Shown: one piece after another, positions 1 to 64,000 of the stretch
How positions within the stretch are numbered: position 1 is the first letter of the stretch
How the letters are laid out: every line of letters begins with the position of its first letter
Source of the DNA: Candidatus Poribacteria bacterium
GTDB lineage: Bacteria; Poribacteria; WGA-4E; WGA-3G
Direction of reading: 5' to 3'
DNA length: 64,000 bases
NCBI GenBank assembly: GCA_022827885.1
Contig: JAJEIP010000050.1
Span: 1 to 64,000 of the forward strand
The notes under the pieces: model-generated
Told to the model about the DNA's origin: nothing
The model's input: the letters and a program-made list of their open reading frames with translations, nothing else
Databases searched by the model: none
Program-made: the position numbers and the translations under genes

Positions 1-168
1 AGAGTTGACATCTTCCGTTTCGTAACCTTGCCGCCATTGATCTAAGACTTTATTGATTTGAAGGAGTTCTTCAGGCGGCACCTGACCGACCTTGTCAGCG
101 TCCCCACACCCCATAAAACCTATGAGTAAGATGAGTACGCCGGTGACTTTTGCAAAAACGCTGAACAT
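1..168 (-). CDS. Lipoprotein, N-terminal part (gene runs off the window)
   Basis: The reverse strand from 168 reads 56 codons without a stop to the window edge. The product begins with Met, a short basic stretch (FAKVTG), a hydrophobic run (VLILLIGFM) and then GC followed by a polar DADK. This is a typical type II signal peptide with lipobox F-M-G-C, so the mature protein should be lipid-anchored through Cys20. An AGGA lies about 12 bases before the ATG. The visible mature part (VPPEELLQINKVLDQWRQGYETED) is helical and charged, and I do not recognise the family. The gene is transcribed away from the heptose operon on its right. Confidence 0.7.
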   Translation of the reverse strand, partial: MFSVFAKVTGVLILLIGFMGCGDADKVGQVPPEELLQINKVLDQWRQGYETEDVNS

Positions 169-516
169 AATAATCAAATATCCTTTTTATTTCATATACT
201 GACTCCATTTTCCATCTTTAGTGGCAAACCGATGCGGTCTCCTTCAAAAAATTTTGAGGAATCCAGTCGTAGTTTACGTTTATGGCCTTTTCTGAAATTC
301 CATTTTTCTGGTTTTGCTATGAAAACTGTAAAACGCGCAATTCCTTTTCGGAATTATTCACTGATGAAGAGAGGTGTTCCTATCGCCATTCGGTCTTCTG
401 TTGATACTACTGAATAAGTTGGGATTCGGAGATCCGTCCTACAGGAAAATCTAATGTTCTGCTTTCTACAAGAATGTGTATTGCTTTAACCTGCAAATTT
501 ATGATAGTATAATGGT
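169..516. other. Intergenic region, no convincing gene
   Basis: These 348 bases separate the divergent lipoprotein and heptose-kinase genes. A 61-codon reading frame at 232-417 has no ribosome site and no recognisable product. A TATAAT at 508-513 sits only three bases before the GTG of the next gene, too close for a normal leadered transcript from that start. No tRNA or clear terminator was seen. Confidence 0.5.
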
Positions 517-1548
517 GTGAACTTAAAAGCCGTTTTTGAACAACTTCAAGGCAAGCGGGTCGTGATTATCGGCGATGTCATCTTGGACAGATATGTCTGG
601 GGGGATGTGAAACGAATTTCGCCTGAAGCCCCTGTTCCAGTGTTTGAAACGATGACAGAGGAGACCGGATGTGGTGGCGCAGCGAATGTCGCCCAAAATG
701 TTGCTGGCTTAGGTGGCAACGCAACGCTGGTCGGGGTCATCGGTGAGGACAGGGAAGGCGAAAAGTTAGTCCAGATGCTAACCGAAACGAATCTCGTTAC
801 GACTGAGGTCTATGCGGATCCGCAGCGACCGACAAGCACAAAAACACGCGTCATTGCCCGTGGTACCACGCCCTTTCCAGATCGGGAACGGGATGCAGGG
901 CATCATCTGCTCCGTATTGATAGAGAATCCAAACAGGAAATCTCTTCACAGATACGGGAACACCTACTGGACACCGTCGCTGCGCAGCTCCCAACAACCG
1001 ATGCGATTATCTTTGCTGACTATGATAAAGGGGTCGTCACGCCTCAGTTCATCAAGGATGTTATGAAACACGCCGAATCTTACGATATCCCAATTATCGT
1101 CGATCCGAAGCAAAACAACTTCTGGCACTATAAAGGTGTAACCGCTGTTACGCCAAACCACAAGGAAGCAAGTGCCGCTGTCCATGAAGAAATCACGGAT
1201 GTGTCTGATCTCGTCGCTGTTGGTGAGAAAATTCTGGACAGATTATCCCTCAAGGCGTTGCTAATTACACGCGATGCAAAGGGTATGTCTCTGTTTCACC
1301 GTCCGGCAGAGAGTGGCGTAAAAGCAGAGCACCTCCCACCCCATTCAAACGTTGTGACAGATGTTACAGGCGCAGGGGACACAGTTGTTGCCGCTTTCAC
1401 ACTCGCGCTCGCAGCAGGTGCTGGATTTCGTAGTGCTGCCGTGCTGTCTAACCTTGCAGGTGGAGTAGCCGTCGGTAAGATGGGGTGTGCGACCGTTACA
1501 CGAAAGGAGTTGCTGCACGCTATTGAAAAGGTGAAGTTAAAAAGATGA
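517..1548 (+). CDS. hldA: D-glycero-beta-D-manno-heptose-7-phosphate kinase (HldA type, PfkB/ribokinase fold)
   Basis: The 343-residue protein has the ribokinase layout. The N-terminal strand RVVIIGDVILDRYVWG matches the sugar-binding start of the HldE kinase domain, followed by CGGAANVAQNVAGLGG (first PfkB motif) and, near residue 285, VVTDVTGAGDTVVAAF, which carries the anion hole and catalytic Asp. It is about the size of the kinase half of HldE and lacks the nucleotidyltransferase half, so it is the stand-alone kinase that makes heptose 1,7-bisphosphate for ADP-heptose and LPS core synthesis. The start is GTG. An ATG five bases upstream is followed at once by a stop. It overlaps the next gene by four bases (ATGA), and that gene encodes the next enzyme of the pathway. 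No adenylyltransferase partner is in the window. Confidence 0.88.
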   Translation: MNLKAVFEQLQGKRVVIIGDVILDRYVWGDVKRISPEAPVPVFETMTEETGCGGAANVAQNVAGLGGNATLVGVIGEDREGEKLVQMLTETNLVTTEVYADPQRPTSTKTRVIARGTTPFPDRERDAGHHLLRIDRESKQEISSQIREHLLDTVAAQLPTTDAIIFADYDKGVVTPQFIKDVMKHAESYDIPIIVDPKQNNFWHYKGVTAVTPNHKEASAAVHEEITDVSDLVAVGEKILDRLSLKALLITRDAKGMSLFHRPAESGVKAEHLPPHSNVVTDVTGAGDTVVAAFTLALAAGAGFRSAAVLSNLAGGVAVGKMGCATVTRKELLHAIEKVKLKR

Positions 1549-2126
1549 AGACTATCTTTCTGGATCGAGATGGTGTAATCAACCGGAATCCACCCAATAA
1601 AGGCTACGTCCGGAAATGGGCAGAATTCACCTTCATTCCGAATTCTCGGAAAGCGATCCGAGAATTAACAGAAAGCGGTTATCGAATTATTGTGATAACC
1701 AATCAATCAGGAATCGGGAGGGGACTCTATTCAGGGGAAGATTTGGCGGATATCCACTCACGGATGGTCGCCGAAATTAGCAAATCAGGTGGAACAATTG
1801 ATGCCGTTTATTACTGTCCACACCGTCCCGATGCCGGATGTGAATGTCGAAAACCGAAACCCGGTATGTTAATGCGTGCTGCCCGTGAACACAACATTGA
1901 ACTGGAAAATGCCTATTTGATAGGCGATGTGCCTACGGATATTGAAGCAGGAAAGTCTCTCGGCACCACAGCGTTTCTTGTTCTAACAGGACTTGGACAG
2001 GAGAGTTATTACCACTACATTCGGACGAAACCGTGTCGGCGTGCGGATCAGAACGACTATCGTCCCGATAGGATCTTCACAAACCTTTACACAGCAACGC
2101 GCTGGCTACTGAAAAATGATTCTTAA
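1545..2126 (+). CDS. gmhB: D-glycero-D-manno-heptose 1,7-bisphosphate phosphatase (GmhB, HAD family)
   Basis: The 193-residue product opens with IFLDRDGVIN, the HAD nucleophile motif DxDxV, then VITNQSGIGRG (motif II) and LIGDVPTDIEAG (motif III/IV Asp pair). The segment YYCPHRPDAGCECRKPKPG has the Cys-x-His...Cys-x-Cys zinc-binding loop typical of GmhB. It removes the 1-phosphate made by the kinase encoded just upstream, with which it overlaps by four bases, so the two should be translationally coupled. Its 3' end overlaps the following dehydrogenase by 11 bases. The usual GmhB length is about 180-190 residues. Confidence 0.9.
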   Translation: MKTIFLDRDGVINRNPPNKGYVRKWAEFTFIPNSRKAIRELTESGYRIIVITNQSGIGRGLYSGEDLADIHSRMVAEISKSGGTIDAVYYCPHRPDAGCECRKPKPGMLMRAAREHNIELENAYLIGDVPTDIEAGKSLGTTAFLVLTGLGQESYYHYIRTKPCRRADQNDYRPDRIFTNLYTATRWLLKNDS

Positions 2127-3426
2127 AAAAATAGAAACCCGGACGGCTCGCTCGGGTGTTATCGGGCTTGGATATGTCGGACTGCCGCTTGCCGTTGCGA
2201 TTGCGAGGGCAGGATTCCGAGTTACAGGCATCGATATCTGTTCAGAAAAAATAGAGCGGTTGAAACAGGGCATCTCCGACGTTCCTGATGTGACCAACGC
2301 AGTGCTCGCCCCCCTTATTGCGTCCGAGCAGCTGCAGGTAACAACAGACTTTTCTGTGCTACGCGAATTGGACACAGTTAATATCTGTGTGCCGACCCCT
2401 CTGCGGGAAAACCGAACCCCCGACATGCAGTTTATTATCGCTGCAGTTCAGCAAATTGCGCAATACCTCCACCCCGAACAACTGATTATCCTCGAAAGCA
2501 CCACCTACCCCGGCACTACCGAAGAGGTTGTGTTGCCGGAACTCAACACCCAGTTACCTGGCACCCTACACGTAGGACGCGATTTCTATCTCGCCTACTC
2601 ACCAGAACGGATTGAACCGGGAAATAGTACCTACTTCGTGACAAACACCCCTAAAATTATCGGGGGTGTCACGCCGCAATGCACCCACGTCGCAGAAACC
2701 TTCTACGCACAGTTCATCAGTAAAACACACACAGTCTCTTCACCCCGAACAGCAGAGATGGTCAAACTCTTAGAAAACACGTTTCGGAGTGTCAACATCG
2801 GCTTAATTAATGAGGTCGCGCTTATCTGTGACCGGATGGATCTCGATGTATGGGAAATCATTGATGCCGCTGCGACAAAACCGTTCGGATTCATGCCGTT
2901 CTATCCAGGTCCCGGACTGGGTGGACACTGTATCCCAATTGACCCGCATTATCTCTCTTGGAAAGCACAGATGTATCAGTATCACGCTCGATTTATTGAG
3001 CTCGCTACCGAAATTAACAGTGAGATGCCGAAATACGTGTTAGACAAAATCATCCACGCCCTGAATCTTCAACGTAAACCCTTGAATGGCGCGAAACTCT
3101 TAATCTTAGGCATCGCTTATAAAAAGGACATCGGCGACATTCGCGAATCCCCCGCACTCGAAGTAATTCGTTTAATTCTTGACAAAAAAGCGGAATTCCT
3201 ATATCATGACCCCTATATAAAAGACTTGGCTCTTGATGATACAGAAATCTATCACTCAGAACCGCTAACAGCTGCTCTCGTAGAAAGTGTTGATTGTGTT
3301 GTCATCCTAACCGATCATACTGCTATAGACTACAACTGGCTCGTCGCACATGCCCAACTGATTGTTGACACACGCAATGCAACGCGCAGTGTCAAGAAAG
3401 GAGAAGAAAAAATCATCAAAATTTAA
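2116..3426 (+). CDS. wbpA: UDP-N-acetylglucosamine/mannosamine 6-dehydrogenase family (WbpA-like)
   Basis: The 436-residue protein has the three-part UDP-sugar dehydrogenase plan. An N-terminal Rossmann fold carries GLGYVGLPLAVAIARAG. The middle domain has YSPERIEPGN and the invariant Lys/Asn segment MVKLLENTFRSVNIGLINE. The catalytic Cys lies in GLGGHCIPIDPHYLSWKA, and the C-terminal domain has LILGIAYKKDIGDIRESPA. The GGHCIPIDPHYL form is that of UDP-HexNAc 6-dehydrogenases (WbpA, WecC, TviB) rather than UDP-glucose dehydrogenase. It oxidises C6 with two NAD+ to give a uronic-acid sugar for O-antigen or exopolysaccharide. It is the third gene of the run with the heptose genes. The exact substrate cannot be told from sequence alone. 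Confidence 0.8.
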   Translation: MILKKIETRTARSGVIGLGYVGLPLAVAIARAGFRVTGIDICSEKIERLKQGISDVPDVTNAVLAPLIASEQLQVTTDFSVLRELDTVNICVPTPLRENRTPDMQFIIAAVQQIAQYLHPEQLIILESTTYPGTTEEVVLPELNTQLPGTLHVGRDFYLAYSPERIEPGNSTYFVTNTPKIIGGVTPQCTHVAETFYAQFISKTHTVSSPRTAEMVKLLENTFRSVNIGLINEVALICDRMDLDVWEIIDAAATKPFGFMPFYPGPGLGGHCIPIDPHYLSWKAQMYQYHARFIELATEINSEMPKYVLDKIIHALNLQRKPLNGAKLLILGIAYKKDIGDIRESPALEVIRLILDKKAEFLYHDPYIKDLALDDTEIYHSEPLTAALVESVDCVVILTDHTAIDYNWLVAHAQLIVDTRNATRSVKKGEEKIIKI

Positions 3427-3450
3427 TTTTTAATTTATGGTCCTCTGGGC

Positions 3451-3480
3451 CGCTCTCCATTTCATTACGAGCGGGTTTCA
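3451..3480 (+). repeat. Dispersed intergenic repeat, CTCCA-CTTC family (copy 1)
   Basis: This stretch (CTCTCCATTTCATTACGAGC then GGGTTTC) resembles stretches at 6877-6908, 19091-19120, 31336-31370 and 58081-58111. All five share CTCCAyTTC, a variable centre and a GGGTTTT-like end. All lie in intergenic space near the CCGCAAGG leader motif. Confidence 0.5.
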
Positions 3481-3612
3481 GGTGAAGTCGCAACGGAATT
3501 GAGAACTTGGACCAAAACCCAGGTTTCCTGCAACACCGGCGCAGGGCGTTTTTGCTTGCGGGTTTCTTCAGTTTGAACACGAAAATCGTTAAAGTACAAA
3601 CAGCACTACTTA

Positions 3613-3636
3613 TCCGCAAGGTAAAATTAAAAATCG
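3613..3636 (+). promoter_or_regulatory. Shared translation-leader motif (CCGCAAGGTAAAATTAAAAA)
   Basis: The 20-mer CCGCAAGGTAAAATTAAAAA precedes the coiled-coil NYN gene. Close relatives end exactly at the ATG of genes starting at 7005, 20122 and 55833 (plus) and 19065, 31240, 48336 and 58016 (minus). Here an extra GGAG at 3636-3639 lies between the motif and the ATG and probably serves as the working Shine-Dalgarno. Confidence 0.6.
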
Positions 3637-3646
3637 GAGTATAATA

Positions 3647-5227
3647 ATGCCAAATCCAGATCTAAGATTTCATATACAGCGCGACCAACTCACGTGGTTT
3701 CTTGACCTACTTTTAGATGAAAGGGAAATCTTTCAATTGAGTGCCTCTACTGGCATCGTCCTTGATGTGGATCGGTTATATGCCTTATCAAGACGAGAAT
3801 TACTCGTAAATTTAGCCGATGTGTTTTTGGATGTCGTTGGCACAGCAAAATCTGAACTAAAAAATCCAGAAACTTCATTAGTCAGCCAATTTCTTACTGA
3901 AAAAGCACAAGCTGCGATCTCCCGAGTCGGGTATATGGAAATCTCGGAAATCGAAACGTTTTTCAAAACATCTGATGTCCTCATAGAAACAGGCGATTTT
4001 GGCGAAATCGTCTGGGCTCTTCTCACTGACCAACGAACCGCAGTCGTTGAACACGGCTATAAACTCCTCAACACAACATACGCATCTATAGAAGTGGTGT
4101 ATACAAATGGAAGCGGAAACGCCCATATTATGGATCAATTGGGAAGCATTGAGGCGCAGCCCGTTTACGACCCGGAAAGTGGAATGCAACACACAGACGC
4201 ACCTGAACAAGACCTTGAGCATCTTGAACGACAACTGGCAGATTCTAAAGCAGACTATACCTCGCTTGAGCAAAAACATAACCGGTTAGATCAACAACGC
4301 GCCCTTCTATTAGAGGAAAATAAGGCATTAAAAACGAAAACAGAGGAAATTCATGAAAATGAAAAACGATTGAAGGCGCTTGAACAGGAAAATCACATAC
4401 TGCGTGAACAGATTGCACAATATATTGAAGACACTGCCGAACTACAACACCTTACCGCCGAATATGAACGCCTCCTTGCTGAAAAGGACCAGATGGGGGA
4501 ACAACTCAGAGAATATGAACAGATTAAGGCAGCCAAGGAGAACTTCACTACCGATCTCAAGTTGGTTGAGGAGGCAATCTACAAAGGGCATCAAGGTCTT
4601 GAAGACTTTCAAACAACGCTTGACAACCATTTCGATATTCTCGAAAACAGCCATCAGGCAGCACGCGGTGCCTTGAATCAGATTCGTCAAACGCTCGCTT
4701 ATCTGGATACACAAGAAGCCGTGGAAGGTCAAGGACCCTACAATCTAACGACGGAGCAACCCCGTGTCGGTGTGTTTGTTGATGTTCAAAACATGTTTTA
4801 TGCCGCTAAGGATCGATTTGGACGCAGGGTCGATTATATCAAACTCCTCGATCTGATAGTCGGACCCCGGTATCTCATGGTAGCCTACGCCTATGTCGTC
4901 CAGATACCCGAAATCAACCAATCCAGTTTCCTGTCCCTTCTTGAGCACAACGGTTATACGATTAAGAGCAAAGATTTGCGTCTGCGCGGCGACGGGTCTG
5001 CAAAGGGGGATTGGGATGTCGGCATTGCAGTGGATGTCGTTTCAATGCTCGGTTCGTTGGATGTCGTCATTTTGGCAAGCGGTGATGGCGATTTTTGTCC
5101 GCTTGCTGAGCTGATCAAACAACAGAATAAGCGTGTGGAGGTCGTCGCTTTTGAGCATAATACCTCCATGGATTTACAACAAATCGCCGACCAGTTCTTT
5201 CCTATCGGAGACGAGTTGCTCATCTGA
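3647..5227 (+). CDS. Coiled-coil protein with C-terminal NYN (PIN-like) nuclease domain
   Basis: The 526-residue protein has three parts. Residues 1-180 are a helical region I do not recognise. About 190-350 is rich in Glu, Lys and Leu heptads (EQDLEHLERQLADSKADY and following) and should form a long coiled coil. About 375-526 is an NYN/LabA-like domain starting VGVFVDVQNMFYAAK, with acidic residues at VDVQN, KGDWDVGIAVD and ILASGDGDFCPL. These correspond to the metal-binding Asp cluster of NYN RNases. The strong ILASGDGDF motif suggests an active, metal-dependent ribonuclease or nicking enzyme, tethered or oligomerised by the coiled coil. No signal peptide is seen, so it is cytoplasmic. Neighbours give no clear functional hint. 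Confidence 0.75.
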   Translation: MPNPDLRFHIQRDQLTWFLDLLLDEREIFQLSASTGIVLDVDRLYALSRRELLVNLADVFLDVVGTAKSELKNPETSLVSQFLTEKAQAAISRVGYMEISEIETFFKTSDVLIETGDFGEIVWALLTDQRTAVVEHGYKLLNTTYASIEVVYTNGSGNAHIMDQLGSIEAQPVYDPESGMQHTDAPEQDLEHLERQLADSKADYTSLEQKHNRLDQQRALLLEENKALKTKTEEIHENEKRLKALEQENHILREQIAQYIEDTAELQHLTAEYERLLAEKDQMGEQLREYEQIKAAKENFTTDLKLVEEAIYKGHQGLEDFQTTLDNHFDILENSHQAARGALNQIRQTLAYLDTQEAVEGQGPYNLTTEQPRVGVFVDVQNMFYAAKDRFGRRVDYIKLLDLIVGPRYLMVAYAYVVQIPEINQSSFLSLLEHNGYTIKSKDLRLRGDGSAKGDWDVGIAVDVVSMLGSLDVVILASGDGDFCPLAELIKQQNKRVEVVAFEHNTSMDLQQIADQFFPIGDELLI

Positions 5228-5230
5228 AAT

Positions 5231-5265
5231 GGTTGTCGGTTATCAGTCGTCAGTCTTCGGTTAAG
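5231..5265 (+). repeat. GTTATCAG-type dispersed repeat
   Basis: The string GTCGGTTATCAGTCGTCAGT is related to GTTATCAG/TAACTGATAA-rich stretches at about 11941-11975, 26180-26215 and 63723-63830. It lies between two coding regions and has no coding content. Confidence 0.5.
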
Positions 5266-5359
5266 AGATCTCCATGTAACAATTCACCACTGCTTGGGAT
5301 CTACCAAGTTTGGGAGGATCGTTACAAGTGGGCTCTTAACTGACACCCCTTGTAATAAA

Positions 5360-6844
5360 ATGAATTATCTTCTTCATCCTCTATGTGATACTGTTGGCAC
5401 GCCTTCAAATCGCGGTTCTCTCCTACAATTCTCGATATGTTTCATTCTTACTATCCTTTCTGTGCTGATTGTAATTGACGCGGCAAGCGCGGAATGGTCA
5501 GCCTCAGCGACAGAAAATCTTCCATTATGCACCGCACAGAATGAACAACACTTTCCTGCCCTCGTTACGGACGGGCAAGGGGGTGCTATCGTGGCGTGGA
5601 GTGATGCCCGGCACGCGAACCGTGATATTTTCGCACAACGCATCAGCGCGACCGGTGACGTTCAGTGGGAGATGGACGGTATTCCAATTTGTGACCTACC
5701 CTCTTCCCAAAGTTGGCCCCTCATTGTCAACGATAGCAAAGGCGGTGCCATCCTCGTTTGGGGGGATACCCGTCACGGTAATCAGGACAGCTACGCACAA
5801 CGCATCGACGGGAACGGAAACAAAGTGTGGGATCCGGAAGGTATACCCGTTTGTACCCATCCTACGTTACAAGATGATTTGAATGCTATCGCTGACGGTA
5901 AAGGTGGCGTAATTGTTGTGTGGGAGGATTGGCGGAACGGAAATCAAGATATTTACGCCCAAAGAATCGACAGCTCTGGAAACCCATTGTGGGAAACGAA
6001 CGGTGTGCCTGTCTATAGGGGGGATGGTGATCAGTATGATCCGGTTCTCATCCCCGATGGACAAGGGGGTGCTATTTTCGCATGGTGGGACATCAGCACG
6101 CCAGACTGGAACATTTTCGCACAGCGGTTGTCAGCAGACGGGCATCAGATGTGGAATTCCGCCGAGGGTCCAGTTCCCGTCTGTACCGCGACCGGCAACC
6201 AAGGGGCACCAGTTGCTGTCAACGATGCAAGTGGCGGTGTATTCTTTGTCTGGTCGGACTATCGCAATGACCCGAATTTTTATACGGCTGCGCAACTATA
6301 CGCGCAACGCATAACTGCTGAAGGACACGCCCTATGGGAAAAGGACGGCATCCCAATCTGTGAACTCCCTATCAACCAACAGCAACCCTATTGTGTTCCT
6401 GACGGGAGTGGCGGTTTCATCGTTACGTGGTGGGACGAACGGGATATTTTTGCTGACATTTATGCCCAACGTATCAACGAAAATGGCGAGGTGTTGTGGA
6501 ACGACGAGAACGCACAGTTCCAAAAGGGCGGTATGCCTGTTTGCACTGGTGCCGGAGTTCAACGTCTCCCTCAAATCGTAACGACTGAAGAACCAGCAGG
6601 AACCATCGTTTATTGGTTAGATTATCGAGAAGATTTTGGTGATTCGACAGAGGATGCGATCTATGCACAACGGCTTGATGCCGATGGGAAGCCACTTTGG
6701 GAAATTAACGGTATCCCTGTCTGCCATGCACCGAAAGAACAGATCACCCCTCAAGCTGTATCTACGAGTAGGAACGCGGCAATCGTCGTCTGGAGCGATG
6801 CACGTGGACCGGATTACGATATCTATATCCAGCGTGTGCCTTAA
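5360..6844 (+). CDS. Secreted repeat protein, probable beta-propeller (DGxGG-W-D repeats)
   Basis: From ATG 5360 the product is 494 residues. It has an N-terminal signal peptide (LLQFSICFILTILSVLIVID, then AASA before EWSAS). I prefer this ATG to an upstream TTG because it leaves a normal signal sequence. The mature part is made of about eight repeats of 50-60 residues with the pattern DGQGGAIVAWSDARHANRDI, then FAQRIxxxGxxxW and DGIPIC. This periodicity suggests a seven- or eight-bladed beta-propeller. Each repeat has paired Trp/Asp and a Cys. It is presumably periplasmic or extracellular. Binding partner and role are unknown, and no catalytic motif is visible. Confidence 0.75.
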   Translation: MNYLLHPLCDTVGTPSNRGSLLQFSICFILTILSVLIVIDAASAEWSASATENLPLCTAQNEQHFPALVTDGQGGAIVAWSDARHANRDIFAQRISATGDVQWEMDGIPICDLPSSQSWPLIVNDSKGGAILVWGDTRHGNQDSYAQRIDGNGNKVWDPEGIPVCTHPTLQDDLNAIADGKGGVIVVWEDWRNGNQDIYAQRIDSSGNPLWETNGVPVYRGDGDQYDPVLIPDGQGGAIFAWWDISTPDWNIFAQRLSADGHQMWNSAEGPVPVCTATGNQGAPVAVNDASGGVFFVWSDYRNDPNFYTAAQLYAQRITAEGHALWEKDGIPICELPINQQQPYCVPDGSGGFIVTWWDERDIFADIYAQRINENGEVLWNDENAQFQKGGMPVCTGAGVQRLPQIVTTEEPAGTIVYWLDYREDFGDSTEDAIYAQRLDADGKPLWEINGIPVCHAPKEQITPQAVSTSRNAAIVVWSDARGPDYDIYIQRVP

Positions 6845-6876
6845 CGAATGAGGCATTTAATTCATTCCTTCAGGGT

Positions 6877-6908
6877 AGCTCTCCATTCCTTTACGGTCGG
6901 GTTCTTGG
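6877..6908 (+). repeat. Dispersed intergenic repeat, CTCCA-CTTC family (copy 2)
   Basis: CTCTCCATTCCTTTACGGTC followed by GGGTTCTTGGTG matches the repeat at 3451-3480, including the GTGAA that follows. It lies in the 160-base gap before the alkaline-phosphatase-like gene. Confidence 0.5.
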
Positions 6909-6983
6909 TGAATTGTAGCCTGTAAAGGGAGCGGAGAGCGGATATACGACAAGGAACGTTAATATTTAAACCTACCTTACCGA

Positions 6984-7004
6984 ACCGCAAGGAAAAATTA
7001 AAAA
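6984..7004 (+). promoter_or_regulatory. Leader motif with Shine-Dalgarno, directly before ATG 7005
   Basis: ACCGCAAGGAAAAATTAAAA runs into the ATG. AAGG is the likely 16S-pairing site, with an A/T-only spacer of 10-11 bases. The same arrangement is found at six other unrelated genes in the window. Confidence 0.65.
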
Positions 7005-8966
7005 ATGACAAAACGTACGCAACGTGCTCCCGCAAAACGGGCAATCATCATCGGGATGGATGGCGCGAGCATGGAACTGGTCAAAAACATGATTGATTGG
7101 GGACACACCCCCAATATGGCGAAGTTGCTCCAGACAGGTGTTTATCGCCCGATGATCGGAGTATTTCCAACATTGACCCCACCAGGATGGACTGCACTCT
7201 CTACCGGTTCATGGCCCGGCACACATAAGGTGATGGACTTTAACATCCGTGCCGTGGGAGATCGCCTCGATAAAACGGTATGGGGTATTAATACCGGCTT
7301 GTGTCAATCCGAATACCTTTGGAACCTCGTAGAGCGAGTAGGTGGGAAACCGATTCTGGTGAAGTGGGAAATGTCTTGGCCCCCCACCGTCACAACGGGC
7401 ATTCAGGTCGAAGGAACGGGACCAGGGGTCTCGAACCACCATCAGGTTGCTGGGTATCATCTCTTTGTCGCAGGAAAATGGGCAGCACGTCCTATCGGGG
7501 GACAACGGGATCCTGAGACGCTTGATCCAAGCGCATTACAGGGCGTTCAGCACATTGATCCGGTCACTATTGAACCGATTGAAGATGGGGAATGGGATGC
7601 GCTGCCCGATTCTACAGAACCAGCGCGGGAGGTTGTCCTCACAATTCGACCCTTGGCGCGTGGCAGAGAAGATGTGATGCCCTCCGTCTATTCCGAAGGT
7701 GAAGCTTCCGATGAAACACGTATTCCCAAACCCTTTTACGGGTTGATTTACGCCGCTGGCGATAAAGGTTATGATCGGGTGCGGGTCTGTCGGAGTCGGG
7801 CTGGAGACGATGCCGTGGCGGATCTGGGTGTCGGTGAATGGAGCGAGTGGTGGTTGGATACCTTTGAAATTGATGCGGCTGAAGTGGAAGGTTACGTGCG
7901 AATGAAACTCGTGACGCTCACCGAAACGGCGGACGCTTTTGAACTCTTCGTCCCACAAATTTGGCCCAGAAAAGGATACACCGTTCCAGATACAATCGCT
8001 ACCACAATTGACACTGAAATCGGTTCATTCCTTCAAAATCCGGCGCGTGATGCACTCGGACAGATGGACGATGAGACCTATTTCGAGGTGCTTGATTATC
8101 ACCATCAACGTCTCGCGGATGTCGCAACATATCTAACTTCCGAAAACAACGATTGGGATGTTCTAATGGTAGAAAGTCATGCCCCGGACTACGCCAGTCA
8201 TTTCTTCCTCAGTCAAGCAGATGAAATCAGCGGGGCAGCACCAGAGACGATTCAGCGGTGTCGTGAGGGATTACGACGAACATACCAATCTGTGGATCAG
8301 ATGATTGGACGACTCATGCAACAAGCCGATGACGATACTGTAATTCTCGTCTGTTCCGACCACGGCGGCACGCCTAACCAATTCCGTGCCATAGACATCG
8401 AAGAGGTACTTGAGGAAACCGGGTTCATCGTTAAAGACGGAAACGGGGCGATAGATTGGACGAAGACGCGGGCGGTCAATGTTGGATTAGTGCATATCTT
8501 CATCAATTTAGCCGGACGTGAACCGGACGGAATCGTCGCACCTGAGGATTATGAAGCAACGCAACGTGAACTCATCGCAGCACTGCATACCTATAAGGAC
8601 GAAAAGACCGGACGACATCCCTTTACCTTGGCTGTAACACGGGCAGATGCGGAGATGTTTAACTTACACGGAGATTTAGTCGGTGATGTTGTTTATGCCC
8701 TTCGACCGGAGTTCGATGGTGCACACGGCAAGCAGTTACCCTCTGTGAGTTTCGGTATCGGCGGGCAACACTCTACATTTATTCTTTCGGGGGCCGGGGT
8801 CCGAAAAAGAGGCGCATTGCAGCGACAGGTGCGTGTCGTTGATGTCGCGCCGACGCTCTGCTATCTACTGGGGCTTCCGATGCCTAACAATGTGGAGGGT
8901 GGGGTCGTTTACGAGGCGTTAGAGGACCCAAACTGGCATTTGACGCAACTTGCGGATTTGGAGTAA
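7005..8966 (+). CDS. Alkaline-phosphatase superfamily hydrolase (type I phosphodiesterase/nucleotide pyrophosphatase-like)
   Basis: The 653-residue protein starts RAIIIGMDGASMELV, the first metal-binding Asp motif of the superfamily. It continues FPTLTPPGWTALSTGSWPGT, which holds the threonine nucleophile region of the nucleotide-pyrophosphatase/phosphodiesterase branch. Later it has VESHAPDYASHF (metal Asp and His), VILVCSDHGGTPNQF (Asp-His pair) and FGIGGQHSTFILSG (last metal His). All metal ligands appear present, so it should be an active phosphoester or sulfate-ester hydrolase. Residues about 150-330 form a large insert. No signal peptide is seen, so it should act in the cytoplasm. The substrate is unknown. 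Confidence 0.8.
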   Translation: MTKRTQRAPAKRAIIIGMDGASMELVKNMIDWGHTPNMAKLLQTGVYRPMIGVFPTLTPPGWTALSTGSWPGTHKVMDFNIRAVGDRLDKTVWGINTGLCQSEYLWNLVERVGGKPILVKWEMSWPPTVTTGIQVEGTGPGVSNHHQVAGYHLFVAGKWAARPIGGQRDPETLDPSALQGVQHIDPVTIEPIEDGEWDALPDSTEPAREVVLTIRPLARGREDVMPSVYSEGEASDETRIPKPFYGLIYAAGDKGYDRVRVCRSRAGDDAVADLGVGEWSEWWLDTFEIDAAEVEGYVRMKLVTLTETADAFELFVPQIWPRKGYTVPDTIATTIDTEIGSFLQNPARDALGQMDDETYFEVLDYHHQRLADVATYLTSENNDWDVLMVESHAPDYASHFFLSQADEISGAAPETIQRCREGLRRTYQSVDQMIGRLMQQADDDTVILVCSDHGGTPNQFRAIDIEEVLEETGFIVKDGNGAIDWTKTRAVNVGLVHIFINLAGREPDGIVAPEDYEATQRELIAALHTYKDEKTGRHPFTLAVTRADAEMFNLHGDLVGDVVYALRPEFDGAHGKQLPSVSFGIGGQHSTFILSGAGVRKRGALQRQVRVVDVAPTLCYLLGLPMPNNVEGGVVYEALEDPNWHLTQLADLE

Positions 8967-8978
8967 ACAACCAGATAA

Positions 8979-10874
8979 TTATTTGGATGTTGTATTACCA
9001 ATGCCACAGACCTGACGCAATTTTTCCAGAGGATATGTGTTGATGACTTCGGCTTTTGTCAACCATCCGCGCCGGGCGACCTGCAATCCAGATTGACGGT
9101 GCATAAGTTGCCCGATGGCATGCGCATCTGTGTTGACTGCTAAGAGCACACCCGCTTTTTTTGCCATACGCACGAATTCAGGGTCAAGATCCAATCGGTC
9201 CGGCGCGCCGTTAATCTCCAAAACCGTTTTATTCTCCGCAGCGGCTGCAATAATCTCTTCAAGATTCACTCGATACATCGGTCTACGTCCGAGCACCCTT
9301 CCTGTCGGATGACCGATAATGTTGACAAAAGGATTTTCGATCGCTCGAACGATACGCCGCGTCATCTCTGCTTCGGATAGCGAGAAATGACTGTGAACGC
9401 TTGCGACGACAATGTCAAGTTGTTCTAAGGTTATAGCACGATAATCCAGATCGCCATGCTCTCGGATATCTACCTCAGAACCTGCGAGAATTGTGATACC
9501 TTCAACCTCTGCATCCAATTCACGCACGCGTGCCACCTGTTCCAGAAGTCGCGGCCGCTTCAAGCCGTTTGCTATGACAGAGGAGGCAGAGTGGTCAGTG
9601 ATAGCGAGGTATTCAAGTCCCGCTGCTTTTGCCGCTGCGACCATATCTTCGAGGGTATGTCGTCCGTCACTCCAATCGGTATGGGCGTGTAAGTCGCCTC
9701 GTAAATCGGTGAACTCAATGAGTTTCGGCAAAGTGCCTTCTTTTGCCGCTGCCACCGAGGTACCGTCCTGTCGAAGTTCCGCTGGAATATAGGAGAGCCC
9801 AAGTTTTTCATATATTTTCTCTTCCGTCATGCCCCGCGCTGTATGCCAAAAACCAGTGGGCTCCAGAAAACTTTCGTCGGAAAGTGCGTCAAGGTGCGCG
9901 TCTGTCGCAGTTGTCAAGAAGAGAGTCGCCTCGTATGTAGCAGCAGTACACAGATAGACAGATACCGGAAAATTTCTATCAATATAAAATTGAATCACAG
10001 GAAGCGTGTCACGCACGTCCCCTGTTCGTTCGTGTTGACTTTCTTCGATCGGTCTTTTGTGAAAGTTGGAGGTGTCGTTGTCATATAGGTACTGAGTTTG
10101 ACTGTCCGTTTTGAAAACAATCGGGGTCTGGGGCGTTTTAATAGTGTTTAGAGGTGCCAGAAGTGCTTGTAACGGCGCAGGCACAGGACCACTTTTAAAC
10201 TGAAATGTTCCTTCCTCTTCACATTCAACAATCAACGCTACACTGTGGCACATCTCTTCATACCGCCGTAAATCACCTGTCCATTGGTAACGTTTTATCC
10301 AGTTTCCGCTATCTATCAAGTGCGTCAGATGATCGAAAAGGTCTTGCGCAGGAGGTAAAATGTACCATAGCGGACGTTTGTTCCGCTGTTCTATCTGAAA
10401 CGCCAGACTTTCAGTTATCATCTGGATCAAGTTTTGTCCTATACCTTGTATGTTTCTAATTTGTCCGCTCTCAATCAATTCCGAGAGATCATCAAGGTTT
10501 TTGACGCCATAGTCTCGATAGAGCCGCCCGGCGGTTTTTACACCAACCCCTCGGAGATTGAGCAATTCAAGGATGTCTGCTCCCATTTCTGCGGTGAGTT
10601 CGTCATAGAATTTGCAACGTCCGGTTTCCAACATTTCAACGGTCTTGTCTTCGATGGCTTTCCCTATACCGGGGGTGGCGCGAAGTCTTTCTACTGCTTC
10701 TCTGTTATATCCCGGTGTCTTGTGTTGGGAATCTTTGGAAACCAAATCATCGGGGAATTTTTTAATGATATCTGCTGCTCGTTCATAAATTCGAGCACGA
10801 AAGTCATTTTCACCGCGAATGTGTAGGAGGGATCCGATAGCTTGGAAGATAGCACTAATCTCACGATTTGTCAT
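8979..10874 (-). CDS. polX: PolX-type protein with intact PHP domain and degenerate polymerase domain
   Basis: The 631-residue protein has the bacterial/archaeal PolX order. The N-terminal 8-kDa and helix-hairpin-helix regions hold LRATPGIGKAIEDKTVEML, LNLRGVGVKTAGRLY and IQGIGQNLIQM. A palm region follows, and then a C-terminal PHP domain with DLHAHTDWSDG, AITDHS, GSEVDI, VASVHSHF, IGHPTGR and NTDAH. All PHP metal ligands are visible. The palm is not normal. Where family members read AGSLRRGxETVGDIDLLV, this one reads TGDLRRYEEMCHSVALIV, so the catalytic DxD is gone, and the later DLR strand is not recognisable either. It is therefore probably a DNA end-processing nuclease or phosphatase rather than a polymerase. 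FtsX and FtsE follow on the same strand. Confidence 0.85.
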   Translation of the reverse strand: MTNREISAIFQAIGSLLHIRGENDFRARIYERAADIIKKFPDDLVSKDSQHKTPGYNREAVERLRATPGIGKAIEDKTVEMLETGRCKFYDELTAEMGADILELLNLRGVGVKTAGRLYRDYGVKNLDDLSELIESGQIRNIQGIGQNLIQMITESLAFQIEQRNKRPLWYILPPAQDLFDHLTHLIDSGNWIKRYQWTGDLRRYEEMCHSVALIVECEEEGTFQFKSGPVPAPLQALLAPLNTIKTPQTPIVFKTDSQTQYLYDNDTSNFHKRPIEESQHERTGDVRDTLPVIQFYIDRNFPVSVYLCTAATYEATLFLTTATDAHLDALSDESFLEPTGFWHTARGMTEEKIYEKLGLSYIPAELRQDGTSVAAAKEGTLPKLIEFTDLRGDLHAHTDWSDGRHTLEDMVAAAKAAGLEYLAITDHSASSVIANGLKRPRLLEQVARVRELDAEVEGITILAGSEVDIREHGDLDYRAITLEQLDIVVASVHSHFSLSEAEMTRRIVRAIENPFVNIIGHPTGRVLGRRPMYRVNLEEIIAAAAENKTVLEINGAPDRLDLDPEFVRMAKKAGVLLAVNTDAHAIGQLMHRQSGLQVARRGWLTKAEVINTYPLEKLRQVCGIGNTTSK

Positions 10875-10908
10875 TGTTGTTTATCCGCAAGGTATAATTA
10901 AAAAACTA

Positions 10909-11766
10909 CTACGCAAACTTCCGCTGTGCAACAAAACCGGCAAGGCACCCAATTGCCATTTCGCCGACAACAATTAGAATAGACTGATAGATAGTCAGAA
11001 AATCGACCGCCCCTAATTGTGATTTGAAAATATAAAACATCCCGTAAAAGCAACCAAGTCCACACAATGCGCCAAGACTGCCAAGAAAAAGTCCGTGAAC
11101 AACAAAGGGGGCGAGGAGATAATGACGCGACATACCGAGGAGTTTCATGAGGGCTATCTCCTCGGCGCGGGCAATCGCTGTTTTCTTGATAACAGAACCG
11201 ATAATAAACCAAATAATGGCAATCGCTATTCCAATGGCGACCAGAGTCGTCCGTTCTGAATCGCGTAGATAATCCTTCAACTGCCCTTGTCCTGTCAAAA
11301 GCACATCCTCAATTTCGCCGTGGGCTTTAATATCCAACGCAATCTGCTCTAAAGTTTTACGCGTTATCAAGTCTTCGTCCACATAAATTTTGAGGGATGC
11401 TGGAAATGGATTTACGCCTCTATTTGCCGCGAATGCCTCTTTAATAAGGATACCCAAATCTTGGAATTGGATTTCGCCGCGGGCAAGGCTTTCTGCCTTT
11501 GACGCGTAATTGACAGCGAGTACCTGCCCATTTTTTTCTATTTGGCTCACTAAGGTGCGCCCGGCTGATTCATCAACGGTGTCTTTTAAAAACGCGATGA
11601 GGGTGGGGGCATGGCTTTTAAACTCAGACTGTCGTAGGATAAATGAATGGTTTAACAGTAAGGTGGCAAATAAAACAGTGATGAAACCGATGCCAAAGAA
11701 ACTCAGTACACTTGCACTGCCGGCACGGGCTATATGGGATATGGCATTCTTAAGATGATAACGCAT
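10909..11766 (-). CDS. ftsX: FtsX-like ABC transporter permease
   Basis: The 285-residue protein has one N-terminal membrane segment (VLSFFGIGFITVLFATLLL), a periplasmic domain of about 120 residues, and three more membrane segments at about 175-195, 220-245 and 255-280. The motif EEIALMKLLGMSRHYLLAPF matches the coupling-helix region of FtsX/MacB-type permeases (EIxxMKxLGAS). In the family FtsX pairs with FtsE and controls peptidoglycan hydrolases at the division site. It lies downstream of the FtsE gene with a 211-base gap, which is longer than usual. Here the partner ATPase lacks key residues (see FtsE), so the complex may work unusually. Confidence 0.85.
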   Translation of the reverse strand: MRYHLKNAISHIARAGSASVLSFFGIGFITVLFATLLLNHSFILRQSEFKSHAPTLIAFLKDTVDESAGRTLVSQIEKNGQVLAVNYASKAESLARGEIQFQDLGILIKEAFAANRGVNPFPASLKIYVDEDLITRKTLEQIALDIKAHGEIEDVLLTGQGQLKDYLRDSERTTLVAIGIAIAIIWFIIGSVIKKTAIARAEEIALMKLLGMSRHYLLAPFVVHGLFLGSLGALCGLGCFYGMFYIFKSQLGAVDFLTIYQSILIVVGEMAIGCLAGFVAQRKFA

Positions 11767-11977
11767 TTTTTATAGTTATCGGTTTGCCTCGCAGTGAGAA
11801 TTGTCGGTTAAAAAGGACCCTGGTTTAACAACTCGACCTTTTGTGTCGTTTACCTCGCATTACCCCGCAGGTTTCCTATAGAGGTTTGGACAGGGTTGAC
11901 GGTTAAAGTTAGAAGGGATTCTTGATTAAGTCAAGCACCTCTTAACTGATAACCAAAGACTGAAGATCGATGACTAT
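11767..11977. repeat. FtsE-FtsX intergenic spacer filled with dispersed repeats
   Basis: This 211-base gap splits a pair that is normally overlapping. It holds a TATCGGTT...GTCGGTTAAAAAGG stretch, a TTTCCTATAGAGG stretch that recurs in inverted form at 14954-14970, and CTTAACTGATAACC at 11941-11954, related to the GTTATCAG repeats. I see no gene. The spacing suggests repeat insertion inside a former operon. Confidence 0.5.
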
Positions 11978-12625
11978 TCAATGGATGCCGCCATCTCGTA
12001 GTTCAATAATCCGCTTATTACATTTCTCGGCGAGTGTTCGGTCGCTCGTGGAGACAAAGATAGTCATCCCCTGAAAGTTAAGCGCATCAAGAAGGGCTAT
12101 CACCTCAAGCGAAAGGCGTAAATCTAAGCCTTCTGTTGGGGCATCCGCAAGGAGTAACAAAGGATTGTTGATAATTGCTCTCGCTATCGCAAGACGGCGT
12201 CGCTCGTTGCCAGATATTTCTGATGGCAGGGCTTTGTGATGGTGATAGAGTCCCATCTGATTCAGGAGCTTATCGACATTTTCCTTAATCAATTGCGTTG
12301 GTGCCCCTATCAATCGCTGCGGCAGTGCCAAATTCTCTCGAACTGTTTTGTTTTCTAAAAACTTGAAGTCTTGAAAGACAAGCCCTATCTTCTGCCGAAA
12401 GTAGGGTAGACTGACTTTATCCAATTTCGCAAGTTGTTGTCCAACCACACTCAGGTCACCGCCTACTGGATCTAAATCCGCGTATAACAGGCGCAGTAAT
12501 GTTGTCTTGCCAGCGCCACTTGGACCCACGAGAAACACGAATTCACCGCGTTCCACGCGGAGGCTCACCTTCTCAAGCACACTCAGTTCGCCATAACTGA
12601 AACTGACCTGGTGTAACTGTATCAT
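11978..12625 (-). CDS. ftsE: FtsE-like ABC ATPase lacking the catalytic Glu and switch His
   Basis: The 215-residue protein has Walker A GPSGAGKT (34-41), Q-loop VFQDFKF (Gln86) and signature ISGNERRRLAIARA (normally LSGGEQQR). Its Walker B reads LLLLADAPTEGLD where family members have LLLADEPTGNLD, so the catalytic Glu is Ala163. The switch loop reads FVSTSDRTLA where FtsE proteins have a THD, so the H-loop His is Ser196. I checked the Ala codon (GCC) in the bases. ATP binding should be possible but hydrolysis should be weak or absent. The start ATG overlaps the TopA stop (ATGA), so the two are coupled. Confidence 0.85.
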   Translation of the reverse strand: MIQLHQVSFSYGELSVLEKVSLRVERGEFVFLVGPSGAGKTTLLRLLYADLDPVGGDLSVVGQQLAKLDKVSLPYFRQKIGLVFQDFKFLENKTVRENLALPQRLIGAPTQLIKENVDKLLNQMGLYHHHKALPSEISGNERRRLAIARAIINNPLLLLADAPTEGLDLRLSLEVIALLDALNFQGMTIFVSTSDRTLAEKCNKRIIELRDGGIH

Positions 12626-14919
12626 TGGTCCTCTGTTTTTGTATAATCACAATCTGTTGTGTGACAGACGAGGCGCGTGGTTACGCCTTCACTCCCTTTT
12701 GATTTTGCTGTCTTTTCAACGAGGAATGGCGCATTGCATTTCGGACAAGGTTTTGACACAGGTTTATCCCACGTCGAGAATTCACATTTCGGATAGTTAC
12801 TGCAACCATAAAAGACTTTCCCGCGTCGGCTGCGGCGTTCACCCAGATAGCCATCACAATCAGATGCCGGGCAATCAACTCCCATGGGAATCGGTTTTGC
12901 GTTTTTGCATTTTGGGTATCCACTACACGACAAAAATTTGGCACCCGCACGGCTTACTCTCACAACCATCGGTTTATCACACTTGTCGCACGCGATATCC
13001 GTCGGCTCCGATTCCGCAGTGGGCGCGTCATCCGCAGTTGTTAAACGCTTGATATTCTGACATTCTGGATAATTAGCACACCCGAGAAACCGTCCATACC
13101 TGCCCCACTTGATGATCATGTTGTCCCCGCACTTTTCACACTTTTCGTCCGATTGCTGTTCCATCGCCTTTCGGGCTTCATACATTCTATCCGGGGCTTC
13201 CTTGAGCGCAGTTTGGAATGGTGGATAAAACTGTCCTAATGTTTCTACCCACTTAACTTTGCCATCAGCGATAACATCAAGCTGCTCTTCCATTTTTGCT
13301 GTGAATTCAACGTCGACGATGTTGGGGAATCCATGTTTCAGGAGTTCGTTAACGAGTCTGCCAACATCTGTAGGCGTCAGCCTACCACGTTCTTTGGTGA
13401 CATAGCCTCTGTCCTGAATCGTTGATAGAATAGAGGCGTAGGTACTCGGACGTCCGATCTCCTTGGCTTCCAGCATTTTCACAAGCGTGGCTTCACTGTA
13501 GCGAGGCGGCGGTTGCGTAAAATGCTGCTTCGGTTCTAATTTACGTAAATCCAGTGTATCTCCTTCTTTAACGTCGGGCAAATTAACATTCTCTTCGTCC
13601 GATTCGCGTTCATCCGTAGCAGTATCATCTTTACCTTCCATATAGACACGCCTGAATCCTTGAAATTTCATCACTGAGCCGGTGGCACGGAACAGATAAG
13701 TGCCCGCTTGGATGTCAATTGTTGTGCCATCAAAAATCGCTGGATTCATCTGACTCGCTATAAACCGCATCCAAATGAGTTCATAAAGTCGATACTGATC
13801 GTTACTCAAATATGGCTTCAAATCTGCAGGGGTTCGCAACGGCAAGGTCGGACGGATCGCTTCGTGGGCATCTTGCGCCCCTCTTTTGCTCCGGTAATTA
13901 ACAGCACGATTGGGTAAATATTCTGTGCCATAAGTTTCTTTGATGTACGCTCGCGTTGCTTGGAGGGCTTCTTGAGCAACCCGTGTCGAATCGGTACGCA
14001 TGTATGTAATGAGCCCGACGGAGCCTTCGTTGCTAATCTCCAATCCCTCATAGAGCTGTTGGGCAATAAGCATCGTCTTTTTAGCAACGAAACGGAGTTT
14101 CCGAGACGCTTCCTGTTGTAAGGTACTCGTGATAAACGGTGGGACGGGTCTCTGTTTCCGTTCCCGCTTTTGGACTTTTTCAACGAGATAGGTATGTGTT
14201 TGTGCGTCCGCCGCCAGTTCTTTGGCACGCGTCTCGTCTATACGGAACCCGTAATTATTGATTTCGCCCTTCTTTTTCCCAATTTTATGCAACTTCGCGG
14301 GAAAGAGATGCTGAACCTGGGTCGGTGTCAATGTTGCTGTGAGGGTCCAGTATTCTTCTGATTTAAACGCTTCGATTTCCGCTTCACGCTCGCAAATCAG
14401 GCGCACTGCAACGGATTGAACCCTTCCGGCACTGAGACCCGGTTTCACACTCCGCCACAAGATAGGACTAATCTGGTATCCAACGAGCCTATCCAAGACA
14501 CGACGCGCCTGTTGCGCATCAACGAGTGCCATATCAATGTCGCCCGGTTTTTCAATTGCTTCTAAAATTGCGTTTTTGGTGACTTCATTGTAAGTGATCC
14601 GGTAGATCGGCTTCTTTATCTTTTTTAGTTCCTCAGAAAGATGCCAGCAAATAGCTTCACCTTCGCGATCCGGATCCGCGGCGAGATAGATGCTGTCAAC
14701 CTTACGTGCTTCGCTTTGGAGGGATTTCACGACCTTCCCTTTTCCCCGAATCAATACATATTTCGGAGCAAAGGCATTCTCAATATCGACACCCAGTTCC
14801 TTCGGGGGGAGGTCGCGGATATGACCAACGGAGGATTCAACGATGTAATCCCTACCTAAAATCTTTTTGATAGTCTTCGCTTTCGCCGGCGATTCAACAA
14901 CGACGAGTGACTTTGGCAT
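12622..14919 (-). CDS. topA: DNA topoisomerase I
   Basis: From ATG 14919 the protein has 765 residues and begins MPKSLVVVESPAKAKTIKKI, the standard Toprim start of bacterial TopA. I prefer this to an upstream ATG at 15015, which would add 32 residues unrelated to the family. The Toprim Asp cluster is AADPDREGEAI. The active-site Tyr lies in GLITYMRTDSTRV. The core ends with KMEEQLDVIADGK. The C-terminus has four zinc-ribbon units (CEKCGDN...CANYPEC, CDKCDKP...CSGYPKC, CPASDCDGY...CSNYPKC, CPKCNAP...CHTTDC). It relaxes negatively supercoiled DNA. Its stop overlaps the ftsE start by four bases. Confidence 0.95.
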   Translation of the reverse strand: MPKSLVVVESPAKAKTIKKILGRDYIVESSVGHIRDLPPKELGVDIENAFAPKYVLIRGKGKVVKSLQSEARKVDSIYLAADPDREGEAICWHLSEELKKIKKPIYRITYNEVTKNAILEAIEKPGDIDMALVDAQQARRVLDRLVGYQISPILWRSVKPGLSAGRVQSVAVRLICEREAEIEAFKSEEYWTLTATLTPTQVQHLFPAKLHKIGKKKGEINNYGFRIDETRAKELAADAQTHTYLVEKVQKRERKQRPVPPFITSTLQQEASRKLRFVAKKTMLIAQQLYEGLEISNEGSVGLITYMRTDSTRVAQEALQATRAYIKETYGTEYLPNRAVNYRSKRGAQDAHEAIRPTLPLRTPADLKPYLSNDQYRLYELIWMRFIASQMNPAIFDGTTIDIQAGTYLFRATGSVMKFQGFRRVYMEGKDDTATDERESDEENVNLPDVKEGDTLDLRKLEPKQHFTQPPPRYSEATLVKMLEAKEIGRPSTYASILSTIQDRGYVTKERGRLTPTDVGRLVNELLKHGFPNIVDVEFTAKMEEQLDVIADGKVKWVETLGQFYPPFQTALKEAPDRMYEARKAMEQQSDEKCEKCGDNMIIKWGRYGRFLGCANYPECQNIKRLTTADDAPTAESEPTDIACDKCDKPMVVRVSRAGAKFLSCSGYPKCKNAKPIPMGVDCPASDCDGYLGERRSRRGKVFYGCSNYPKCEFSTWDKPVSKPCPKCNAPFLVEKTAKSKGSEGVTTRLVCHTTDCDYTKTEDQ

Positions 14920-15221
14920 TTTTTTTACTATTGCTCCTGGGCTGCCCTCTTTGCGCAAGCCTCTATAGGAAACTTGCGAGACAATATTGCGGGCAGGTTC
15001 GAACCGCCAACACATGCTTTGCTGCCTTGTATCGGAGGCGAGTTGGAGTTCGGGTTACGTCGCGACTGGATCGAATCCATTACGTTTATGTCACGATCAT
15101 ACACTTTAATTAACGTTTTATGTTAACGACGGTTTCATATCTGATTCATCTGTCCGTTTACGCGGTATAAGGCACACATTCTATTTTTCGGACGGGAAAA
15201 GTGAGAAGACAGGTACAGACA
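14920..15221. other. Intergenic region between topA and accD, no gene seen
   Basis: About 300 bases on the upstream side of topA. An inverted repeat CGCAAG...CTTGCG brackets CCTCTATAGGAAA at about 14954-14974, and the same core recurs inverted in the FtsE-FtsX spacer. A GGTTCGAACC at 14995-15004 looks like a tRNA T-arm, but the flanks do not pair as a T stem, so it is not a tRNA. The topA promoter must lie here, but no strong -35/-10 pair stands out. Confidence 0.5.
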
Positions 15222-16004
15222 TTAGGCAGCGAAGGCGATCAGATCTATCAGCATCTGACGCATTTCCGCTCGGTGAACGACTGAATCGATGAATCCATGT
15301 TCCAGTAACGATTCTGCTTTTTGGAAGTTTTCCGGGAGCTCCTCACGCAGGCTGGCAACGGCTAACGGACCCGCGAAGCCGATCCGGGCCCCCGGCTCAG
15401 CAACGATGACATCACCGAGAGATGTATAACTCGCAGTCGCACCCCCGAACGTTGGATCCGTGACAACCGAGATATAAAAGACTCCCGATTTGGCGTATTC
15501 CGCACAAGCGGCAGCGGTTTTCGCCATCTGCATCAAGGCGAGCGTGCCTTCTTGCATCCGCATCCCTCCACTCACGGAGACAATCACTAATGGCAACTGA
15601 TTTTCAAGGGCGCGTTCAATACATCGGGTAACCTTTTCACCGATAACAGAGCCACAGGTGCCCCCTATAAATCCGACATCGCCAATCGCAAGGGCAGTCG
15701 GATAGCCACCGATATTCGCTATGCCGGAGAGCATCTCCGATCTGAGTCCCGTTTTTGCGACATCTCTTTCGAGTTTTTGTGGGTATTCTGGGAATTCCAG
15801 CGAATCAATAGAGTAAAGATGGGCATCGTATTCTTCAAAACTATCCGCATCTATAATGAGGTTAAGCCGCTCATGCGCACTCATGTAGTGATGGTAATCG
15901 CAGTGTGGGCAGACCTTGAGATTGTGAGTGAATGTCTCTACCGCGATCTGGGCATTGCAATTTCTACATGGGATTGTTTTTGAGATTTCAGACATTTTTT
16001 TCAT
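15222..16004 (-). CDS. accD: Acetyl-CoA carboxylase carboxyltransferase subunit beta
   Basis: The 260-residue protein has an N-terminal four-cysteine zinc ribbon (IPCRNCNAQ...LKVCPHCDYHHYMSAHERL) and the crotonase-like carboxyltransferase core. The core shows GDVGFIGGTCGSVIGEKV, a slightly altered VSVSGGMRMQEGTLALMQMAKT (usually SASGGARMQEG) and VVTDPTFGGATASYTSLGDV, then EPGARIGFAGP. It is a little shorter than E. coli AccD (about 300 residues), mainly at the C-terminus. With AccA it transfers carboxyl from biotin to acetyl-CoA in the first step of fatty-acid synthesis. AccA is not in the window. The start could also be the Met three codons in. A perfect hairpin lies just before the start. 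Confidence 0.93.
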   Translation of the reverse strand: MKKMSEISKTIPCRNCNAQIAVETFTHNLKVCPHCDYHHYMSAHERLNLIIDADSFEEYDAHLYSIDSLEFPEYPQKLERDVAKTGLRSEMLSGIANIGGYPTALAIGDVGFIGGTCGSVIGEKVTRCIERALENQLPLVIVSVSGGMRMQEGTLALMQMAKTAAACAEYAKSGVFYISVVTDPTFGGATASYTSLGDVIVAEPGARIGFAGPLAVASLREELPENFQKAESLLEHGFIDSVVHRAEMRQMLIDLIAFAA

Positions 16005-16009
16005 AGGTA

Positions 16010-16033
16010 GGGCGAGGTTCGGAAACCTCGCCC
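16010..16033 (-). repeat. Perfect hairpin between LamG gene and accD
   Basis: GGGCGAGGTT, loop CGGA, AACCTCGCCC forms a 10-bp stem five bases before the accD start codon. It has no T-run, so it is not a standard terminator. A related inverted pair lies at 60180-60240. It may be a REP-like element, or it may hinder accD translation or read-through from the LamG gene. Confidence 0.6.
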
Positions 16034-16061
16034 AGTGAAAAACACGTTACGAATTTCAGTG

Positions 16062-16838
16062 TTAACGTCCCGCTTTCAGGCGACCCCAGGTTGTAGAGAG
16101 TTTTCCCGCTGCTTCAACAGCGAGGGCATCTACACCCTGTTCCATGAACGTATTGATCTCATCCTCGCTCAGCGCGCGATTCCAGAGACGGACCTCGTCA
16201 ATAATTCCAGCAAAGACGTAGTTAAGACGTTAACAATCCTGTCCAATCCGCCACGGATCGTCGTTGGCTGCAAGCTTGCCAGGGACATCCCCTTCAGCTT
16301 CTTCCTTGCCGTCAATGTAGATCGTGCCTTTCTTGGTATCGTTGGTGAAAGCGATGTGGATAAATTTTTCAGTGTCAGGCAGACCGGTTGAAATATCGTT
16401 ACGACCCGCTTCGGTTTCAAAACGGAGTTTGAAGGTGCCACCTTCACTAAACAATCCGTATTGAACCCTACCACCGCATCCACCGTGAACGGATTTACCG
16501 ACAATCTGGCGTGTGCCGTTCCAATGCTCGGCGTTAACCCACGCCATAAACGTCATTTCATCCACATTCAGTTCCGGAGTGCTTTCGACAGTAACAAAAA
16601 CATCGCTGCCTTCACCCCCAAATTCCAACGCCTTATCGAATTTGCCGTCAACCCATTCTGGATTGTCAATTACACCGTCATGCCCGTTTCCGCTAAGATC
16701 TTCCGCTTTGTCCCCCTTGCCTTCATCATAGGAGTGGTACACCACCAAGCCATCCAGGAACTCTGCTGGACCGATAGACATAGCGAAGGGTGTCACTACC
16801 AAAAGTAGTGTGATGGATAAACAAATAGCCAGTTTCAT
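16062..16838 (-). pseudogene. LamG-domain exported protein interrupted by an in-frame TAA
   Basis: From ATG 16838 (strong GGGAGG ribosome site) the frame encodes a signal peptide (LAICLSITLLLVVTPFAMSI) and a LamG/concanavalin-like domain (GLVVYHSYDEGKGDKAEDLS and following), and stops at 16230-16232 after WRIGQDC. Beyond the TAA the same frame stays open for 55 codons, reading RLNYVFAGIIDEVRLWNRAL and ending TTWGRLKAGR before a true TAA at 16062. The paralogue at 19167-19955 reads GQDCERLNYVFAGIIDEVSL at this place, so a GAA (Glu) codon has become TAA. The truncated form loses the last strands of the jelly-roll and is probably non-functional. Read-through, a sequencing error or a recent mutation are all possible. 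Confidence 0.8.
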
Positions 16839-16927
16839 AAATTGCCTCCCTATAGGTAAAATAAGGTGTTTTCAATGAGAATAGTGTCTACAGGTTTTCT
16901 AAAACTTTGTAAGTAACAATTTGGGTT

Positions 16928-16956
16928 ATTATAACAAACGGAGAAACACCTGTCAA
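16928..16956 (-). promoter_or_regulatory. Sigma-70 promoter for the interrupted LamG gene
   Basis: On the minus strand TTGACA (16951-16956) is followed after exactly 17 bases by TATAAT (16928-16933). Both boxes are perfect. The start codon lies about 90 bases downstream. An inverted copy of the CCGCAAGG leader motif lies just upstream at about 16964-16987. Confidence 0.85.
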
Positions 16957-17154
16957 GAAAAACTTTTTAATGTTCCTTGCGGTTCGGTGGAGAGAGTTGG
17001 TGGTGCCAAGTCTCTCCGTTGAGCCGTCCCGACGCGTTGCTTGGGACTCCAAACTTTGGCCAAAGTTGGAAAATTGAAAGTGTGGAAGGAGGGAGGTCTT
17101 CTCTCCTTTCTTCCCACTATTCGTTTCATAGATAAATCCTGTGCCTGTTAAGGG

Positions 17155-19065
17155 TCAAGCGTTCAGGCCGAGTTGACTGCTCAGTTCCATCAAGCGTCTA
17201 TTAATGCCGGTCTTATCAATCCGATTGCCATCTACAAATTCTTGATATGGCGGCGACAGGGGTGCCTCTGGGATCATGTTCCGGGAATTCGCCTCCCGTA
17301 ACGCTAACAATCCCATGAAAAGCTGCATCTCCGGTGAGTAGTCAGGGATAAAGTCATCTAATGCTTGACGGAGTTCGGCTTCAGTGAAGGTATCGCGTCC
17401 GTCGCGTTTCGCGATGTTACTCGCACGCTGAACAATCAGGGAAAGGTCCCGGGCAGTCAACCCATCCGTTGCTGAATCGCCAACAAGCCCGCGGAAGTCG
17501 AATGGATCGGCGGCTTCTCCTTGGCAGAATATCTTTAAAATCTCTATCCTGCCTTCAGCATTTGGCGGTAGCAGGATTAATTTAGTGTCGAAAATGCCGT
17601 ATCGTCGAAAAATCTGCGGCATCAGGTCTGGACGGCTTGATGCACCGATCCATATCACTCTCCCGTGCAGAGAAGGATCGCTGATAGCGTTCACGAGGTT
17701 TTGTGGGAACGGCTGCTGTTCTTCTATATGCCTCGCTATGCGTGGCGAGGCCTGTTCAATTTCATCCATAAAGACAACCGTGGGTGAAATCCCTCGGATA
17801 AAATTGATAGCAGCATTTAAGTTCCGCTCATAAGTGTTCCCATTCTCATTGATGTTTACCGCTATCTCACCGACCTGACTGGCGTATCGGAGTTGGACAA
17901 ACGTCATGTCCGCCTCGCCTGCAAGCCCCTTCGCGAAGTAGATCTTACCGGTGCCGGGAGGACCCAGGAAGAGCATACCCCGCGGCACACGACGCAGATC
18001 TCGATTTCTCATCCCTTCTGCAATATCCTTAATTGTTGACGTCACATACCAGCCATCATCTGAAGCATCCGTGTGGGTTTCACTGAGTTCAAGGACGCCG
18101 TGGCTGAAAGTCTTAATGCTCTCCCGTCGGTATCTCACAAGCGGTTCCCCGCCTGTCTGCTGTCCTGCAGATGCTGCCTGTTTCACAACATCGTGAATGC
18201 CGAAGAGGTTCAGCCCTATTGTCTCGCGTGCAACGGACGCTCTGTCGTGCTCGTTTCCAAGAGTTGCCCGCATTTGCGACATCGGATCCGAGATATTGTA
18301 GAGATATTCAATAAAGTGGAGGCGTTGATCGTAGTCTGGAAACGGAATTTCTATCAGCGGAATCTCCGGATTCACGGTGAGATTCGGATGAATGTCATGG
18401 GTGTTATGGGTAAGAAGTAGAATGATGTGTTTACGCTTTCGGATCTCCAAGTCGGATGCCCAATGCTGCATCTGATTGAAAAAGCGTTGCAGGTCATCAT
18501 TGGAGGCACTGCTCAACGAAGGGGCGTTTGGGGCGAGTTGCTCCAGGAAGTTGATAACCAAGCCGACTCTCGCCTTGTCTTGCTGCAAAAGATGTTTCAA
18601 TCTTTCCTGCAACGCCTCCGAAGGGGCAGGATCTATATGCATGAACGGGTCTTCATGCGGCTTATCGAACGCCAAAGTGGCATTAATTCTTCTGCGTGCG
18701 ATCTGTGGATCTATTTCATGCTCAGTGCGGTGTGCGTCTTCTGCTTCCCTAAAACGTCGAAAGGTCTGAAGCCATGTCGCGATACTCTGAAAATGAAAGA
18801 CACCGGTTTTCTCGTACTTCGGGGCAATGTCCAACATTTTTTGCGTCGCTTGCCACCGCTGGATATTAGGCAAATCGATGCCTTGTGATGTATTATATCC
18901 CAGGACGAGTTCACAACCCGCCAGATTGAGTTGCTCCATGAGATATTCTGTAGTCGGCAAGTAGCCGTACACATCGTCATGTAACAGGTCTTGGACGTTG
19001 AAGTGGAGGAGAAATTGATGTGCAGACCCAGCATCGCAGTGTCTTTTTATCTGTTCCCAAAACAT
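17155..19065 (-). CDS. AAA+ family ATPase with altered Walker A
   Basis: The 636-residue protein has an N-terminal half (1-330) without a family I recognise. It includes a RecA-like region (LVINFLEQLAPNAPSL, HIILLLTHNTHDIH) that resembles a degenerate ATPase-like fold. The C-terminal AAA+ domain carries Walker A GPPGTGKIYFAKGLAGEA near residue 370, Walker B VVFMDEIEQ near 433, sensor 1 VIWIGASSRPD and an arginine-finger-like IFRRYG. The Walker A Thr/Ser that binds Mg2+ is Ile (codon ATC, checked). ATP may bind, but hydrolysis is doubtful unless another residue helps. The leader motif TTGCAATAAGGTAAAATTAA ends at its ATG. LamG genes flank it on both sides, and no client is evident. Confidence 0.75.
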   Translation of the reverse strand: MFWEQIKRHCDAGSAHQFLLHFNVQDLLHDDVYGYLPTTEYLMEQLNLAGCELVLGYNTSQGIDLPNIQRWQATQKMLDIAPKYEKTGVFHFQSIATWLQTFRRFREAEDAHRTEHEIDPQIARRRINATLAFDKPHEDPFMHIDPAPSEALQERLKHLLQQDKARVGLVINFLEQLAPNAPSLSSASNDDLQRFFNQMQHWASDLEIRKRKHIILLLTHNTHDIHPNLTVNPEIPLIEIPFPDYDQRLHFIEYLYNISDPMSQMRATLGNEHDRASVARETIGLNLFGIHDVVKQAASAGQQTGGEPLVRYRRESIKTFSHGVLELSETHTDASDDGWYVTSTIKDIAEGMRNRDLRRVPRGMLFLGPPGTGKIYFAKGLAGEADMTFVQLRYASQVGEIAVNINENGNTYERNLNAAINFIRGISPTVVFMDEIEQASPRIARHIEEQQPFPQNLVNAISDPSLHGRVIWIGASSRPDLMPQIFRRYGIFDTKLILLPPNAEGRIEILKIFCQGEAADPFDFRGLVGDSATDGLTARDLSLIVQRASNIAKRDGRDTFTEAELRQALDDFIPDYSPEMQLFMGLLALREANSRNMIPEAPLSPPYQEFVDGNRIDKTGINRRLMELSSQLGLNA

Positions 19066-19088
19066 TTTTTAATTTTACCTTATTGCAA
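19066..19088 (-). promoter_or_regulatory. Leader motif before the AAA+ gene
   Basis: On the minus strand AAGGTAAAATTAAAAA runs directly into ATG 19065. It is identical in its core to the leaders at 3613 and 55817. Confidence 0.6.
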
Positions 19089-19090
19089 AA

Positions 19091-19120
19091 CCCCTCCACT
19101 TCATTATGGGTTACGGGTTT
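19091..19120 (+). repeat. Dispersed intergenic repeat, CTCCA-CTTC family (copy 3)
   Basis: CCCCTCCACTTCATTATGGG followed by TTACGGGTTT is the clearest copy with that at 58081. It lies between the terminator of the downstream LamG gene and the AAA+ leader motif. Confidence 0.5.
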
Positions 19121-19127
19121 TATCATC

Positions 19128-19158
19128 AAAAAAAGAGGCGCGCGTCGGACGCGCGCCT
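19128..19158 (-). terminator. Rho-independent terminator of the intact LamG gene
   Basis: Read on the minus strand, an AGGCGCGCGTC/GACGCGCGCCT stem is followed by TCTTTTTTT. It lies 9 bases past the LamG stop codon. The stem is very GC-rich, so termination should be strong. Confidence 0.85.
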
Positions 19159-19166
19159 ACAATGTT

Positions 19167-19955
19167 CTAATGTGCAATTTTGATGTTGCCCCAAGTGGTG
19201 GCTAATTTCGCACGAGGGTCAACAGACACCCCTAAGTCTTGTGCTCCAGTAATTTCGTCAGCACTCAAGGCGCGGTTCCAGAGAGAAACCTCATCTATAA
19301 TGCCCGCGAAGACATAGTTGAGGCGTTCGCAATCCTGCCCGATCCGCCACGGATCATCGTTGGCGTTCAGTTCACCCGGCACTTCGCCTTCCGCAACTGC
19401 TTCGGCGTTGATGTAGATTGTTCCTGTTTCCCCATCGTTGGTAAAAGCAACGTGAATCCACTCGCCTGTTGCTGGTAGATCGGTTGTGATATCCGCTCTG
19501 CCGCTTGCGGTTTCAAAGCGGAGTTTGAAAACGCCACCTTCGCTGAATAGACCGTATTGTGTTCTACCCGCACACCCACCGTGAACGGATTTACCAACGA
19601 TCTGACGTGTGCCGTTCCAGTGATCTGCATTAATCCATGCCGCAAAGGTGCACTCATTCACGTTCAAGACATCTGTACTCTCAACAGTGACGAACGCGTC
19701 GCTGCCTTCGCCACCAAATCGGAGCGCCTTCCCAATCTGCCCGTCCACCCAATCCGGATTGGAAATTTCACCGTCGTGTCCGTTACCGCTCCCGTCTGCG
19801 GCGAGTGTGCCTTCCCCTTCATCATAAGAATGATGTAGGACAAGCCCATCTGTGAGTGCCGCCGAGACGAACGGTGTAAATAACAGGGTCAGTACTATTG
19901 AGAAACACACAATCCCATAGACTGAGAATCTGCCAGTCAATATTGCATTCTTCAT
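19167..19955 (-). CDS. Exported LamG (concanavalin A-like) domain protein
   Basis: The 262-residue protein has a signal peptide (IVCFSIVLTLLFTPFVSA, cut before ALTDG) and one LamG domain. The domain runs from GLVLHHSYDEGEGTLAADGS through FVTVESTDVLNVNECTFAAW and WRIGQDCERLNYVFAGIIDE to LWNRALSADEI. It ends with a short TTWGNIKI tail that also closes the other LamG proteins here. LamG domains bind carbohydrate or other surface ligands, and no catalytic part is present. It is the intact paralogue of the interrupted gene at 16062-16838. A perfect promoter, an AGGAGG ribosome site seven bases before the ATG and a strong terminator make it a well-expressed single-gene unit. Confidence 0.85.
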   Translation of the reverse strand: MKNAILTGRFSVYGIVCFSIVLTLLFTPFVSAALTDGLVLHHSYDEGEGTLAADGSGNGHDGEISNPDWVDGQIGKALRFGGEGSDAFVTVESTDVLNVNECTFAAWINADHWNGTRQIVGKSVHGGCAGRTQYGLFSEGGVFKLRFETASGRADITTDLPATGEWIHVAFTNDGETGTIYINAEAVAEGEVPGELNANDDPWRIGQDCERLNYVFAGIIDEVSLWNRALSADEITGAQDLGVSVDPRAKLATTWGNIKIAH

Positions 19956-19982
19956 ATTTTGCCTCCTAAAAAAATATATAAT

Positions 19983-20011
19983 ATTATAACAGGTTTACAG
20001 AATTCTGTCAA
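19983..20011 (-). promoter_or_regulatory. Sigma-70 promoter for the intact LamG gene
   Basis: On the minus strand TTGACA (20006-20011), 17 bases, then TATAAT (19983-19988), all consensus. The leader is about 25 bases with TAGGAGG before the ATG. Confidence 0.88.
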
Positions 20012-20047
20012 AGGAAAACAATGCTAAACAAGGCATGTATTTTTGTC

Positions 20048-20076
20048 TTGACGACCGGGCAGAAGTCTGATAAAGT
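20048..20076 (+). promoter_or_regulatory. Sigma-70 promoter for the MATE transporter
   Basis: TTGACG (20048-20053), 17 bases, TAAAGT (20071-20076). The start codon is 45 bases downstream. It is divergent from the LamG promoter 37 bases away. Confidence 0.6.
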
Positions 20077-20121
20077 AAAACGCAAGCATTTGTTACGATG
20101 GAGTGAAGGTAAATTAAGAAT

Positions 20122-21495
20122 ATGAGAAAAACACGGGCAGATTTGACCCGAGGAAGTCTTCTCAGACACCTGTTACGACTGTCAGGACCGATAATACTCA
20201 GCTACATGCTGCAAGAGGCATTCAACATCGTTGACATGATCTTCGTTGGAAGGCTCGGTGCTGGCGCGATCGCGGCTGTCGGGGTGAGCGGGAACTTAAT
20301 CCGGTTGATTGGCGTTTTCTCGCTTGGGATTTCAACGGGCACTGGGATTATGGTGGCACAGTATCTCGGCGCGAGGAATCTCGCACAGGCTGAACACATT
20401 GCCCTGCAGTCGATCCTGTTAGCTGTGTTTTTTTCTATTGGTGTAACCCTCGTTGGCTATCCATTGGCTGAACAAGGGTTACTCGCTGTTAGGATGGTAG
20501 ACCCGGAAGTGCTGAGGCTCGGCACGACTTACATGCATATCATTCTCGCCGGTATTAGTACAATGTTCGTCTCAATGACGCTCGGTTCTATCTTCCGTGC
20601 GGGGGGCGACACTGTCACCCCGATGGTGGTATTGATCTTCGCAACGCTGATTAACATTGTCCTCGATCCGTTGCTGATTTTCGGTTTGTGGGGATTCCCG
20701 AAACTCGGGGTCGCAGGTTCGGCGTATGCGACGCTTATCGGGCGCGGTGCGAGCGTGGTCATCCTACTTTATCTCTGTTGGAGTGGACGCGCCCCTGTTT
20801 CATTTCGGAGCGTTCGGTACCAAGTCGATTTCGTGGAAATGCTTGACATTTTAAGGCTCGGGGTTTACAGTTCGATGCAAGGGTTTTGGCGGCATATTTC
20901 GCGACTCGGATTCTTGTGGGTCATCGGACCTTATGGGAAGACGGTTGTCGCGGCATATACGATCTGCATGCGACTCCGAATTCTCGTAATGAATCCCGGC
21001 TTCGGTATCGCAAATGCCGTCGTTCCGTTAGTCGGACAGAATTTAGGAGCGAATCAGATAGAGCGCGCTGAACGGGCAACACGAGTGGCGAACCTTCTGG
21101 GGGCTGCAATCATGGCAGTCATCGGCGCAGTTTTCTTCCTTTTTCCACAAACATTCATCCGAATTTTTACACCGGAAACGGCTGTTATCGAGATCGGTAT
21201 CACGTATCTACGGTTTCTATCCCCGACATTCGGATTCATCGCCTTTTCACTCATTTTAGGCAGAGCACTCAACGGCGCCGGAGATACCTTCTCCCCGATG
21301 GTGATTACACTTGCCGCACAGGTCGTCATCGGTTTGGGACTCGTGATTCTACTGTCGCACTTCATCGGTCTCAATGGCGTTTGGTTGGGGATCGCTCTCT
21401 CAAACGTTGTGCAAGGCATCGCGATGTGGCTTTGGTATAGTACTGGAAGGTGGAAGGCAATAAAACTTGTTAAAAAGAAACCAAAGGTAGCGTAG
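20122..21495 (+). CDS. MATE family efflux transporter
   Basis: The 457-residue protein has twelve hydrophobic segments and the MATE fold signatures. These include LRLSGPIILSYMLQEAFNIV followed by DMIFVGRLGAGAIAAVGVSG near the N-terminus and the related PLVGQNLGANQIERAERATR in the second half. It exchanges Na+ or H+ for drugs or metabolites across the inner membrane. The leader GAAGGTAAATTAAGAAT before the ATG is a variant of the shared translation leader. It is a single-gene unit. The family is large and the substrate cannot be predicted. Confidence 0.92.
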   Translation: MRKTRADLTRGSLLRHLLRLSGPIILSYMLQEAFNIVDMIFVGRLGAGAIAAVGVSGNLIRLIGVFSLGISTGTGIMVAQYLGARNLAQAEHIALQSILLAVFFSIGVTLVGYPLAEQGLLAVRMVDPEVLRLGTTYMHIILAGISTMFVSMTLGSIFRAGGDTVTPMVVLIFATLINIVLDPLLIFGLWGFPKLGVAGSAYATLIGRGASVVILLYLCWSGRAPVSFRSVRYQVDFVEMLDILRLGVYSSMQGFWRHISRLGFLWVIGPYGKTVVAAYTICMRLRILVMNPGFGIANAVVPLVGQNLGANQIERAERATRVANLLGAAIMAVIGAVFFLFPQTFIRIFTPETAVIEIGITYLRFLSPTFGFIAFSLILGRALNGAGDTFSPMVITLAAQVVIGLGLVILLSHFIGLNGVWLGIALSNVVQGIAMWLWYSTGRWKAIKLVKKKPKVA

Positions 21496-21541
21496 GACAT
21501 AGGACAGCACAAGTATCCTACAGGACTAACGCATGTCCCTC

Positions 21542-21612
21542 TTTTGTAGCATAGACTGTTAGTCTGTGCCAGCGGCGCGTCTCGGTTTTTTCGGGAATCT
21601 CGATCTAACAGA
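21542..21612 (+). repeat. TTTTGTAGC dispersed inverted repeat (copy 1)
   Basis: TTTTGTAGCATAGACTGTTA opens the element and GATCTAACAGAG closes it, giving an imperfect inverted pair. Copies occur at 48389-48451 and, partly, at 50549-50566. It lies in the gap between the MATE and rhodanese genes. Confidence 0.55.
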
Positions 21613-21674
21613 GCGTCGATCGGCCAAATTTGCTTAAGTTCTGTCCTACAAAAAAATCAGAAGGAGTTTAGCGA

Positions 21675-22514
21675 ATGATGGAAACCTACAAAGGTTACGT
21701 AAATCCACAACTAATTATTTCTGCTGAGGAATTGAAAGGCGCGCTCGACGATCAAACGTTCTGCATCGTCGATACGCGACCGACCTCCGAATATATCCGC
21801 GGACACATCCCCGGTGCCCTTCATTTAGATTTGTTCGGTTTAAGCCTCATTGATACTCGGAAAGAGACGTTCGATGCCTTTATGTGGATGATAGCATACC
21901 TGTTTCAGCAACGCGGTCTTGACCCGAGTAAACCGATTGTATGGTATGAAGACATATCAGGAACGCGCGCCTCACGCGGGTTCTGGTTTTGCGAATACTT
22001 AGGGCACCCCGAAACCCGTCTATTGGATGGCGGTTTCAAGGCGTGGCTGTCAGCAGATGGGCCTGTGAGTACAGCCGGGGCTGAACCCCCGGAGGTTCCA
22101 CCTTTTCCGATAAATGCGCAACACGATATACACATGGATGCCGATGTGATCCGTGTCCTACTAAACCGAGACGACTTTATTCCGCTTGACACACGCACCG
22201 ACGATGAACACTACGGTCGGGTTGCCCGTGCAGATCGGGCAGGGGCTATTCCGGGTTCCATCCACATTGAATGGCTCGATAATCTTGACGAGGTGGGGGC
22301 ATTCAAACCCGCTAATGAACTCCGGGCGATGTATGAAGCTGTCGGGATTACACCGGAAAAACAGGTAATGTGCTACTGACAGGGCGGCTACCGCTCTTCC
22401 CAAGCCTATTTGGCGTTGCGGCTCTTGGGCTATCCAAAAGTGAGCAACTACATAGGCTCCTGGAAAGAGTGGGGTGACCGGCTGGATCTGCCGGTCGAAA
22501 TTCCAGAAGCTTAG
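21675..22514 (+). CDS. Tandem-domain rhodanese with UGA at the catalytic position (probable selenoprotein)
   Basis: Read through the TGA at 22377-22379, the frame gives 279 residues, the usual length of two-domain thiosulfate/3-mercaptopyruvate sulfurtransferases. Domain 1 (about 10-125) has [20 protein letters not shown] but no catalytic Cys ([15 protein letters not shown]), as is normal for the non-catalytic half. Domain 2 has [20 protein letters not shown] and then [26 protein letters not shown], ending [13 protein letters not shown]. The UGA falls exactly where the persulfide-forming Cys of the CxGGYR loop should be, and the frame stays typical of the family for 44 codons to a TAG. This points to selenocysteine at residue 235. 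The alternative is a nonsense mutation removing the active site. The ATG has an AGGAG site. Confidence 0.8.
22399..22429 (+). promoter_or_regulatory. Candidate bacterial SECIS hairpin
   Basis: CCCAAG (22399-22404) pairs with CTTGGG (22424-22429), and the next CC pairs with GG across a two-base bulge. A 13-base apical loop with several Gs is left. The loop begins 27 bases after the UGA, within the distance known for bacterial SECIS elements (about 16-37). A smaller GCGG/CCGC hairpin lies closer to the UGA. The hairpin is coding, as is usual in bacteria. Confidence 0.55.
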
Positions 22515-22559
22515 CGGTTACGGCACACGGTGTAAGATTACAAAACCCACAGTATGTAT

Positions 22560-23300
22560 CTACCGCTTTGAGGTTACGGAGGACCCACGGAGTGTGCCTA
22601 CTGCTTTGGTGACTTCAACCGGATATTCATGCGGAAGGTAATGTCCGGCATTGGGTATCCATACCAACTGAATATTCGGATTGGGCGGAATGCGTAACTT
22701 CTGTTCAGTTAAATCATTCCGTCCTATACCGCCAAAAACTTCATATATCGGGATGCCTGCCCGTTCAAGGTAGGTGTAGGCATCGAAATTTTTGACAGAC
22801 TCCCAGAAAACTTGCCAGACTTGGGACTTAAAGCGGCTTCGCGTTTCTTTTGCTTTCTGCTGAATCTGTGCGATAGCAGCTTCGGGCAGTGAACCGTAGA
22901 ACCGTCCCGTATCGAAAGCACTCCCCGCCGATGAAAGACTTGTCCATCCTTCTAACAACACAAGTTCAGCAACACGCGATGAACGCCGCGCAACTTCCAT
23001 CGCTACCATACCACCCAGACTGTGACCGACAATCGCTAAGTTTTCTACGCGCAAATGGTCTGCAAGGCACAACACATCATCAGCAAGGCTATCTAACGTA
23101 AACGGTTTGGTAGGAACAGCACTCCGTCCATGTCCACGAAAATCGAGAGCGATACAACGCTGCTTACACGGTAATCTTTCAATCACTCGTGTCCAATCCG
23201 ATGCGTCACACCCAGTGCCGTGTAAGAAGAGCAGCGGCTGACCCGATCCTCCTGAATCACGATAAGCCATCTCTCCCCAACAGGTTGCGATTGTTGTCAT
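22560..23300 (-). CDS. Alpha/beta-fold hydrolase
   Basis: The 246-residue protein has LLFLHGTGCDASDW (oxyanion-hole HG), ALDFRGHGRSAVP and the nucleophile elbow IVGHSLGGMVAMEVA with Ser near 93. An acid probably lies in YEVFGGIGRNDLTEQ, and His lies in WIPNAGHYLPHEYP near the end. It is an active-looking hydrolase of the esterase/epoxide-hydrolase/peptidase type, cytoplasmic, with unknown substrate. It lies nine bases after the amidohydrolase on the same strand, so the two probably share a transcript. Confidence 0.85.
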   Translation of the reverse strand: MTTIATCWGEMAYRDSGGSGQPLLFLHGTGCDASDWTRVIERLPCKQRCIALDFRGHGRSAVPTKPFTLDSLADDVLCLADHLRVENLAIVGHSLGGMVAMEVARRSSRVAELVLLEGWTSLSSAGSAFDTGRFYGSLPEAAIAQIQQKAKETRSRFKSQVWQVFWESVKNFDAYTYLERAGIPIYEVFGGIGRNDLTEQKLRIPPNPNIQLVWIPNAGHYLPHEYPVEVTKAVGTLRGSSVTSKR

Positions 23301-23309
23301 AGCAGTGTT

Positions 23310-24155
23310 CTACGCCGTTAAATTCCAAATCTGCGCAGCTGTTCCACCGAGAATCCGGTCCTTATCGTCATCTGTCAGGAACGGAAGACCTTCTCGAATG
23401 AGTTGAAGTTCCTGCGCCAAAGTGGGCCAGTTGTGCTTTTGTCTGTGGTGACCGGGATAACCCGTTCCCCATACCGTCCGGGATGCCCCGAAAACCGACA
23501 GCAGCTTCTCAATAAACGGGTGCACGTCTGCGTAAGGAAACGCTTGATCCGAACGTCCAGCGACATCCGATAGTTTCAAGTAGATATTGTCGTAGCGTGC
23601 AAGCTCCACGATGGGTTGAAACGCCGCTTCCGCATCACCCACCTGTGGATAACCCATGTGATCAAGAATAAGCCTCAGATGCGGATACCGTTGTGCAATA
23701 ACGGCAACCTGATCCGCGAACGCCGCGCGGAGGTGAAATTGGATGATAGCATCCAACGCCGCGATCTCTTCCCACATCGGTCCGTTCTGTGGGGTTAGCA
23801 AAATCTTTTCGTCTGGGTAATACATCGGATGGAAACGGAAACCGACTAAGCCTCGGTCTTTTATCCAATAGCGAACCTGCGCTGCGTTGTTCGGATCTTG
23901 TGGATCGATCAATCCGTGTCCGATAAACCGATCTGGAAAACGCGCTACCGAATCCGCAATATAGCCGTTATCCCAAGTCGACCAACTCGTCTGCACGAGA
24001 ACTGTCCAGTCTACGTTGTGCGCGTCCATTTCGGCTAAGAGTTCATCGGCAGTCCCGGGTTCATCTGGATAAGAATTCCAACTCGGAGCGGTGGGACCGA
24101 CGGGATACTTCGGGGGATCTATCTCCCAGACATGCACATGGGTATCTACAATCAT
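23310..24155 (-). CDS. Amidohydrolase family protein (amidohydrolase_2, TIM barrel)
   Basis: The 281-residue protein begins MIVDTHVHVWEIDPPKYP, the H-x-H metal motif of the family. It continues IGHGLIDPQDPN, GFRFHPMYYPD, LRLILDHMGYPQVGD (metal His) and VWGTGYPGHHRQ, where the family usually has the terminal metal Asp (GTDxP). Here the Asp position is Gly, which is noteworthy. The C-terminal ILGGTAAQIWNL is standard (GxNAxxxF/W). The family includes 2-pyrone-4,6-dicarboxylate lactonase and L-fuconolactone hydrolase. The substrate is probably a lactone or amide. It forms an apparent operon with the hydrolase after it and lies 24 bases downstream of moeA. Confidence 0.85.
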   Translation of the reverse strand: MIVDTHVHVWEIDPPKYPVGPTAPSWNSYPDEPGTADELLAEMDAHNVDWTVLVQTSWSTWDNGYIADSVARFPDRFIGHGLIDPQDPNNAAQVRYWIKDRGLVGFRFHPMYYPDEKILLTPQNGPMWEEIAALDAIIQFHLRAAFADQVAVIAQRYPHLRLILDHMGYPQVGDAEAAFQPIVELARYDNIYLKLSDVAGRSDQAFPYADVHPFIEKLLSVFGASRTVWGTGYPGHHRQKHNWPTLAQELQLIREGLPFLTDDDKDRILGGTAAQIWNLTA

Positions 24156-24179
24156 GGAACGCTCCTTAATATACTACAT

Positions 24180-25382
24180 TTAGAACAGGAACTGGGCATC
24201 CACTGTTTCTCCGGCACTTAACGTCACACCCGCTGGAATCGTGATTAAACCGTTTGCCAAAACCAGTGAGTGTAGAATCCCTGAACCTTGTGGACCCGTC
24301 GTTTCGGCAGTGTAATGTCCATTAGACTCTTTGAGAATTGCACGCATATAATTAACGCGTCCGTCTCTATTGGTGATAGTTTCTGCTAAAGTTGCTTTAA
24401 AGGTCGGACGCAACAGTTCTGTATGCCCTGCCATTTTGAGGAGCGCGGGTCGGACAAAAAGCTCAAACACAACGAGCGAAGAGACCGGATTGCCCGGCAA
24501 TCCAAAAATAGGTTTCCCGTCCGAGATGCCGTAAGCTTGCGGTTTCCCGGGCTTCATCGCGACGCGCCAGAAGTTAACTTCGCCCAATCTCTCCAATACA
24601 CTTTTCACATAATCGTGCTCCCCTACCGAAACGCCGCCACTTGTAATGAGGGCATCAGCCTTCGCGAGTGCCGCACGAAACATACGCTCTATTTCTGCTT
24701 CATCGTCAGGAGCAATACCCATATCAATCGGGATACCGCCGGCTTCCTCGACTTGTGCATACAGACCATACCGGTTGCTTTCCCGAATTTTTCCGGGTTC
24801 AAGCGGTTCGCCGAGTAGCAGAAGTTCATCACCCGTCGAGACAATCGCAACGGTGGGCTTCCGATGGACTGTAGCCTCTGGACGATTTAGAGCGGCGAGC
24901 ATTGAAACTTCCGGCGGACGTAGGTGTTTCCCTTCTCCCATGACCTGCTGGCCCACCGCCACACTCTCACCCGTGAAACGGACGTTTCCGGTTTCGTCAA
25001 TACCCTCAAAAATTTTGACTGTATCTCCCTCTCGCTGGGTCACCTCTTGCATCACAACCGCGTCGGCACCTTCAGGCATCATAGCACCCGTCATGATACG
25101 TGCTGCCTGCCCGGCTGCGACCTGTTTTGTTGGCGCATATCCCGCGGCAATTGTTTCAACGATTGTGAGAACCGCAGGTTCAGCTTCAGAGGCGTTCTGA
25201 ACATCCGCTGCGCGAACCGCGTACCCATCCATTGCTGAATTGTCGAACGGTGGAATATTCTCTTCGGCATGCAGTGCCTCTGCGAGAACATGGTCCATGC
25301 AACTTAGAATTTCCCGCTTTTCCGTGGGTAAAACCGGAATCGTATTCAGCATCTGCTGGCGGGCTTCTTCAACACTTAGCAT
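24180..25382 (-). CDS. moeA: Molybdopterin molybdenumtransferase MoeA
   Basis: The 400-residue protein has the MoeA pattern. The start is VEEARQQMLNTIPVLPTEKR, then NIPPFDNSAMDGYAVRAADV, a long linker domain with GQAARIMTGAMMPEGADAVV, then ALNRPEATVHRKPTVAIVST followed by GDELL. ALITSGGVSVGEHDYVKSVL and KPIFGLPGNPVSSLVVFELF follow. It inserts molybdate into adenylylated molybdopterin. With MobA at 45072-45770 it shows that the cell makes molybdenum (guanine dinucleotide) cofactor. A likely promoter lies in the 130-base divergent region shared with the metal locus. Confidence 0.95.
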   Translation of the reverse strand: MLSVEEARQQMLNTIPVLPTEKREILSCMDHVLAEALHAEENIPPFDNSAMDGYAVRAADVQNASEAEPAVLTIVETIAAGYAPTKQVAAGQAARIMTGAMMPEGADAVVMQEVTQREGDTVKIFEGIDETGNVRFTGESVAVGQQVMGEGKHLRPPEVSMLAALNRPEATVHRKPTVAIVSTGDELLLLGEPLEPGKIRESNRYGLYAQVEEAGGIPIDMGIAPDDEAEIERMFRAALAKADALITSGGVSVGEHDYVKSVLERLGEVNFWRVAMKPGKPQAYGISDGKPIFGLPGNPVSSLVVFELFVRPALLKMAGHTELLRPTFKATLAETITNRDGRVNYMRAILKESNGHYTAETTGPQGSGILHSLVLANGLITIPAGVTLSAGETVDAQFLF

Positions 25383-25418
25383 CTAATTTTTTTCTCCTTT
25401 GGATAATCTCATTCCAAT

Positions 25419-25447
25419 ATGATATAACATGAGGTCGATATGTGCAA
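25419..25447 (-). promoter_or_regulatory. Probable promoter of moeA
   Basis: On the minus strand TTGCAC (25442-25447), 17 bases, TATCAT (25419-25424). The ATG is 37 bases downstream, preceded by AAAGGAG. TATGATATAA overlaps the -10 and recurs at 25491-25500 next to the divergent promoter. Confidence 0.6.
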
Positions 25448-25472
25448 GTGCATCTTTCTTTTTGAAGTTTAT

Positions 25473-25501
25473 TTGACATTGATACAATCGTATGATATAA
25501 T
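25473..25501 (+). promoter_or_regulatory. Promoter of the metal locus with overlapping palindrome
   Basis: TTGACA (25473-25478), 17 bases, TATAAT (25496-25501), all consensus. The perfect palindrome GATATA-A-TATATC (25494-25506) covers the -10 box. A dyad at this place fits a repressor operator, and given the genes, a Fur/Zur-type metal repressor is a reasonable guess. Confidence 0.75.
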
Positions 25502-25554
25502 ATATCGCAAGTTTTTTGGTAATCTTAACTTTGATAATAACACAGGCATGGGTT

Positions 25555-25902
25555 ATGAGAAACGGCATCGCTTTCCCAAACACGCTTGCATTTAGGCGTA
25601 GTTTGAAAACCGGCATTTTAATAAGTTTATGTTGTTATGTTGCGTTGCTGGGTGTCATCGCACTCACGCACGATCATCACGAGCATGCCGAACACGCCCA
25701 TTCTACAGAAGCCTGTGCAGCCTGTTTCTACAACAGCCAACACGTCGGAGAGGAAATCGAGTTTGTTGCACTCACCGCTCCGTTCCTTCCGAATACGACA
25801 CTTCCACTTTATGAAGTTGTTTTTCTTCCTTTAAGACTCACCACGAACACGCGAAGTCGTGCCCCACCTGTATTCTTCAATGAACTTCCAGATTTTGCCT
25901 GA
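25555..25902 (+). CDS. Small His/Cys-containing membrane or exported protein
   Basis: From ATG 25555 the product has 115 residues. It has a basic N-terminus, one hydrophobic segment (TGILISLCCYVALLGVIALT), then a metal-ligand-rich stretch HDHHEHAEHAHSTEACAACF, then about 50 residues without clear features. I chose this ATG over a TTG at 25516 because it leaves a normal membrane-anchor or signal region. The ligand stretch suggests binding of zinc or copper outside the cytoplasmic membrane. It is the first gene after a strong promoter and precedes a His-rich lipoprotein and a TonB receptor. I do not recognise a named family. Confidence 0.6.
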   Translation: MRNGIAFPNTLAFRRSLKTGILISLCCYVALLGVIALTHDHHEHAEHAHSTEACAACFYNSQHVGEEIEFVALTAPFLPNTTLPLYEVVFLPLRLTTNTRSRAPPVFFNELPDFA

Positions 25903-26310
25903 AGACGAAATCTTTTTCTATTTTATGTTGCTATGTTATCCAAAGGGTTAGGGGGTACTTGCACTCTGCCTCCATTTGGGTACCTATGCTTTAAGGGAGA
26001 TCAGGTAAAAGAGGGTGTTTTTACTTGGGGTGTTTTTGCTTGGGTATTTCTGCGTATTGATAGGGTGTTTCTGCGGATTTCCCTTGTTAAACGAAAACCT
26101 CTTCACCTTAACTATCAACTCGTGCTTTAACACTTATAACTGAGGATTTTTGTTTCCGTGTTTCTGCGGATTTCTTCAGGTTGATGGTTAAAACCGACGA
26201 CCGATAACTGAAAACCATTTAAGTTCATTTTACAAAGTAAGAGGGCTTTAAAAAGCCCGCACGCGGCTTTTCCCGCTGGGTGCCATCAGATATATCTATA
26301 GGAGAATACA
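25903..26310 (+). repeat. Repeat-rich spacer and structured leader before the lipoprotein gene
   Basis: This 408-base gap holds near-copies of CTTGGGTATTTCTGCGGATT (about 26039, with shorter copies near 26065 and 26153; the reverse is at about 31311-31330). It also has TTAACTATCAACTCGTGC (compare 50860-50874) and a GATAACTG repeat near 26200. At 26243-26258 GGGCTTT/AAAGCCC forms a 7-bp hairpin, followed by GCGG/CCGC at 26263-26276. A 65-codon frame at 25933-26130 is composed of repeat sequence and is not believed. Confidence 0.55.
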
Positions 26311-26901
26311 ATGTTTACGCGCTTTTTTAGCCACGATTTTTCTGTTACCATTTCTCAATTAATGTTACTTGCTTTTGTCGCCATCCTTCCGTGTATTGGC
26401 GGCTGTGGTGAAGATGACAACCCCATTATTGATGATGAGCATGACCACGAACAGGAAGCGGATGCACCCCTTCACGCCGATGCCGACGGCTTTGCCCTGG
26501 AAGTCGATGGAGCGGAGGTCTATCGTCAGTTTCAAGGCACCGATAGCGGTGAGCTCACCGTTGGAGTCGGTCAAGAGATTGAGGTCCATGTCGTATTTCT
26601 TGATGCCAGTGGTGCGGAAGTCCACGTCGGTGAAGAAGAAGGCGAAGACGAGCATGGACATGACGAAGAAGAAATCTTCAGCTTAGGCTTGTCGGATTAC
26701 GATTCCTCCATTATTGAGATCCATCTGGAAGAAGAGGAACACGCCGAAGAGGAACACGATGAAGAAGAGCACGGTGAAGAAGAGATGGGATTTGGACTCG
26801 TTGGGCTGAAAGTGGGCACTACTAAAATCAAACTCCAACTGCTTCACGGAGATCATCCCGATTTCACGGCAGCACTCCTGATACCCGTGACCGTCCAATA
26901 A
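26311..26901 (+). CDS. His/Glu-rich metal-binding lipoprotein
   Basis: The 196-residue protein has a lipoprotein signal (hydrophobic LMLLAFVAILPC then IGGC-GEDD, Cys32), followed by an acidic and His-rich region DDEHDHEQEADAPLHADADG. Two beta-rich segments around 65-100 and 160-196 resemble an Ig-like or cohesin-like module. A second ligand-rich stretch (EEGEDEHGHDEEE and HLEEEEHAEEEHDEEEHGEE) lies between them. It probably captures zinc or a similar ion at the outer membrane and hands it to the TonB receptor encoded 12 bases downstream. An ATAGGAG site precedes the ATG. The His/Glu repeats look prone to slippage in number. Confidence 0.7.
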   Translation: MFTRFFSHDFSVTISQLMLLAFVAILPCIGGCGEDDNPIIDDEHDHEQEADAPLHADADGFALEVDGAEVYRQFQGTDSGELTVGVGQEIEVHVVFLDASGAEVHVGEEEGEDEHGHDEEEIFSLGLSDYDSSIIEIHLEEEEHAEEEHDEEEHGEEEMGFGLVGLKVGTTKIKLQLLHGDHPDFTAALLIPVTVQ

Positions 26902-26913
26902 AGGGAGAGGTCT

Positions 26914-29274
26914 ATGTTAGGCATTTATAGAGGACTTACGCAGTTCCGTTGTAGGTGCGGTTTGAAACCGCACCTGCCGCGTGGGAGTATGCCGAACTCT
27001 GCGATTTTCCGTAAGTCCTGTTATAGAGGTCTGCCGAGGTCTCATCGGATAGGGGCACTTTTTAAGAAGGTCTGTCTATGTGTGTTGGTGTTCGGAGCGG
27101 TAAGTCTGCCCTACTGTTATGGACAGGGACATAGTGCGCAAAACCCACTGCATTCCTTGGAAGGTGAAGTTGTCGAAAAGCTTAGACATATCCGACTCGA
27201 TGCGGTTACAGTCCGTGTGAAGGGACTCGAAGAAAGCGTCCAGACCGATGCAAGCGGCCGGTTTAAGTTCGACGCAGTGCCGGAAGGACAGCAGACGCTT
27301 CAGTTCTTGAAGGTCGGTTATCAGCGGTTTGAACAGGTCGTTGATGTCAAGGCATCCACGCCTTATCTCAAGATTGAACTGGCGGCGTTGCCGTTTCAAC
27401 TGAATACCATCAGAATTTACGGTTCAAATCGTTATCTTTCACAGTTTGAGGAAACAACCGATTTAGCATTGGATGAGGAAGAACTCCGAAGACGGTTAGG
27501 AATGACTTTGGCGAACACATTGGCAGATGAGACCGGCATTTCACAGCGAACGATGGGACGGGCAATCGCTCGTCCTGTTATTCGGGGGTTGGGCGGTGAC
27601 AGGCTGCTCATTCTGGAAAACGGTGAACGCACAGGCGATAAATCCGCCTCCAGTGCCGACCACGCTGTATCCATTGATCCGACGACTGCTGAAGGCGTTG
27701 AAATTACGCGGGGTCCCGCAGCACTCATTTACGGCTCAAGCACTCTGGGCGGTGTTATCAACGTCAAAAGCAATAACATACCCCAAATTCTACCGAGGCG
27801 GCTCGATATGCACCTAACGTTCCAGGCTGAATCTGTTAACTCGGGTTTGACCGGAACAACAGGTTTTACGTTCCCAATGGGTGATTTTGCAGGGAATGTC
27901 GAATGGAATCGACGCCTTGCATCTGACATACAAACGCCGGTGGGGATCCTCGAAAACACTGCCCTTTCAAACGTCAATTTTTCAGGCGGCGCCTCGCTGA
28001 TTAAGCCGTGGGGTTTCATCGGTGCCGCTGGCAGCAGGTATCGTTCAGATTACGGCGTTCCGGGGTCTCCAGAAGGACATATCAGCGGCGTTAACATCGC
28101 ACTTGACAAGCAACGGTATGAAGGGCAGATGGAGTACCGCTTCAATACAAGGATGCTTGAAAAGGTAAAACTTCAGACTGCCTATACGCGTTATCAGCAT
28201 CAAGAGTTGGAGTCGAACGGAACACTTGGCGTCGAATTCGGTCTCTTAACCTATAACGTCTCAGCGATGGCGCATGTGTTAGAGAATGCGATTGCAGGGG
28301 TCTCGGGCGAGTACCGCGACCATGCGACAGATGGATTTTACTGGACACCGCACACCCGTGAGTTTACGCTTGCTGGTTTCTATCTAAACCAATATGACTT
28401 TGACAAACTCACTTTACAGGGAGCTATTCGCTACGACGTTAGGCGTTCGGAACCGTTTAGACCCGGTGCCATTGTCCGAGCTGGAACCGTCCAACGCCGC
28501 GACTTTAAGGGCATGTCAGGGGCTACCGCTGCAATTTACCGCTGGACAGATAAATTGAACATCGGAACTAACTTGATGAAGACGTTCCGCGCACCGGGTA
28601 TCGAAGAACTTTTCAGCGATGGACCGCACTTAGCTGTCTATTCCTATGAGATAGGGAACGCTGAGCTGGAACCTGAGATCGGATATGGTGCTGAGTTCTT
28701 TGTCAAATACGCAACTGATAGGTTCAGACTAAATCTGATCCTGTTCCGAAATCGCATATACAACTACCTCATTCCAAGGAACACTGGTCTGAAGGAGTGG
28801 GGTAGCGGTGCAGCGGGATGGTTGTGGATTTACCAATACATGGGGCATCATGTTCTGATGAATGGAGTTGAGGTCCAGATTGGTGGTGAAGTGCTGCCGC
28901 AAGTTCGCCTTGACTTTGATATGAGCGGCGTCCGTGGGAGGCTTGAACCTACCAGACGACCCTTGGAACGTATCCCGCCCCTCAACGGCAAACTCGTGTT
29001 TAGTTACACACCCTCCCCGTTTCATTTTCACGTGACATCCCGTTTCTCAGGCAGCCAGACCCGACTCGGCGAGTTTGAGGAACCGACAGACGGCTATCTC
29101 GTCTATGATATTGGAGGTTCTCTCAATTTTTCGTGGTGGCAACTGGAAAACATGGTGGTTTTTGAGATTGAAAATCTCCTTGATACCGCATATCGCGAAC
29201 ATTTGTCCCGTATCAAAGAGGTAATGCCGGAACCCGGACGGAACGCGAAGTTTCTCTATAAACTTAATTTTTGA
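26914..29274 (+). CDS. TonB-dependent outer-membrane receptor, ZnuD-like
   Basis: The 786-residue protein has a signal segment (VCLCVLVFGAVSLPYCYG, about residues 53-70). A carboxypeptidase-regulatory-like domain follows (LDAVTVRVKGLEESVQTDAS), then a plug with IRGLGGDRLLILENGERTGD, SADHAVSIDPTTAEGVEITR and GPAALIYGSSTLGGVINV. The beta-barrel ends with the typical aromatic strand KFLYKLNF. The plug phrase S-x-DHAVxxDP with RGPxxLLYGSS is characteristic of ZnuD-type zinc receptors, which fits the His-rich lipoprotein just upstream. The start ATG has AGGGAGAGG. Residues 8-39 are encoded by an in-frame 96-base repeat insertion, and without it the signal region is shorter and more normal. Confidence 0.85.
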   Translation: MLGIYRGLTQFRCRCGLKPHLPRGSMPNSAIFRKSCYRGLPRSHRIGALFKKVCLCVLVFGAVSLPYCYGQGHSAQNPLHSLEGEVVEKLRHIRLDAVTVRVKGLEESVQTDASGRFKFDAVPEGQQTLQFLKVGYQRFEQVVDVKASTPYLKIELAALPFQLNTIRIYGSNRYLSQFEETTDLALDEEELRRRLGMTLANTLADETGISQRTMGRAIARPVIRGLGGDRLLILENGERTGDKSASSADHAVSIDPTTAEGVEITRGPAALIYGSSTLGGVINVKSNNIPQILPRRLDMHLTFQAESVNSGLTGTTGFTFPMGDFAGNVEWNRRLASDIQTPVGILENTALSNVNFSGGASLIKPWGFIGAAGSRYRSDYGVPGSPEGHISGVNIALDKQRYEGQMEYRFNTRMLEKVKLQTAYTRYQHQELESNGTLGVEFGLLTYNVSAMAHVLENAIAGVSGEYRDHATDGFYWTPHTREFTLAGFYLNQYDFDKLTLQGAIRYDVRRSEPFRPGAIVRAGTVQRRDFKGMSGATAAIYRWTDKLNIGTNLMKTFRAPGIEELFSDGPHLAVYSYEIGNAELEPEIGYGAEFFVKYATDRFRLNLILFRNRIYNYLIPRNTGLKEWGSGAAGWLWIYQYMGHHVLMNGVEVQIGGEVLPQVRLDFDMSGVRGRLEPTRRPLERIPPLNGKLVFSYTPSPFHFHVTSRFSGSQTRLGEFEEPTDGYLVYDIGGSLNFSWWQLENMVVFEIENLLDTAYREHLSRIKEVMPEPGRNAKFLYKLNF
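26925..27029 (+). repeat. In-frame palindromic insertion in the TonB receptor gene
   Basis: TTATAGAGG occurs at 26925-26933 and again at 27021-27029, exactly 96 bases apart. Inside lie inverted ends GGACTTACG (26932) and CGTAAGTCC (ending 27018) and a central GTGCGGTTTGAAACCGCAC hairpin. Removing 96 bases joins MLGIYRG to LPRSHRIGALFKKV in frame. A related pair of ends, GGACTTATG/CGTAAGTCC, is at 50736-50933. Confidence 0.75.
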
Positions 29275-29340
29275 AACTATAGGACGGGGACAATCATTTT
29301 TATCATCCGGCCCCGTTCTCGATTTTCTAAGGAGATAAAA

Positions 29341-29727
29341 TTGAAAAGATATTTTAACCACGAATTAGCGGATACGACTGGCGCGTGTCTTTCTGTCGCG
29401 TGCGCGATCCATTGCCTTGCGATGCCGCTTTTAGTCGCAGTTCTGCCTTTGATTGGGTTGGGCTTCCTTGCGAATGAAAGTGCTGAATTGGTTCTTATCC
29501 TTGGGGCAATTGGATTGGCAGTTGGAAGTTTAGCGTGGGGTATTCGACACCACCGAAGTTGGCGAGCGTTGTTGATACTGATAGTGGCATTAGCATTCAT
29601 CGCTACCGCTCAAACAGCGGTTGAAGGCACTTTTGAAGTGGTCTTTCACAGTGTAGGCGGTATTTTACTTGCATCCGCGCATCTCGCAAATCGGTATCTG
29701 TGTAAAACTTGTCCAGCATGCGAGTAG
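29341..29727 (+). CDS. MerC-domain membrane protein
   Basis: The 128-residue protein has four hydrophobic segments, with CLSVACAIHCLAMPLLVAVL in the first pair. The Cys-Cys-His pattern (C-x3-AC-x2-HC) matches MerC-domain proteins. The C-terminus ends NRYLCKTCPACE, a further CxxC pair. It starts at TTG with a strong AAGGAGAT six bases upstream. MerC relatives move or bind metals, and a MerC-like gene next to a ZnuD-like receptor fits a zinc-starvation set. It lies 66 bases after the receptor gene and probably ends the operon. Confidence 0.75.
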   Translation: MKRYFNHELADTTGACLSVACAIHCLAMPLLVAVLPLIGLGFLANESAELVLILGAIGLAVGSLAWGIRHHRSWRALLILIVALAFIATAQTAVEGTFEVVFHSVGGILLASAHLANRYLCKTCPACE

Positions 29728-29745
29728 GAAGATGTGCATTAATAT

Positions 29746-29774
29746 AAAAAAAAAGCGCGGCTTCAAACCGCGCC
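29746..29774 (-). terminator. Rho-independent terminator of the first permease module
   Basis: On the minus strand GCGCGG, loop TTTGAAG, CCGCGC is followed by nine T. It lies 15 bases after the stop of the permease gene ending at 29789. The hairpin has the same GCGGTTTGAA core as the repeat inserted in the TonB receptor gene. Confidence 0.75.
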
Positions 29775-29788
29775 TACTCCTAAAATTC

Positions 29789-31240
29789 TTACTTGAGATC
29801 AGATTTGAGAAAGGACAATTGTGCTGTAGTAAAAAACAGAACATTAAAGAGAATCAGCAGTGCAACAGGGAAAATTACACTTTGATACGAGATATGTTCT
29901 TTAAACCTGGGCACAGCATTCGGATCTATCGGTTTTTGAGACAATCCCTCCCGCACAGGATAGATATGTAAGCTATCTGGATCGTTTCTATCCTCCGTCT
30001 TAATGAAATCTATAAACGTTTGCCTATAATGCCGAACCTGCTTAACAAAATTCATGTAACTGACGATCCCAGTGTTTGCGAGTCCCTCCATCGCATATTG
30101 AAAACAAACGATCGGAGAGATTTGCGTGAGTTCCCGAGCAAGTTTCACCTGTCTCAATTGCTGGTCTACATGCTGATCGGCGATACGTGTTTTCGTTTCG
30201 TGCCTTCTCGTGAAATACGTTGCCCATTGGCGTGTTGCTAATGGATTGTCAGGGGCAGGTGCCTCGCTTAATTTTGTTACCTCCAGTATTTCCTGTGGCC
30301 GAAATTCATCCTCAATGTTTGCCAGTTGTGCACGTTTTCGCGAGGAAACGATCTCTATGGACGGAATCGGATCAAGGGTACCAACGAAAAGCCCGAGTAG
30401 GCTCGGAAAGATAAACGCTAAGCATACCCAAGTTAATAGCAGCCACACCAAACTGGTGATGGCGTTTGAGACCCGACTTGAGAAAAAGAGTCCTAAAGAA
30501 ATAAAAATAGAGATATGCAACGCGAAAACCCCAATCATCCCCAAAATTCTGAGCCAATCGTCCGAATCAAAACGGATATTCCCCGAAAGATAGATAATCA
30601 ATAGGTTCATCAGGATCCCGATTGCAAGCGGTACCATCAGGGTAAAAAACGCTCCTAAGTATTTTGCCGATAGCGTCTGTCCTCGAGAGATTTGATTTGA
30701 CATCATCAGACTCAGTGTTCCCTGCGACCGTTCTCCAGCAATGGCATCGAAAGTGAACAGAATCACAAAAAAACTCATGAAGATGCCGATGAATACCCAA
30801 TCTATTTTGATAAGTGTAGTCGCGTCGCTATCATGATTTGAAGGTAGGTATTCAAGTGTCCATACTTCCCGCCAACTGTATTCTTCTGCGACGGCTCCAC
30901 CACGACCTCCACCCGCACGTTCTGATATAGGTATAGAACGCGGGATGAGTTCATCAGCCCCATCGGCACAGAATTTAAACCGACTCGGACGTTTGTAAAT
31001 CTCACCGGGCCCTCGCATTGCGAGCCTTCCTAAACTCGTCTCGGCATCGTCTTTGACCTGGGATAACCTTCTTTCCATCACGCGGTTATACGTATCTACC
31101 TCTTCTCTATACCCATTATCGCCGAAGCCGTATATCAGTGCGTTTGTGATCATCAAGATAGGCAGAAGAATTATCATCAAGACGAATCGCAATGTCATGA
31201 GGTTGTGATGTATCTCTTTCTTCGCAATATGCCAAATCAT
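29789..31240 (-). CDS. ABC-2 type permease A, module 1
   Basis: The 483-residue protein has an N-terminal membrane helix (FVLMIILLPILMITNALIYG), a large extracytoplasmic insert (about 40-150), then five membrane segments between 150 and 300 with FTFDAIAGERSQGTLSLMMS, the ABC-2 subfamily signature (DxIxGExxxGTL). Another insert and a final helix close to the C-terminus follow. The insert has GPGEIYKRPSRFKFCADGADE, matched by GPGWLYKKPSDLRFCAEGGE in the permease at 38644-40071. No ATP-binding subunit is encoded nearby. It is the last gene of the module sigma-propeller, LamG, permease B, permease A. The leader CCGCAAGGAAAATTAAAAAG precedes the ATG. Confidence 0.82.
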   Translation of the reverse strand: MIWHIAKKEIHHNLMTLRFVLMIILLPILMITNALIYGFGDNGYREEVDTYNRVMERRLSQVKDDAETSLGRLAMRGPGEIYKRPSRFKFCADGADELIPRSIPISERAGGGRGGAVAEEYSWREVWTLEYLPSNHDSDATTLIKIDWVFIGIFMSFFVILFTFDAIAGERSQGTLSLMMSNQISRGQTLSAKYLGAFFTLMVPLAIGILMNLLIIYLSGNIRFDSDDWLRILGMIGVFALHISIFISLGLFFSSRVSNAITSLVWLLLTWVCLAFIFPSLLGLFVGTLDPIPSIEIVSSRKRAQLANIEDEFRPQEILEVTKLSEAPAPDNPLATRQWATYFTRRHETKTRIADQHVDQQLRQVKLARELTQISPIVCFQYAMEGLANTGIVSYMNFVKQVRHYRQTFIDFIKTEDRNDPDSLHIYPVREGLSQKPIDPNAVPRFKEHISYQSVIFPVALLILFNVLFFTTAQLSFLKSDLK

Positions 31241-31264
31241 CTTTTTAATTTTCCTTGCGGTTCG
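31241..31264 (-). promoter_or_regulatory. Leader motif before permease A, module 1
   Basis: On the minus strand CCGCAAGGAAAATTAAAAAG runs into ATG 31240. It lies in a 207-base spacer that also has a copy of the CTCCA-CTTC repeat (31336-31370) and AATCCGCAGAAATACCCAAG, the reverse of the repeat near 26050. Confidence 0.65.
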
Positions 31265-31335
31265 TTGAAGTGGGTTTGGACACTAACGTACCCCTCCGTA
31301 GAGGTGAAGAAATCCGCAGAAATACCCAAGTTAAA

Positions 31336-31370
31336 CCCCTTCTACTTCGTTTCAGGCTTGGTGTTTTGGA
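31336..31370 (+). repeat. Dispersed intergenic repeat, CTCCA-CTTC family (copy 4)
   Basis: CCCCTTCTACTTCGTTTCAG followed by GCTTGGTGTTTTG is a diverged copy lying between permeases B and A of module 1. Confidence 0.4.
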
Positions 31371-31447
31371 TCCTTTTTAAAGCGGTTAGCATTCGGTGAC
31401 AAGAGGTCTATGATTATGAAAACCTTCTTTGCTAACGTCTGGCGGCT

Positions 31448-32947
31448 TCAGCTCATATCGTATCGAAGGAATGATACATATGCACTCATAAACAAGATAA
31501 CATTCCACGCCAACAAAATAAAAACGTCGCCCAATGCCCGAGAAAGGCTATCGGAAACGGAGTTATACCGATGCTGAAAAACGGGCAAATCTACGAACTC
31601 AGCTTTGCCTTTATCGCTGGAAAACCACGCCCGTGCGGAAAATGCCTTCTTACCGGCGAGATAATTAACAATCTGGCGTTTATAACTTCGCGCCTGCCGT
31701 ATAAAATCACTATAACTCTTCCTATCCGTGCTTGTAATTGCGCCGACAGCAAAACGATACGCGTCTGCGAAAGATATCCGAGAAATATCCCTGGCGAGTT
31801 GCCCATTCCTTTTGCCGATCTCTTCTCTCTGTTTAAGGCGTTCCTCTGCTCTATTTGCGTAGTCAATGCGAAGAGGTTCTTGATAGCCTAACACTTCCTG
31901 AAATTTGGAGACATCCGCATTGTGAATCGGTTTAATGGTGTAGAACTCTTCAAACTCAAGATCCCATGGCGAACTCATTTCAATCCCTAACATAATCTGT
32001 CCTTTATGAGAAATAGCACTTGCTGGGTGTATGTATCCCCATTTTTTGAAAATATAGGTATCCCGTTCCGTCTTGAAATCATCCCATATCTTTTTAACCT
32101 GTTGTCGTGCTTCTTTTTCCGGTTGAAGTTTGTACGGAGGGAATTTAGTGACTGCAAACGTCGCTATATTTGAGTGAACAATCGTCAGAATTCCCCAGAT
32201 AAACATCGAAAGTATCAACGTAGTCGCCGCCGCTTTCGTCCATACAGACAGGAGCAGTCCCAACAGATACCAGGTTGACACGTATAACAGTGAAACGACA
32301 AGTACCATAACGAGGCGTAAGAGGTCACCAACATCAAAATCAGTCGCTGGAGAGGCAGACGCGATAACAATTCCGACGGTGAAACTTATCACCACAATCG
32401 GGAACAGAGACAGCATGCCCCCGAGGTATTTCCCTATCACGAGTGTGTCCCTCGGAATCGGATTGGATAACACCAGTTTTAGCGTGCCGTCCTCCCGCTC
32501 TCCCGAAATCGTATTGTAAGCGAACAGGATCGCCAATGCACTGAGCACGATTTTGAATACGAAAATGACATCGACGGAAAGGAAAATTGAAAGGAACGGG
32601 TTATCTGAACCCTGTTTCTGTGCTTCTTTTTCCCATATAGGTGTTGCGAGTTCAATGCTCACCATATCCGCCCCAGATTTTTCCATGCCGACACTAAAGA
32701 TACTAAGCGGATTCGGTTGCCTGTGCGCTTTCGGATTAATTCGGCTATAGAGGTCCCAGGTTCGCGTTTCTTCCTGATGTTCCTGAAGGGCAACGTGATA
32801 CGCCGCCAACCGTTTTTCGTAATCCGCAACCTGAACGAAAACGGCAGCGGCCGTCGAAATCAGACAGACGATAAAACCGATCATGAACCGGGATGTCAGG
32901 ACATTTGAGACGAACTCCCGCTGGATAATCAACCACAATGTTGTCAT
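31448..32947 (-). CDS. ABC-2 type permease B, module 1
   Basis: The 499-residue protein has the same plan as permease A: helix 1 (FMIGFIVCLISTAAAVFVQV), an extracytoplasmic insert, a membrane core with IVLSALAILFAYNTISGERE followed by DGTLKLVLSNPIPRDTLV, a second insert and a last helix. The motifs PNPLSIFSVGMEKSGADMVS and DNPFLSIFLSVDVIFVF align with PNPLSIFNVGFDKQLGNEVG and DNPFMDMFVSIDIVFIF in the permease at 40074-41585, so they are orthologous positions of a duplicated module. Its ATG overlaps the LamG stop (ATGA). Confidence 0.82.
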   Translation of the reverse strand: MTTLWLIIQREFVSNVLTSRFMIGFIVCLISTAAAVFVQVADYEKRLAAYHVALQEHQEETRTWDLYSRINPKAHRQPNPLSIFSVGMEKSGADMVSIELATPIWEKEAQKQGSDNPFLSIFLSVDVIFVFKIVLSALAILFAYNTISGEREDGTLKLVLSNPIPRDTLVIGKYLGGMLSLFPIVVISFTVGIVIASASPATDFDVGDLLRLVMVLVVSLLYVSTWYLLGLLLSVWTKAAATTLILSMFIWGILTIVHSNIATFAVTKFPPYKLQPEKEARQQVKKIWDDFKTERDTYIFKKWGYIHPASAISHKGQIMLGIEMSSPWDLEFEEFYTIKPIHNADVSKFQEVLGYQEPLRIDYANRAEERLKQREEIGKRNGQLARDISRISFADAYRFAVGAITSTDRKSYSDFIRQARSYKRQIVNYLAGKKAFSARAWFSSDKGKAEFVDLPVFQHRYNSVSDSLSRALGDVFILLAWNVILFMSAYVSFLRYDMS

Positions 32948-33771
32948 AAGTTTATACCGAACGTTTTAATATCACCCCACGTCGTAGTGACCTTACCCTT
33001 CGGCGAGACTGCGAGCAAGGGACCCCGCATCGCGGTTCTGACTTCATCTGTACTGAGCGCACGACTCCATATCGCGACCTCATCAATGGAACCGCCTTCA
33101 AATGCGTACTGCGGTTTATTTTTCGCACAGCCAATCCGCAAATCCTCCTCGTTGGTGCCGGAGAAGTCATCAACTGCTGAAGGTAAATTAGCAATCATTT
33201 CTCCATCCAGATAGATTTTCAGAGCTTTATCACCATAGATTCCGACCACATGATGCCATGTCCTATGCTTCATTTCGTTCAGCGTAGTAATGCTTTGCTG
33301 CAAGTCTGCACCCCCAACAAGCATCGAGATCACTGAGCCCTTCTCAAAGGCGCCGAGTTCCGGAAAATCCTTCTTACCCCAGGCTACCATACCGTAAGAT
33401 TCAATAGGTTTAGAATAGCATCCCTTATCAAACCATTGGGCAGAACTCCCCGTCCAATCTTCGTGATACACCCATGCCATCATCGTAATTTCATCACTAA
33501 TTTCTAAGGCATCCGAGGATGGGATATTCACGCAATCTTCAGTTTCACCAGTGATACGAATTGCTTTTCCGTATTTGCCTTTGACAAATTTAGTGTTTTT
33601 GACAACTTCGGCATTCAGACCGTTGCCGGATTCATCAAGAATTCGCTTGCCTTTGACAGAATCGAACGTGAAGTGAACCACGAGATCATCAGCGATGTCT
33701 GTCGCAGCGTAGCCTGCTGCGGTAAGCATCAACGCACTGAGTAGCACGGCGTAATCAAATAGTTTTTCCAT
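32944..33771 (-). CDS. LamG-domain exported protein coupled to permease B
   Basis: The 275-residue protein has a signal peptide (FDYAVLLSALMLTAAGYAAT) and one LamG domain (VVHFTFDSVKGKRILDESGN, NIPSSDALEISDEITMMAWV, SIDEVAIWSRALSTDEVRTA). It ends with TTWGDIKT, the tail also seen in the other two LamG proteins of the window. Its stop overlaps the start of permease B by four bases, so the two are translationally coupled. An exported ligand-binding protein made together with membrane permeases suggests a surface or periplasmic partner of the transporter. Module 2 at 38.6-44.8 kb has no counterpart. AGGAAAATAGA precedes the ATG. Confidence 0.82.
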   Translation of the reverse strand: MEKLFDYAVLLSALMLTAAGYAATDIADDLVVHFTFDSVKGKRILDESGNGLNAEVVKNTKFVKGKYGKAIRITGETEDCVNIPSSDALEISDEITMMAWVYHEDWTGSSAQWFDKGCYSKPIESYGMVAWGKKDFPELGAFEKGSVISMLVGGADLQQSITTLNEMKHRTWHHVVGIYGDKALKIYLDGEMIANLPSAVDDFSGTNEEDLRIGCAKNKPQYAFEGGSIDEVAIWSRALSTDEVRTAMRGPLLAVSPKGKVTTTWGDIKTFGINL

Positions 33772-33841
33772 TCTATTTTCCTCTTATGCTTCACCATTTT
33801 GTGTCTCAAATATCTTAAAAAGTTCCTTCGGAAGGATATGC

Positions 33842-36800
33842 TTATCTGCTGGTCCGTTCAAAACGCAGGACACCTCGTCGTTCCGTGCCGACGTAAAACA
33901 TATTTTCGTCCACAACGAGAGAAGTCACAATTCCAGAAATTTCGGGGGCAATTTGTTTCCAAATGTTTGTCTCACCCTGTAGATGATAGATACCTTCGTC
34001 GTTAGCACCGTAAACAGAATTCCCTATTGTAGATAACGATTTGATGATAATATGTTCTCCAGTTTTATCAGTAAGCCTATCTGAAATAACCCCGTCTTTT
34101 GAGTAAAAAACCCCTTTGTCAGTTGCGATGTAGACTGTTGAACCTGCAAAGACTATGTCCTCAAAGTGCTCAACAGACAGTGGACAACTTGATGTAATGT
34201 CGTTCCAAGTGTCTCCGCCATCAAGCGATTGCATGAGATGACCATCCCGCTTACCAACATAGACGGTACCCCCCGAGGCAGCGATTTTAAAGCCTCTCCA
34301 CAACGTCTCACGGCGGAGTTGACCAGTCTCCTCTACACCGGTGTCGTACCATTCCGAGTCCCCAGGTTTCCATCGAAAGAGTTTATAGTTGTACTCCACA
34401 TAGAACGTTTCATTGTTGACTGCGAGACTCCCCCACAACCCTTCCCATATCAACTCATATACCATTGGCGGGTCTGTTTGCACCTCTACCAACCTTTCAA
34501 AGAATCGGGATGCACCAAAATCAGCGGTCTTTGATAAATCATCCAATAAGGCATCAGTTACACCAGAAAAACCAACTCGAAGTTCTGGACCTGATCGCCG
34601 TTCGTCTCTGAAAATGAAACGTTTGCCCGCCAGTACTTTGTACGCCAGTCCAGATGAACTTAAAGAAGGAGGTGCTCCTGGAACAGGGATAAGGGCATTA
34701 CCATCGGGAGACAACTGAAGAATAGTCGTTTCATAACTGCTTTGAATTCCTTTGGCATAGAGACCGCCATTGGCTCTTGCTATCTGCACAATTTCCGGTT
34801 GCTGCTTTTGGGGTAAAGGCCCTCTGGGGTTCACTTCCAAGTTGACAGCATCCCACGATGTGCCCCCATCGTTCGATGTGACAAAATGTTTACCCACGTT
34901 GGCGTAAAGTGCTGTAGACCCTTTTGGTGCCTGGTCTGCCACGAAACTGACTAAATTATCAACACGACTTTCCAGTCCGGTATGAAAGCGATGCCAGGTT
35001 TTACCACCATCAGTTGAACGATGAATCCCACTGCTGCCACCCGTATAAAATGTGTTTCCATCTAAAGCTGCAGCACATCGCACACTGAACCGCATAGGAG
35101 AAATCCCTGGAGATTCTATGGGTGTCCAAGTATCTCCAGAATCAACCGAGTGAATTACCATACCGTCATCATTTCCGATTGCCAAGACCGTATTCCCTGT
35201 AGTAATCAACGTTATATCCGGACGGAAGCCTGTCAGATTCCAAGCGTTCATAGGTGTTACGTCTGTCCATGAATCTCCGCCATCGGTTGAGCGAAAAATC
35301 CACCATGAACGTATCTCACCCGTCCACAGTTGCTCCCAAATGTCTTCTGATGCTCCATAGTGCCTTAAAATATTCACTGATGCCGCAACATAAATCTGGT
35401 CCTCATACACCGCGAGAGAGCCGACATGTACAATGTCATCCACTGGCAGCTGGAGGGACTTCCAAATTCCATCATCAAGGCGATAGAGTCCGAGATCTGT
35501 CCTTACAAACAACGTGTCTTGAATTGCTCGTAATGAATGAACCCCAGAATGGTCTGCCAAACGGCTGTCCAAACCAGCATTCATAGCCTTCCACGAATTG
35601 CCAGCATCATCCGACCTAAATATACCATGATTAAGGCAAAGATAGAAGGCATCTTCCATTATCATAAGTTCTCGCGTATAACCTTTTGGACAGAGACCAA
35701 CAAATTCCCATGTTACCCCTCCGTCGATTGACGCAAACAATTCATGAGAGGAAATAATATAAAGTGTCCCGTCCAGTTCTGCTATGGGTATATCGCCGCT
35801 GGTATCTTGATATAGGAAGGTATCATTGACAAGTTGCCACACCTCCTCACCGGCTGGCAATTTGTAGATACTCTCGTCCCCTATAACGGTATAGAGTGTA
35901 TTTTCCGAAGTCACTGACAAAGTGCCTACTTCTCCCAATATCCCCGGTTCACCCACCTGAATCCAGTTCACAGGGTCCTCCATGAGATCGTTTGAGTGTT
36001 GGAAACCTTCCAAGGTTTCGTGGACCACAGACGTTTCCTCATTAGGCTGTTGATGAGAGGCATTGTGCTTAATTGGTGTATTGACGTTCCCGAGCTGCGT
36101 CCGAACATCGGGTTTGGATTCAATATCCAGCACAATGGGTGCTTCGATGAGTTCAACTGTCATTTCAGATGCCGCATTGAAATCGTAGGGCTGTTGGAAA
36201 AGCGATAGGTATTGACTGCTTACACCCAATATCAACAACACCACTACTAACGTGGAAACGGCAATCGTCCACGGCACGAACGGTTTGCTACCAGAAGGTG
36301 CAGCGGTTTTCAGACGCGAAATCTCTCGCATGACATTCTCCGTGAGATTCGGTGTGATCTGGAAATTGTCTAAAACCTCTCGAATCATCGGTTCCTCCTT
36401 TTTTAAACGTTGCCGCGCACGATAGAGACGATTCTTAATCGCACTTACCGATACACCCAAGAACTCGCTGATCTCTTCATACGTCATTTCACCGAGGTAA
36501 TAAAGCGTGATGACAGTCCGTTCACTTTCTTGTAACTTGGCAAGCAGCTGCTGAACGACCTCTCGCCGTTTTTCTGCCGCTGTTCGCTCATTTTCCGCAA
36601 TGACATATCCTGAATATGTTGACTTTTCTAACTGCTCACTGCTCGTGTTTTCCAACGGTTGTGTTAGCAAACGCTTTTTGCGAAGCCACGCCTTGCAGCA
36701 GTTCGTCGCTATCACATAAAGCCAACCTGGAAAACGCTGTGGCTCTTTCAGTGTTGAGAGTTTCTGATACGCTTTCAAAAACGTATCCTGTGTGATATCC

Positions 36801-36937
36801 TCGGCGATGTGAAAATCACCAATTTTTCGCCACACAAGCGCATGCACTGATCTCCGATACTTTCTCAGGAGCACGGAGAACGCAGTATCATCACCTGAAA
36901 GAACGCGTTGAATGAGTTCAGCATCGTTGTTTTTCAT
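33842..36937 (-). CDS. ECF sigma factor - transmembrane helix - Asp-box propeller fusion
   Basis: The 1031-residue protein has three parts. Residues 1-185 are a complete ECF sigma factor: region 2 with HIAEDITQDTFLKAYQKL and RFPGWLYVIATN, region 4 with LYYLGEMTYEEISEFLGVSV and AIKNRLYRARQRLKKE. A single membrane helix (about 222-243, PWTIAVSTLVVVLLILGVSS) follows. Residues about 325-1031 are a repeat domain with seven Asp-boxes (SIDGGVTW, SDDAGNSW, STDGGDSW, SVDSGDTW, STDGGKTW, SNDGGTSW, SLDGGDTW), as in sialidase, sortilin and Ycf48-like propellers. Topology should put sigma in the cytoplasm and the propeller outside. It could be a one-protein signal system, with sigma released or allosterically freed by ligand or proteolysis. 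AGAGGTG precedes the ATG. LamG and permease genes follow. Confidence 0.88.
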   Translation of the reverse strand: MKNNDAELIQRVLSGDDTAFSVLLRKYRRSVHALVWRKIGDFHIAEDITQDTFLKAYQKLSTLKEPQRFPGWLYVIATNCCKAWLRKKRLLTQPLENTSSEQLEKSTYSGYVIAENERTAAEKRREVVQQLLAKLQESERTVITLYYLGEMTYEEISEFLGVSVSAIKNRLYRARQRLKKEEPMIREVLDNFQITPNLTENVMREISRLKTAAPSGSKPFVPWTIAVSTLVVVLLILGVSSQYLSLFQQPYDFNAASEMTVELIEAPIVLDIESKPDVRTQLGNVNTPIKHNASHQQPNEETSVVHETLEGFQHSNDLMEDPVNWIQVGEPGILGEVGTLSVTSENTLYTVIGDESIYKLPAGEEVWQLVNDTFLYQDTSGDIPIAELDGTLYIISSHELFASIDGGVTWEFVGLCPKGYTRELMIMEDAFYLCLNHGIFRSDDAGNSWKAMNAGLDSRLADHSGVHSLRAIQDTLFVRTDLGLYRLDDGIWKSLQLPVDDIVHVGSLAVYEDQIYVAASVNILRHYGASEDIWEQLWTGEIRSWWIFRSTDGGDSWTDVTPMNAWNLTGFRPDITLITTGNTVLAIGNDDGMVIHSVDSGDTWTPIESPGISPMRFSVRCAAALDGNTFYTGGSSGIHRSTDGGKTWHRFHTGLESRVDNLVSFVADQAPKGSTALYANVGKHFVTSNDGGTSWDAVNLEVNPRGPLPQKQQPEIVQIARANGGLYAKGIQSSYETTILQLSPDGNALIPVPGAPPSLSSSGLAYKVLAGKRFIFRDERRSGPELRVGFSGVTDALLDDLSKTADFGASRFFERLVEVQTDPPMVYELIWEGLWGSLAVNNETFYVEYNYKLFRWKPGDSEWYDTGVEETGQLRRETLWRGFKIAASGGTVYVGKRDGHLMQSLDGGDTWNDITSSCPLSVEHFEDIVFAGSTVYIATDKGVFYSKDGVISDRLTDKTGEHIIIKSLSTIGNSVYGANDEGIYHLQGETNIWKQIAPEISGIVTSLVVDENMFYVGTERRGVLRFERTSR

Positions 36938-37221
36938 CGGACACCTCTGAAAAAGAAAAATTTGTCATTCCACAGTCACACTTAGTGACGCGCCGTAAAA
37001 TGAAAAAGTCTCACAATTTTAAAAATGGGAACCAATTCATATAAAGGGGATTGAGATTCCGTCCTGGTGATAATCAGCGGTAAGAAGAGCTTGGAGTCGT
37101 GCGATTTGTTTTTTTCTATCTGTTAGCAGCATTATCAAACGTTCCGAGACTAAAACCCAATGCTTTAGCTTTGGGATACAGTCTCGTCCTCTTGGAAAGG
37201 ACCCAAGCGTTCATTTTTCCC

Positions 37222-37251
37222 TTGACCTTTGGTCCGAAAGTGTGGTATAAT
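37222..37251 (+). promoter_or_regulatory. Promoter of tnpB
   Basis: TTGACC (37222-37227), 18 bases, TATAAT (37246-37251), inside the left part of the transposon, about 100 bases before the tnpB start. Confidence 0.6.
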
Positions 37252-37351
37252 CGGTGTATCAAGTTGGCAGACATGCATAGCGTCACCGCTGGTTGGCGTG
37301 TCGGTTTCCTACCCACTATGCAGGGGTTAAAGACTTGAGACTTGGTATACC

Positions 37352-38563
37352 ATGCGAAACACAAAACATAAACTTTTTCACGATATATTGTTGAAGCACC
37401 TGCATAATGATTTGGACATCATAGGGATTGTCCGAAATCACTTTGTTGCCGTGTCTCGACGCTATTACCGTCGGTATGGTAAATCGCTTTCCTACGCGAA
37501 ACTGTCGAAACACTTGACGAAACTTAAGAGACTTGAGAAATACGCATATTGGAATATCCCTTACGCGTGGAGTCTCCAGAACATGCTGAAACGCTTGGCA
37601 CAAAGCTACCGCGAAATGAAGACGTTGGGTCGAGGTCAACCGCGTTTCAAGAAGTGTAAGCACCATAAAGGGATGACGTTTGACGGGACGCACTGCCCGA
37701 TAGAACAGATCGCCCCGAAACAAAAGGGTGTTCGAAACCACCCGACGTATAAAATCCGTCTCAACGGACGCTGGTATCGTTTTGCGTTGCATCGTGAGAT
37801 ACAAGGCGAAATCACGCGCATTCAAGTTCATAGAGACGCCCTCGGAGATATGTATATTACGCTGACAGAAGACTATACCGAAATCAAGATCGAACCCAAG
37901 ACCGGTAAAGCGGAAGGGTTTGATATGGGTATCAAGGACTTTCTGATTGGCAGTGATGGTCATAGGTATACGTCTCCAATGTTCTACAAACAGAACGCTG
38001 AAAAGTTAGCGACAGCACAGCGTGAGTATTCCCGCAAGGTGAAAGGGTCTAATAACCAAGAGAGGGACCGCAAGACCGTTGCGCGTATCCATAAGAAAAC
38101 GGCGAATCAGAGAACAGACCACCATTGGAAACTGGCGATAGAACTGTGTCAAAAGTTCGATATTCTGTTCTTTGAAGACCTGAACCTTGAAGGCATGAAA
38201 CGCTTGTGGGGGAAACAGGTCTCTGACCTCGCGTTTGGTGAGTTCCTGCGGAAACTCAAGCACCAGTCTCATAAACGTATTCGCTCCGTGCTGAAAATCG
38301 GACGGTGGACTCCCACGACAAAGTGCTGTTGTGTTTGTGGACATAAGCATCAAACCCTGGCGTTAGCAGACCGTTCTTGGAGGTGTCCAGAGTGTCATAC
38401 ACACCTTGACCGGGACGCGAACGCTGCGGTGAACATTCTTAAGGAAGGGATAGCTTCCTTTGGCTTAGGAGTTGTAAGTCCTATTGTTTTGTTTAACAAG
38501 ATCGTAGGCATCTCCGTTGAATCGCACCATCCGATTCTGAAATCCACAAGTGCTTCTGCGTAA
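37352..38563 (+). CDS. tnpB: TnpB RNA-guided endonuclease (OrfB)
   Basis: The 403-residue protein has an N-terminal helical domain (including RNHFVAVSRRYYRRYGKSLS) and a split RuvC-like nuclease. The three catalytic acids appear as GFDMGIKDF (Asp near 190), FFEDLNLEGM (Glu near 275) and HLDRDANAAVNI (Asp near 351). The zinc finger is CCCVCGHKHQ...WRCPECHTH. All catalytic and zinc residues are present, and the length is normal, so it should be an active guide-RNA-dependent nuclease. The guide RNA is expected from the 3' end of the gene and the right end of the element. The start ATG is at 37352, and no strong ribosome site is seen. Confidence 0.9.
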   Translation: MRNTKHKLFHDILLKHLHNDLDIIGIVRNHFVAVSRRYYRRYGKSLSYAKLSKHLTKLKRLEKYAYWNIPYAWSLQNMLKRLAQSYREMKTLGRGQPRFKKCKHHKGMTFDGTHCPIEQIAPKQKGVRNHPTYKIRLNGRWYRFALHREIQGEITRIQVHRDALGDMYITLTEDYTEIKIEPKTGKAEGFDMGIKDFLIGSDGHRYTSPMFYKQNAEKLATAQREYSRKVKGSNNQERDRKTVARIHKKTANQRTDHHWKLAIELCQKFDILFFEDLNLEGMKRLWGKQVSDLAFGEFLRKLKHQSHKRIRSVLKIGRWTPTTKCCCVCGHKHQTLALADRSWRCPECHTHLDRDANAAVNILKEGIASFGLGVVSPIVLFNKIVGISVESHHPILKSTSASA

Positions 38564-38595
38564 CTTTTGCAGAAGCCCAAGTCTTCAGACTTGGG
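38552..38595 (+). ncRNA. Putative omega-RNA (reRNA) 3' scaffold hairpins
   Basis: Two adjacent perfect hairpins span the tnpB stop codon: GCTTCTGC/GCAGAAGC (8 bp) and CCCAAGTCT/AGACTTGGG (9 bp). In TnpB systems the right-end transcript forms such a scaffold, and the sequence just beyond the element acts as guide. Here that would be near 38597-38620. The 5' end of the RNA cannot be placed from sequence. Confidence 0.5.
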
Positions 38596-38643
38596 GTCTA
38601 TCACAGCATAAATCTGGCTAAAAGGATATAACGTGAGCCTATG

Positions 38644-40071
38644 CTAAATCTCAACACGAACAAATGCGAGATAGGCTCCAGATAAAAGGATTATGACGAA
38701 CAGGGATAGCAACATAAGATCGACTGCTGCTGTATTGAAGTCCTTACTGAAACTCAAGGTGTCTTCAAATTTCGGAATCGCCTCTAACGGGACAGGCTTC
38801 TGTGACATCCCTTCACGAACCCCGGAGATATGGAGGCTCTCCGGATCGGCTTGATCGGTGTCAACGATGAAAACCCGATATTGTTGGGCGTAAGATTTAA
38901 CGTTCTCTAAAAATTGCAAATGCCGTTCAAACCCCGTTCCGGCAAAGAATTCAAGGAGGTGCTGGAAAATGGTGACAGGTGAAATTTGGGTGATAGCACG
39001 CGCCTGACGGACCTGAGAAATCCGCTGTTTTAAACGTTCTTCGTGCAGTCGTTCCTGCCCTGCTGCGTCTTTAATGACATACTCGCCTGCCACTTGTAAT
39101 ACTTGGATTTGGGTCAAACTCTTATCCGGATCATACCGAAGTGCATAGTATTCGTTCTCAAGTTCCTTCTCGAGCTGGGCACTACGTTCAGAGAATCCGA
39201 GGGCAGACTTTGGCGGTGTAGAACGTCCCGCAAGCGAAACGAGCGTGCTGGGCATAAAAACCACAAAGGTGACCCAAGCCAAGAGAAGTATCACGAGACT
39301 CACTGCGCTCCGCTGCACACGTGCCGACACAAGCAAACCCAATGCAAGAAATAGGCTTATGTACAGGAGTGTAATAAAGAAAATGAAACATAGACGTCCC
39401 CAAGCCTCCGCCCCGAGGTGCACATCGTTCGACGTGGAAATGACTAAGAGGTTCACCAAGACGGCAAGTGTAAACGGAATGTTTATACTGATTAATGCCC
39501 CTAAAAATTTGCCAATCAGGACCGTGTGCCGTGGGATCGGATTCGCAAACATCAATCGCAGTGTGCCTTGCTCGCGCTCGTGGGAAACCGCATCGAAGGT
39601 GAATAGGAGCGCGATGAGACTTAAGACATAGCCGATGATAAAACTCCAATCCACTTTGGCGACATTTGGGCGGACGTTATGCAGATCCGGAGTAGCCGAA
39701 TGATATACCAGAAGCCAAAAACTTTCTAAGAGCGGTTCACCTCCCTTCTCCCAACGACTGAACCCGCCCTCTACATTGCTTGGCAAAAAGGGCTCGCCGC
39801 CCTCCGCGCAGAAGCGAAGGTCGGAGGGCTTTTTGTAAAGCCATCCAGGGCCCTGCTTCGCGAGTTTATACAGACTGTCCTCGGCATAATTTGCTAAGCG
39901 ATTCTGATATCTGGTAACAGCATTGTGATAGTTCTGGACGCGTTTCGGGTGTTCCCGAAGATGCATAATCGCATTGGTCAGCATCAAGCCAATCAGCAGC
40001 ACGGTTGCAAGCGCGAATCGGAGGCTATTGAGGTTATCGTAAAGTTCGCGTTTCGTAATGTGTAATATCAT
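38644..40071 (-). CDS. ABC-2 type permease A, module 2
   Basis: The 475-residue protein is the counterpart of permease A at 29789-31240. It has ITKRELYDNLNSLRFALATV, the insert motif GPGWLYKKPSDLRFCAEGGE, the membrane core LLFTFDAVSHEREQGTLRLM followed by FANPIPRHTVLIGKFLG, and the C-terminal IVILLSGAYLAFVRVEI. The shared GVREGMSQKP (GVREGLSQKP-like in the partner: VREGLSQKP) before the last helix confirms paralogy. Its ATG lies two bases after the stop of permease B, so the two are made together. No ATPase gene is adjacent. Confidence 0.82.
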   Translation of the reverse strand: MILHITKRELYDNLNSLRFALATVLLIGLMLTNAIMHLREHPKRVQNYHNAVTRYQNRLANYAEDSLYKLAKQGPGWLYKKPSDLRFCAEGGEPFLPSNVEGGFSRWEKGGEPLLESFWLLVYHSATPDLHNVRPNVAKVDWSFIIGYVLSLIALLFTFDAVSHEREQGTLRLMFANPIPRHTVLIGKFLGALISINIPFTLAVLVNLLVISTSNDVHLGAEAWGRLCFIFFITLLYISLFLALGLLVSARVQRSAVSLVILLLAWVTFVVFMPSTLVSLAGRSTPPKSALGFSERSAQLEKELENEYYALRYDPDKSLTQIQVLQVAGEYVIKDAAGQERLHEERLKQRISQVRQARAITQISPVTIFQHLLEFFAGTGFERHLQFLENVKSYAQQYRVFIVDTDQADPESLHISGVREGMSQKPVPLEAIPKFEDTLSFSKDFNTAAVDLMLLSLFVIILLSGAYLAFVRVEI

Positions 40072-40073
40072 AT

Positions 40074-41585
40074 CTACACCTCACTCCTAACGAAAATCAG
40101 AAATATCACGATGAAAAGCGCGAGATTCATCAGGAGCAAAAGGCAGACATCTGGTAAGGCTCGCTTAGCATTCGTATTCACATCGACCCTTTCAAAAGAG
40201 AACTCGGGTAGATTGCTCCATTCCGCCGCGCCTTTGTCCGAAGAAAACCATTGTCGGGATCTAAAAATTTCTTCGTCATAAAAATAGGCAATCACGTGTT
40301 GTCTGTAGCGTCTCGCAGCATCGAAAAAATCTTTGACACCGAGCAGGTCGGTGCCAGCCCAGGCTTGTGTTGCGGTGTCATACAACCCGACGGGCAAGAG
40401 TTTCAGATAGAGTCGCTCCACATTTGCAGGTTGAATAAAAATGTCTTCCAGTGCCGATTTTCGGATGAACCACGTTCGGTCGGCTGTGCCGACAACCTGT
40501 GTCCCGAGGAAACCGAAATAATTCTGCGCGTGCGGAATTCTTGGTTCAGCTTTCTCGTTGAGCGTATAAGCTTCCATCTTGCTCTTGTAGGTGTACGATA
40601 GGCGATCAGGGGTCCCCCAAAGATATGCGCCGTACCACCCGCTCCCCATAATCTTAAAATGCCAGTCTTCCCCTGGCAGCGCATCAGTGGCGAGAAAGTG
40701 TTTCCGATCTCTGTCAAACGCCTCCCACATCTGTTCAATTTGGTTGAAAGCAGATGCCGAACGCTCCTGCGGTGCTTCCGGTCGCGGGACCACGGCGAGA
40801 ATCATATTCGGATAGACGAGGACTAAGAATCCCCAAACGAACATGGAGAGCATCAATGCGGTTCTGGTTCGACGCGTCGCCGCCGAAATCAGCATGCCAA
40901 TGAGATAGAATACGGAAAGATACACAACAGTCGTGAAAATAATTCCGCCGATCCGTAAAAGATCATCGGTGTTCAGAGAAATGGTCGGAGTTGTCATCAG
41001 TAAGATAATTGTGAGGATCAGGCTCATTAGCAATGGCACCAGTAAACAGAGCATCGCAGAGATGTATTTAGCAAGCAGAATATACCCGCGAGGGATGGAA
41101 TGCGTCAGGACCAGACGTAAGGTGCCACGCTCATATTCTCCTGCGAGGGTGGCGTAGGCGAAAATCAGTGCTAATAAACTCAGGATCACCTCAAAGATAA
41201 AAACAATATCTATGGAAACGAACATATCCATAAATGGATTATCAGAGCTATGCATTCCGGCGTCCCACAACGATGGAACAAATGTATGTGATACCCCTAC
41301 CTCGTTACCGAGTTGTTTATCGAACCCGACATTGAAAATGCTTAACGGGTTCGGGGGGCGATCCGCAAATAATTTCTCTGCCCCTGCAGAATACGTTTTT
41401 TTCTCCTGAAGCTGCCGCTGATGCATTTTGACAGCAGCGTTATGGCTTGCCAAGCGTTGCTCATAATCCTTAATAAGCACAATGGTATTGGCAACCACAA
41501 GCAACAGCATAATTAAGACTGCTGCCGCAAATCGGAACGTCATTAAGTTGTCAAGGAGTTCTCGACGGATGAGTGTTGTTAGCAT
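40074..41585 (-). CDS. ABC-2 type permease B, module 2
   Basis: The 503-residue protein matches permease B at 31448-32947. It has DNPFMDMFVSIDIVFIFEVI, LALIFAYATLAGEYERGTLR, LVLTHSIPRGYILLAKY and a C-terminal NLALFIVIFLIFVRSEV. Six membrane segments and two large extracytoplasmic inserts are seen. RQWFSSDKGAAEWSNLPEFS near the end corresponds to RAWFSSDKGKAEFVDLPVFQ in module 1. The gap to the sigma-propeller gene is 417 bases, of which 362 are a MITE-like element, so the original gap was about 49 bases. Confidence 0.82.
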   Translation of the reverse strand: MLTTLIRRELLDNLMTFRFAAAVLIMLLLVVANTIVLIKDYEQRLASHNAAVKMHQRQLQEKKTYSAGAEKLFADRPPNPLSIFNVGFDKQLGNEVGVSHTFVPSLWDAGMHSSDNPFMDMFVSIDIVFIFEVILSLLALIFAYATLAGEYERGTLRLVLTHSIPRGYILLAKYISAMLCLLVPLLMSLILTIILLMTTPTISLNTDDLLRIGGIIFTTVVYLSVFYLIGMLISAATRRTRTALMLSMFVWGFLVLVYPNMILAVVPRPEAPQERSASAFNQIEQMWEAFDRDRKHFLATDALPGEDWHFKIMGSGWYGAYLWGTPDRLSYTYKSKMEAYTLNEKAEPRIPHAQNYFGFLGTQVVGTADRTWFIRKSALEDIFIQPANVERLYLKLLPVGLYDTATQAWAGTDLLGVKDFFDAARRYRQHVIAYFYDEEIFRSRQWFSSDKGAAEWSNLPEFSFERVDVNTNAKRALPDVCLLLLMNLALFIVIFLIFVRSEV

Positions 41586-41604
41586 TAATTATACCTCCAT
41601 CACT

Positions 41605-41978
41605 TTAGATACTAAAGTTTGGACAATTTATGTTGGTTGGACGTTATTATCCTAACGTTTCTTTATTTTTCTACGAGTTTTGGGGTTGGAGATAACCGAA
41701 AAAAATACGTTTCTGTTGAACATTCACGGAGCTAAACATAGCACTCCGCTGGAGTGCGGGGACCTTTGGAGCCTTTTTCTATTGACATATCACGCCTCTG
41801 GCGTGAGGAGTCTCTTTGACGCGGGTAGCGTTAGTTTCGACATTTGCTGCATCTGGGAGTCGGAGGGGGTGTTGGCGTTTGCTCCAGCGGAGCAATATGT
41901 CTATAGCAGCCAATAGTAGCAAGTCCTGCACTCCAGCGGAGTGCTATGTCTGACAATTGTCCAAACTTTAGTTTAGAT
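41605..41978. mobile_element. MITE-like element with 18-bp terminal inverted repeats
   Basis: ACTAAAGTTTGGACAATT at 41611-41628 and its exact reverse complement at 41955-41972 bound 362 bases with no open gene. TTAGAT directly flanks both ends (41605-41610 and 41973-41978), fitting a 6-bp target duplication. Inside are four hairpins: GCACTCCGCTGGAGTGC (41741), CACGCCTCTGGCGTG (41791), GCTCCAGCGGAGC (41881) and GCACTCCAGCGGAGTGC (41928). Three lie next to ACATA or TATGT. It sits between the sigma-propeller gene and permease B of module 2. Confidence 0.85.
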
Positions 41979-42002
41979 AGCATCTGCTACAAAATTACAC
42001 GT

Positions 42003-44783
42003 CTACGGATTGGTACGTTCAAAACAAAACACACCCCGATGTTCCGTGCCAACGTAAAAGGTATCTCCATCAACAACCAGCGAAGTTATCGCATCTGGAA
42101 TTTCGAGCACAATTTGTTCCCAAGTCCGAGCTTTCGTTAAGTAATAGATACCTTCATCACTAGCTCCATAAACGGCATTCTCCGCTGTTGCTAACGACTT
42201 AAGGATTACGCTTTCTCCCGCTTTATCGGTGATTGCATCCCAAGCAACACCATCTATTGAACTGAAAACCCCTTTATCCGTTGCTACGTGAACCGTTGAG
42301 TCGGCAAAGACAATTTGATTGAAGTGTTCAACAGACAGCGGCAGATTCACGGTAATGTCATTCCAACTGTCTCCGCCGTCAAATGATTGGTAGAGATGTC
42401 CGTCCCGCTTACCCACGTAGACTGTTTCACCCGATGTAGCCAACTTAAAACCGCGCGACATGTTATCCCGTGTAAGTTCATAGGTTTCTTGGACACCTGT
42501 ATCCGACCATCTTGCGTCCCCAGGTTTCCATCGGAAGAGTTTGTAGTTGTATTCCATGTAGTAGGTTTCCCTACTCACGGCGAAGTTGCCGTATAGACCT
42601 TCCAGCATCAATTCGTAAGTTAGTTGACGGTCGCCTTTGACTTGATCCAGCAGTTTTAAAAAGCATTCTGCCCCAAATTTTGGATTTTCCCGTATTATTT
42701 GAGTTGATAAAGGTTCAGCACCAGCGTCAGGATCTGAAGAGGAGGTAAAGAAAATTTGTGCCTCTTGTCCCGACAACCGGTCAGAATCGAAGGGAAATGT
42801 TACTTTTCCAAACACCGTCCACATGAGTCTTCCTGAATCTACAGAAGGCATCATTCCCTCAATACGGACTAAGCAATTTTTATCCGGAACTAAGCGATAA
42901 TAACCGGTTTCACAATTACCTCGAATTGCTTTTGCGTACAGAATACCGTTGGCTGCAGAAATCTGCACAATTCGCGGCGTATATTCCTGAAATTTCACTG
43001 TTGCCTTGTACTTTGGTATTTCTGAAGTCCCCCTTTGCAGTTTGATGCCAATAGCAGTCCACGAACGTCCTGCATCTGTTGATTTAACGACACTCCCAGC
43101 AACTGTTGCATATAGTGCTTTAGGCGTTTTTGAATCTGGACTTGTCGTGAAACTGACTAAGTTATCCACACGGCACTCAAACCTTGTATTGAATCGGTAC
43201 CAAGTTTTACCGCCATCCGTTGAACGATGAATTCCAGTGATTCCTCCGGTATAAAAGGTGTTTTCGTCCAAAGCCACAGCACAGTTCACGCTAAACTGAA
43301 TAGGTGTAATACCGGAAGATTCTACGGATTTCCAAGTGTTTCCACAATCAATTGAGCGAGCCACAACCCCCTCATCTCCACCTATCAGTAAGACTGTTTT
43401 TCCAGATGTAAGCAATGTTATCTGAGGTAATGTGATCATTAGATGCCGAGCATCCGTAGGCGTTATATCTGTCCAAGAATCACCACCATCTGCTGAGCGG
43501 AATACCCACCACGAATCCTTACTGATGTTACAGAAATTAAAGTAATTTTCTATAGGTGTTCCGTCACCTTCCATTATATTTACCGATACCGCGGCATAGA
43601 TATAGTCTTCAGACACCACTAAAGAACATACCTTCACAATGTTGTCCACTGGCAACTGTAGATGTTCCCAAGTTTCGGCGTTAAGACGATATGCTCCCAA
43701 AGCGGTTCCAGCGAATAGACTGTCTCGGTTTACGCATAGGGTGCCAATTCCATCGTGCTCAATCAAGCGGTTGTCTAAACCATCGTTCAGGTCTACCCAC
43801 GTATTTCCGGCATCGTCAGACCTGAAAATACCATTACTAAGACTGAGGTAAAAAATTCCTTCAGTAATCAGCAATTCCCGCACATGCCCTTTTGGGCAAG
43901 GACCGACGGAATTCCAAGTTTTACCCCTATCGGTTGAAGCGAACAACTCATGAGATGGGATAATGTAAAGCGTCCCATCGTGTTCAGCAATAGGAATATC
44001 ACCCTCAGTTTCTTGACGTAAAAGATCAGCGTTAACAAGTTCCCAATCGTTTTCACCCATTGGTAATTTGTAAATGCTTTCATGACCCATCACTGCATAG
44101 AGGGCATTATCCGAAGTTTTAGTTAATGTGCCTACTGAAGCTGCTACACCCGGTTCATCCGTCTGAGTCCACTTCACGATATCCTCTATAAGATCGTCAG
44201 CCCCTTGGAAATTGCCCAAGCTTTCGCGAACCACAGATTCTTCCCTCTTCAATCGTTCGCGGGCGCGATGGAGTTGACTCTTAACCGTATTTGGCGAGAC
44301 CTCCAGAAAATCACCAATCTCTTCACATGTCATCTCGCTCAGGTAGTGGAGTACCACCGCTGTCCGTTCACGTTCAGGCAACTTTTGAAGAAGGTACTCA
44401 ACCACTTCGCGTTGCTGTTCTGTGGCTAACTTTTCAGTCTGTTCCGCCATATACTGGGCATAGAACAGTGCCTCTATTTCCGCTTTGCTCATCGCTTCTA
44501 AGGATTGCATCGAGACCTTTTTCTCCCCGAGCCATGTGAGGGAACAGCGAGTCGCAATCATATAAAGCCAGCCTGAAAACCGGTTTGGATCTCTCAGCGT
44601 GCCAAGTTTTTCATAAACCCTAAGAAAAGTATCCTGTGTAATTTCTTCGGCGATATGATAGTCCCTTACCTTTCGCTGGACGAACGCGTGTATCTGCTTT
44701 TCGTATTTTTTTACGAGGGCAGTAAAAGCCACCTCATCGCCTGCCAAGATACGCTCAATCCATTTAGCATCGTTGTTTTTCAT
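42003..44783 (-). CDS. ECF sigma factor - Asp-box propeller fusion without membrane helix
   Basis: The 926-residue protein is a paralogue of 33842-36937. Residues 1-185 are an ECF sigma factor (HIAEEITQDTFLRVYEKL, RFSGWLYMIATR, LHYLSEMTCEEIGDFLEVSP, TVKSQLHRARERLKRE). The propeller begins at about 205 and again has seven Asp-boxes (STDRGKTW, SDDAGNTW, SADGGDSW, SIDCGNTW, STDGGKTW, STDAGRSW, SFDGGDSW). About 120 residues between the two domains of the first protein, including its membrane helix, are absent: REESVVRESLGNFQ joins GADDLIEDIVKW directly. Both parts should therefore be cytoplasmic. GGAGGAG precedes the ATG. A weak promoter may lie at 44829-44834 (TATAAT on the minus strand) with a poor -35. 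Confidence 0.88.
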   Translation of the reverse strand: MKNNDAKWIERILAGDEVAFTALVKKYEKQIHAFVQRKVRDYHIAEEITQDTFLRVYEKLGTLRDPNRFSGWLYMIATRCSLTWLGEKKVSMQSLEAMSKAEIEALFYAQYMAEQTEKLATEQQREVVEYLLQKLPERERTAVVLHYLSEMTCEEIGDFLEVSPNTVKSQLHRARERLKREESVVRESLGNFQGADDLIEDIVKWTQTDEPGVAASVGTLTKTSDNALYAVMGHESIYKLPMGENDWELVNADLLRQETEGDIPIAEHDGTLYIIPSHELFASTDRGKTWNSVGPCPKGHVRELLITEGIFYLSLSNGIFRSDDAGNTWVDLNDGLDNRLIEHDGIGTLCVNRDSLFAGTALGAYRLNAETWEHLQLPVDNIVKVCSLVVSEDYIYAAVSVNIMEGDGTPIENYFNFCNISKDSWWVFRSADGGDSWTDITPTDARHLMITLPQITLLTSGKTVLLIGGDEGVVARSIDCGNTWKSVESSGITPIQFSVNCAVALDENTFYTGGITGIHRSTDGGKTWYRFNTRFECRVDNLVSFTTSPDSKTPKALYATVAGSVVKSTDAGRSWTAIGIKLQRGTSEIPKYKATVKFQEYTPRIVQISAANGILYAKAIRGNCETGYYRLVPDKNCLVRIEGMMPSVDSGRLMWTVFGKVTFPFDSDRLSGQEAQIFFTSSSDPDAGAEPLSTQIIRENPKFGAECFLKLLDQVKGDRQLTYELMLEGLYGNFAVSRETYYMEYNYKLFRWKPGDARWSDTGVQETYELTRDNMSRGFKLATSGETVYVGKRDGHLYQSFDGGDSWNDITVNLPLSVEHFNQIVFADSTVHVATDKGVFSSIDGVAWDAITDKAGESVILKSLATAENAVYGASDEGIYYLTKARTWEQIVLEIPDAITSLVVDGDTFYVGTEHRGVFCFERTNP

Positions 44784-45071
44784 GCGTCTCCTCCAATCAA
44801 CACTATTGGCTTATGACCTGTGACACATATTATAGGAAAGAAGGTTGCATATTCGTAATTTTGTAAACCATAGGTCTCGATTCAAAAAAAAGAACAACAT
44901 CATGCCACAGAATTGCTAAATGTTTTCTGAACTGGCGTTATAGTTAACCCAAGTTACAAAGGGGTGATTTTCGGCAAAAAGGTTTAAAATGAAAAATCGG
45001 ATTCACGGAACCTAAAGGACATCGAAATCCAAGTACAGGTGAGCTCAACTTGTAGAAAGTGTAAAAGAGAA

Positions 45072-45770
45072 TTAATGCACAGTTTGGGATCTCATATAGG
45101 CATCCGCGCGCTCAAAGTCTTCAGGTGTGTTGATGTTGAAAAAGGACATGCCCTTCGGATCGAACGCCTGCCAGACTTCAGGCGAAACGCGCTTTATGTG
45201 TGCGTGGTCCTGTAAAGCATGGACACGCAACTCCGAGTCCCGTAACATTGACTCGATGATAGGCAGGCATCTTTTAGAATAGGCGGCGCACAACGTTTGG
45301 AGGGTTATCTGGGTATTGTGAGAGGGGTTTGTAACCCCGATGTCCTTGTTACAGAGGGAAGCTTGCCTACTACTATAGGTATAAGGCATCACCGCATCAT
45401 ATGCTCCCAAAACGGAAACGAGATAGGTGAGCAGTTTGGGTTCCACGAACGGACTATCACAGGCGACACAGAGGACAGTGTTGTGTGAAGCACGCCTCAA
45501 ACCGGTATAGATGCCGCCCAACGCGCCAGTCCCCGGAAGAATATCACCGTGCATCGGGACATCAAGATGTGCATATTCAGCAGGACTATTGGTGATAAGC
45601 AGGAGTTCCTCTGTAACGAGGCACATGCGGTGGATAACGTGTCCGATGAGTGAATTGTCTCCGAGCTGCATCAACGCCTTATTCTCTCCCATCCGCCGAC
45701 TCTTACCACCGGCAAGGATAACACCTGTGACTGGAAGTGGATTTTTATGCACGTTCAACGACATCGACAA
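45072..45770 (-). CDS. mobA: Molybdenum cofactor guanylyltransferase MobA
   Basis: The 232-residue protein has VTGVILAGGKSRRMGENKAL, the nucleotide-binding loop of MobA. LPGTGALGGIYTGLRRASHN, VLCVACDSPFVEPKLLTYLV and a C-terminal SFFNINTPEDFERA follow. All match the family. It attaches GMP to molybdopterin. Residues about 132-153 (SSRQASLCNKDIGVTNPSHN and two more) interrupt the usual strand before ITLQTLCAAYSKRCL. They are encoded by 66 bases (45309-45374) with palindromic repeat character, so the gene carries an in-frame repeat insertion. Its start overlaps the M28 peptidase gene by 26 bases. Confidence 0.88.
   Translation of the reverse strand: MSMSLNVHKNPLPVTGVILAGGKSRRMGENKALMQLGDNSLIGHVIHRMCLVTEELLLITNSPAEYAHLDVPMHGDILPGTGALGGIYTGLRRASHNTVLCVACDSPFVEPKLLTYLVSVLGAYDAVMPYTYSSRQASLCNKDIGVTNPSHNTQITLQTLCAAYSKRCLPIIESMLRDSELRVHALQDHAHIKRVSPEVWQAFDPKGMSFFNINTPEDFERADAYMRSQTVH
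45309..45374 (-). repeat. In-frame palindromic insertion within mobA
   Basis: These 66 bases hold the palindrome GGGGTTTGTAACCCC and AGAGGGAAGCTTGCCTACTA and encode 22 residues absent from normal MobA proteins. The insertion preserves the frame, so the protein may still fold with an extra surface loop. Confidence 0.6.
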
Positions 45771-46947
45771 TTAACTCACCTACCTGTTGTAAACTTTTCG
45801 TGTTGAGCAGATCACACGTGTCTCGTTCCGAATGAATTTTTAATGCAACGCGTCCCACATCTCCTGCTGTTAACGTGACCGTTTCAAATCCGTGGCTTGC
45901 AATCGGGATGCTGTCTAACCCAACACCGATCGGTAAGTACCGCTCGAAAACCTGTATACCGAGTGCTTTGCCCGATGTGCGGAACATCTCAGCTAACATA
46001 TCTGCGGTGTGGACCGTCGGAATTCCATAGCGTGTAACGACGCTAACGGCGTTCCCAACGCCGAGTCCGTCTAAGTTGATAACATAGGTATTTTCTGGGT
46101 CATATTCATCAGCATGTGTTTGGACATAGCGTAATGCCCCGCACATGCCGTATTCTTCCGCGCCAGCAGCGAGAAACGTAATAGATTTATCCTCACCCCG
46201 CGCCATCACGACCCGTGCCACTTCAAGCATAACGCCAACGCCAGAGGCATTATCAAAACCCCCAGGAGAGCGGTTCTGTGTGAAATTGATTTGTAAAAGC
46301 AGCAAGCAAAAAGCAGTAACGCCAGCGACACTCCAGACAATAACGATGGAATCGGGCAACCAGACCCAGACGAGGGGGCTGTAATCGGGCAACCAAACGA
46401 GGATAGCGACCTCAATCACCATTACAGTTGTCAAGGCAGTAAGTCCAGCAATCGCGATACCGTAAGCGACTGCCCGGACAGCAATCGGCAATACCTGTGA
46501 TTTGGAGTCATAGTGTGCAACGAATAGGAGGGCAGGCGTATTATCATTCGGTTTCCTACCGTTTGTCGCAACAATGTTCTCCGAATCATACTTTCTACCC
46601 ACATCATATAACCCTTCAAACCGCTTCTGCCACTGCGTACAAAGCAATGTTACAGCAAGACTGAATAAACAAGCAAGACATACAGGTATCAGAAACCGTT
46701 CGCCGAGCCACGGGACAGAGAGGACTATCGGGACGAAAAGACCACACAGGAGACGCGGTAATACCTCTGCGGGAAACTTTGTAAAAGAAAAAGGTTCTCG
46801 TGTGACATTCAACCCTAATTCTGAGAATCGCTGGACGATATAGTCTTGTGCCTTCGCTTCGCCCGCGCTGCCCACCAATCGCGGAAAAGCGAGTTGCGTG
46901 ATGTGGTGATACGCACGTTTTGCATTATAAGCGTCGTTTGCGTCCAT
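45745..46947 (-). CDS. M28 family zinc peptidase with membrane segments
   Basis: The 400-residue protein has the M28 aminopeptidase ligands: LLFVAHYDSKSQ (first His), GGFDNASGVGVMLEVAR (bridging Asp), FLAAGAEEYGMCGA (catalytic and metal Glu), VINLDGLGVG (Asp) and KIHSERDTCDLL (last His). Two hydrophobic hairpins at about 70-105 and 155-220 are inserted between the N-terminal lid and the catalytic core, so the enzyme should be an integral membrane peptidase. There is no cleavable signal. It shares a strand and overlap with mobA, but I see no functional link. Confidence 0.85.
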   Translation of the reverse strand: MDANDAYNAKRAYHHITQLAFPRLVGSAGEAKAQDYIVQRFSELGLNVTREPFSFTKFPAEVLPRLLCGLFVPIVLSVPWLGERFLIPVCLACLFSLAVTLLCTQWQKRFEGLYDVGRKYDSENIVATNGRKPNDNTPALLFVAHYDSKSQVLPIAVRAVAYGIAIAGLTALTTVMVIEVAILVWLPDYSPLVWVWLPDSIVIVWSVAGVTAFCLLLLQINFTQNRSPGGFDNASGVGVMLEVARVVMARGEDKSITFLAAGAEEYGMCGALRYVQTHADEYDPENTYVINLDGLGVGNAVSVVTRYGIPTVHTADMLAEMFRTSGKALGIQVFERYLPIGVGLDSIPIASHGFETVTLTAGDVGRVALKIHSERDTCDLLNTKSLQQVGELIVDVVERA

Positions 46948-46956
46948 TGGAATTTA

Positions 46957-48336
46957 TCAAGTTGTTCCTAATTCTGACCCGAACCGCCGCCCTAAACGAC
47001 CACGGAGCGTCTGAGCGATTTGACGTTCCGATTCCGCGATGTTATGAAGTTCACACGGATCGTTCTCTAAATCGTATAACTCTGTCACATCGCTGTAGTT
47101 TTCGATGAGTTTATGCGTCGCTGTCCGAATACACCGGAAGTTTCGGAGGGCACTCACGGTTTCGGTGCGATGGGTTGCAGTTTCACCACGAAGGACAGGC
47201 GCGATAGACCGCGCGTCGATACGCGGCAACACCGGCACACCCGCTAACTCACATATCGTCGGATTCAGATCGATCAACTCGACCAAACTCTCCGAAATCT
47301 GGTTTCCCGCAATACCGGGTCCAGCGACGATGAGTGGCACCCTAAGTGATGCTTCATACGCAACACTCTTCGTGTAAAGCCCATGGTCACCGAGCATCTC
47401 TCCGTGATCGCTTGAATAAATAATATAGGTATTGTCGAGCATGCCGCGCCCCTCAAGTGCGCGGAGCATTTCACCGATCTGGTCATCGATCAGTTCCGTT
47501 GCGGCGCAGTACTGCTGTCGGGTCAGGGTAATCTCCTCAGGACTAATATCAACAACGCGCCGTTTCACCCATTCAGGCTTTCCTTCCATATCGTTGCTGA
47601 TAGCGGGCGGCATCTCTGCCTCTCTATACTTGTCACCATACGCTGTCGGTGGATCGAACGGATCGTGTGGTCCGACGAAACTCACAAACATGTGCCATGG
47701 GAAATCATCAGGGATCGTTTCAATAAATTCGGTTGCCCGTCTGCCGATGTAGGTATCGGCAAAATCCTCAGTCGAGAGGACAGAATCGTGGGAACCCTTT
47801 TTTATCCAGCCGCCGCTGCTGCGTTTCTGATAATCTTCGTGGAACGCTTTGAGCATCCCTTTTTCTTCAAGATAGTGTGTATAAGGACCGATGGGTGTTG
47901 GTGAGCTTCCGGCATGCATTTTGCCTTCACACTCTTCAGGATGTGTGAACCCCCAACTATAGGTGCGTGGACGATCACCGTAGCGTCCATTGTAGCCATC
48001 CGGTTTGGCGAGGTCGAGTTTACCGACACACCCGACACGATAACCGTGGTCCCGGAGTTGCTGATAATAGGTCGGTACGGTGGCGGGCAGGAAACTCCCG
48101 TTATCTACTGCTCCCACTCGTGAAGGTTGCAATCCCGATGCGAGTGCAATACGTGAAGGGGCGCAGACTGGGGCATTCACTGTGCAGTTCGGAAAACTCA
48201 CACCCGTTTCTGCTAAACGTCGTAAGTTTGGGGTATTGAGTGCGGTAGGTGCATTCTCGTCAGTTTCCAGATAATCGTATCGGTGCTGGTCTGACATGAT
48301 AAAGAGAACGTTCGGTCTATCGGTTTTTCGGGTCAT
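46957..48336 (-). CDS. Sulfatase (formylglycine-dependent, type I)
   Basis: From ATG 48336 the protein has 459 residues. It starts RPNVLFIMSDQHRYDYLETD (metal Asp pair), then APVCAPSRIALASGLQPSRV. This is the C-x-P-S-R sulfatase signature with Cys58 to be oxidised to formylglycine. Further on are YSSDHGEMLGDHGLYTKSVA (metal Asp/His) and a C-terminal LYDLENDPCELHNIA. I prefer this start to 48363 because GGGAAAAATTAAA just before it matches the shared leader motif. No signal peptide is seen, so action is cytoplasmic or the substrate is imported. Marine heterotrophs use such enzymes on sulfated polysaccharides or choline sulfate. No maturase gene is in the window. Confidence 0.9.
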   Translation of the reverse strand: MTRKTDRPNVLFIMSDQHRYDYLETDENAPTALNTPNLRRLAETGVSFPNCTVNAPVCAPSRIALASGLQPSRVGAVDNGSFLPATVPTYYQQLRDHGYRVGCVGKLDLAKPDGYNGRYGDRPRTYSWGFTHPEECEGKMHAGSSPTPIGPYTHYLEEKGMLKAFHEDYQKRSSGGWIKKGSHDSVLSTEDFADTYIGRRATEFIETIPDDFPWHMFVSFVGPHDPFDPPTAYGDKYREAEMPPAISNDMEGKPEWVKRRVVDISPEEITLTRQQYCAATELIDDQIGEMLRALEGRGMLDNTYIIYSSDHGEMLGDHGLYTKSVAYEASLRVPLIVAGPGIAGNQISESLVELIDLNPTICELAGVPVLPRIDARSIAPVLRGETATHRTETVSALRNFRCIRTATHKLIENYSDVTELYDLENDPCELHNIAESERQIAQTLRGRLGRRFGSELGTT

Positions 48337-48388
48337 TTTAATTTTTCCCATCCCCGTTTTCATTCATAAGGTTCATGATTTGGAGGCA

Positions 48389-48451
48389 TTTTGTAGCGTA
48401 GACTGTTCGTCTGTATGCTAAGAAGCACAATCTAACAGATTATGCTACAAG
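48389..48451 (+). repeat. TTTTGTAGC dispersed inverted repeat (copy 2)
   Basis: TTGTAGCGTAGACTGTT (48391-48407) and AATCTAACAGATTATGCTAC (48429-48448) form an imperfect inverted pair. The copy at 21542 has the same ends. It lies in the 397-base gap before the small membrane protein. The rest of that gap holds a GGCGAGC/GCTCGC hairpin near 48573 and the promoter below. Confidence 0.6.
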
Positions 48452-48655
48452 TGGCAACTCGCGTTATTATACACCGTATTGTGTCAATTTTCAATGAAAA
48501 AATAGCTGCCCTTAGAAGCATTCGGTTCTCCCATAATTTCGATTTTCTGGTTAAAACCTGTTCCCCTATAGGGGCGAGCTTTCGCTCGCGATGGCTTCGC
48601 GAAAATGCTCAAAAAACCGACAATGGAATGGCTCTGATCCAAAAATCTTGTTACC

Positions 48656-48684
48656 TTGACAAATAAGTGCAAAAAGGGTATAAT
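48656..48684 (+). promoter_or_regulatory. Sigma-70 promoter for the small membrane protein gene
   Basis: TTGACA (48656-48661), 17 bases, TATAAT (48679-48684), consensus in both boxes. The ATG is 49 bases downstream. Confidence 0.85.
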
Positions 48685-48733
48685 CCTTAAAAATGAGCGG
48701 GTTTCATGTGATCAACACAGAAAGTAATTCTTT

Positions 48734-49135
48734 ATGAGTGAAGAAAAGCAAAAAAAGAAGAATGAACTCCACATAACAAAAGAGTGGACGATTGCATTTC
48801 TGATACTCATAGGTGCTATGATAGCAATATATATAATGAGGGTTAAACCCAAAGATACAACCCTAAAACAAGGTTTGCTAAATATTAGTGCTTTAATACC
48901 ACTCTTTACCTATATTTCTTCAGTCTTAACTGAAATTGGGGAGGGTATCGTAATGATAGCCAAAGCTCTATACGATAACTGGCGGGAAAAGAAACAAAAG
49001 GAAAGGGAAAGAGAATTAGAAGAAGCTCGGCTTGCCGGTGAGCAGAAAATGTATAATCAATGGGTTGAATGGGCAGATAATGGGAGGGAAGAGTCAGCCC
49101 GCCCTAAATCCCCTCAATCCCCCGAAAAATCCTGA
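48734..49135 (+). CDS. Small membrane protein of unknown function
   Basis: The 133-residue protein has a Lys-rich N-terminus (MSEEKQKKKNELHITKEW), a membrane helix (TIAFLILIGAMIAIYIM), a second hydrophobic stretch (LLNISALIPLFTYISSVL) and a charged helix (DNWREKKQKERERELEEARL) likely to be a cytoplasmic coiled coil. I do not recognise a family. It has a perfect promoter of its own but no good ribosome site. The glyoxalase gene follows after 22 bases, so they may be co-transcribed. Confidence 0.6.
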   Translation: MSEEKQKKKNELHITKEWTIAFLILIGAMIAIYIMRVKPKDTTLKQGLLNISALIPLFTYISSVLTEIGEGIVMIAKALYDNWREKKQKERERELEEARLAGEQKMYNQWVEWADNGREESARPKSPQSPEKS

Positions 49136-49157
49136 TAAGGGCTTAAGGAGATCCATA

Positions 49158-49580
49158 ATGGCAGTTTTTTTACATACACGGGTTCGCGTTAGCGACCTTG
49201 ACGGTTCCATCAATTGGTATTGTGACCACATGGGGTTCAAAGTCCTGAGTCGGAGCGATAAATCTCCGGCGGGCAACCAGATCGTCCATCTTGAACTCCC
49301 GGGCAACGCACACACATTAGAGTTAACCTATTCACCTGACTTCGATCTTCAGGTTCAAGAGGATCTAATGCATTTTGCTATCGGGGTTCCAGATATTGTC
49401 GAATTTTGCGACGGGTTAGAGAAAGCAGGACTGGAAATTTGGCCCGATGAATGGCGCGAACAATTCACATCGGGGGGAATGAAAATGGCATTCGTCACCG
49501 ATCCGGACGGCTACGAGGTCGAAATCTTAGAACGTGCAGATGCCTCTGGTGATCCGCTCGATGTGCTTGATGAATCTTAA
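49158..49580 (+). CDS. Glyoxalase I-like VOC metalloprotein
   Basis: From ATG 49158 (AAGGAGATCC six bases upstream) the protein has 140 residues. The metal ligands match glyoxalase I: His6 (FLHTRVRV), Glu55 (HTLELTY), His72 (LMHFAIGV) and a Glu near 119 (GYEVEILERA). Size and ligand spacing are close to E. coli GloA (135 residues), so lactoylglutathione lyase-type activity is likely, though another thiol may be the cofactor. A longer upstream frame from 49032 overlaps the previous gene and lacks a ribosome site. Confidence 0.82.
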   Translation: MAVFLHTRVRVSDLDGSINWYCDHMGFKVLSRSDKSPAGNQIVHLELPGNAHTLELTYSPDFDLQVQEDLMHFAIGVPDIVEFCDGLEKAGLEIWPDEWREQFTSGGMKMAFVTDPDGYEVEILERADASGDPLDVLDES

Positions 49581-49629
49581 ATCGTAACTTGTAGGTTGGG
49601 TTGAACGAAGAGAAACCCAACAAAACCGA

Positions 49630-50445
49630 TTAGACATAGGGCCAGAACTGGTTCCACGCCGTCAGCCAATCTTTCGCTCGGCTTTCAACGGTGACGGGAC
49701 CTGTTATTTCAACGCCTGCGCGTCCCTTGAATTCCGCGAGTTTATCAACGCTGGAGAGCTCAATTTTGATTGTCGTCGGCGCATCAGGAACGTAAGGCTT
49801 CACCCGTGTTAAATCTGTGAGGGCATCTCTCGCTGCGTCCTCGATCAATTGGCGAGCACGCACCGGTGGAAGTTGTCTCGCACTATATCGGCTGAGTCCC
49901 CGTTTAACAGCGACTGTGAGCAAGTCATCGCCGAGGAGTGCTTTCGCTTCTCGGCAGACTGCCACGTCGCCTGTAACCAGTGCCACTGGAACCTCATAGG
50001 CACCATTGAGTGCCGCGTTTACACCCGTCTCACCGACAAGGTCGTCATTGAACCAAAGGTTCCGATACTGCACGCTGGAAATCGTATGGCATAGCACACC
50101 GTCAGGTGTGCCGTTGCGGGCATGCATACCGATGAGCAAGCACGCATCACAACCGTCCTTCCACATATCTTCGTAGCGTCCCCACCCATGATGCGCCACC
50201 CACTCACAATCCGGGTGAATTTTATCCGGAATGAGCGAATTAAAGGTCCACCCTTGTCCTGCCCCGTGGCAATCTACCACGACAATCTCTGTTGCCCCTG
50301 CGGCTTTCGCACCACGCACGGCAGCGTTGATCTCCTCTGTGTAGAGGTGTCGTCCTTCTTCAAACATCGCCGCGCCACCGTTCACCTGCTCCCACACGAC
50401 GATACCGCTGACACCCTCCATATCCGACATGATAAGTACTCGCAT
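49630..50445 (-). CDS. M55 family D-aminopeptidase (DppA-like)
   Basis: From ATG 50445 the protein has 271 residues. It starts MRVLIMSDMEGVSGIVVWEQ, the M55 metal motif (DxEG), with further ligands in VVVDCHGAGQGWTF (usually DSHG), LLIGMHARNGTPDGVLCHT and LVGETGVNAALNGAYEVPVA followed by LVTGD. M55 enzymes form decamers and cleave D-Ala-containing peptides from cell-wall turnover. GGAAGGGGTAG before this ATG favours it over the start seven codons upstream. It is convergent with the glyoxalase gene. Confidence 0.87.
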   Translation of the reverse strand: MRVLIMSDMEGVSGIVVWEQVNGGAAMFEEGRHLYTEEINAAVRGAKAAGATEIVVVDCHGAGQGWTFNSLIPDKIHPDCEWVAHHGWGRYEDMWKDGCDACLLIGMHARNGTPDGVLCHTISSVQYRNLWFNDDLVGETGVNAALNGAYEVPVALVTGDVAVCREAKALLGDDLLTVAVKRGLSRYSARQLPPVRARQLIEDAARDALTDLTRVKPYVPDAPTTIKIELSSVDKLAEFKGRAGVEITGPVTVESRAKDWLTAWNQFWPYV

Positions 50446-51045
50446 TGTTCTACCCCTTCCGTCCAATTTTCCATCAGTATAAAGTCGAAACGCTTAAGAT
50501 GCAAGTAGAAAATAGGGATGTCCCAGAGGCGTTCAAACACTTTTCGTATTTTGTAGTATAGACTGGGTTTTTTGGGATTGTCCAAAAACACTGCCCGGCC
50601 CCATCCAATCTGAATCTTGAAAAAAACTGAAAAAGTTTGTTTAGGCTAATTACTATTTTGTTATTTTAATTTAGAAAATTATGTCCTAATCTAACTAATG
50701 AATAAATTCTAATTATGGTTGACTTTATATCAATCGGACTTATGAAAAGAGGTGATAAATCGCCTTACTACGAACCGCGGGACCTTGAAAATACGGAATT
50801 TTTCAAAAATGGCACTGTTTATAGGCGCCCAATAGCGCAAATCGCGTGTGGACTTGCGGTTAACCATCAACTCGCCTCCGATACAATATTCAAAGGCACG
50901 AGTTGATGGTTAAAATGCACATTACGTAAGTCCTGATCAATTTAAAATTTGACCGAAAATGAGGTCTTTGATAATATATACTCTTAACGTATGTGAAAAT
51001 ATAAAGTTTGTGAACATTTCATGACAGAACTATAGTTAGGGAAGT
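50446..51045. repeat. 600-base AT-rich, repeat-dense intergenic region
   Basis: The stretch holds a partial TTTTGTAGC repeat (50549-50566) and an AT-rich segment (50625-50715). A possible element is bounded by GGACTTATG (50736) and CGTAAGTCC (ending 50933). Inside it, TTAACCATCAACTCG (50860-50874) and its exact reverse complement (50899-50913) can form a 15-bp hairpin. The 63-codon frame at 50715-50906 runs through these repeats and is not believed. A promoter lies near the right end. Confidence 0.6.
50949..50977 (+). promoter_or_regulatory. Probable promoter of the primase-helicase-like gene
   Basis: TTGACC (50949-50954), 17 bases, TAATAT (50972-50977). The leader is about 65 bases with AGGGAAG before the ATG. 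Confidence 0.5.
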
Positions 51046-54015
51046 ATGTCAATAACAACCGATGCCTTACGAGATATAATTACGCGCTGCCACCAACGGC
51101 ACGAGCAGCCCCTTCAGCAGCGGAAGACGACCACAAGGCGTCCGTTTTACAGAGGAATGCCTCACGATTTCATAGTTTATTGTGCGCACGAACACGCTGT
51201 GATGCTTCGAGACTTGGAGGCGGCAGGCATTTCCTTTATGCCGATAGGACCTGCCCCTGGCACTGACCGCCCCCCGCGCTCTTTTGGAGGCGATCGGTTT
51301 TTGAAACGTCAAGCGGCAACAGACTGGAATATCAGCCAATGGCGCAAGTCGTGGGGGATGGAAGTGTATACGGGGATGCCTTCGGCACGCCAGGGCGCAC
51401 CATGGCATGACATCGACTTTAAATATGAAGCCATCTGTGTCGCACCGGATGCCGTCCTCGCTTGCGTTCAGGCACTTGTAAACGCCGTCGCGAATCCGTT
51501 GTTGACGCTGTCAAAGTCTGGAGGGCTCCGTTTCTCTTGCAGGATACCGGAGTACCTCCACCCGAACACCGAGCAGGCAAGGTTTTCTCAAGGAACCCTG
51601 ACAGCAGAGCATCCGCATCTACACGAGGCGTATTTTGAAATTCTTGGTGAAAAAGGATACAACTGCTGGGATGGGCGTTATGAAATCCTGCTTGGAAATC
51701 TGTTAGATCCCCCTGTGATTTCTAAAGAGGTCCTCTTTCCACTTATCGATGCACTTCGTGCCAAGTTTCACACACCTATTTCCCAAAGCGTCCACCACCA
51801 GATGCGCGTCCCGGACCTCCGAAACTCCCTTGGATCGGCTAAACTTGACCTCGCCAAAGAGGCACTTTCCAAGCGTGGGTTTTCTTATGTCAGACAAGTG
51901 GATGGCGTTCACTATTGGAGCGGGCAAGAGGGTGAGAGTGAGAATACGGAGGTATCATTGTGGGAGAACGAAGATGGGGTGTGGGTATCTGCATCTACAT
52001 CTGATACCGGATTGCCTCTGAAGGCAACGTGCATAACAGATGTTTGGAAGGATACCGGGATCGTACCGCCGATTCCAGAGACCGGGCTCCCAATAGACGA
52101 TAAGGTGCCTGCCGTTCGGGAAGGAATACTCAGTCCGCTGGCAATCAAACGTCCGCGTCCGGTGTTACACAAGGGCAGACCTACAGAAAATATCCATGAA
52201 ACACCAGAAGAAATGAGGATCCGTATACAGCGCGCTTTTGATAGGAATGTGCGCGTTCTCGGATGTATGCCCGAGATAGACGCAGCGGAAAATGGTGAAG
52301 TAGAATCCGTTCTGCGTGAGGGTGAGGTAATTTGTTTAAGTGGATCAAATGTCGAACCTGCAGCGGAAGTCGAACAATTTCTTCAAAAGCGAAATGTTCA
52401 AGCGGTTCAAACTGTAAAAGCACAAACGTTAGAGGATTTTCGCCTGTTTTTGGACCCACAATACGCAGAGGTGGTTGAACACCTTCTCGAAGCGGATGAT
52501 GGAACGCAGACGATTTGTATTATCAATGCCACGCGAGAGTATGAACTGTTTCTTGAATGCGGACTGTCTAAAACTATACTGGAGGAGTGGGTCGTCAACT
52601 GGCAAGACAGTGCTTTAGGAAACTTTGCAATAGCCCTACTGAATGCAGTAGAAATCAGAGACAACTTTCATGCTGACTTCGTCAGACGCATCCGGACAGT
52701 GATACAGACGTTTGAATGGTTGGCAGAAGAACTCATCCAACAGATGTGCCCCGTCAATATACAGGGCAAGGCGGTCGCACGAAGGATGATTGATCCAGAG
52801 ACTGTTGAAAATATTCAGGAGTCCTCAACGGTTTCTTCGGATCCAAACTGGACGTTTTGGCATCAACTCAAGCGTTTCTTTGCACATTACATCAAGGACG
52901 CTGATGCCCCGATGCGATGGGAGGACGAAGTTCTACGGTTCTGGGTCCCGCCGATACTACATCCAAGCGTCAAATCCCTTGTGGTTACCTCCTCTGCTCT
53001 CTACGGCGAGTTTCTATGCCGAGCGTTCTTAGGTGAGAAAACTGAGATACTTCCTACCCAACCGAGGACGTGGGTTCCCGAAAACCGCGTTTTTCAGATT
53101 CGCACCGATACTTACCCACGGGAGACGCTTTTAGATCTCAGCAACACCTGGGACGTTCGCGGGGTGTCTGAAACAGGGCAGCACATTTTTTGGAGGATCC
53201 AAGCGGAAATAGAAAGAGACCCAAATATTAAGCATGGGATTATAACCCATGTTTACACAATTGAACAGCTGAAGAATATCGCGAAAAATGAGAACGTCTG
53301 TTTCGTAACGGATTTCCGAAGACTGGAAGGATTGGAAACCGCGTTTCAAGAGGTAGAGGTCATCTGGATCGTTGGTATGCCGCAAATGGAACCGCGCACC
53401 ATTTTGGATCGCACACAGATCCTGTTTGGAAACGACGAGGAACCGCTCTCTTATAAAATAGAACCTGGGTCCTACCGTTACAAAGATGAACGCGTCCAGA
53501 GTGTTTATGAAAAAATGGTCACTCGTATATTCACACAAATGATAGAGCTGGCGCAGCTGGACCGTTTGGCAAACAAGAAGGTTATGTTGATTACGGGGTT
53601 GCGAATTCCTGAGATCACCGACAGACTTGAAACCCTCCTTTTTGACTGGGAAGACTTTGATGTCGCCGATGGGTTAGACAAACTCGCCGAGGTGATAGCG
53701 ACACGCCAACGTTTTGAGGCCGAACGCGACAGCCTGACGGTTGAATCCAGCAGGAGAGAAGTAGAGCGGGTTCTGGGCTACTCCCCAAGGCACGCGAACC
53801 GAGTGTTGCAAAGGATGAGGGGTGGGAAGCCACGTGTCACTTTCCGCGAGCAAATTCTCGCACTTCTCGCCGATGGGGAGAAAACAACACAGGAATTCGC
53901 GAAGGCGATTCAAGGACACCCAAAAGCCATAAATACAGAACTCACGCGCCTTGTGGGGAGGGGTGAAATTGTAAAGGTCAAGCGAGGTGTATATAAACTT
54001 CCAGATGATGCTTGA
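51046..54015 (+). CDS. Large protein resembling a degenerate primase-helicase with C-terminal winged helix
   Basis: The 989-residue protein is not assigned with certainty. Residues about 105-240 have WHDIDFKYEAICVAPDAVLA and LLTLSKSGGLRFSCRIPEYL, which resemble the DxD and S-x-G strands of archaeo-eukaryotic primase folds. Residues about 430-860 look like a helicase core (CIINATREYELFLECGLSK where a Walker B would fall; LVVTSSALYGEFLCRAFL near a motif III position; EVIWIVGMPQMEPRTILDRT and GSYRYKDERVQ near the last motifs). I see no GxGKT and no DExx. The C-terminus (about 925-989, FREQILALLADGEKTTQEFA and GEIVKVKRGVYKLP) is a winged helix. It may be a replication or defence protein that has lost ATPase activity. 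ArgS follows with its own promoter. Confidence 0.55.
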   Translation: MSITTDALRDIITRCHQRHEQPLQQRKTTTRRPFYRGMPHDFIVYCAHEHAVMLRDLEAAGISFMPIGPAPGTDRPPRSFGGDRFLKRQAATDWNISQWRKSWGMEVYTGMPSARQGAPWHDIDFKYEAICVAPDAVLACVQALVNAVANPLLTLSKSGGLRFSCRIPEYLHPNTEQARFSQGTLTAEHPHLHEAYFEILGEKGYNCWDGRYEILLGNLLDPPVISKEVLFPLIDALRAKFHTPISQSVHHQMRVPDLRNSLGSAKLDLAKEALSKRGFSYVRQVDGVHYWSGQEGESENTEVSLWENEDGVWVSASTSDTGLPLKATCITDVWKDTGIVPPIPETGLPIDDKVPAVREGILSPLAIKRPRPVLHKGRPTENIHETPEEMRIRIQRAFDRNVRVLGCMPEIDAAENGEVESVLREGEVICLSGSNVEPAAEVEQFLQKRNVQAVQTVKAQTLEDFRLFLDPQYAEVVEHLLEADDGTQTICIINATREYELFLECGLSKTILEEWVVNWQDSALGNFAIALLNAVEIRDNFHADFVRRIRTVIQTFEWLAEELIQQMCPVNIQGKAVARRMIDPETVENIQESSTVSSDPNWTFWHQLKRFFAHYIKDADAPMRWEDEVLRFWVPPILHPSVKSLVVTSSALYGEFLCRAFLGEKTEILPTQPRTWVPENRVFQIRTDTYPRETLLDLSNTWDVRGVSETGQHIFWRIQAEIERDPNIKHGIITHVYTIEQLKNIAKNENVCFVTDFRRLEGLETAFQEVEVIWIVGMPQMEPRTILDRTQILFGNDEEPLSYKIEPGSYRYKDERVQSVYEKMVTRIFTQMIELAQLDRLANKKVMLITGLRIPEITDRLETLLFDWEDFDVADGLDKLAEVIATRQRFEAERDSLTVESSRREVERVLGYSPRHANRVLQRMRGGKPRVTFREQILALLADGEKTTQEFAKAIQGHPKAINTELTRLVGRGEIVKVKRGVYKLPDDA

Positions 54016-54040
54016 CATGTCCATTCTGTTGTGATATAAT
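54012..54040 (+). promoter_or_regulatory. Sigma-70 promoter of argS
   Basis: TTGACA (54012-54017, overlapping the previous stop), 17 bases, TATAAT (54035-54040). Both boxes are consensus. The ATG is 67 bases downstream. Confidence 0.85.
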
Positions 54041-54106
54041 TTTATTCGTGAAAAAATGTGAGCCCAATCAGAGAAACAGGCTGTTACACATCTTAATTTT
54101 CCGAAT

Positions 54107-55816
54107 ATGGACACAATTAAAACAGAAATCTACGATATTATAGAAAGTGCGATCCAGGAAGCCATTGCCACCGCGGAACTCACTATACCCGAAGTGCCAA
54201 AGATCCCGTTCTCACCGACCAAAACGCCTGAACACGGGGATATCGCGACACCTGTTGCCCTCGGCCTCGCGAAACAGGCACGGATGGCACCGCGCAAAAT
54301 AGCTGAGATAATTGTCTCACATATCAATCTTGATGCCCATCCAACCATCCGCCAAATTGACATTGCCGGTGCTGGCTTCATCAATATTCACCTCGCCGAT
54401 AACTATCTTTACGACACACTCCAAACAATCGCTACGATGCAGGAAGGATATGGAACCTGCAACAAAGGAGAAGGAAAACGGCTGCAAATTGAGTTTGTCA
54501 GTGCCAATCCCACGGGACCCCTTAACATCGTTAGTGGACGTGCCGCCGCAGTCGGGGATACCCTCGTCAATCTCCTAAAAGCGATAGGTTACAACGCTGT
54601 CCGGGAGTACTACGTTAATGATGCTGGTGGGCAGGTCGAACGCCTCGGCGAATCGATAGATGTCCGGTACCGACAAACACTCGGTAAAGACGGATTAGAA
54701 ATTCCAGAGGGCGGGTATCAAGGTGAATATCTTCGGGAATTCGCTCAGACTATCGCTGAGACAGAAGGCGATGTTCATCTTCAACTTGAGCCAGAAAAGC
54801 GGGTGGCAGCTTTCCGGGATAAGGGCATTGCCCACATCTTGGCGGAACAAAAAAAATCTTTGGAACGTTTTGGTGTCGATTTCGATGTCTGGTCGAGTGA
54901 AAAAGCGATCCGTGAAAGTGGGAAACCAGAGGAAATAATTGAACTCTTCCGAGATAAGGCGTATCTCTACGAGGCGGAGGGCGCGACATGGTTTCGGATG
55001 ACAGAGTTTGGGGACGATAAGGACTGTGTTGTTGTCCGAAGTAACGGAGAATATACCTATTTTGTGCCCGATGCCGCATATCACCGCGATAAATTTGACA
55101 GAGGGTTCACCACGGTTATTGATCTGCTCGGACCGGATCATCAAGGACATATCAGTCGTCTCAAAAACTTTGTCAAGGCACTCGGTCTACCTGACAACTG
55201 GCTCGAAATCTTCATCATTCAACAGGTGAACCTCGTCGATGCAGAGGGCAAGCGGTCAGATATGTCAAAACGGCGGGGACAGTTTCTGACCCTTGATGAC
55301 CTCATTGACGAACTCGCAGCGACCGTCGGCGAACAATTTGCAGTGGATGTCGCCCGCTATTTCTTTCTCATGCGTGCCAACAATACCCATCTCGATTTCA
55401 ATATGGAATTGGCAGTCACGCACGCCAGTGAGAATCCTGTTTTCTACATCCAATACGCCCATGCCCGGTGTTGCAGCATCTTCGAGCAGGGAGCTGAACA
55501 AGGAATCACCGCTAAGCCGATTGAAGCCGTCTCTCTCGAACGAATCACCGAACCGATGGAACATGAATTGATTCGGAAATTAGCCGAATTCCCATCAACC
55601 GTGCTTTTAAGTGCAGAAGCACGGGAAGCACATCGCGTTGTGCATTACCTACACGAACTTGCTGGAATTTTTCATCCGTACTACAACCAACACCGGGTCC
55701 TTGATTCGATGGACATGGAGAAAACGAACGCACGGCTCATTCTGATACAGAGCGTGCAAAGCGTATTGAAAAATGGCTTGACGTTGCTGGGTATTTCTGC
55801 CCCGACATCTATGTAA
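54107..55816 (+). CDS. argS: Arginyl-tRNA synthetase with altered HIGH motif
   Basis: The 569-residue protein has the ArgRS order. An N-terminal Add-1 domain (TPEHGDIATPVALGLAKQAR) is followed by EFVSANPTGPLNIVSGRAAA, with YYVNDAGGQVERLGESI and PDHQGHISRLKNFVKALGL after it. The KMSKS-like loop is SDMSKRRGQFLTLDDLI, and the anticodon-binding helices include FYIQYAHARCCSIFEQGAEQ. The class I HIGH signature, normally PTGPLHVGHGR in this group, reads N140-I-V-S143, so both histidines are missing (codons AAC ATC GTT AGT checked). Everything else looks functional, so this may be a clade-specific variant. It charges tRNA-Arg. An aminotransferase gene follows after 16 bases. Confidence 0.93.
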   Translation: MDTIKTEIYDIIESAIQEAIATAELTIPEVPKIPFSPTKTPEHGDIATPVALGLAKQARMAPRKIAEIIVSHINLDAHPTIRQIDIAGAGFINIHLADNYLYDTLQTIATMQEGYGTCNKGEGKRLQIEFVSANPTGPLNIVSGRAAAVGDTLVNLLKAIGYNAVREYYVNDAGGQVERLGESIDVRYRQTLGKDGLEIPEGGYQGEYLREFAQTIAETEGDVHLQLEPEKRVAAFRDKGIAHILAEQKKSLERFGVDFDVWSSEKAIRESGKPEEIIELFRDKAYLYEAEGATWFRMTEFGDDKDCVVVRSNGEYTYFVPDAAYHRDKFDRGFTTVIDLLGPDHQGHISRLKNFVKALGLPDNWLEIFIIQQVNLVDAEGKRSDMSKRRGQFLTLDDLIDELAATVGEQFAVDVARYFFLMRANNTHLDFNMELAVTHASENPVFYIQYAHARCCSIFEQGAEQGITAKPIEAVSLERITEPMEHELIRKLAEFPSTVLLSAEAREAHRVVHYLHELAGIFHPYYNQHRVLDSMDMEKTNARLILIQSVQSVLKNGLTLLGISAPTSM

Positions 55817-55832
55817 AGGTAAAATTAAAAAT
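55817..55832 (+). promoter_or_regulatory. Leader motif before the aminotransferase gene
   Basis: AAAGGTAAAATTAAAAAT ends at ATG 55833. It begins within the argS stop codon. The core equals the leaders at 3613 and 19066. Confidence 0.65.
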
Positions 55833-57191
55833 ATGATAGATTATAGAAAAACCGATAAGGCGCATGTATGGCATCCGCTATTTCAGCATCAACGCCTTGA
55901 AGAAACAACGTTAGTCGTTTTTGAATCGGCGCATGGAACGACACTTGTGGACGCAGAAGGCCGGGAGTACTTGGACGCGTACTCGGCACTCTGGAACGTC
56001 AATGTCGGTTATGGTAGACAGGAGATTGCCGACGCAGTCTATGCACAGATACAGCAGTTACCTTACTATCCACACTCGCAGATTAACGCGCCTGCCACGG
56101 TATTAGCGGAGCAGCTCGCCGCGTGTCTTCCGGGTGATTTGAACCATGTCTTTTTCTGCAACAGCGGTTCGGAGGCAAATGAAACCGCCATCAAAATGGC
56201 ACGGCAGTACGGCAGACAAACCTATCCGGGTGAGAATCGCTACAAGATCATCAGTCGGTATCGGGGGTACCATGGATTTACGTATGGTGCCCTCTCAGCA
56301 ACAGGGCAGGCACGCAGACGCAAGGCTTTTGAACCACTCGTTCCAGGGTTTATACACGCGCATCCACCCTACTGCCACCGATGTCCCATTGGATTAGACT
56401 ACCCATCTTGTGGCACTGAGTGTGCTGATGAAATTGAACGGATAATTCGGTGGGAGGGGCCCGAAACGGTCATTGCTGTCATTGCTGAGCCTATTATCGG
56501 TGGCGGTGGTGTGATTGTCCCGCCAGATGACTATCTTCCGAAATTGAGGCAAATCTGTGACGACTACGGTTTGTTGCTCATCCTTGACGAGGTTATCACC
56601 GGTTTCGGACGTACTGGAAAGATGTTTGCCTGTGAGCATTGGGATGTCCAGCCCGACCTTATTACACTCGCAAAGGGGCTCACGAGCGGTTATCTACCCC
56701 TTGGTGCATGCGTCGCCTCAACGGACGTCTTCAATGCGTTCCTCGGTGAATCCGAGGAGAACAAAGAATTCGCTCAGGTCTGTACCTACGGCGGACATCC
56801 AGTCGCATGTGCCGCTGGGATCGCGAACCTTGAGATTCTCCAAAGGGAACGGCTCTGGGAAAATTCCGAAAAGGTGGGGGCACATCTGCTCTCGAAATTG
56901 GAGACGTTACGGGACTTACCCATTGTCGGTGATGTGCGTGGCAAAGGGTTGATGATGGCGGTGGAATTCGTCCAAGCCGATGGGACGCAGCTGGAAACGG
57001 CAACGACCAATCGAATTGTGAGTCAGTTGCGAGACTTTGATACAGGCGGGATCATCGTGGGGAAAATCGGACACGCTGTCGACGAACCGGAAAATATCAT
57101 TTACATTGCACCGCCCCTGATTCTCACAGAAGCAGAGGCGGACAGAATTTTTGAGACGTTACGTCAAGTACTTGTCCAACAGGAGTTTTAA
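55833..57191 (+). CDS. Class III PLP-dependent aminotransferase
   Basis: The 452-residue protein has FFCNSGSEANETAIKMARQY (PLP phosphate loop), RYRGYHGFTYGALSATG, ILDEVITGFGRTGKMFACEH (PLP Asp) and ITLAKGLTSGYLPLGACVAS with the Schiff-base Lys. A CPIGLDYPSCGTECADEIER segment is shared with taurine-pyruvate and related omega-aminotransferases rather than with BioA. It moves an amino group from an omega-amino acid or amine to pyruvate or a similar keto acid. It is probably co-transcribed with argS. Its last 33 bases overlap the convergent mtnP gene. Confidence 0.88.
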   Translation: MIDYRKTDKAHVWHPLFQHQRLEETTLVVFESAHGTTLVDAEGREYLDAYSALWNVNVGYGRQEIADAVYAQIQQLPYYPHSQINAPATVLAEQLAACLPGDLNHVFFCNSGSEANETAIKMARQYGRQTYPGENRYKIISRYRGYHGFTYGALSATGQARRRKAFEPLVPGFIHAHPPYCHRCPIGLDYPSCGTECADEIERIIRWEGPETVIAVIAEPIIGGGGVIVPPDDYLPKLRQICDDYGLLLILDEVITGFGRTGKMFACEHWDVQPDLITLAKGLTSGYLPLGACVASTDVFNAFLGESEENKEFAQVCTYGGHPVACAAGIANLEILQRERLWENSEKVGAHLLSKLETLRDLPIVGDVRGKGLMMAVEFVQADGTQLETATTNRIVSQLRDFDTGGIIVGKIGHAVDEPENIIYIAPPLILTEAEADRIFETLRQVLVQQEF

Positions 57192-58016
57192 TTCGTGTCG
57201 CTTCGCTGTTGGTATCTTATCGGGGTGGGTAGCGATCGCGAATTGCAGGGCGGTTGAACAGGCGCAGCTCCGTTCACCTTCAGGGATCTGAGCGACAGCA
57301 GCCCTGACCGTCTTTTTGGAAGCCTCTACATTAAAACGGACATTGTCAAGGATCATCTCTGTTGTTACGTTATCGTGTTCAGGGTGCCAACAATCGTAAT
57401 CGGTGGAACAGGCGAGGACGGCGTAGCAGATTTCAGCCTCACGAGCGAGTTTCGCTTCCGGCGCAGCGGTCATTCCAATGATGTCAAACCCGAAGTGTCG
57501 GTAGAGTTCAGACTCTGCCTGTGTAGAAAATGCCGGTCCTTCCATACAGATGTAGGTGCCGCCATTATGCACGGAGGCCCCGATTTCTGTAGCCCCTGCA
57601 GATAAAAAGGAACTGAGTTGTGAACAAAAAGGATGGGCAAGGCTGACGTGGGCAGCGATACCGTCACCGAAAAAGGTGGATTTTCGGTCTTTGGTATGAT
57701 CGTAAAGTTGATCCGGTACAACGAAATGGCGCGGTTCAATATCTTGTCGTAGGCTCCCGACGGCACTTACAGAGATCAACCACTCAACACCTAACGATTT
57801 TAAGGCATAAATATTCGCTCGAACATTAATCTCGGAAGGAAGGATCCGATGACCAACACCGTGCCGCGGTAGAAAAACGACGGGCTTCCCATCAAGGTTA
57901 CCCAAAATAAGCGCATCGCTCGGTTTACCGAACGGGGTTTCGACCCTGGTTTCTTCGACATCTGTTAAGCCTTCCATCTGATAAAAACCGCTGCCGCCAA
58001 TAATTCCGATACGCAT
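57159..58016 (-). CDS. mtnP: S-methyl-5'-thioadenosine phosphorylase
   Basis: The 285-residue protein starts RIGIIGGSGFYQMEGL, with the phosphate-binding loop of the MTAP/PNP family. It continues FLPRHGVGHRILPSEINVRA, YICMEGPAFSTQAESELYRH, DIIGMTAAPEAKLAREAEIC and STDYDCWHPEHDNVT, all typical of MTAP. The TAAPE form (usually TxxPE) keeps the ligand Glu. It splits methylthioadenosine, a by-product of polyamine synthesis, into adenine and methylthioribose-1-phosphate. The leader CCGCAAGGAATAATTAAAA lies before the ATG. Its 3' end overlaps the aminotransferase tail by 33 bases. Confidence 0.93.
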   Translation of the reverse strand: MRIGIIGGSGFYQMEGLTDVEETRVETPFGKPSDALILGNLDGKPVVFLPRHGVGHRILPSEINVRANIYALKSLGVEWLISVSAVGSLRQDIEPRHFVVPDQLYDHTKDRKSTFFGDGIAAHVSLAHPFCSQLSSFLSAGATEIGASVHNGGTYICMEGPAFSTQAESELYRHFGFDIIGMTAAPEAKLAREAEICYAVLACSTDYDCWHPEHDNVTTEMILDNVRFNVEASKKTVRAAVAQIPEGERSCACSTALQFAIATHPDKIPTAKRHELKLLLDKYLT

Positions 58017-58036
58017 TTTTAATTATTCCTTGCGGA
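58017..58036 (-). promoter_or_regulatory. Leader motif before mtnP
   Basis: On the minus strand CCGCAAGGAATAATTAAAA runs into ATG 58016. Confidence 0.65.
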
Positions 58037-58080
58037 GTCATCAAGTCGGTTGTGTACTTGATGTGCCTTTCTATAGAGTC

Positions 58081-58111
58081 GCCCTCCACTTCGTTTCGGG
58101 CTACGGATTTT
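58081..58111 (+). repeat. Dispersed intergenic repeat, CTCCA-CTTC family (copy 5)
   Basis: GCCCTCCACTTCGTTTCGGG followed by CTACGGATTTTG, in the divergent gap between mtnP and the RNase Z-like gene. Confidence 0.5.
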
Positions 58112-58214
58112 GTATTATACCAAGAACCTGCGCGTAATGAAATTATGCCTTAAATGGCATAATTTGTCTTAGCTTTACATTTGGAGCGCAGTCCAGGAGG
58201 CCATAGTTAAAAAA

Positions 58215-59036
58215 ATGGCATTATTGCATTGTGGTAATTTAACACTTGAGGGAAAATCCAGTTCCGCCGTTGCGACTTACGTTCGAGTCAAAGAACTGGA
58301 TCTCGTTTTCGATTTAGGCAGATGTCCGATGAACTTTATCGGCATCGACAACGTTTTCATTTCCCATTTCCACCTCGATCATTACTTTGGATTGCCTATC
58401 TACATCAGCCAACGTTGGCTTGCGGGCATACCACCGGGGAACATCTATGTCCCTTGGAGTGGGTCTAAGCAACTGATGCACATTCTTGATAGGATCTCCG
58501 CATTGGATACCGGCAAGAGTTGGGCATATCAAATTACGCCGGTTCGGGTGGGCGATGAGATTCCATTTCGACAAAATTTAGTCGCACACATTTTGCCAAG
58601 CGACCATAGGGTTCCCGTTGTTTCTTATCTGATTTGTGAGGTGCGCAAGAAACTCAAACCCGAGTTTCAGCATTTGTCAGGGCGTGACATCGCAGAACTG
58701 AAACGTTCAGGGGTCGAGATAACAACAGAGGTACAATTACCCTTGATCGCCTACTTAGGAGATACACGGAGTATTCCGCTTGATGCGCATCCATTACTCA
58801 AGCAGTGCAAAGTCCTAATTTGCGAATGCACATTCATCTTACCGGAGCATCGAGTGCGTGCGAAGCGGACGATGCATCTGCATCTTGAGATGCTGCCCTC
58901 GATATTGGAAAATGTTGAGAGCGAACATGTCGTCCTGACCCACTTCTCCCGCCGTTATACACCAGAACTTATCCGACAAAAGGTTTTCGGTCACTTACCA
59001 CCGGCGGAACGTTCCCGCGTTCAACTGTTCCTTTAA
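58215..59036 (+). CDS. Metallo-beta-lactamase fold hydrolase, RNase Z-like
   Basis: The 273-residue protein has VFISHFHLDHYFGLPIYISQ (the HxHxDH zinc motif), a His after the central sheet (ILPSDHRVPVVSYLI), LIAYLGDTRSIPLD (zinc Asp) and VVLTHFSRRYTPELIRQKVF (last His). The order and the THFSxRY phrase are those of RNase Z/ElaC proteins, although the exosite arm is not obvious. It could mature tRNA 3' ends or be a related phosphodiesterase. AGGAGG lies 15 bases before the ATG. Confidence 0.82.
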   Translation: MALLHCGNLTLEGKSSSAVATYVRVKELDLVFDLGRCPMNFIGIDNVFISHFHLDHYFGLPIYISQRWLAGIPPGNIYVPWSGSKQLMHILDRISALDTGKSWAYQITPVRVGDEIPFRQNLVAHILPSDHRVPVVSYLICEVRKKLKPEFQHLSGRDIAELKRSGVEITTEVQLPLIAYLGDTRSIPLDAHPLLKQCKVLICECTFILPEHRVRAKRTMHLHLEMLPSILENVESEHVVLTHFSRRYTPELIRQKVFGHLPPAERSRVQLFL

Positions 59037-59050
59037 CACGAGATGGTATT

Positions 59051-60055
59051 CTACTGAGTCCCTGCCCGTTCCATGTAGAGATGTGTGGTCAGAAGTGCCC
59101 AGATAGGTGCTAATACAGCGTCTATCAATATGTTTACAATGACCATCACCGCGATTGCCCAAACAGGGGGATCCTGTAAGGTTATTTGGACCTGAACACC
59201 AAAAAAGAGATCGAAAAATTTCCCTGATAGTAGTATCTCACGTAAGGGCACAAATTCAGGGGCAAGGACAGAAAACAGTAGCAACGTTAAACCGAGAACC
59301 GCCGTGGTAAACACCATTGCTCCCCAAACAAGCAACAGGTACATACCAAAAAACTGCCTCCATTTCCCGCTCACGAGTTCACTACTACGGCGCAGCGCAG
59401 CGATCCACGATAGATTCTCAATAATGATTCCTTGGTGGTAGAGGCTCCATTTTACCAAAAAATAAACCGCGGGAATACCAACAATCATCAGCAACAGAAT
59501 CGGCGTAGCAGGTGCTACCGGTACATACGGTATCAAAACTTGAGAGAATCCAGTCAAGATGGGTATGACAACGGTAAAAAATACCGCTGTAGCGAGTAGT
59601 CCGAATAAGACCCATATCCCCAAAATAGATACGATCTTGCGACGTGTATGGCGCCAGGCTTTGCCTGAAGTAGCCTTTGTGCCACGGTATTGATGGACGA
59701 TGATAAAAGCCAGTGGACACATCGCTAACCATAGAAAACCGATGTCAAAGGTAGATCCATGGAAGCCACCAGTTGTCTTTACACCCATTGGTTTCGAGGA
59801 AGACTGATTAGTTCCTGTTGATCCACTAAATACCGTGATTGCTCCTGATGTGCTAAAAGTCCATTGTGCCTCTGCAATCCATAATTTGGAAAACAAAAAC
59901 GAGGCACTGTAGAATGCAAGGCTGACAATGATGACCGGGAACATCACGCGCCAGAACAAGCCGAAATGATTCCAATAGTCCCTGAATATCGCCGACATAA
60001 GCCTGAGCCATGGCACGGAAGTCGTAGTTCCTGCGTTTTCCAGAACGTCTTGCAT
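59051..60055 (-). CDS. Multi-pass membrane protein of unknown function
   Basis: The 334-residue protein has about six hydrophobic segments (around 35-55, 105-120, 140-165, 170-200, 240-270, 295-320). A conserved-looking amphipathic stretch WSLYHQGIIIENLSWIAALR followed by RSSELVSGKWRQFF resembles the membrane domain of glycerophosphodiester-phosphodiesterase-related and YciC-like proteins. A Ser/Thr/Gly-rich loop at about 70-100 is probably extracytoplasmic. No enzyme motif is visible. It is convergent with the RNase Z-like gene. Confidence 0.65.
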   Translation of the reverse strand: MQDVLENAGTTTSVPWLRLMSAIFRDYWNHFGLFWRVMFPVIIVSLAFYSASFLFSKLWIAEAQWTFSTSGAITVFSGSTGTNQSSSKPMGVKTTGGFHGSTFDIGFLWLAMCPLAFIIVHQYRGTKATSGKAWRHTRRKIVSILGIWVLFGLLATAVFFTVVIPILTGFSQVLIPYVPVAPATPILLLMIVGIPAVYFLVKWSLYHQGIIIENLSWIAALRRSSELVSGKWRQFFGMYLLLVWGAMVFTTAVLGLTLLLFSVLAPEFVPLREILLSGKFFDLFFGVQVQITLQDPPVWAIAVMVIVNILIDAVLAPIWALLTTHLYMERAGTQ

Positions 60056-60179
60056 AGTTTATTTCTCTATAGGGACATAAAGATCTCGACAACGTGATTT
60101 CGCTCTATGATGTCGTTATTAACGACGCTGTGGGGTAGATTTCGGGCAAGCCTGCAAAGCATAATATCGGGCAGTGTAT

Positions 60180-60240
60180 GTAGAGGCGAGTCTCCAAGCC
60201 GTTCAGTTTCATGTATCTATGCCCGGAGATCTCGCCCTAC
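60180..60240 (+). repeat. Imperfect inverted repeat, GTAGGGCGAG family
   Basis: GTAGAGGCGAGTCTCC (60180-60195) and GGAGATCTCGCCCTAC (60225-60240) form an imperfect stem around a 29-base loop. The GGGCGAG core is shared with the hairpin at 16010-16033. It lies in the 264-base gap between two minus-strand genes. Confidence 0.5.
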
Positions 60241-60319
60241 AGCACACGACCGATCACTCTTCTATTAAAGCGACATAGGGAAACCCGGTATAGGAGGGTG
60301 GTTTCCCTAAAATTTGGAT

Positions 60320-61717
60320 TTAGCTGCCCATGCCCGGATGAGAGCTGGCATCTTGGTCAGACGTTCCCGCTTCCTGTTCCTCGTAGAACTTGTATCCGTC
60401 TTCGTCTTGGTCAAGTTCATACTGGCGGACGATCTGCTCTGCTTCCCGAAGGTACGGGGTGTCTCCCTTTGTAATGCTCATATAGGCTTTGAACCCGTCA
60501 TAAGCCGATCCGAATTCACGGATGGAACGAAAGCAAACCGCCTGTTGGTAAACAGCTTCATTTCGCCATACGGACTCCGGAGCGTTTTCAAACAGATTGT
60601 CATATGCCTCAATCGCGCGTTCGTACTCACCATTTTGCTGATAGAGAGTCCCTGTACGATATAGGGCATCTGCGGAGGCGAATTTCTTATGCGATAGGTC
60701 TCTCGCCAACGTCTTGTAAGCATTAATCGCACGCGGGAAGTTACGAAGTTTCTCCCAGTTACCTCCAATTTGTTGGAAGTTTTGAACGACCTGATCGCTA
60801 TACCCCATCACCCACATATCAGCAGGCGTAATTTTCCGTCCGGTCTTTTGGTATTCGACCGCTTTCTTATTCCGGAACTTATTAATTTCATCCATTAGGA
60901 AGCTAATCTCTACCAGGATTTCATTCGTCTGCTTCAGGAGTGTTCCGGCCTGAGATGCCTCATAAGAATCTGGAAACTTCTCGGTAACCCCGACAAAAGC
61001 GGGCCAGCCACCCCGATAGTCGAAGAGGGTATAAAAATAAACGTTACCGATCTGGAATTGCGCCTGCGGTGCTTTCGGATGCTCAGGAAATTCTTCGACC
61101 ATTCGTTCGTAATTACGGATGGCTTCGGTGAAATTTTCTAAACTTTCATAAGCACGAGCGACCTCGTAGAGTGCCTCCGCAGCGATATTGAAGGTCTCAT
61201 CTGTTGGCGAATTCTCATAAAGTGCTTTATAGTTTTGGTATTCAGCCCGCTTCGTCTTAATGACCTCGCGGTTCTTCCGAATATTCGCCGTACCACTTTT
61301 CGCTTCGTTGGCGTAATATCCGGTGGGGTCTAACGCAACGATGGATTGATAATGCTCAACGGCTTTATCCCAATCGTAGCGACGCTTATAGACTTTGGCG
61401 ATCTGGTAGTGTGCACGCTGTGCCCATTTACCTTTCGTATCGCGCTCAATAACCTCTGAATAGAGGGCTATCGCTCTATCGTAAAGTTCCTGTTGCCTCT
61501 GGCGATTCTCCTCCATCTTTTCTGGATCATCATCGCGCACTTCCATAGTTTCTGCCTCGTCAAACGCACTGTCGGCGTTTTGCAGCTTGGCACCGAGGGG
61601 AACAATACTTACACCGCCTACGCACCCGCTAATCGTCCCAATAAGAAAAGCGAAGGCAAGCATGAGAAGATGGGCTCGGTCTATTCGGAGACCGAGGCCG
61701 TGTGTGAAACGGTTCAT
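60320..61717 (-). CDS. TPR-repeat lipoprotein, BamD/YbgF-like
   Basis: The 465-residue protein has a lipoprotein signal (LLMLAFAFLIGTISGC, Cys32) followed by tetratricopeptide-like helices. Examples are YDRAIALYSEVIERDTKGKW, YDWDKAVEHYQSIVALDPTG, ENFTEAIRNYERMVEEFPEH, RNFPRAINAYKTLARDLSHK and GEYERAIEAYDNLFENAPES. The pattern is that of outer-membrane assembly (BamD-like) or periplasmic scaffold proteins, but it is about twice the length of BamD. The tail is acidic. AAGGAGGACC before the ATG and a near-consensus promoter suggest good expression. Confidence 0.8.
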   Translation of the reverse strand: MNRFTHGLGLRIDRAHLLMLAFAFLIGTISGCVGGVSIVPLGAKLQNADSAFDEAETMEVRDDDPEKMEENRQRQQELYDRAIALYSEVIERDTKGKWAQRAHYQIAKVYKRRYDWDKAVEHYQSIVALDPTGYYANEAKSGTANIRKNREVIKTKRAEYQNYKALYENSPTDETFNIAAEALYEVARAYESLENFTEAIRNYERMVEEFPEHPKAPQAQFQIGNVYFYTLFDYRGGWPAFVGVTEKFPDSYEASQAGTLLKQTNEILVEISFLMDEINKFRNKKAVEYQKTGRKITPADMWVMGYSDQVVQNFQQIGGNWEKLRNFPRAINAYKTLARDLSHKKFASADALYRTGTLYQQNGEYERAIEAYDNLFENAPESVWRNEAVYQQAVCFRSIREFGSAYDGFKAYMSITKGDTPYLREAEQIVRQYELDQDEDGYKFYEEQEAGTSDQDASSHPGMGS

Positions 61718-61807
61718 TGTGGGTCCTCCTTAGGAAAATAGAAATGTGCCGGCATGTTTTCAGACAGAACAACATTAGCTAACCGGCTCCCGTTCATTCT
61801 TCTAAAT

Positions 61808-61835
61808 ATTATACGAAATTTGCAAAAAATGTCAA
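61808..61835 (-). promoter_or_regulatory. Sigma-70 promoter of the TPR lipoprotein gene
   Basis: On the minus strand TTGACA (61830-61835), 16 bases, TATAAT (61808-61813). The ATG is about 90 bases downstream. Confidence 0.75.
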
Positions 61836-61941
61836 TTCTTTTTTAATTTTTTAAAATTCTAATCGTTTTGGTTCTTGGCAAGAATTTTACTAAATCTGAA
61901 GATTACGGCTACAGGCACAGACAAACATCAACAGGAAAAAC

Positions 61942-61970
61942 TTGACAAACATCTGCAAATATGCCAGAAT
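61942..61970 (+). promoter_or_regulatory. Possible promoter of the beta-hydroxyacid dehydrogenase gene
   Basis: TTGACA (61942-61947), 17 bases, CAGAAT (61965-61970). The -10 is weak. It is divergent from the TPR lipoprotein promoter about 110 bases away. Confidence 0.45.
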
Positions 61971-62065
61971 TACGTTTGTACAAAACGGGTAACGTCCCGA
62001 TGATCGGACCATTTGTTTAACATAAATATTTCCATGTGGAAGTCAAACGTAACGAGGAGGAAAAC

Positions 62066-62983
62066 ATGGCAGATTCACAAAATAGGGCAGATTACAAAAT
62101 TGGTGTTGTAGGGGTAGGCAGAATGGGAGCGAACATCGCCCGACATCTCAATGACGAAGGGTTTGATGTTACGGCTGTATACGATGTCGCAGCCGAACGC
62201 GCACAAGAACTCGCAGCAGAAATCGGCGCAACAGCAACCGGAGAACTCGCGAAAGTTACAGCACTTTCAGACTTTATTATTACTGTGGTAACCGACGATG
62301 CGGCGATGCGGACCATCTTTTCCGATGATGCAGCGGACAGCCTGCTACAAGGGGCATCCGGCACAGTCTTTATTAACTGCGCAACGATTAGCCCGCAAGT
62401 CCACGTAGATGTCGAGCAACTCGCCACGAAACATGGCGCAGAGAGTCTTGAAGGATGTATGGCAAGTAGTATCACGCAAGCACGGGAAGGGACGCTTTAC
62501 CTCATGTGCGGCGGTAAAAAAGAAACTTTCGACAAGGCACGCGCGATTCTGGATTCAATGAGCATTTCGCTCCGTTACATCGGTGGAGCCGGTCAAGCAG
62601 CACAAGTGAAAGCACTCGTCAATATGGTAATGAATATCAATACCGCAGGACTCGCTGAAGGTCTTGGTTTGGGTGATGCCCTCGGATTGGATCTGGCGAT
62701 GTTACAGGAGGTTTTCGCACAAACAGGGGCAAACTCCCGCGTTTTGGAAACCGACGGGGAAGATATGGAAGCACGCGACCATGAATGTTATTTCTCAGCT
62801 GCCCATGCCTCCAAAGATTCAGGGATCGCTCTCGACTTGGCAGACGAGGCTGGGATTTCTCTCCCACTCGCACAGGCGACGAAGGCACAGTATGATCGGA
62901 TGATTGAAGCCGGATTGGGCGAGCTGGATAAGTCCGGTGTCGCTGAACTCACCTTCCCCGGACGGGGCCCAGATGATGCTTAA
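62066..62983 (+). CDS. NAD(P)-dependent beta-hydroxyacid dehydrogenase (3-hydroxyisobutyrate dehydrogenase family)
   Basis: From ATG 62066 (GAGGAGG upstream) the protein has 305 residues. It has an N-terminal Rossmann fold (IGVVGVGRMGANIARHLNDE), VFINCATISPQVHVDVEQLA (substrate loop), GGAGQAAQVKALVNMVMNIN with the catalytic Lys-Asn pair, and a helical C-terminal domain. Tartronate semialdehyde reductase, glyoxylate reductase and 3-hydroxyisobutyrate dehydrogenase share this pattern. The upstream ATG at 62036 lacks a ribosome site. Its last 11 bases overlap the next gene. Confidence 0.87.
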   Translation: MADSQNRADYKIGVVGVGRMGANIARHLNDEGFDVTAVYDVAAERAQELAAEIGATATGELAKVTALSDFIITVVTDDAAMRTIFSDDAADSLLQGASGTVFINCATISPQVHVDVEQLATKHGAESLEGCMASSITQAREGTLYLMCGGKKETFDKARAILDSMSISLRYIGGAGQAAQVKALVNMVMNINTAGLAEGLGLGDALGLDLAMLQEVFAQTGANSRVLETDGEDMEARDHECYFSAAHASKDSGIALDLADEAGISLPLAQATKAQYDRMIEAGLGELDKSGVAELTFPGRGPDDA

Positions 62984-63722
62984 CCGCAAGGAAGAACTAA
63001 AAGGCGTAATTCTCGCAGGCGGACTCGGCATCCGTTTGCATCCACTCACTAAAGTTACCAGCAAGCACCTCCTACCTGTAGGCAACGAGCCGATGGTGTT
63101 TCACAGTATCAAACAACTCACGACTGCAGGTATCACCGATATCCTTATCGTGACGAATCCGCAATACGTCGGAGACTTCGTGCGGGTTTTGGGCGGTGGA
63201 AGTGATTTTGGGTGTGAACTCACTTATCGCGTGCAAGAGGAAGCCAAAGGCATCGCGCATGCCCTCGCGCTGGCAGAAGGGTTCGCCAGCGGCGATAAGA
63301 TTGCTGTGCTGTTGGGGGACAATATCTTTGAAACCTCTATTCAGCAAGCCGTTAACGACTTCCACGCACAACCCCAAGGAGCTCGAGTCTTGCTCAAAAA
63401 GGTATCGGATCCTGAACGTTACGGCGTGGCGACATTAGACGGGAGCCATATCGTTGCGATAGAGGAGAAACCGACGCATCCGAAAAGCGAGTACGCCGTC
63501 GTCGGGGTCTATTTCTATGACGCATCCGTATTTGACATTATCCGCACAGTTGAACCTTCGGCACGCGGGGAATACGAAATAACTACTGTCAACAACGCAT
63601 ATATTCAGCGCGGAGCACTTGAATACAGTCTGGTCCAGGGAGAATGGATTGATGCAGGAACCTTTGACGCGCTCATTGAAGCGCATCAGATCTTGCTAAA
63701 TTCCTCAGATTGGCAGTGTTAA
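62973..63722 (+). CDS. Sugar-1-phosphate nucleotidyltransferase (RmlA-like)
   Basis: From ATG 62973 the protein has 249 residues. KGVILAGGLGIRLHPLTKVT followed by SKHLLPVGNEPM is the nucleotide-binding motif of glucose-1-phosphate thymidylyltransferases. ALLLGDN-type IAVLLGDNIFET, IVAIEEKPTHPKSEYAVVGV and GEWIDAGTFDALIEAHQI follow. It activates a hexose phosphate with dTTP or UTP for surface polysaccharide. A further ATG at 62976 is equally possible. The leader motif-like CCGCAAGGAAGAACTAAAAG lies within its first codons. The short form (about 245 residues) is typical of one RmlA-like branch. Confidence 0.85.
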   Translation: MMLNRKEELKGVILAGGLGIRLHPLTKVTSKHLLPVGNEPMVFHSIKQLTTAGITDILIVTNPQYVGDFVRVLGGGSDFGCELTYRVQEEAKGIAHALALAEGFASGDKIAVLLGDNIFETSIQQAVNDFHAQPQGARVLLKKVSDPERYGVATLDGSHIVAIEEKPTHPKSEYAVVGVYFYDASVFDIIRTVEPSARGEYEITTVNNAYIQRGALEYSLVQGEWIDAGTFDALIEAHQILLNSSDWQC

Positions 63723-63828
63723 AAGTTGTCAGTTATCAGTTGTCAGTTAAGAAGTCCTCTGTCTAATGACAATCTCTTGTTCCTGAAAACCGATGACTAA
63801 AAGCGTAGCGAACTGAAAACTATTAAAA
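63723..63828 (+). repeat. GTTATCAG-type dispersed repeat (longest copy)
   Basis: AGTTGTCAGTTATCAGTTGT begins a stretch of short near-repeats, and CTGAAAACCGATGACTAAAA with AACTGAAAAC closes it in looser form. It fills the gap between the nucleotidyltransferase and glycosyltransferase genes. Related pieces are at 5231, 11941 and 26180. Confidence 0.5.
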
Positions 63829-64000
63829 ATGGACGAAAAACCCATTATATCCATCGTGGTTCCCGTTTACAACGAAGAAGAAAACGTTCGTCTGTTGTTT
63901 GAAAAAATCCAAGCAGTATGTGAGACAATCGGTGATTCTTATGAAGTGGTGTTCGTGGATGACGGAAGCCACGATAAGACCTTCGCTGTGCTTTCGGAAT
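63829..64000 (+). CDS. Family 2 glycosyltransferase, N-terminal part (runs off the window)
   Basis: The frame from ATG 63829 is open to the window end (57 codons). It reads PIISIVVPVYNEEENVRLLF and YEVVFVDDGSHDKTFAVLSE, the GT-A nucleotide-binding start of polyprenol-phosphate mannosyltransferase/DPM1-like enzymes. The DDGS motif carries the UDP/GDP-binding Asp. Together with the upstream nucleotidyltransferase it suggests a surface-sugar gene set continuing to the right. Confidence 0.85.
   Translation, partial: MDEKPIISIVVPVYNEEENVRLLFEKIQAVCETIGDSYEVVFVDDGSHDKTFAVLSE

Follow-up and report, generated by a model that had tools for sequence, protein, structure and literature searches.

The first rhodaneses with selenocysteine (Sec) in COG2897/cd01449 came from metagenomes, those of the Sargasso Sea and GOS (PMC1088965, PMC2398784), and the original prediction for this locus was right to place such proteins in marine metagenomes. 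A 2026 review lists the Sec rhodanese as 'rhodanese-like form 4, UxxG' (PMC13188914). In form 4, whose published representatives are MCY3690685.1, MQG53192.1 and AACY01016424, two rhodanese domains stand in tandem and Sec takes the catalytic position in the C-terminal one. The model of the bacterial SECIS (bSECIS) prescribes a loop of 3-9 nt on a stem of 4-16 bp, a G in the first two loop positions, a UGA-to-loop spacing of 16-37 nt and an energy of -7.5 kcal/mol or lower, and some bacterial SECIS elements depart from this consensus (PMC13188914). Sponge symbionts from various phyla have been noted to carry selA and selB (PMC5649159), and our literature search for Poribacteria with selenoproteins or rhodanese found no report.

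The window, meaning the whole 64,000-nucleotide stretch that was analysed, comes from one contig (C8) of a poribacterial genome of 5.13 Mb in 148 contigs that is 96.7% complete. Our main reading, to which we give a probability of roughly 0.7, is that one of its genes encodes a two-domain COG2897 (SseA/TST-like) rhodanese with Sec235 as the catalytic residue and, jointly with this, that its UGA codon is served by a distal SECIS brought near by a bridging helix. The protein is a member of the already known Sec rhodanese kind; its UQGG motif fits form 4, to which it is likened by description. It differs from form 4 as described in being a near-universal gene of one poribacterial order and in the unusual RNA structure that follows its UGA. 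Feature coordinates are collected in Table 1, and RNA positions (nt) are counted from the U of the UGA at 22377.

Table 1. Features of the Sec rhodanese locus, in window coordinates
Feature	Position	Strand	Remarks
Sec rhodanese CDS	21675..22514	+	ATG at 21675 to TAG at 22512-22514; 279 residues; Sec at residue 235
AAGGAG, probable Shine-Dalgarno sequence	21661..21666	+	8 nt before the ATG at 21675; from sequence reading
In-frame UGA read as Sec	22377..22379	+	codon 235; nt 1-3; based on orthologues and sel genes
Helix L, 5' arm, nt 15-22, CCGCUCUU	22391..22398	+	starts 11 nt past the UGA
Helix L, 3' arm, nt 89-96, AAGAGUGG	22465..22472	+	pairing probability of L in the window 0.96
Hairpin H, nt 100-120, GACCGGC-UGGAUCU-GCCGGUC	22476..22496	+	proposed SelB-binding hairpin of the distal SECIS; codon usage near invariant
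Loop of H, nt 107-113, UGGAUCU	22483..22489	+	UGGAUYU in all homologues but one; second position G
Inner helix S5, 5' arm, nt 39-43, GUUGC	22415..22419	+	in the predicted fold of 60/67 homologues; little covariation
Inner helix S5, 3' arm, nt 68-72, GCAAC	22444..22448	+	in the predicted fold of 60/67 homologues; little covariation
CCAA-GCCUAU-UUGG hairpin, apparently that of the original prediction	22400..22413	+	16/67 homologues; above -3 kcal/mol; probably not functional

The UGA codon at the rhodanese active site

The TGA at 22377 is the only one in frame within the coding sequence, and 44 codons separate it from the terminal TAG; the frame and its length had been described in the same way by the original prediction. 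The read-through protein matched PF00581 twice (Pfam; E 7.4e-36, 123 bits) and aligned over its full length with its best PDB relatives, the Azotobacter vinelandii rhodanese RhdA (1e0c) and Thermus thermophilus 1uar. The UGA codon fell on the catalytic Cys of both, which agrees with the claim that the TGA stands at the persulfide position. In the resulting layout the N-terminal domain is inactive and the C-terminal domain is catalytic, with Sec235 opening the six-residue active-site loop UQGGYR. An AlphaFold model with Cys placed at 235 reached a mean pLDDT of 94.4 and a pTM of 0.92, and Foldseek superposed it on 1e0c with a TM of 0.83 and on 1uar with a TM of 0.85.

RhdA (1e0c, 1h4k, 1h4m) and 1uar resemble the protein in fold, in length, in the six-residue loop and in the inactive N-terminal domain, but they carry Cys rather than Sec, the RhdA loop reads CQTHHR, and identity is about 30-32%. 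EanB (PDB 6h98, 6ktv) of anaerobic ergothioneine biosynthesis shares the two-domain core (TM 0.84), but it is longer, uses Cys412 and is 23-24% identical, and nothing here points to the EanB reaction. Form 3 (NF041203, CxU) likewise combines a rhodanese domain with a Cys two residues before the Sec, as in the C-Y-U of most homologues here, but is a single-domain protein of 126 residues, and the match here scored 35 against 115 bits, far below the cut-off. That Cys, C233, is replaced by Ser in some homologues and is thus non-essential, being kept in most but not all of them. No NCBIfam model scored over its cut-off, and the 3-mercaptopyruvate sulfurtransferase model NF008557 stayed below threshold at 97.5 bits against 250. 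By analogy with the chemistry of the family, the sulfur in transit is probably bound to Sec235 as a selenosulfide (Enz-Se-S-); the residue would take up sulfane sulfur in this form and then hand it on.

An orthologue of at least 57% identity was present in 71 of 85 poribacterial genomes. The codon at position 235 was UGA in 68 of these (including one gene cut off by the end of its contig), Cys in three and any other codon in none. UGA was retained in orthologues down to 67% protein identity, far more often than chance would allow, and the UQGG motif was present in all UGA homologues. The three Cys orthologues, which use TGC or TGT, make up family f3 (G037, contig C79; G040, C222; G042, C15). 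All named relatives found were Candidatus Poribacteria. No Sec homologue outside Poribacteria was found among viral contigs, and plasmid relatives were less than 60% identical (32-37% for the best listed) and mostly annotated as ordinary sulfurtransferases.

The genome also carries the complete machinery for Sec insertion: selA (C33:70800-72158, 601 bits), selB (C136:16392-18287, 350 bits), a tRNA-Sec gene (selC, 75 bits, anticodon UCA) about 60 bases behind selB, and selD (C144:60983-61906, 360 bits), which has an in-frame UGA of its own. A lipoyl synthase-like gene was seen after selB-selC (G000:C136:16392-18439). In the survey of the 85 genomes of the phylum, 74 had a selC over the cut-off, and for selB and selD the number was 76 each; every one of those selD genes contained one in-frame UGA. 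The original prediction had proposed Sec at the persulfide position and had named the four sel genes and Cys-containing homologues as the places to look; both lines of evidence bore it out, and Sec insertion at this UGA has all the certainty that sequence evidence can give. Since selB and selC are still present in two of the three genomes with a Cys orthologue, the Sec/Cys exchange occurred with the Sec trait still in place; the direction of the exchange could not be read from the tree.

Decoding of the UGA as Cys, Trp or some other residue, by readthrough or under a changed code, is very unlikely. UGA readthrough is known in bacteria generally, but here the codon swaps with Cys only, the Sec machinery is complete and includes a SelD with its own in-frame UGA, and a dedicated conserved RNA structure follows the codon. 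In addition, a genuine UGA stop ends some orthologues (L099, L100 and others), so that UGA is not generally reassigned, and we rejected a changed genetic code on these grounds. To explain the UGA as a genuine stop or as an error of sequencing, in a truncated gene or pseudogene, is scarcely credible. A standard gene caller does end the frame at 22379, after 234 residues, which is the truncated product that had been foreseen, but 68 genomes at species level share this UGA, single-contig assemblies among them, and a conserved frame follows it to a normal length. The conserved downstream frame led us to reject the pseudogene reading.

The genome encodes a second two-domain rhodanese (C27:11511-12341, 29% identity) without an in-frame stop, and such an ordinary rhodanese occurs in nearly all genomes having the Sec rhodanese. 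The Sec form is near-universal in an order of sponge symbionts and has stayed a selenoprotein across deep divergence. Its retention despite an ordinary rhodanese in nearly every genome points to a valuable selenium-dependent sulfur reaction.

Search of the usual SECIS zone

The original prediction had assigned the SECIS to a local hairpin whose loop lies about 27 bases past the UGA. Such a hairpin does exist in the window, but it is weak and is shared by a minority of homologues, so the assignment itself did not hold; the conserved RNA structure lies instead at 22391-22496. Folding of 22377-22440 alone gave nothing unusual (z -0.86). Even with the energy rule dropped, 39 of 67 UGA homologues had no bSECIS-type hairpin in the prescribed zone (nt 4-60). 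The commonest hairpin in this zone, with its loop at nt 28 and evidently the one meant by the original prediction, was found in 16 of 67, and none was below -3 kcal/mol. An Rfam scan of the locus returned no RNA family.

The positive control was selD, in which GCUC-CGGGU-GAGC or the compensated GAUC-CGGGG-GAUC was recovered 16 nt past the UGA in 20 of 21 sequences. The SelD protein of this genome (L025) contains Sec in its turn (CAG-U-ASK), and its gene has a canonical SECIS hairpin, whose stem shows a compensatory A-U for C-G between poribacterial families.

Helix L and hairpin H downstream of the UGA codon

Synonymous variation was suppressed in two places, at the UGA (codons 234-248) and at nt 97-120; the strongest suppressed block had a permutation p of 0.001. 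The second of these blocks forms a perfect 7-bp hairpin (H), and a consensus fold added an 8-bp helix (L), which H follows at a distance of 3 nt. Of the 7-bp helices that the gene could form (336,610 were scanned), L and H alone were both conserved and compensated. When whole codon columns were exchanged among positions coding for the same amino acid (n=400), one such helix appeared in 8 permutations and two appeared in none.

Across 8 pairs and 67 distinct UGA homologues, L had one unpaired cell. Pair 18-93 of L was C-G in 50 homologues, U-A in 13, U-G in 4 and C-A in none, and pair 102-118 of H was C-G in 57 and U-A in 10. We mapped 18-93 on a tree of the gene segment that precedes the UGA; the pair had changed repeatedly, and among UGA homologues each change led to another pairing state. 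A model of correlated evolution was preferred for this pair (LRT 21.2, 4 df, p 2.9e-4), which had been picked after inspection, so that the permutation test is the fairer figure. Change on both sides was limited to one pair per helix, and 102-118 changed once on the tree of UGA homologues. In pair counts from a 28-sequence alignment, 99.8% of cells were paired, compared to 38-56% for slid partners.

The predicted probability of L exceeded 0.5 in 63 of 67 single sequences, and in 67 of 67 when nt 1-14 were taken to be occupied by the ribosome; for H the median was 0.97-1.00. The energy predicted for the window segment, -54.3 kcal/mol, is far lower than for synonymous recodings (-34.8 +/- 4.6) and also lower than for shuffles (-41.8 +/- 3.0). 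Helix L closes a long imperfect stem of 82 nt, within which the inner helix S5 is fairly conserved and the top is variable. A pseudoknot between the loop of H and nt 32-36 was also considered, with about 98% of cells paired; the pairs are largely G-U and show no two-sided change, and it is not claimed.

In the three Cys orthologues the probability of L was 0.00 and H was absent, and since these orthologues are also the most distant, loss together with Sec is inseparable from divergence. The comparison as a whole covers related poribacterial sequences with few variable pairs and distant Cys outgroups. Within this range, the RNA structure predicted for L and H is well supported.

We also considered a reading of H at the DNA level, as a palindromic operator bound by a transcription factor, in place of an RNA element. 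Its 21-bp inverted repeat with 7-bp arms has the typical size of an operator, and the C-G to T-A change preserves the palindrome. Against this, the 7-nt spacer is conserved and asymmetric, H occurs once in the genome, there is no obvious promoter near and the next downstream gene is convergent (22560-23300, minus strand); an operator would also leave helix L unexplained. This makes an operator very unlikely.

A candidate bridged distal SECIS

Hairpin H agrees with the bSECIS model in its 7-bp stem, its 7-nt loop and its energy of -13.1 kcal/mol in the window, and its loop shares with bacterial SECIS loops a G in the second position. It departs from the model in its distance from the UGA, since its loop lies 103 nt out, far beyond 16-37 nt. 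With nt 15-96 looped out the spacing would be 21 nt, within the canonical range, which led to the proposal that L bridges the gap. Helix L begins about where the mRNA entry of the ribosome would be; L would hold H close, SelB may bind H beside the ribosome, and the SelA/SelB/SelC/SelD system would then insert Sec at the UGA.

L and H together are probably the SECIS of the Sec rhodanese. We lean towards a previously undescribed class of bacterial SECIS, in which SelB would bind a hairpin some 105 nt past the UGA that L brings back to canonical distance. As far as found in the literature, the architecture of L and H is undescribed. A search for further copies of H in the genome gave none at E<1, so H is not a motif common to all selenoproteins of this genome.

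A third structure, hairpin A, pairs nt 5-11 with 15-21 and excludes L because it shares the strand of L's 5' arm. Its pairs were formed in 97.4% of cells with no compensatory change; it has a 3-nt NUA loop 8 nt past the UGA, and pair 9-17 is broken in 9 of 67 homologues. The minimum-energy consensus fold of the 67 sequences contained A and not L, whereas the pairing probability was higher for L. Hairpin A takes in the UGA itself when drawn over nt 2-23 (22378-22399 of the window). With no covariation and a loop of 3 nt, we rejected A as the conserved element. A ribosome-driven switch between A and L, with A as the state before the ribosome arrives, is conceivable.

These observations bear on the main rival explanation, in which the Sec rhodanese relies on a short, degenerate SECIS no more than about 60 nt from the UGA, for example hairpin A (nt 2-23) or one of the weak hairpins of the usual zone, and L and H have some other role such as pausing, mRNA stability or regulation. 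The suppressed synonymous variation right after the UGA (codons 234-248) and the high pairing of hairpin A speak for it, as do the non-consensus bacterial SECIS elements on record (PMC13188914) and the SECIS-like hairpins downstream of the TGA in the Sargasso Sea Sec rhodanese (PMC1088965). However, hairpins of the canonical zone are common to at most 16 of 67 homologues with none below -3 kcal/mol, hairpin A has an NUA loop and an uncompensated break at 9-17 in 9 of 67, and helix L accounts for the conservation of nt 15-22. We regard a short SECIS as possible but doubtful, and favor the distal SECIS formed by L and H.

If the bridged SECIS is true, a bacterial SECIS need not sit right behind its UGA, as folding can make up the distance, and SECIS programs that scan 16-37 nt past the UGA would miss such selenoprotein genes.

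The neighbours of the Sec rhodanese gene name no substrate for it: they are an upstream MATE transporter, a convergent hydrolase, an amidohydrolase and moeA, kept in only part of the relatives. Elsewhere in the window, two genes on the minus strand (16230-16838 and 19167-19955) encode similar secreted LamG-like proteins (LVxHSYDEGxG...) that flank an ATPase gene (17155-19065) and look like a duplicated pair. Farther along, 26311-29727 looks like a metal-uptake cluster, with consecutive genes for a His/Glu-rich protein, a TonB-dependent receptor and a small membrane protein.
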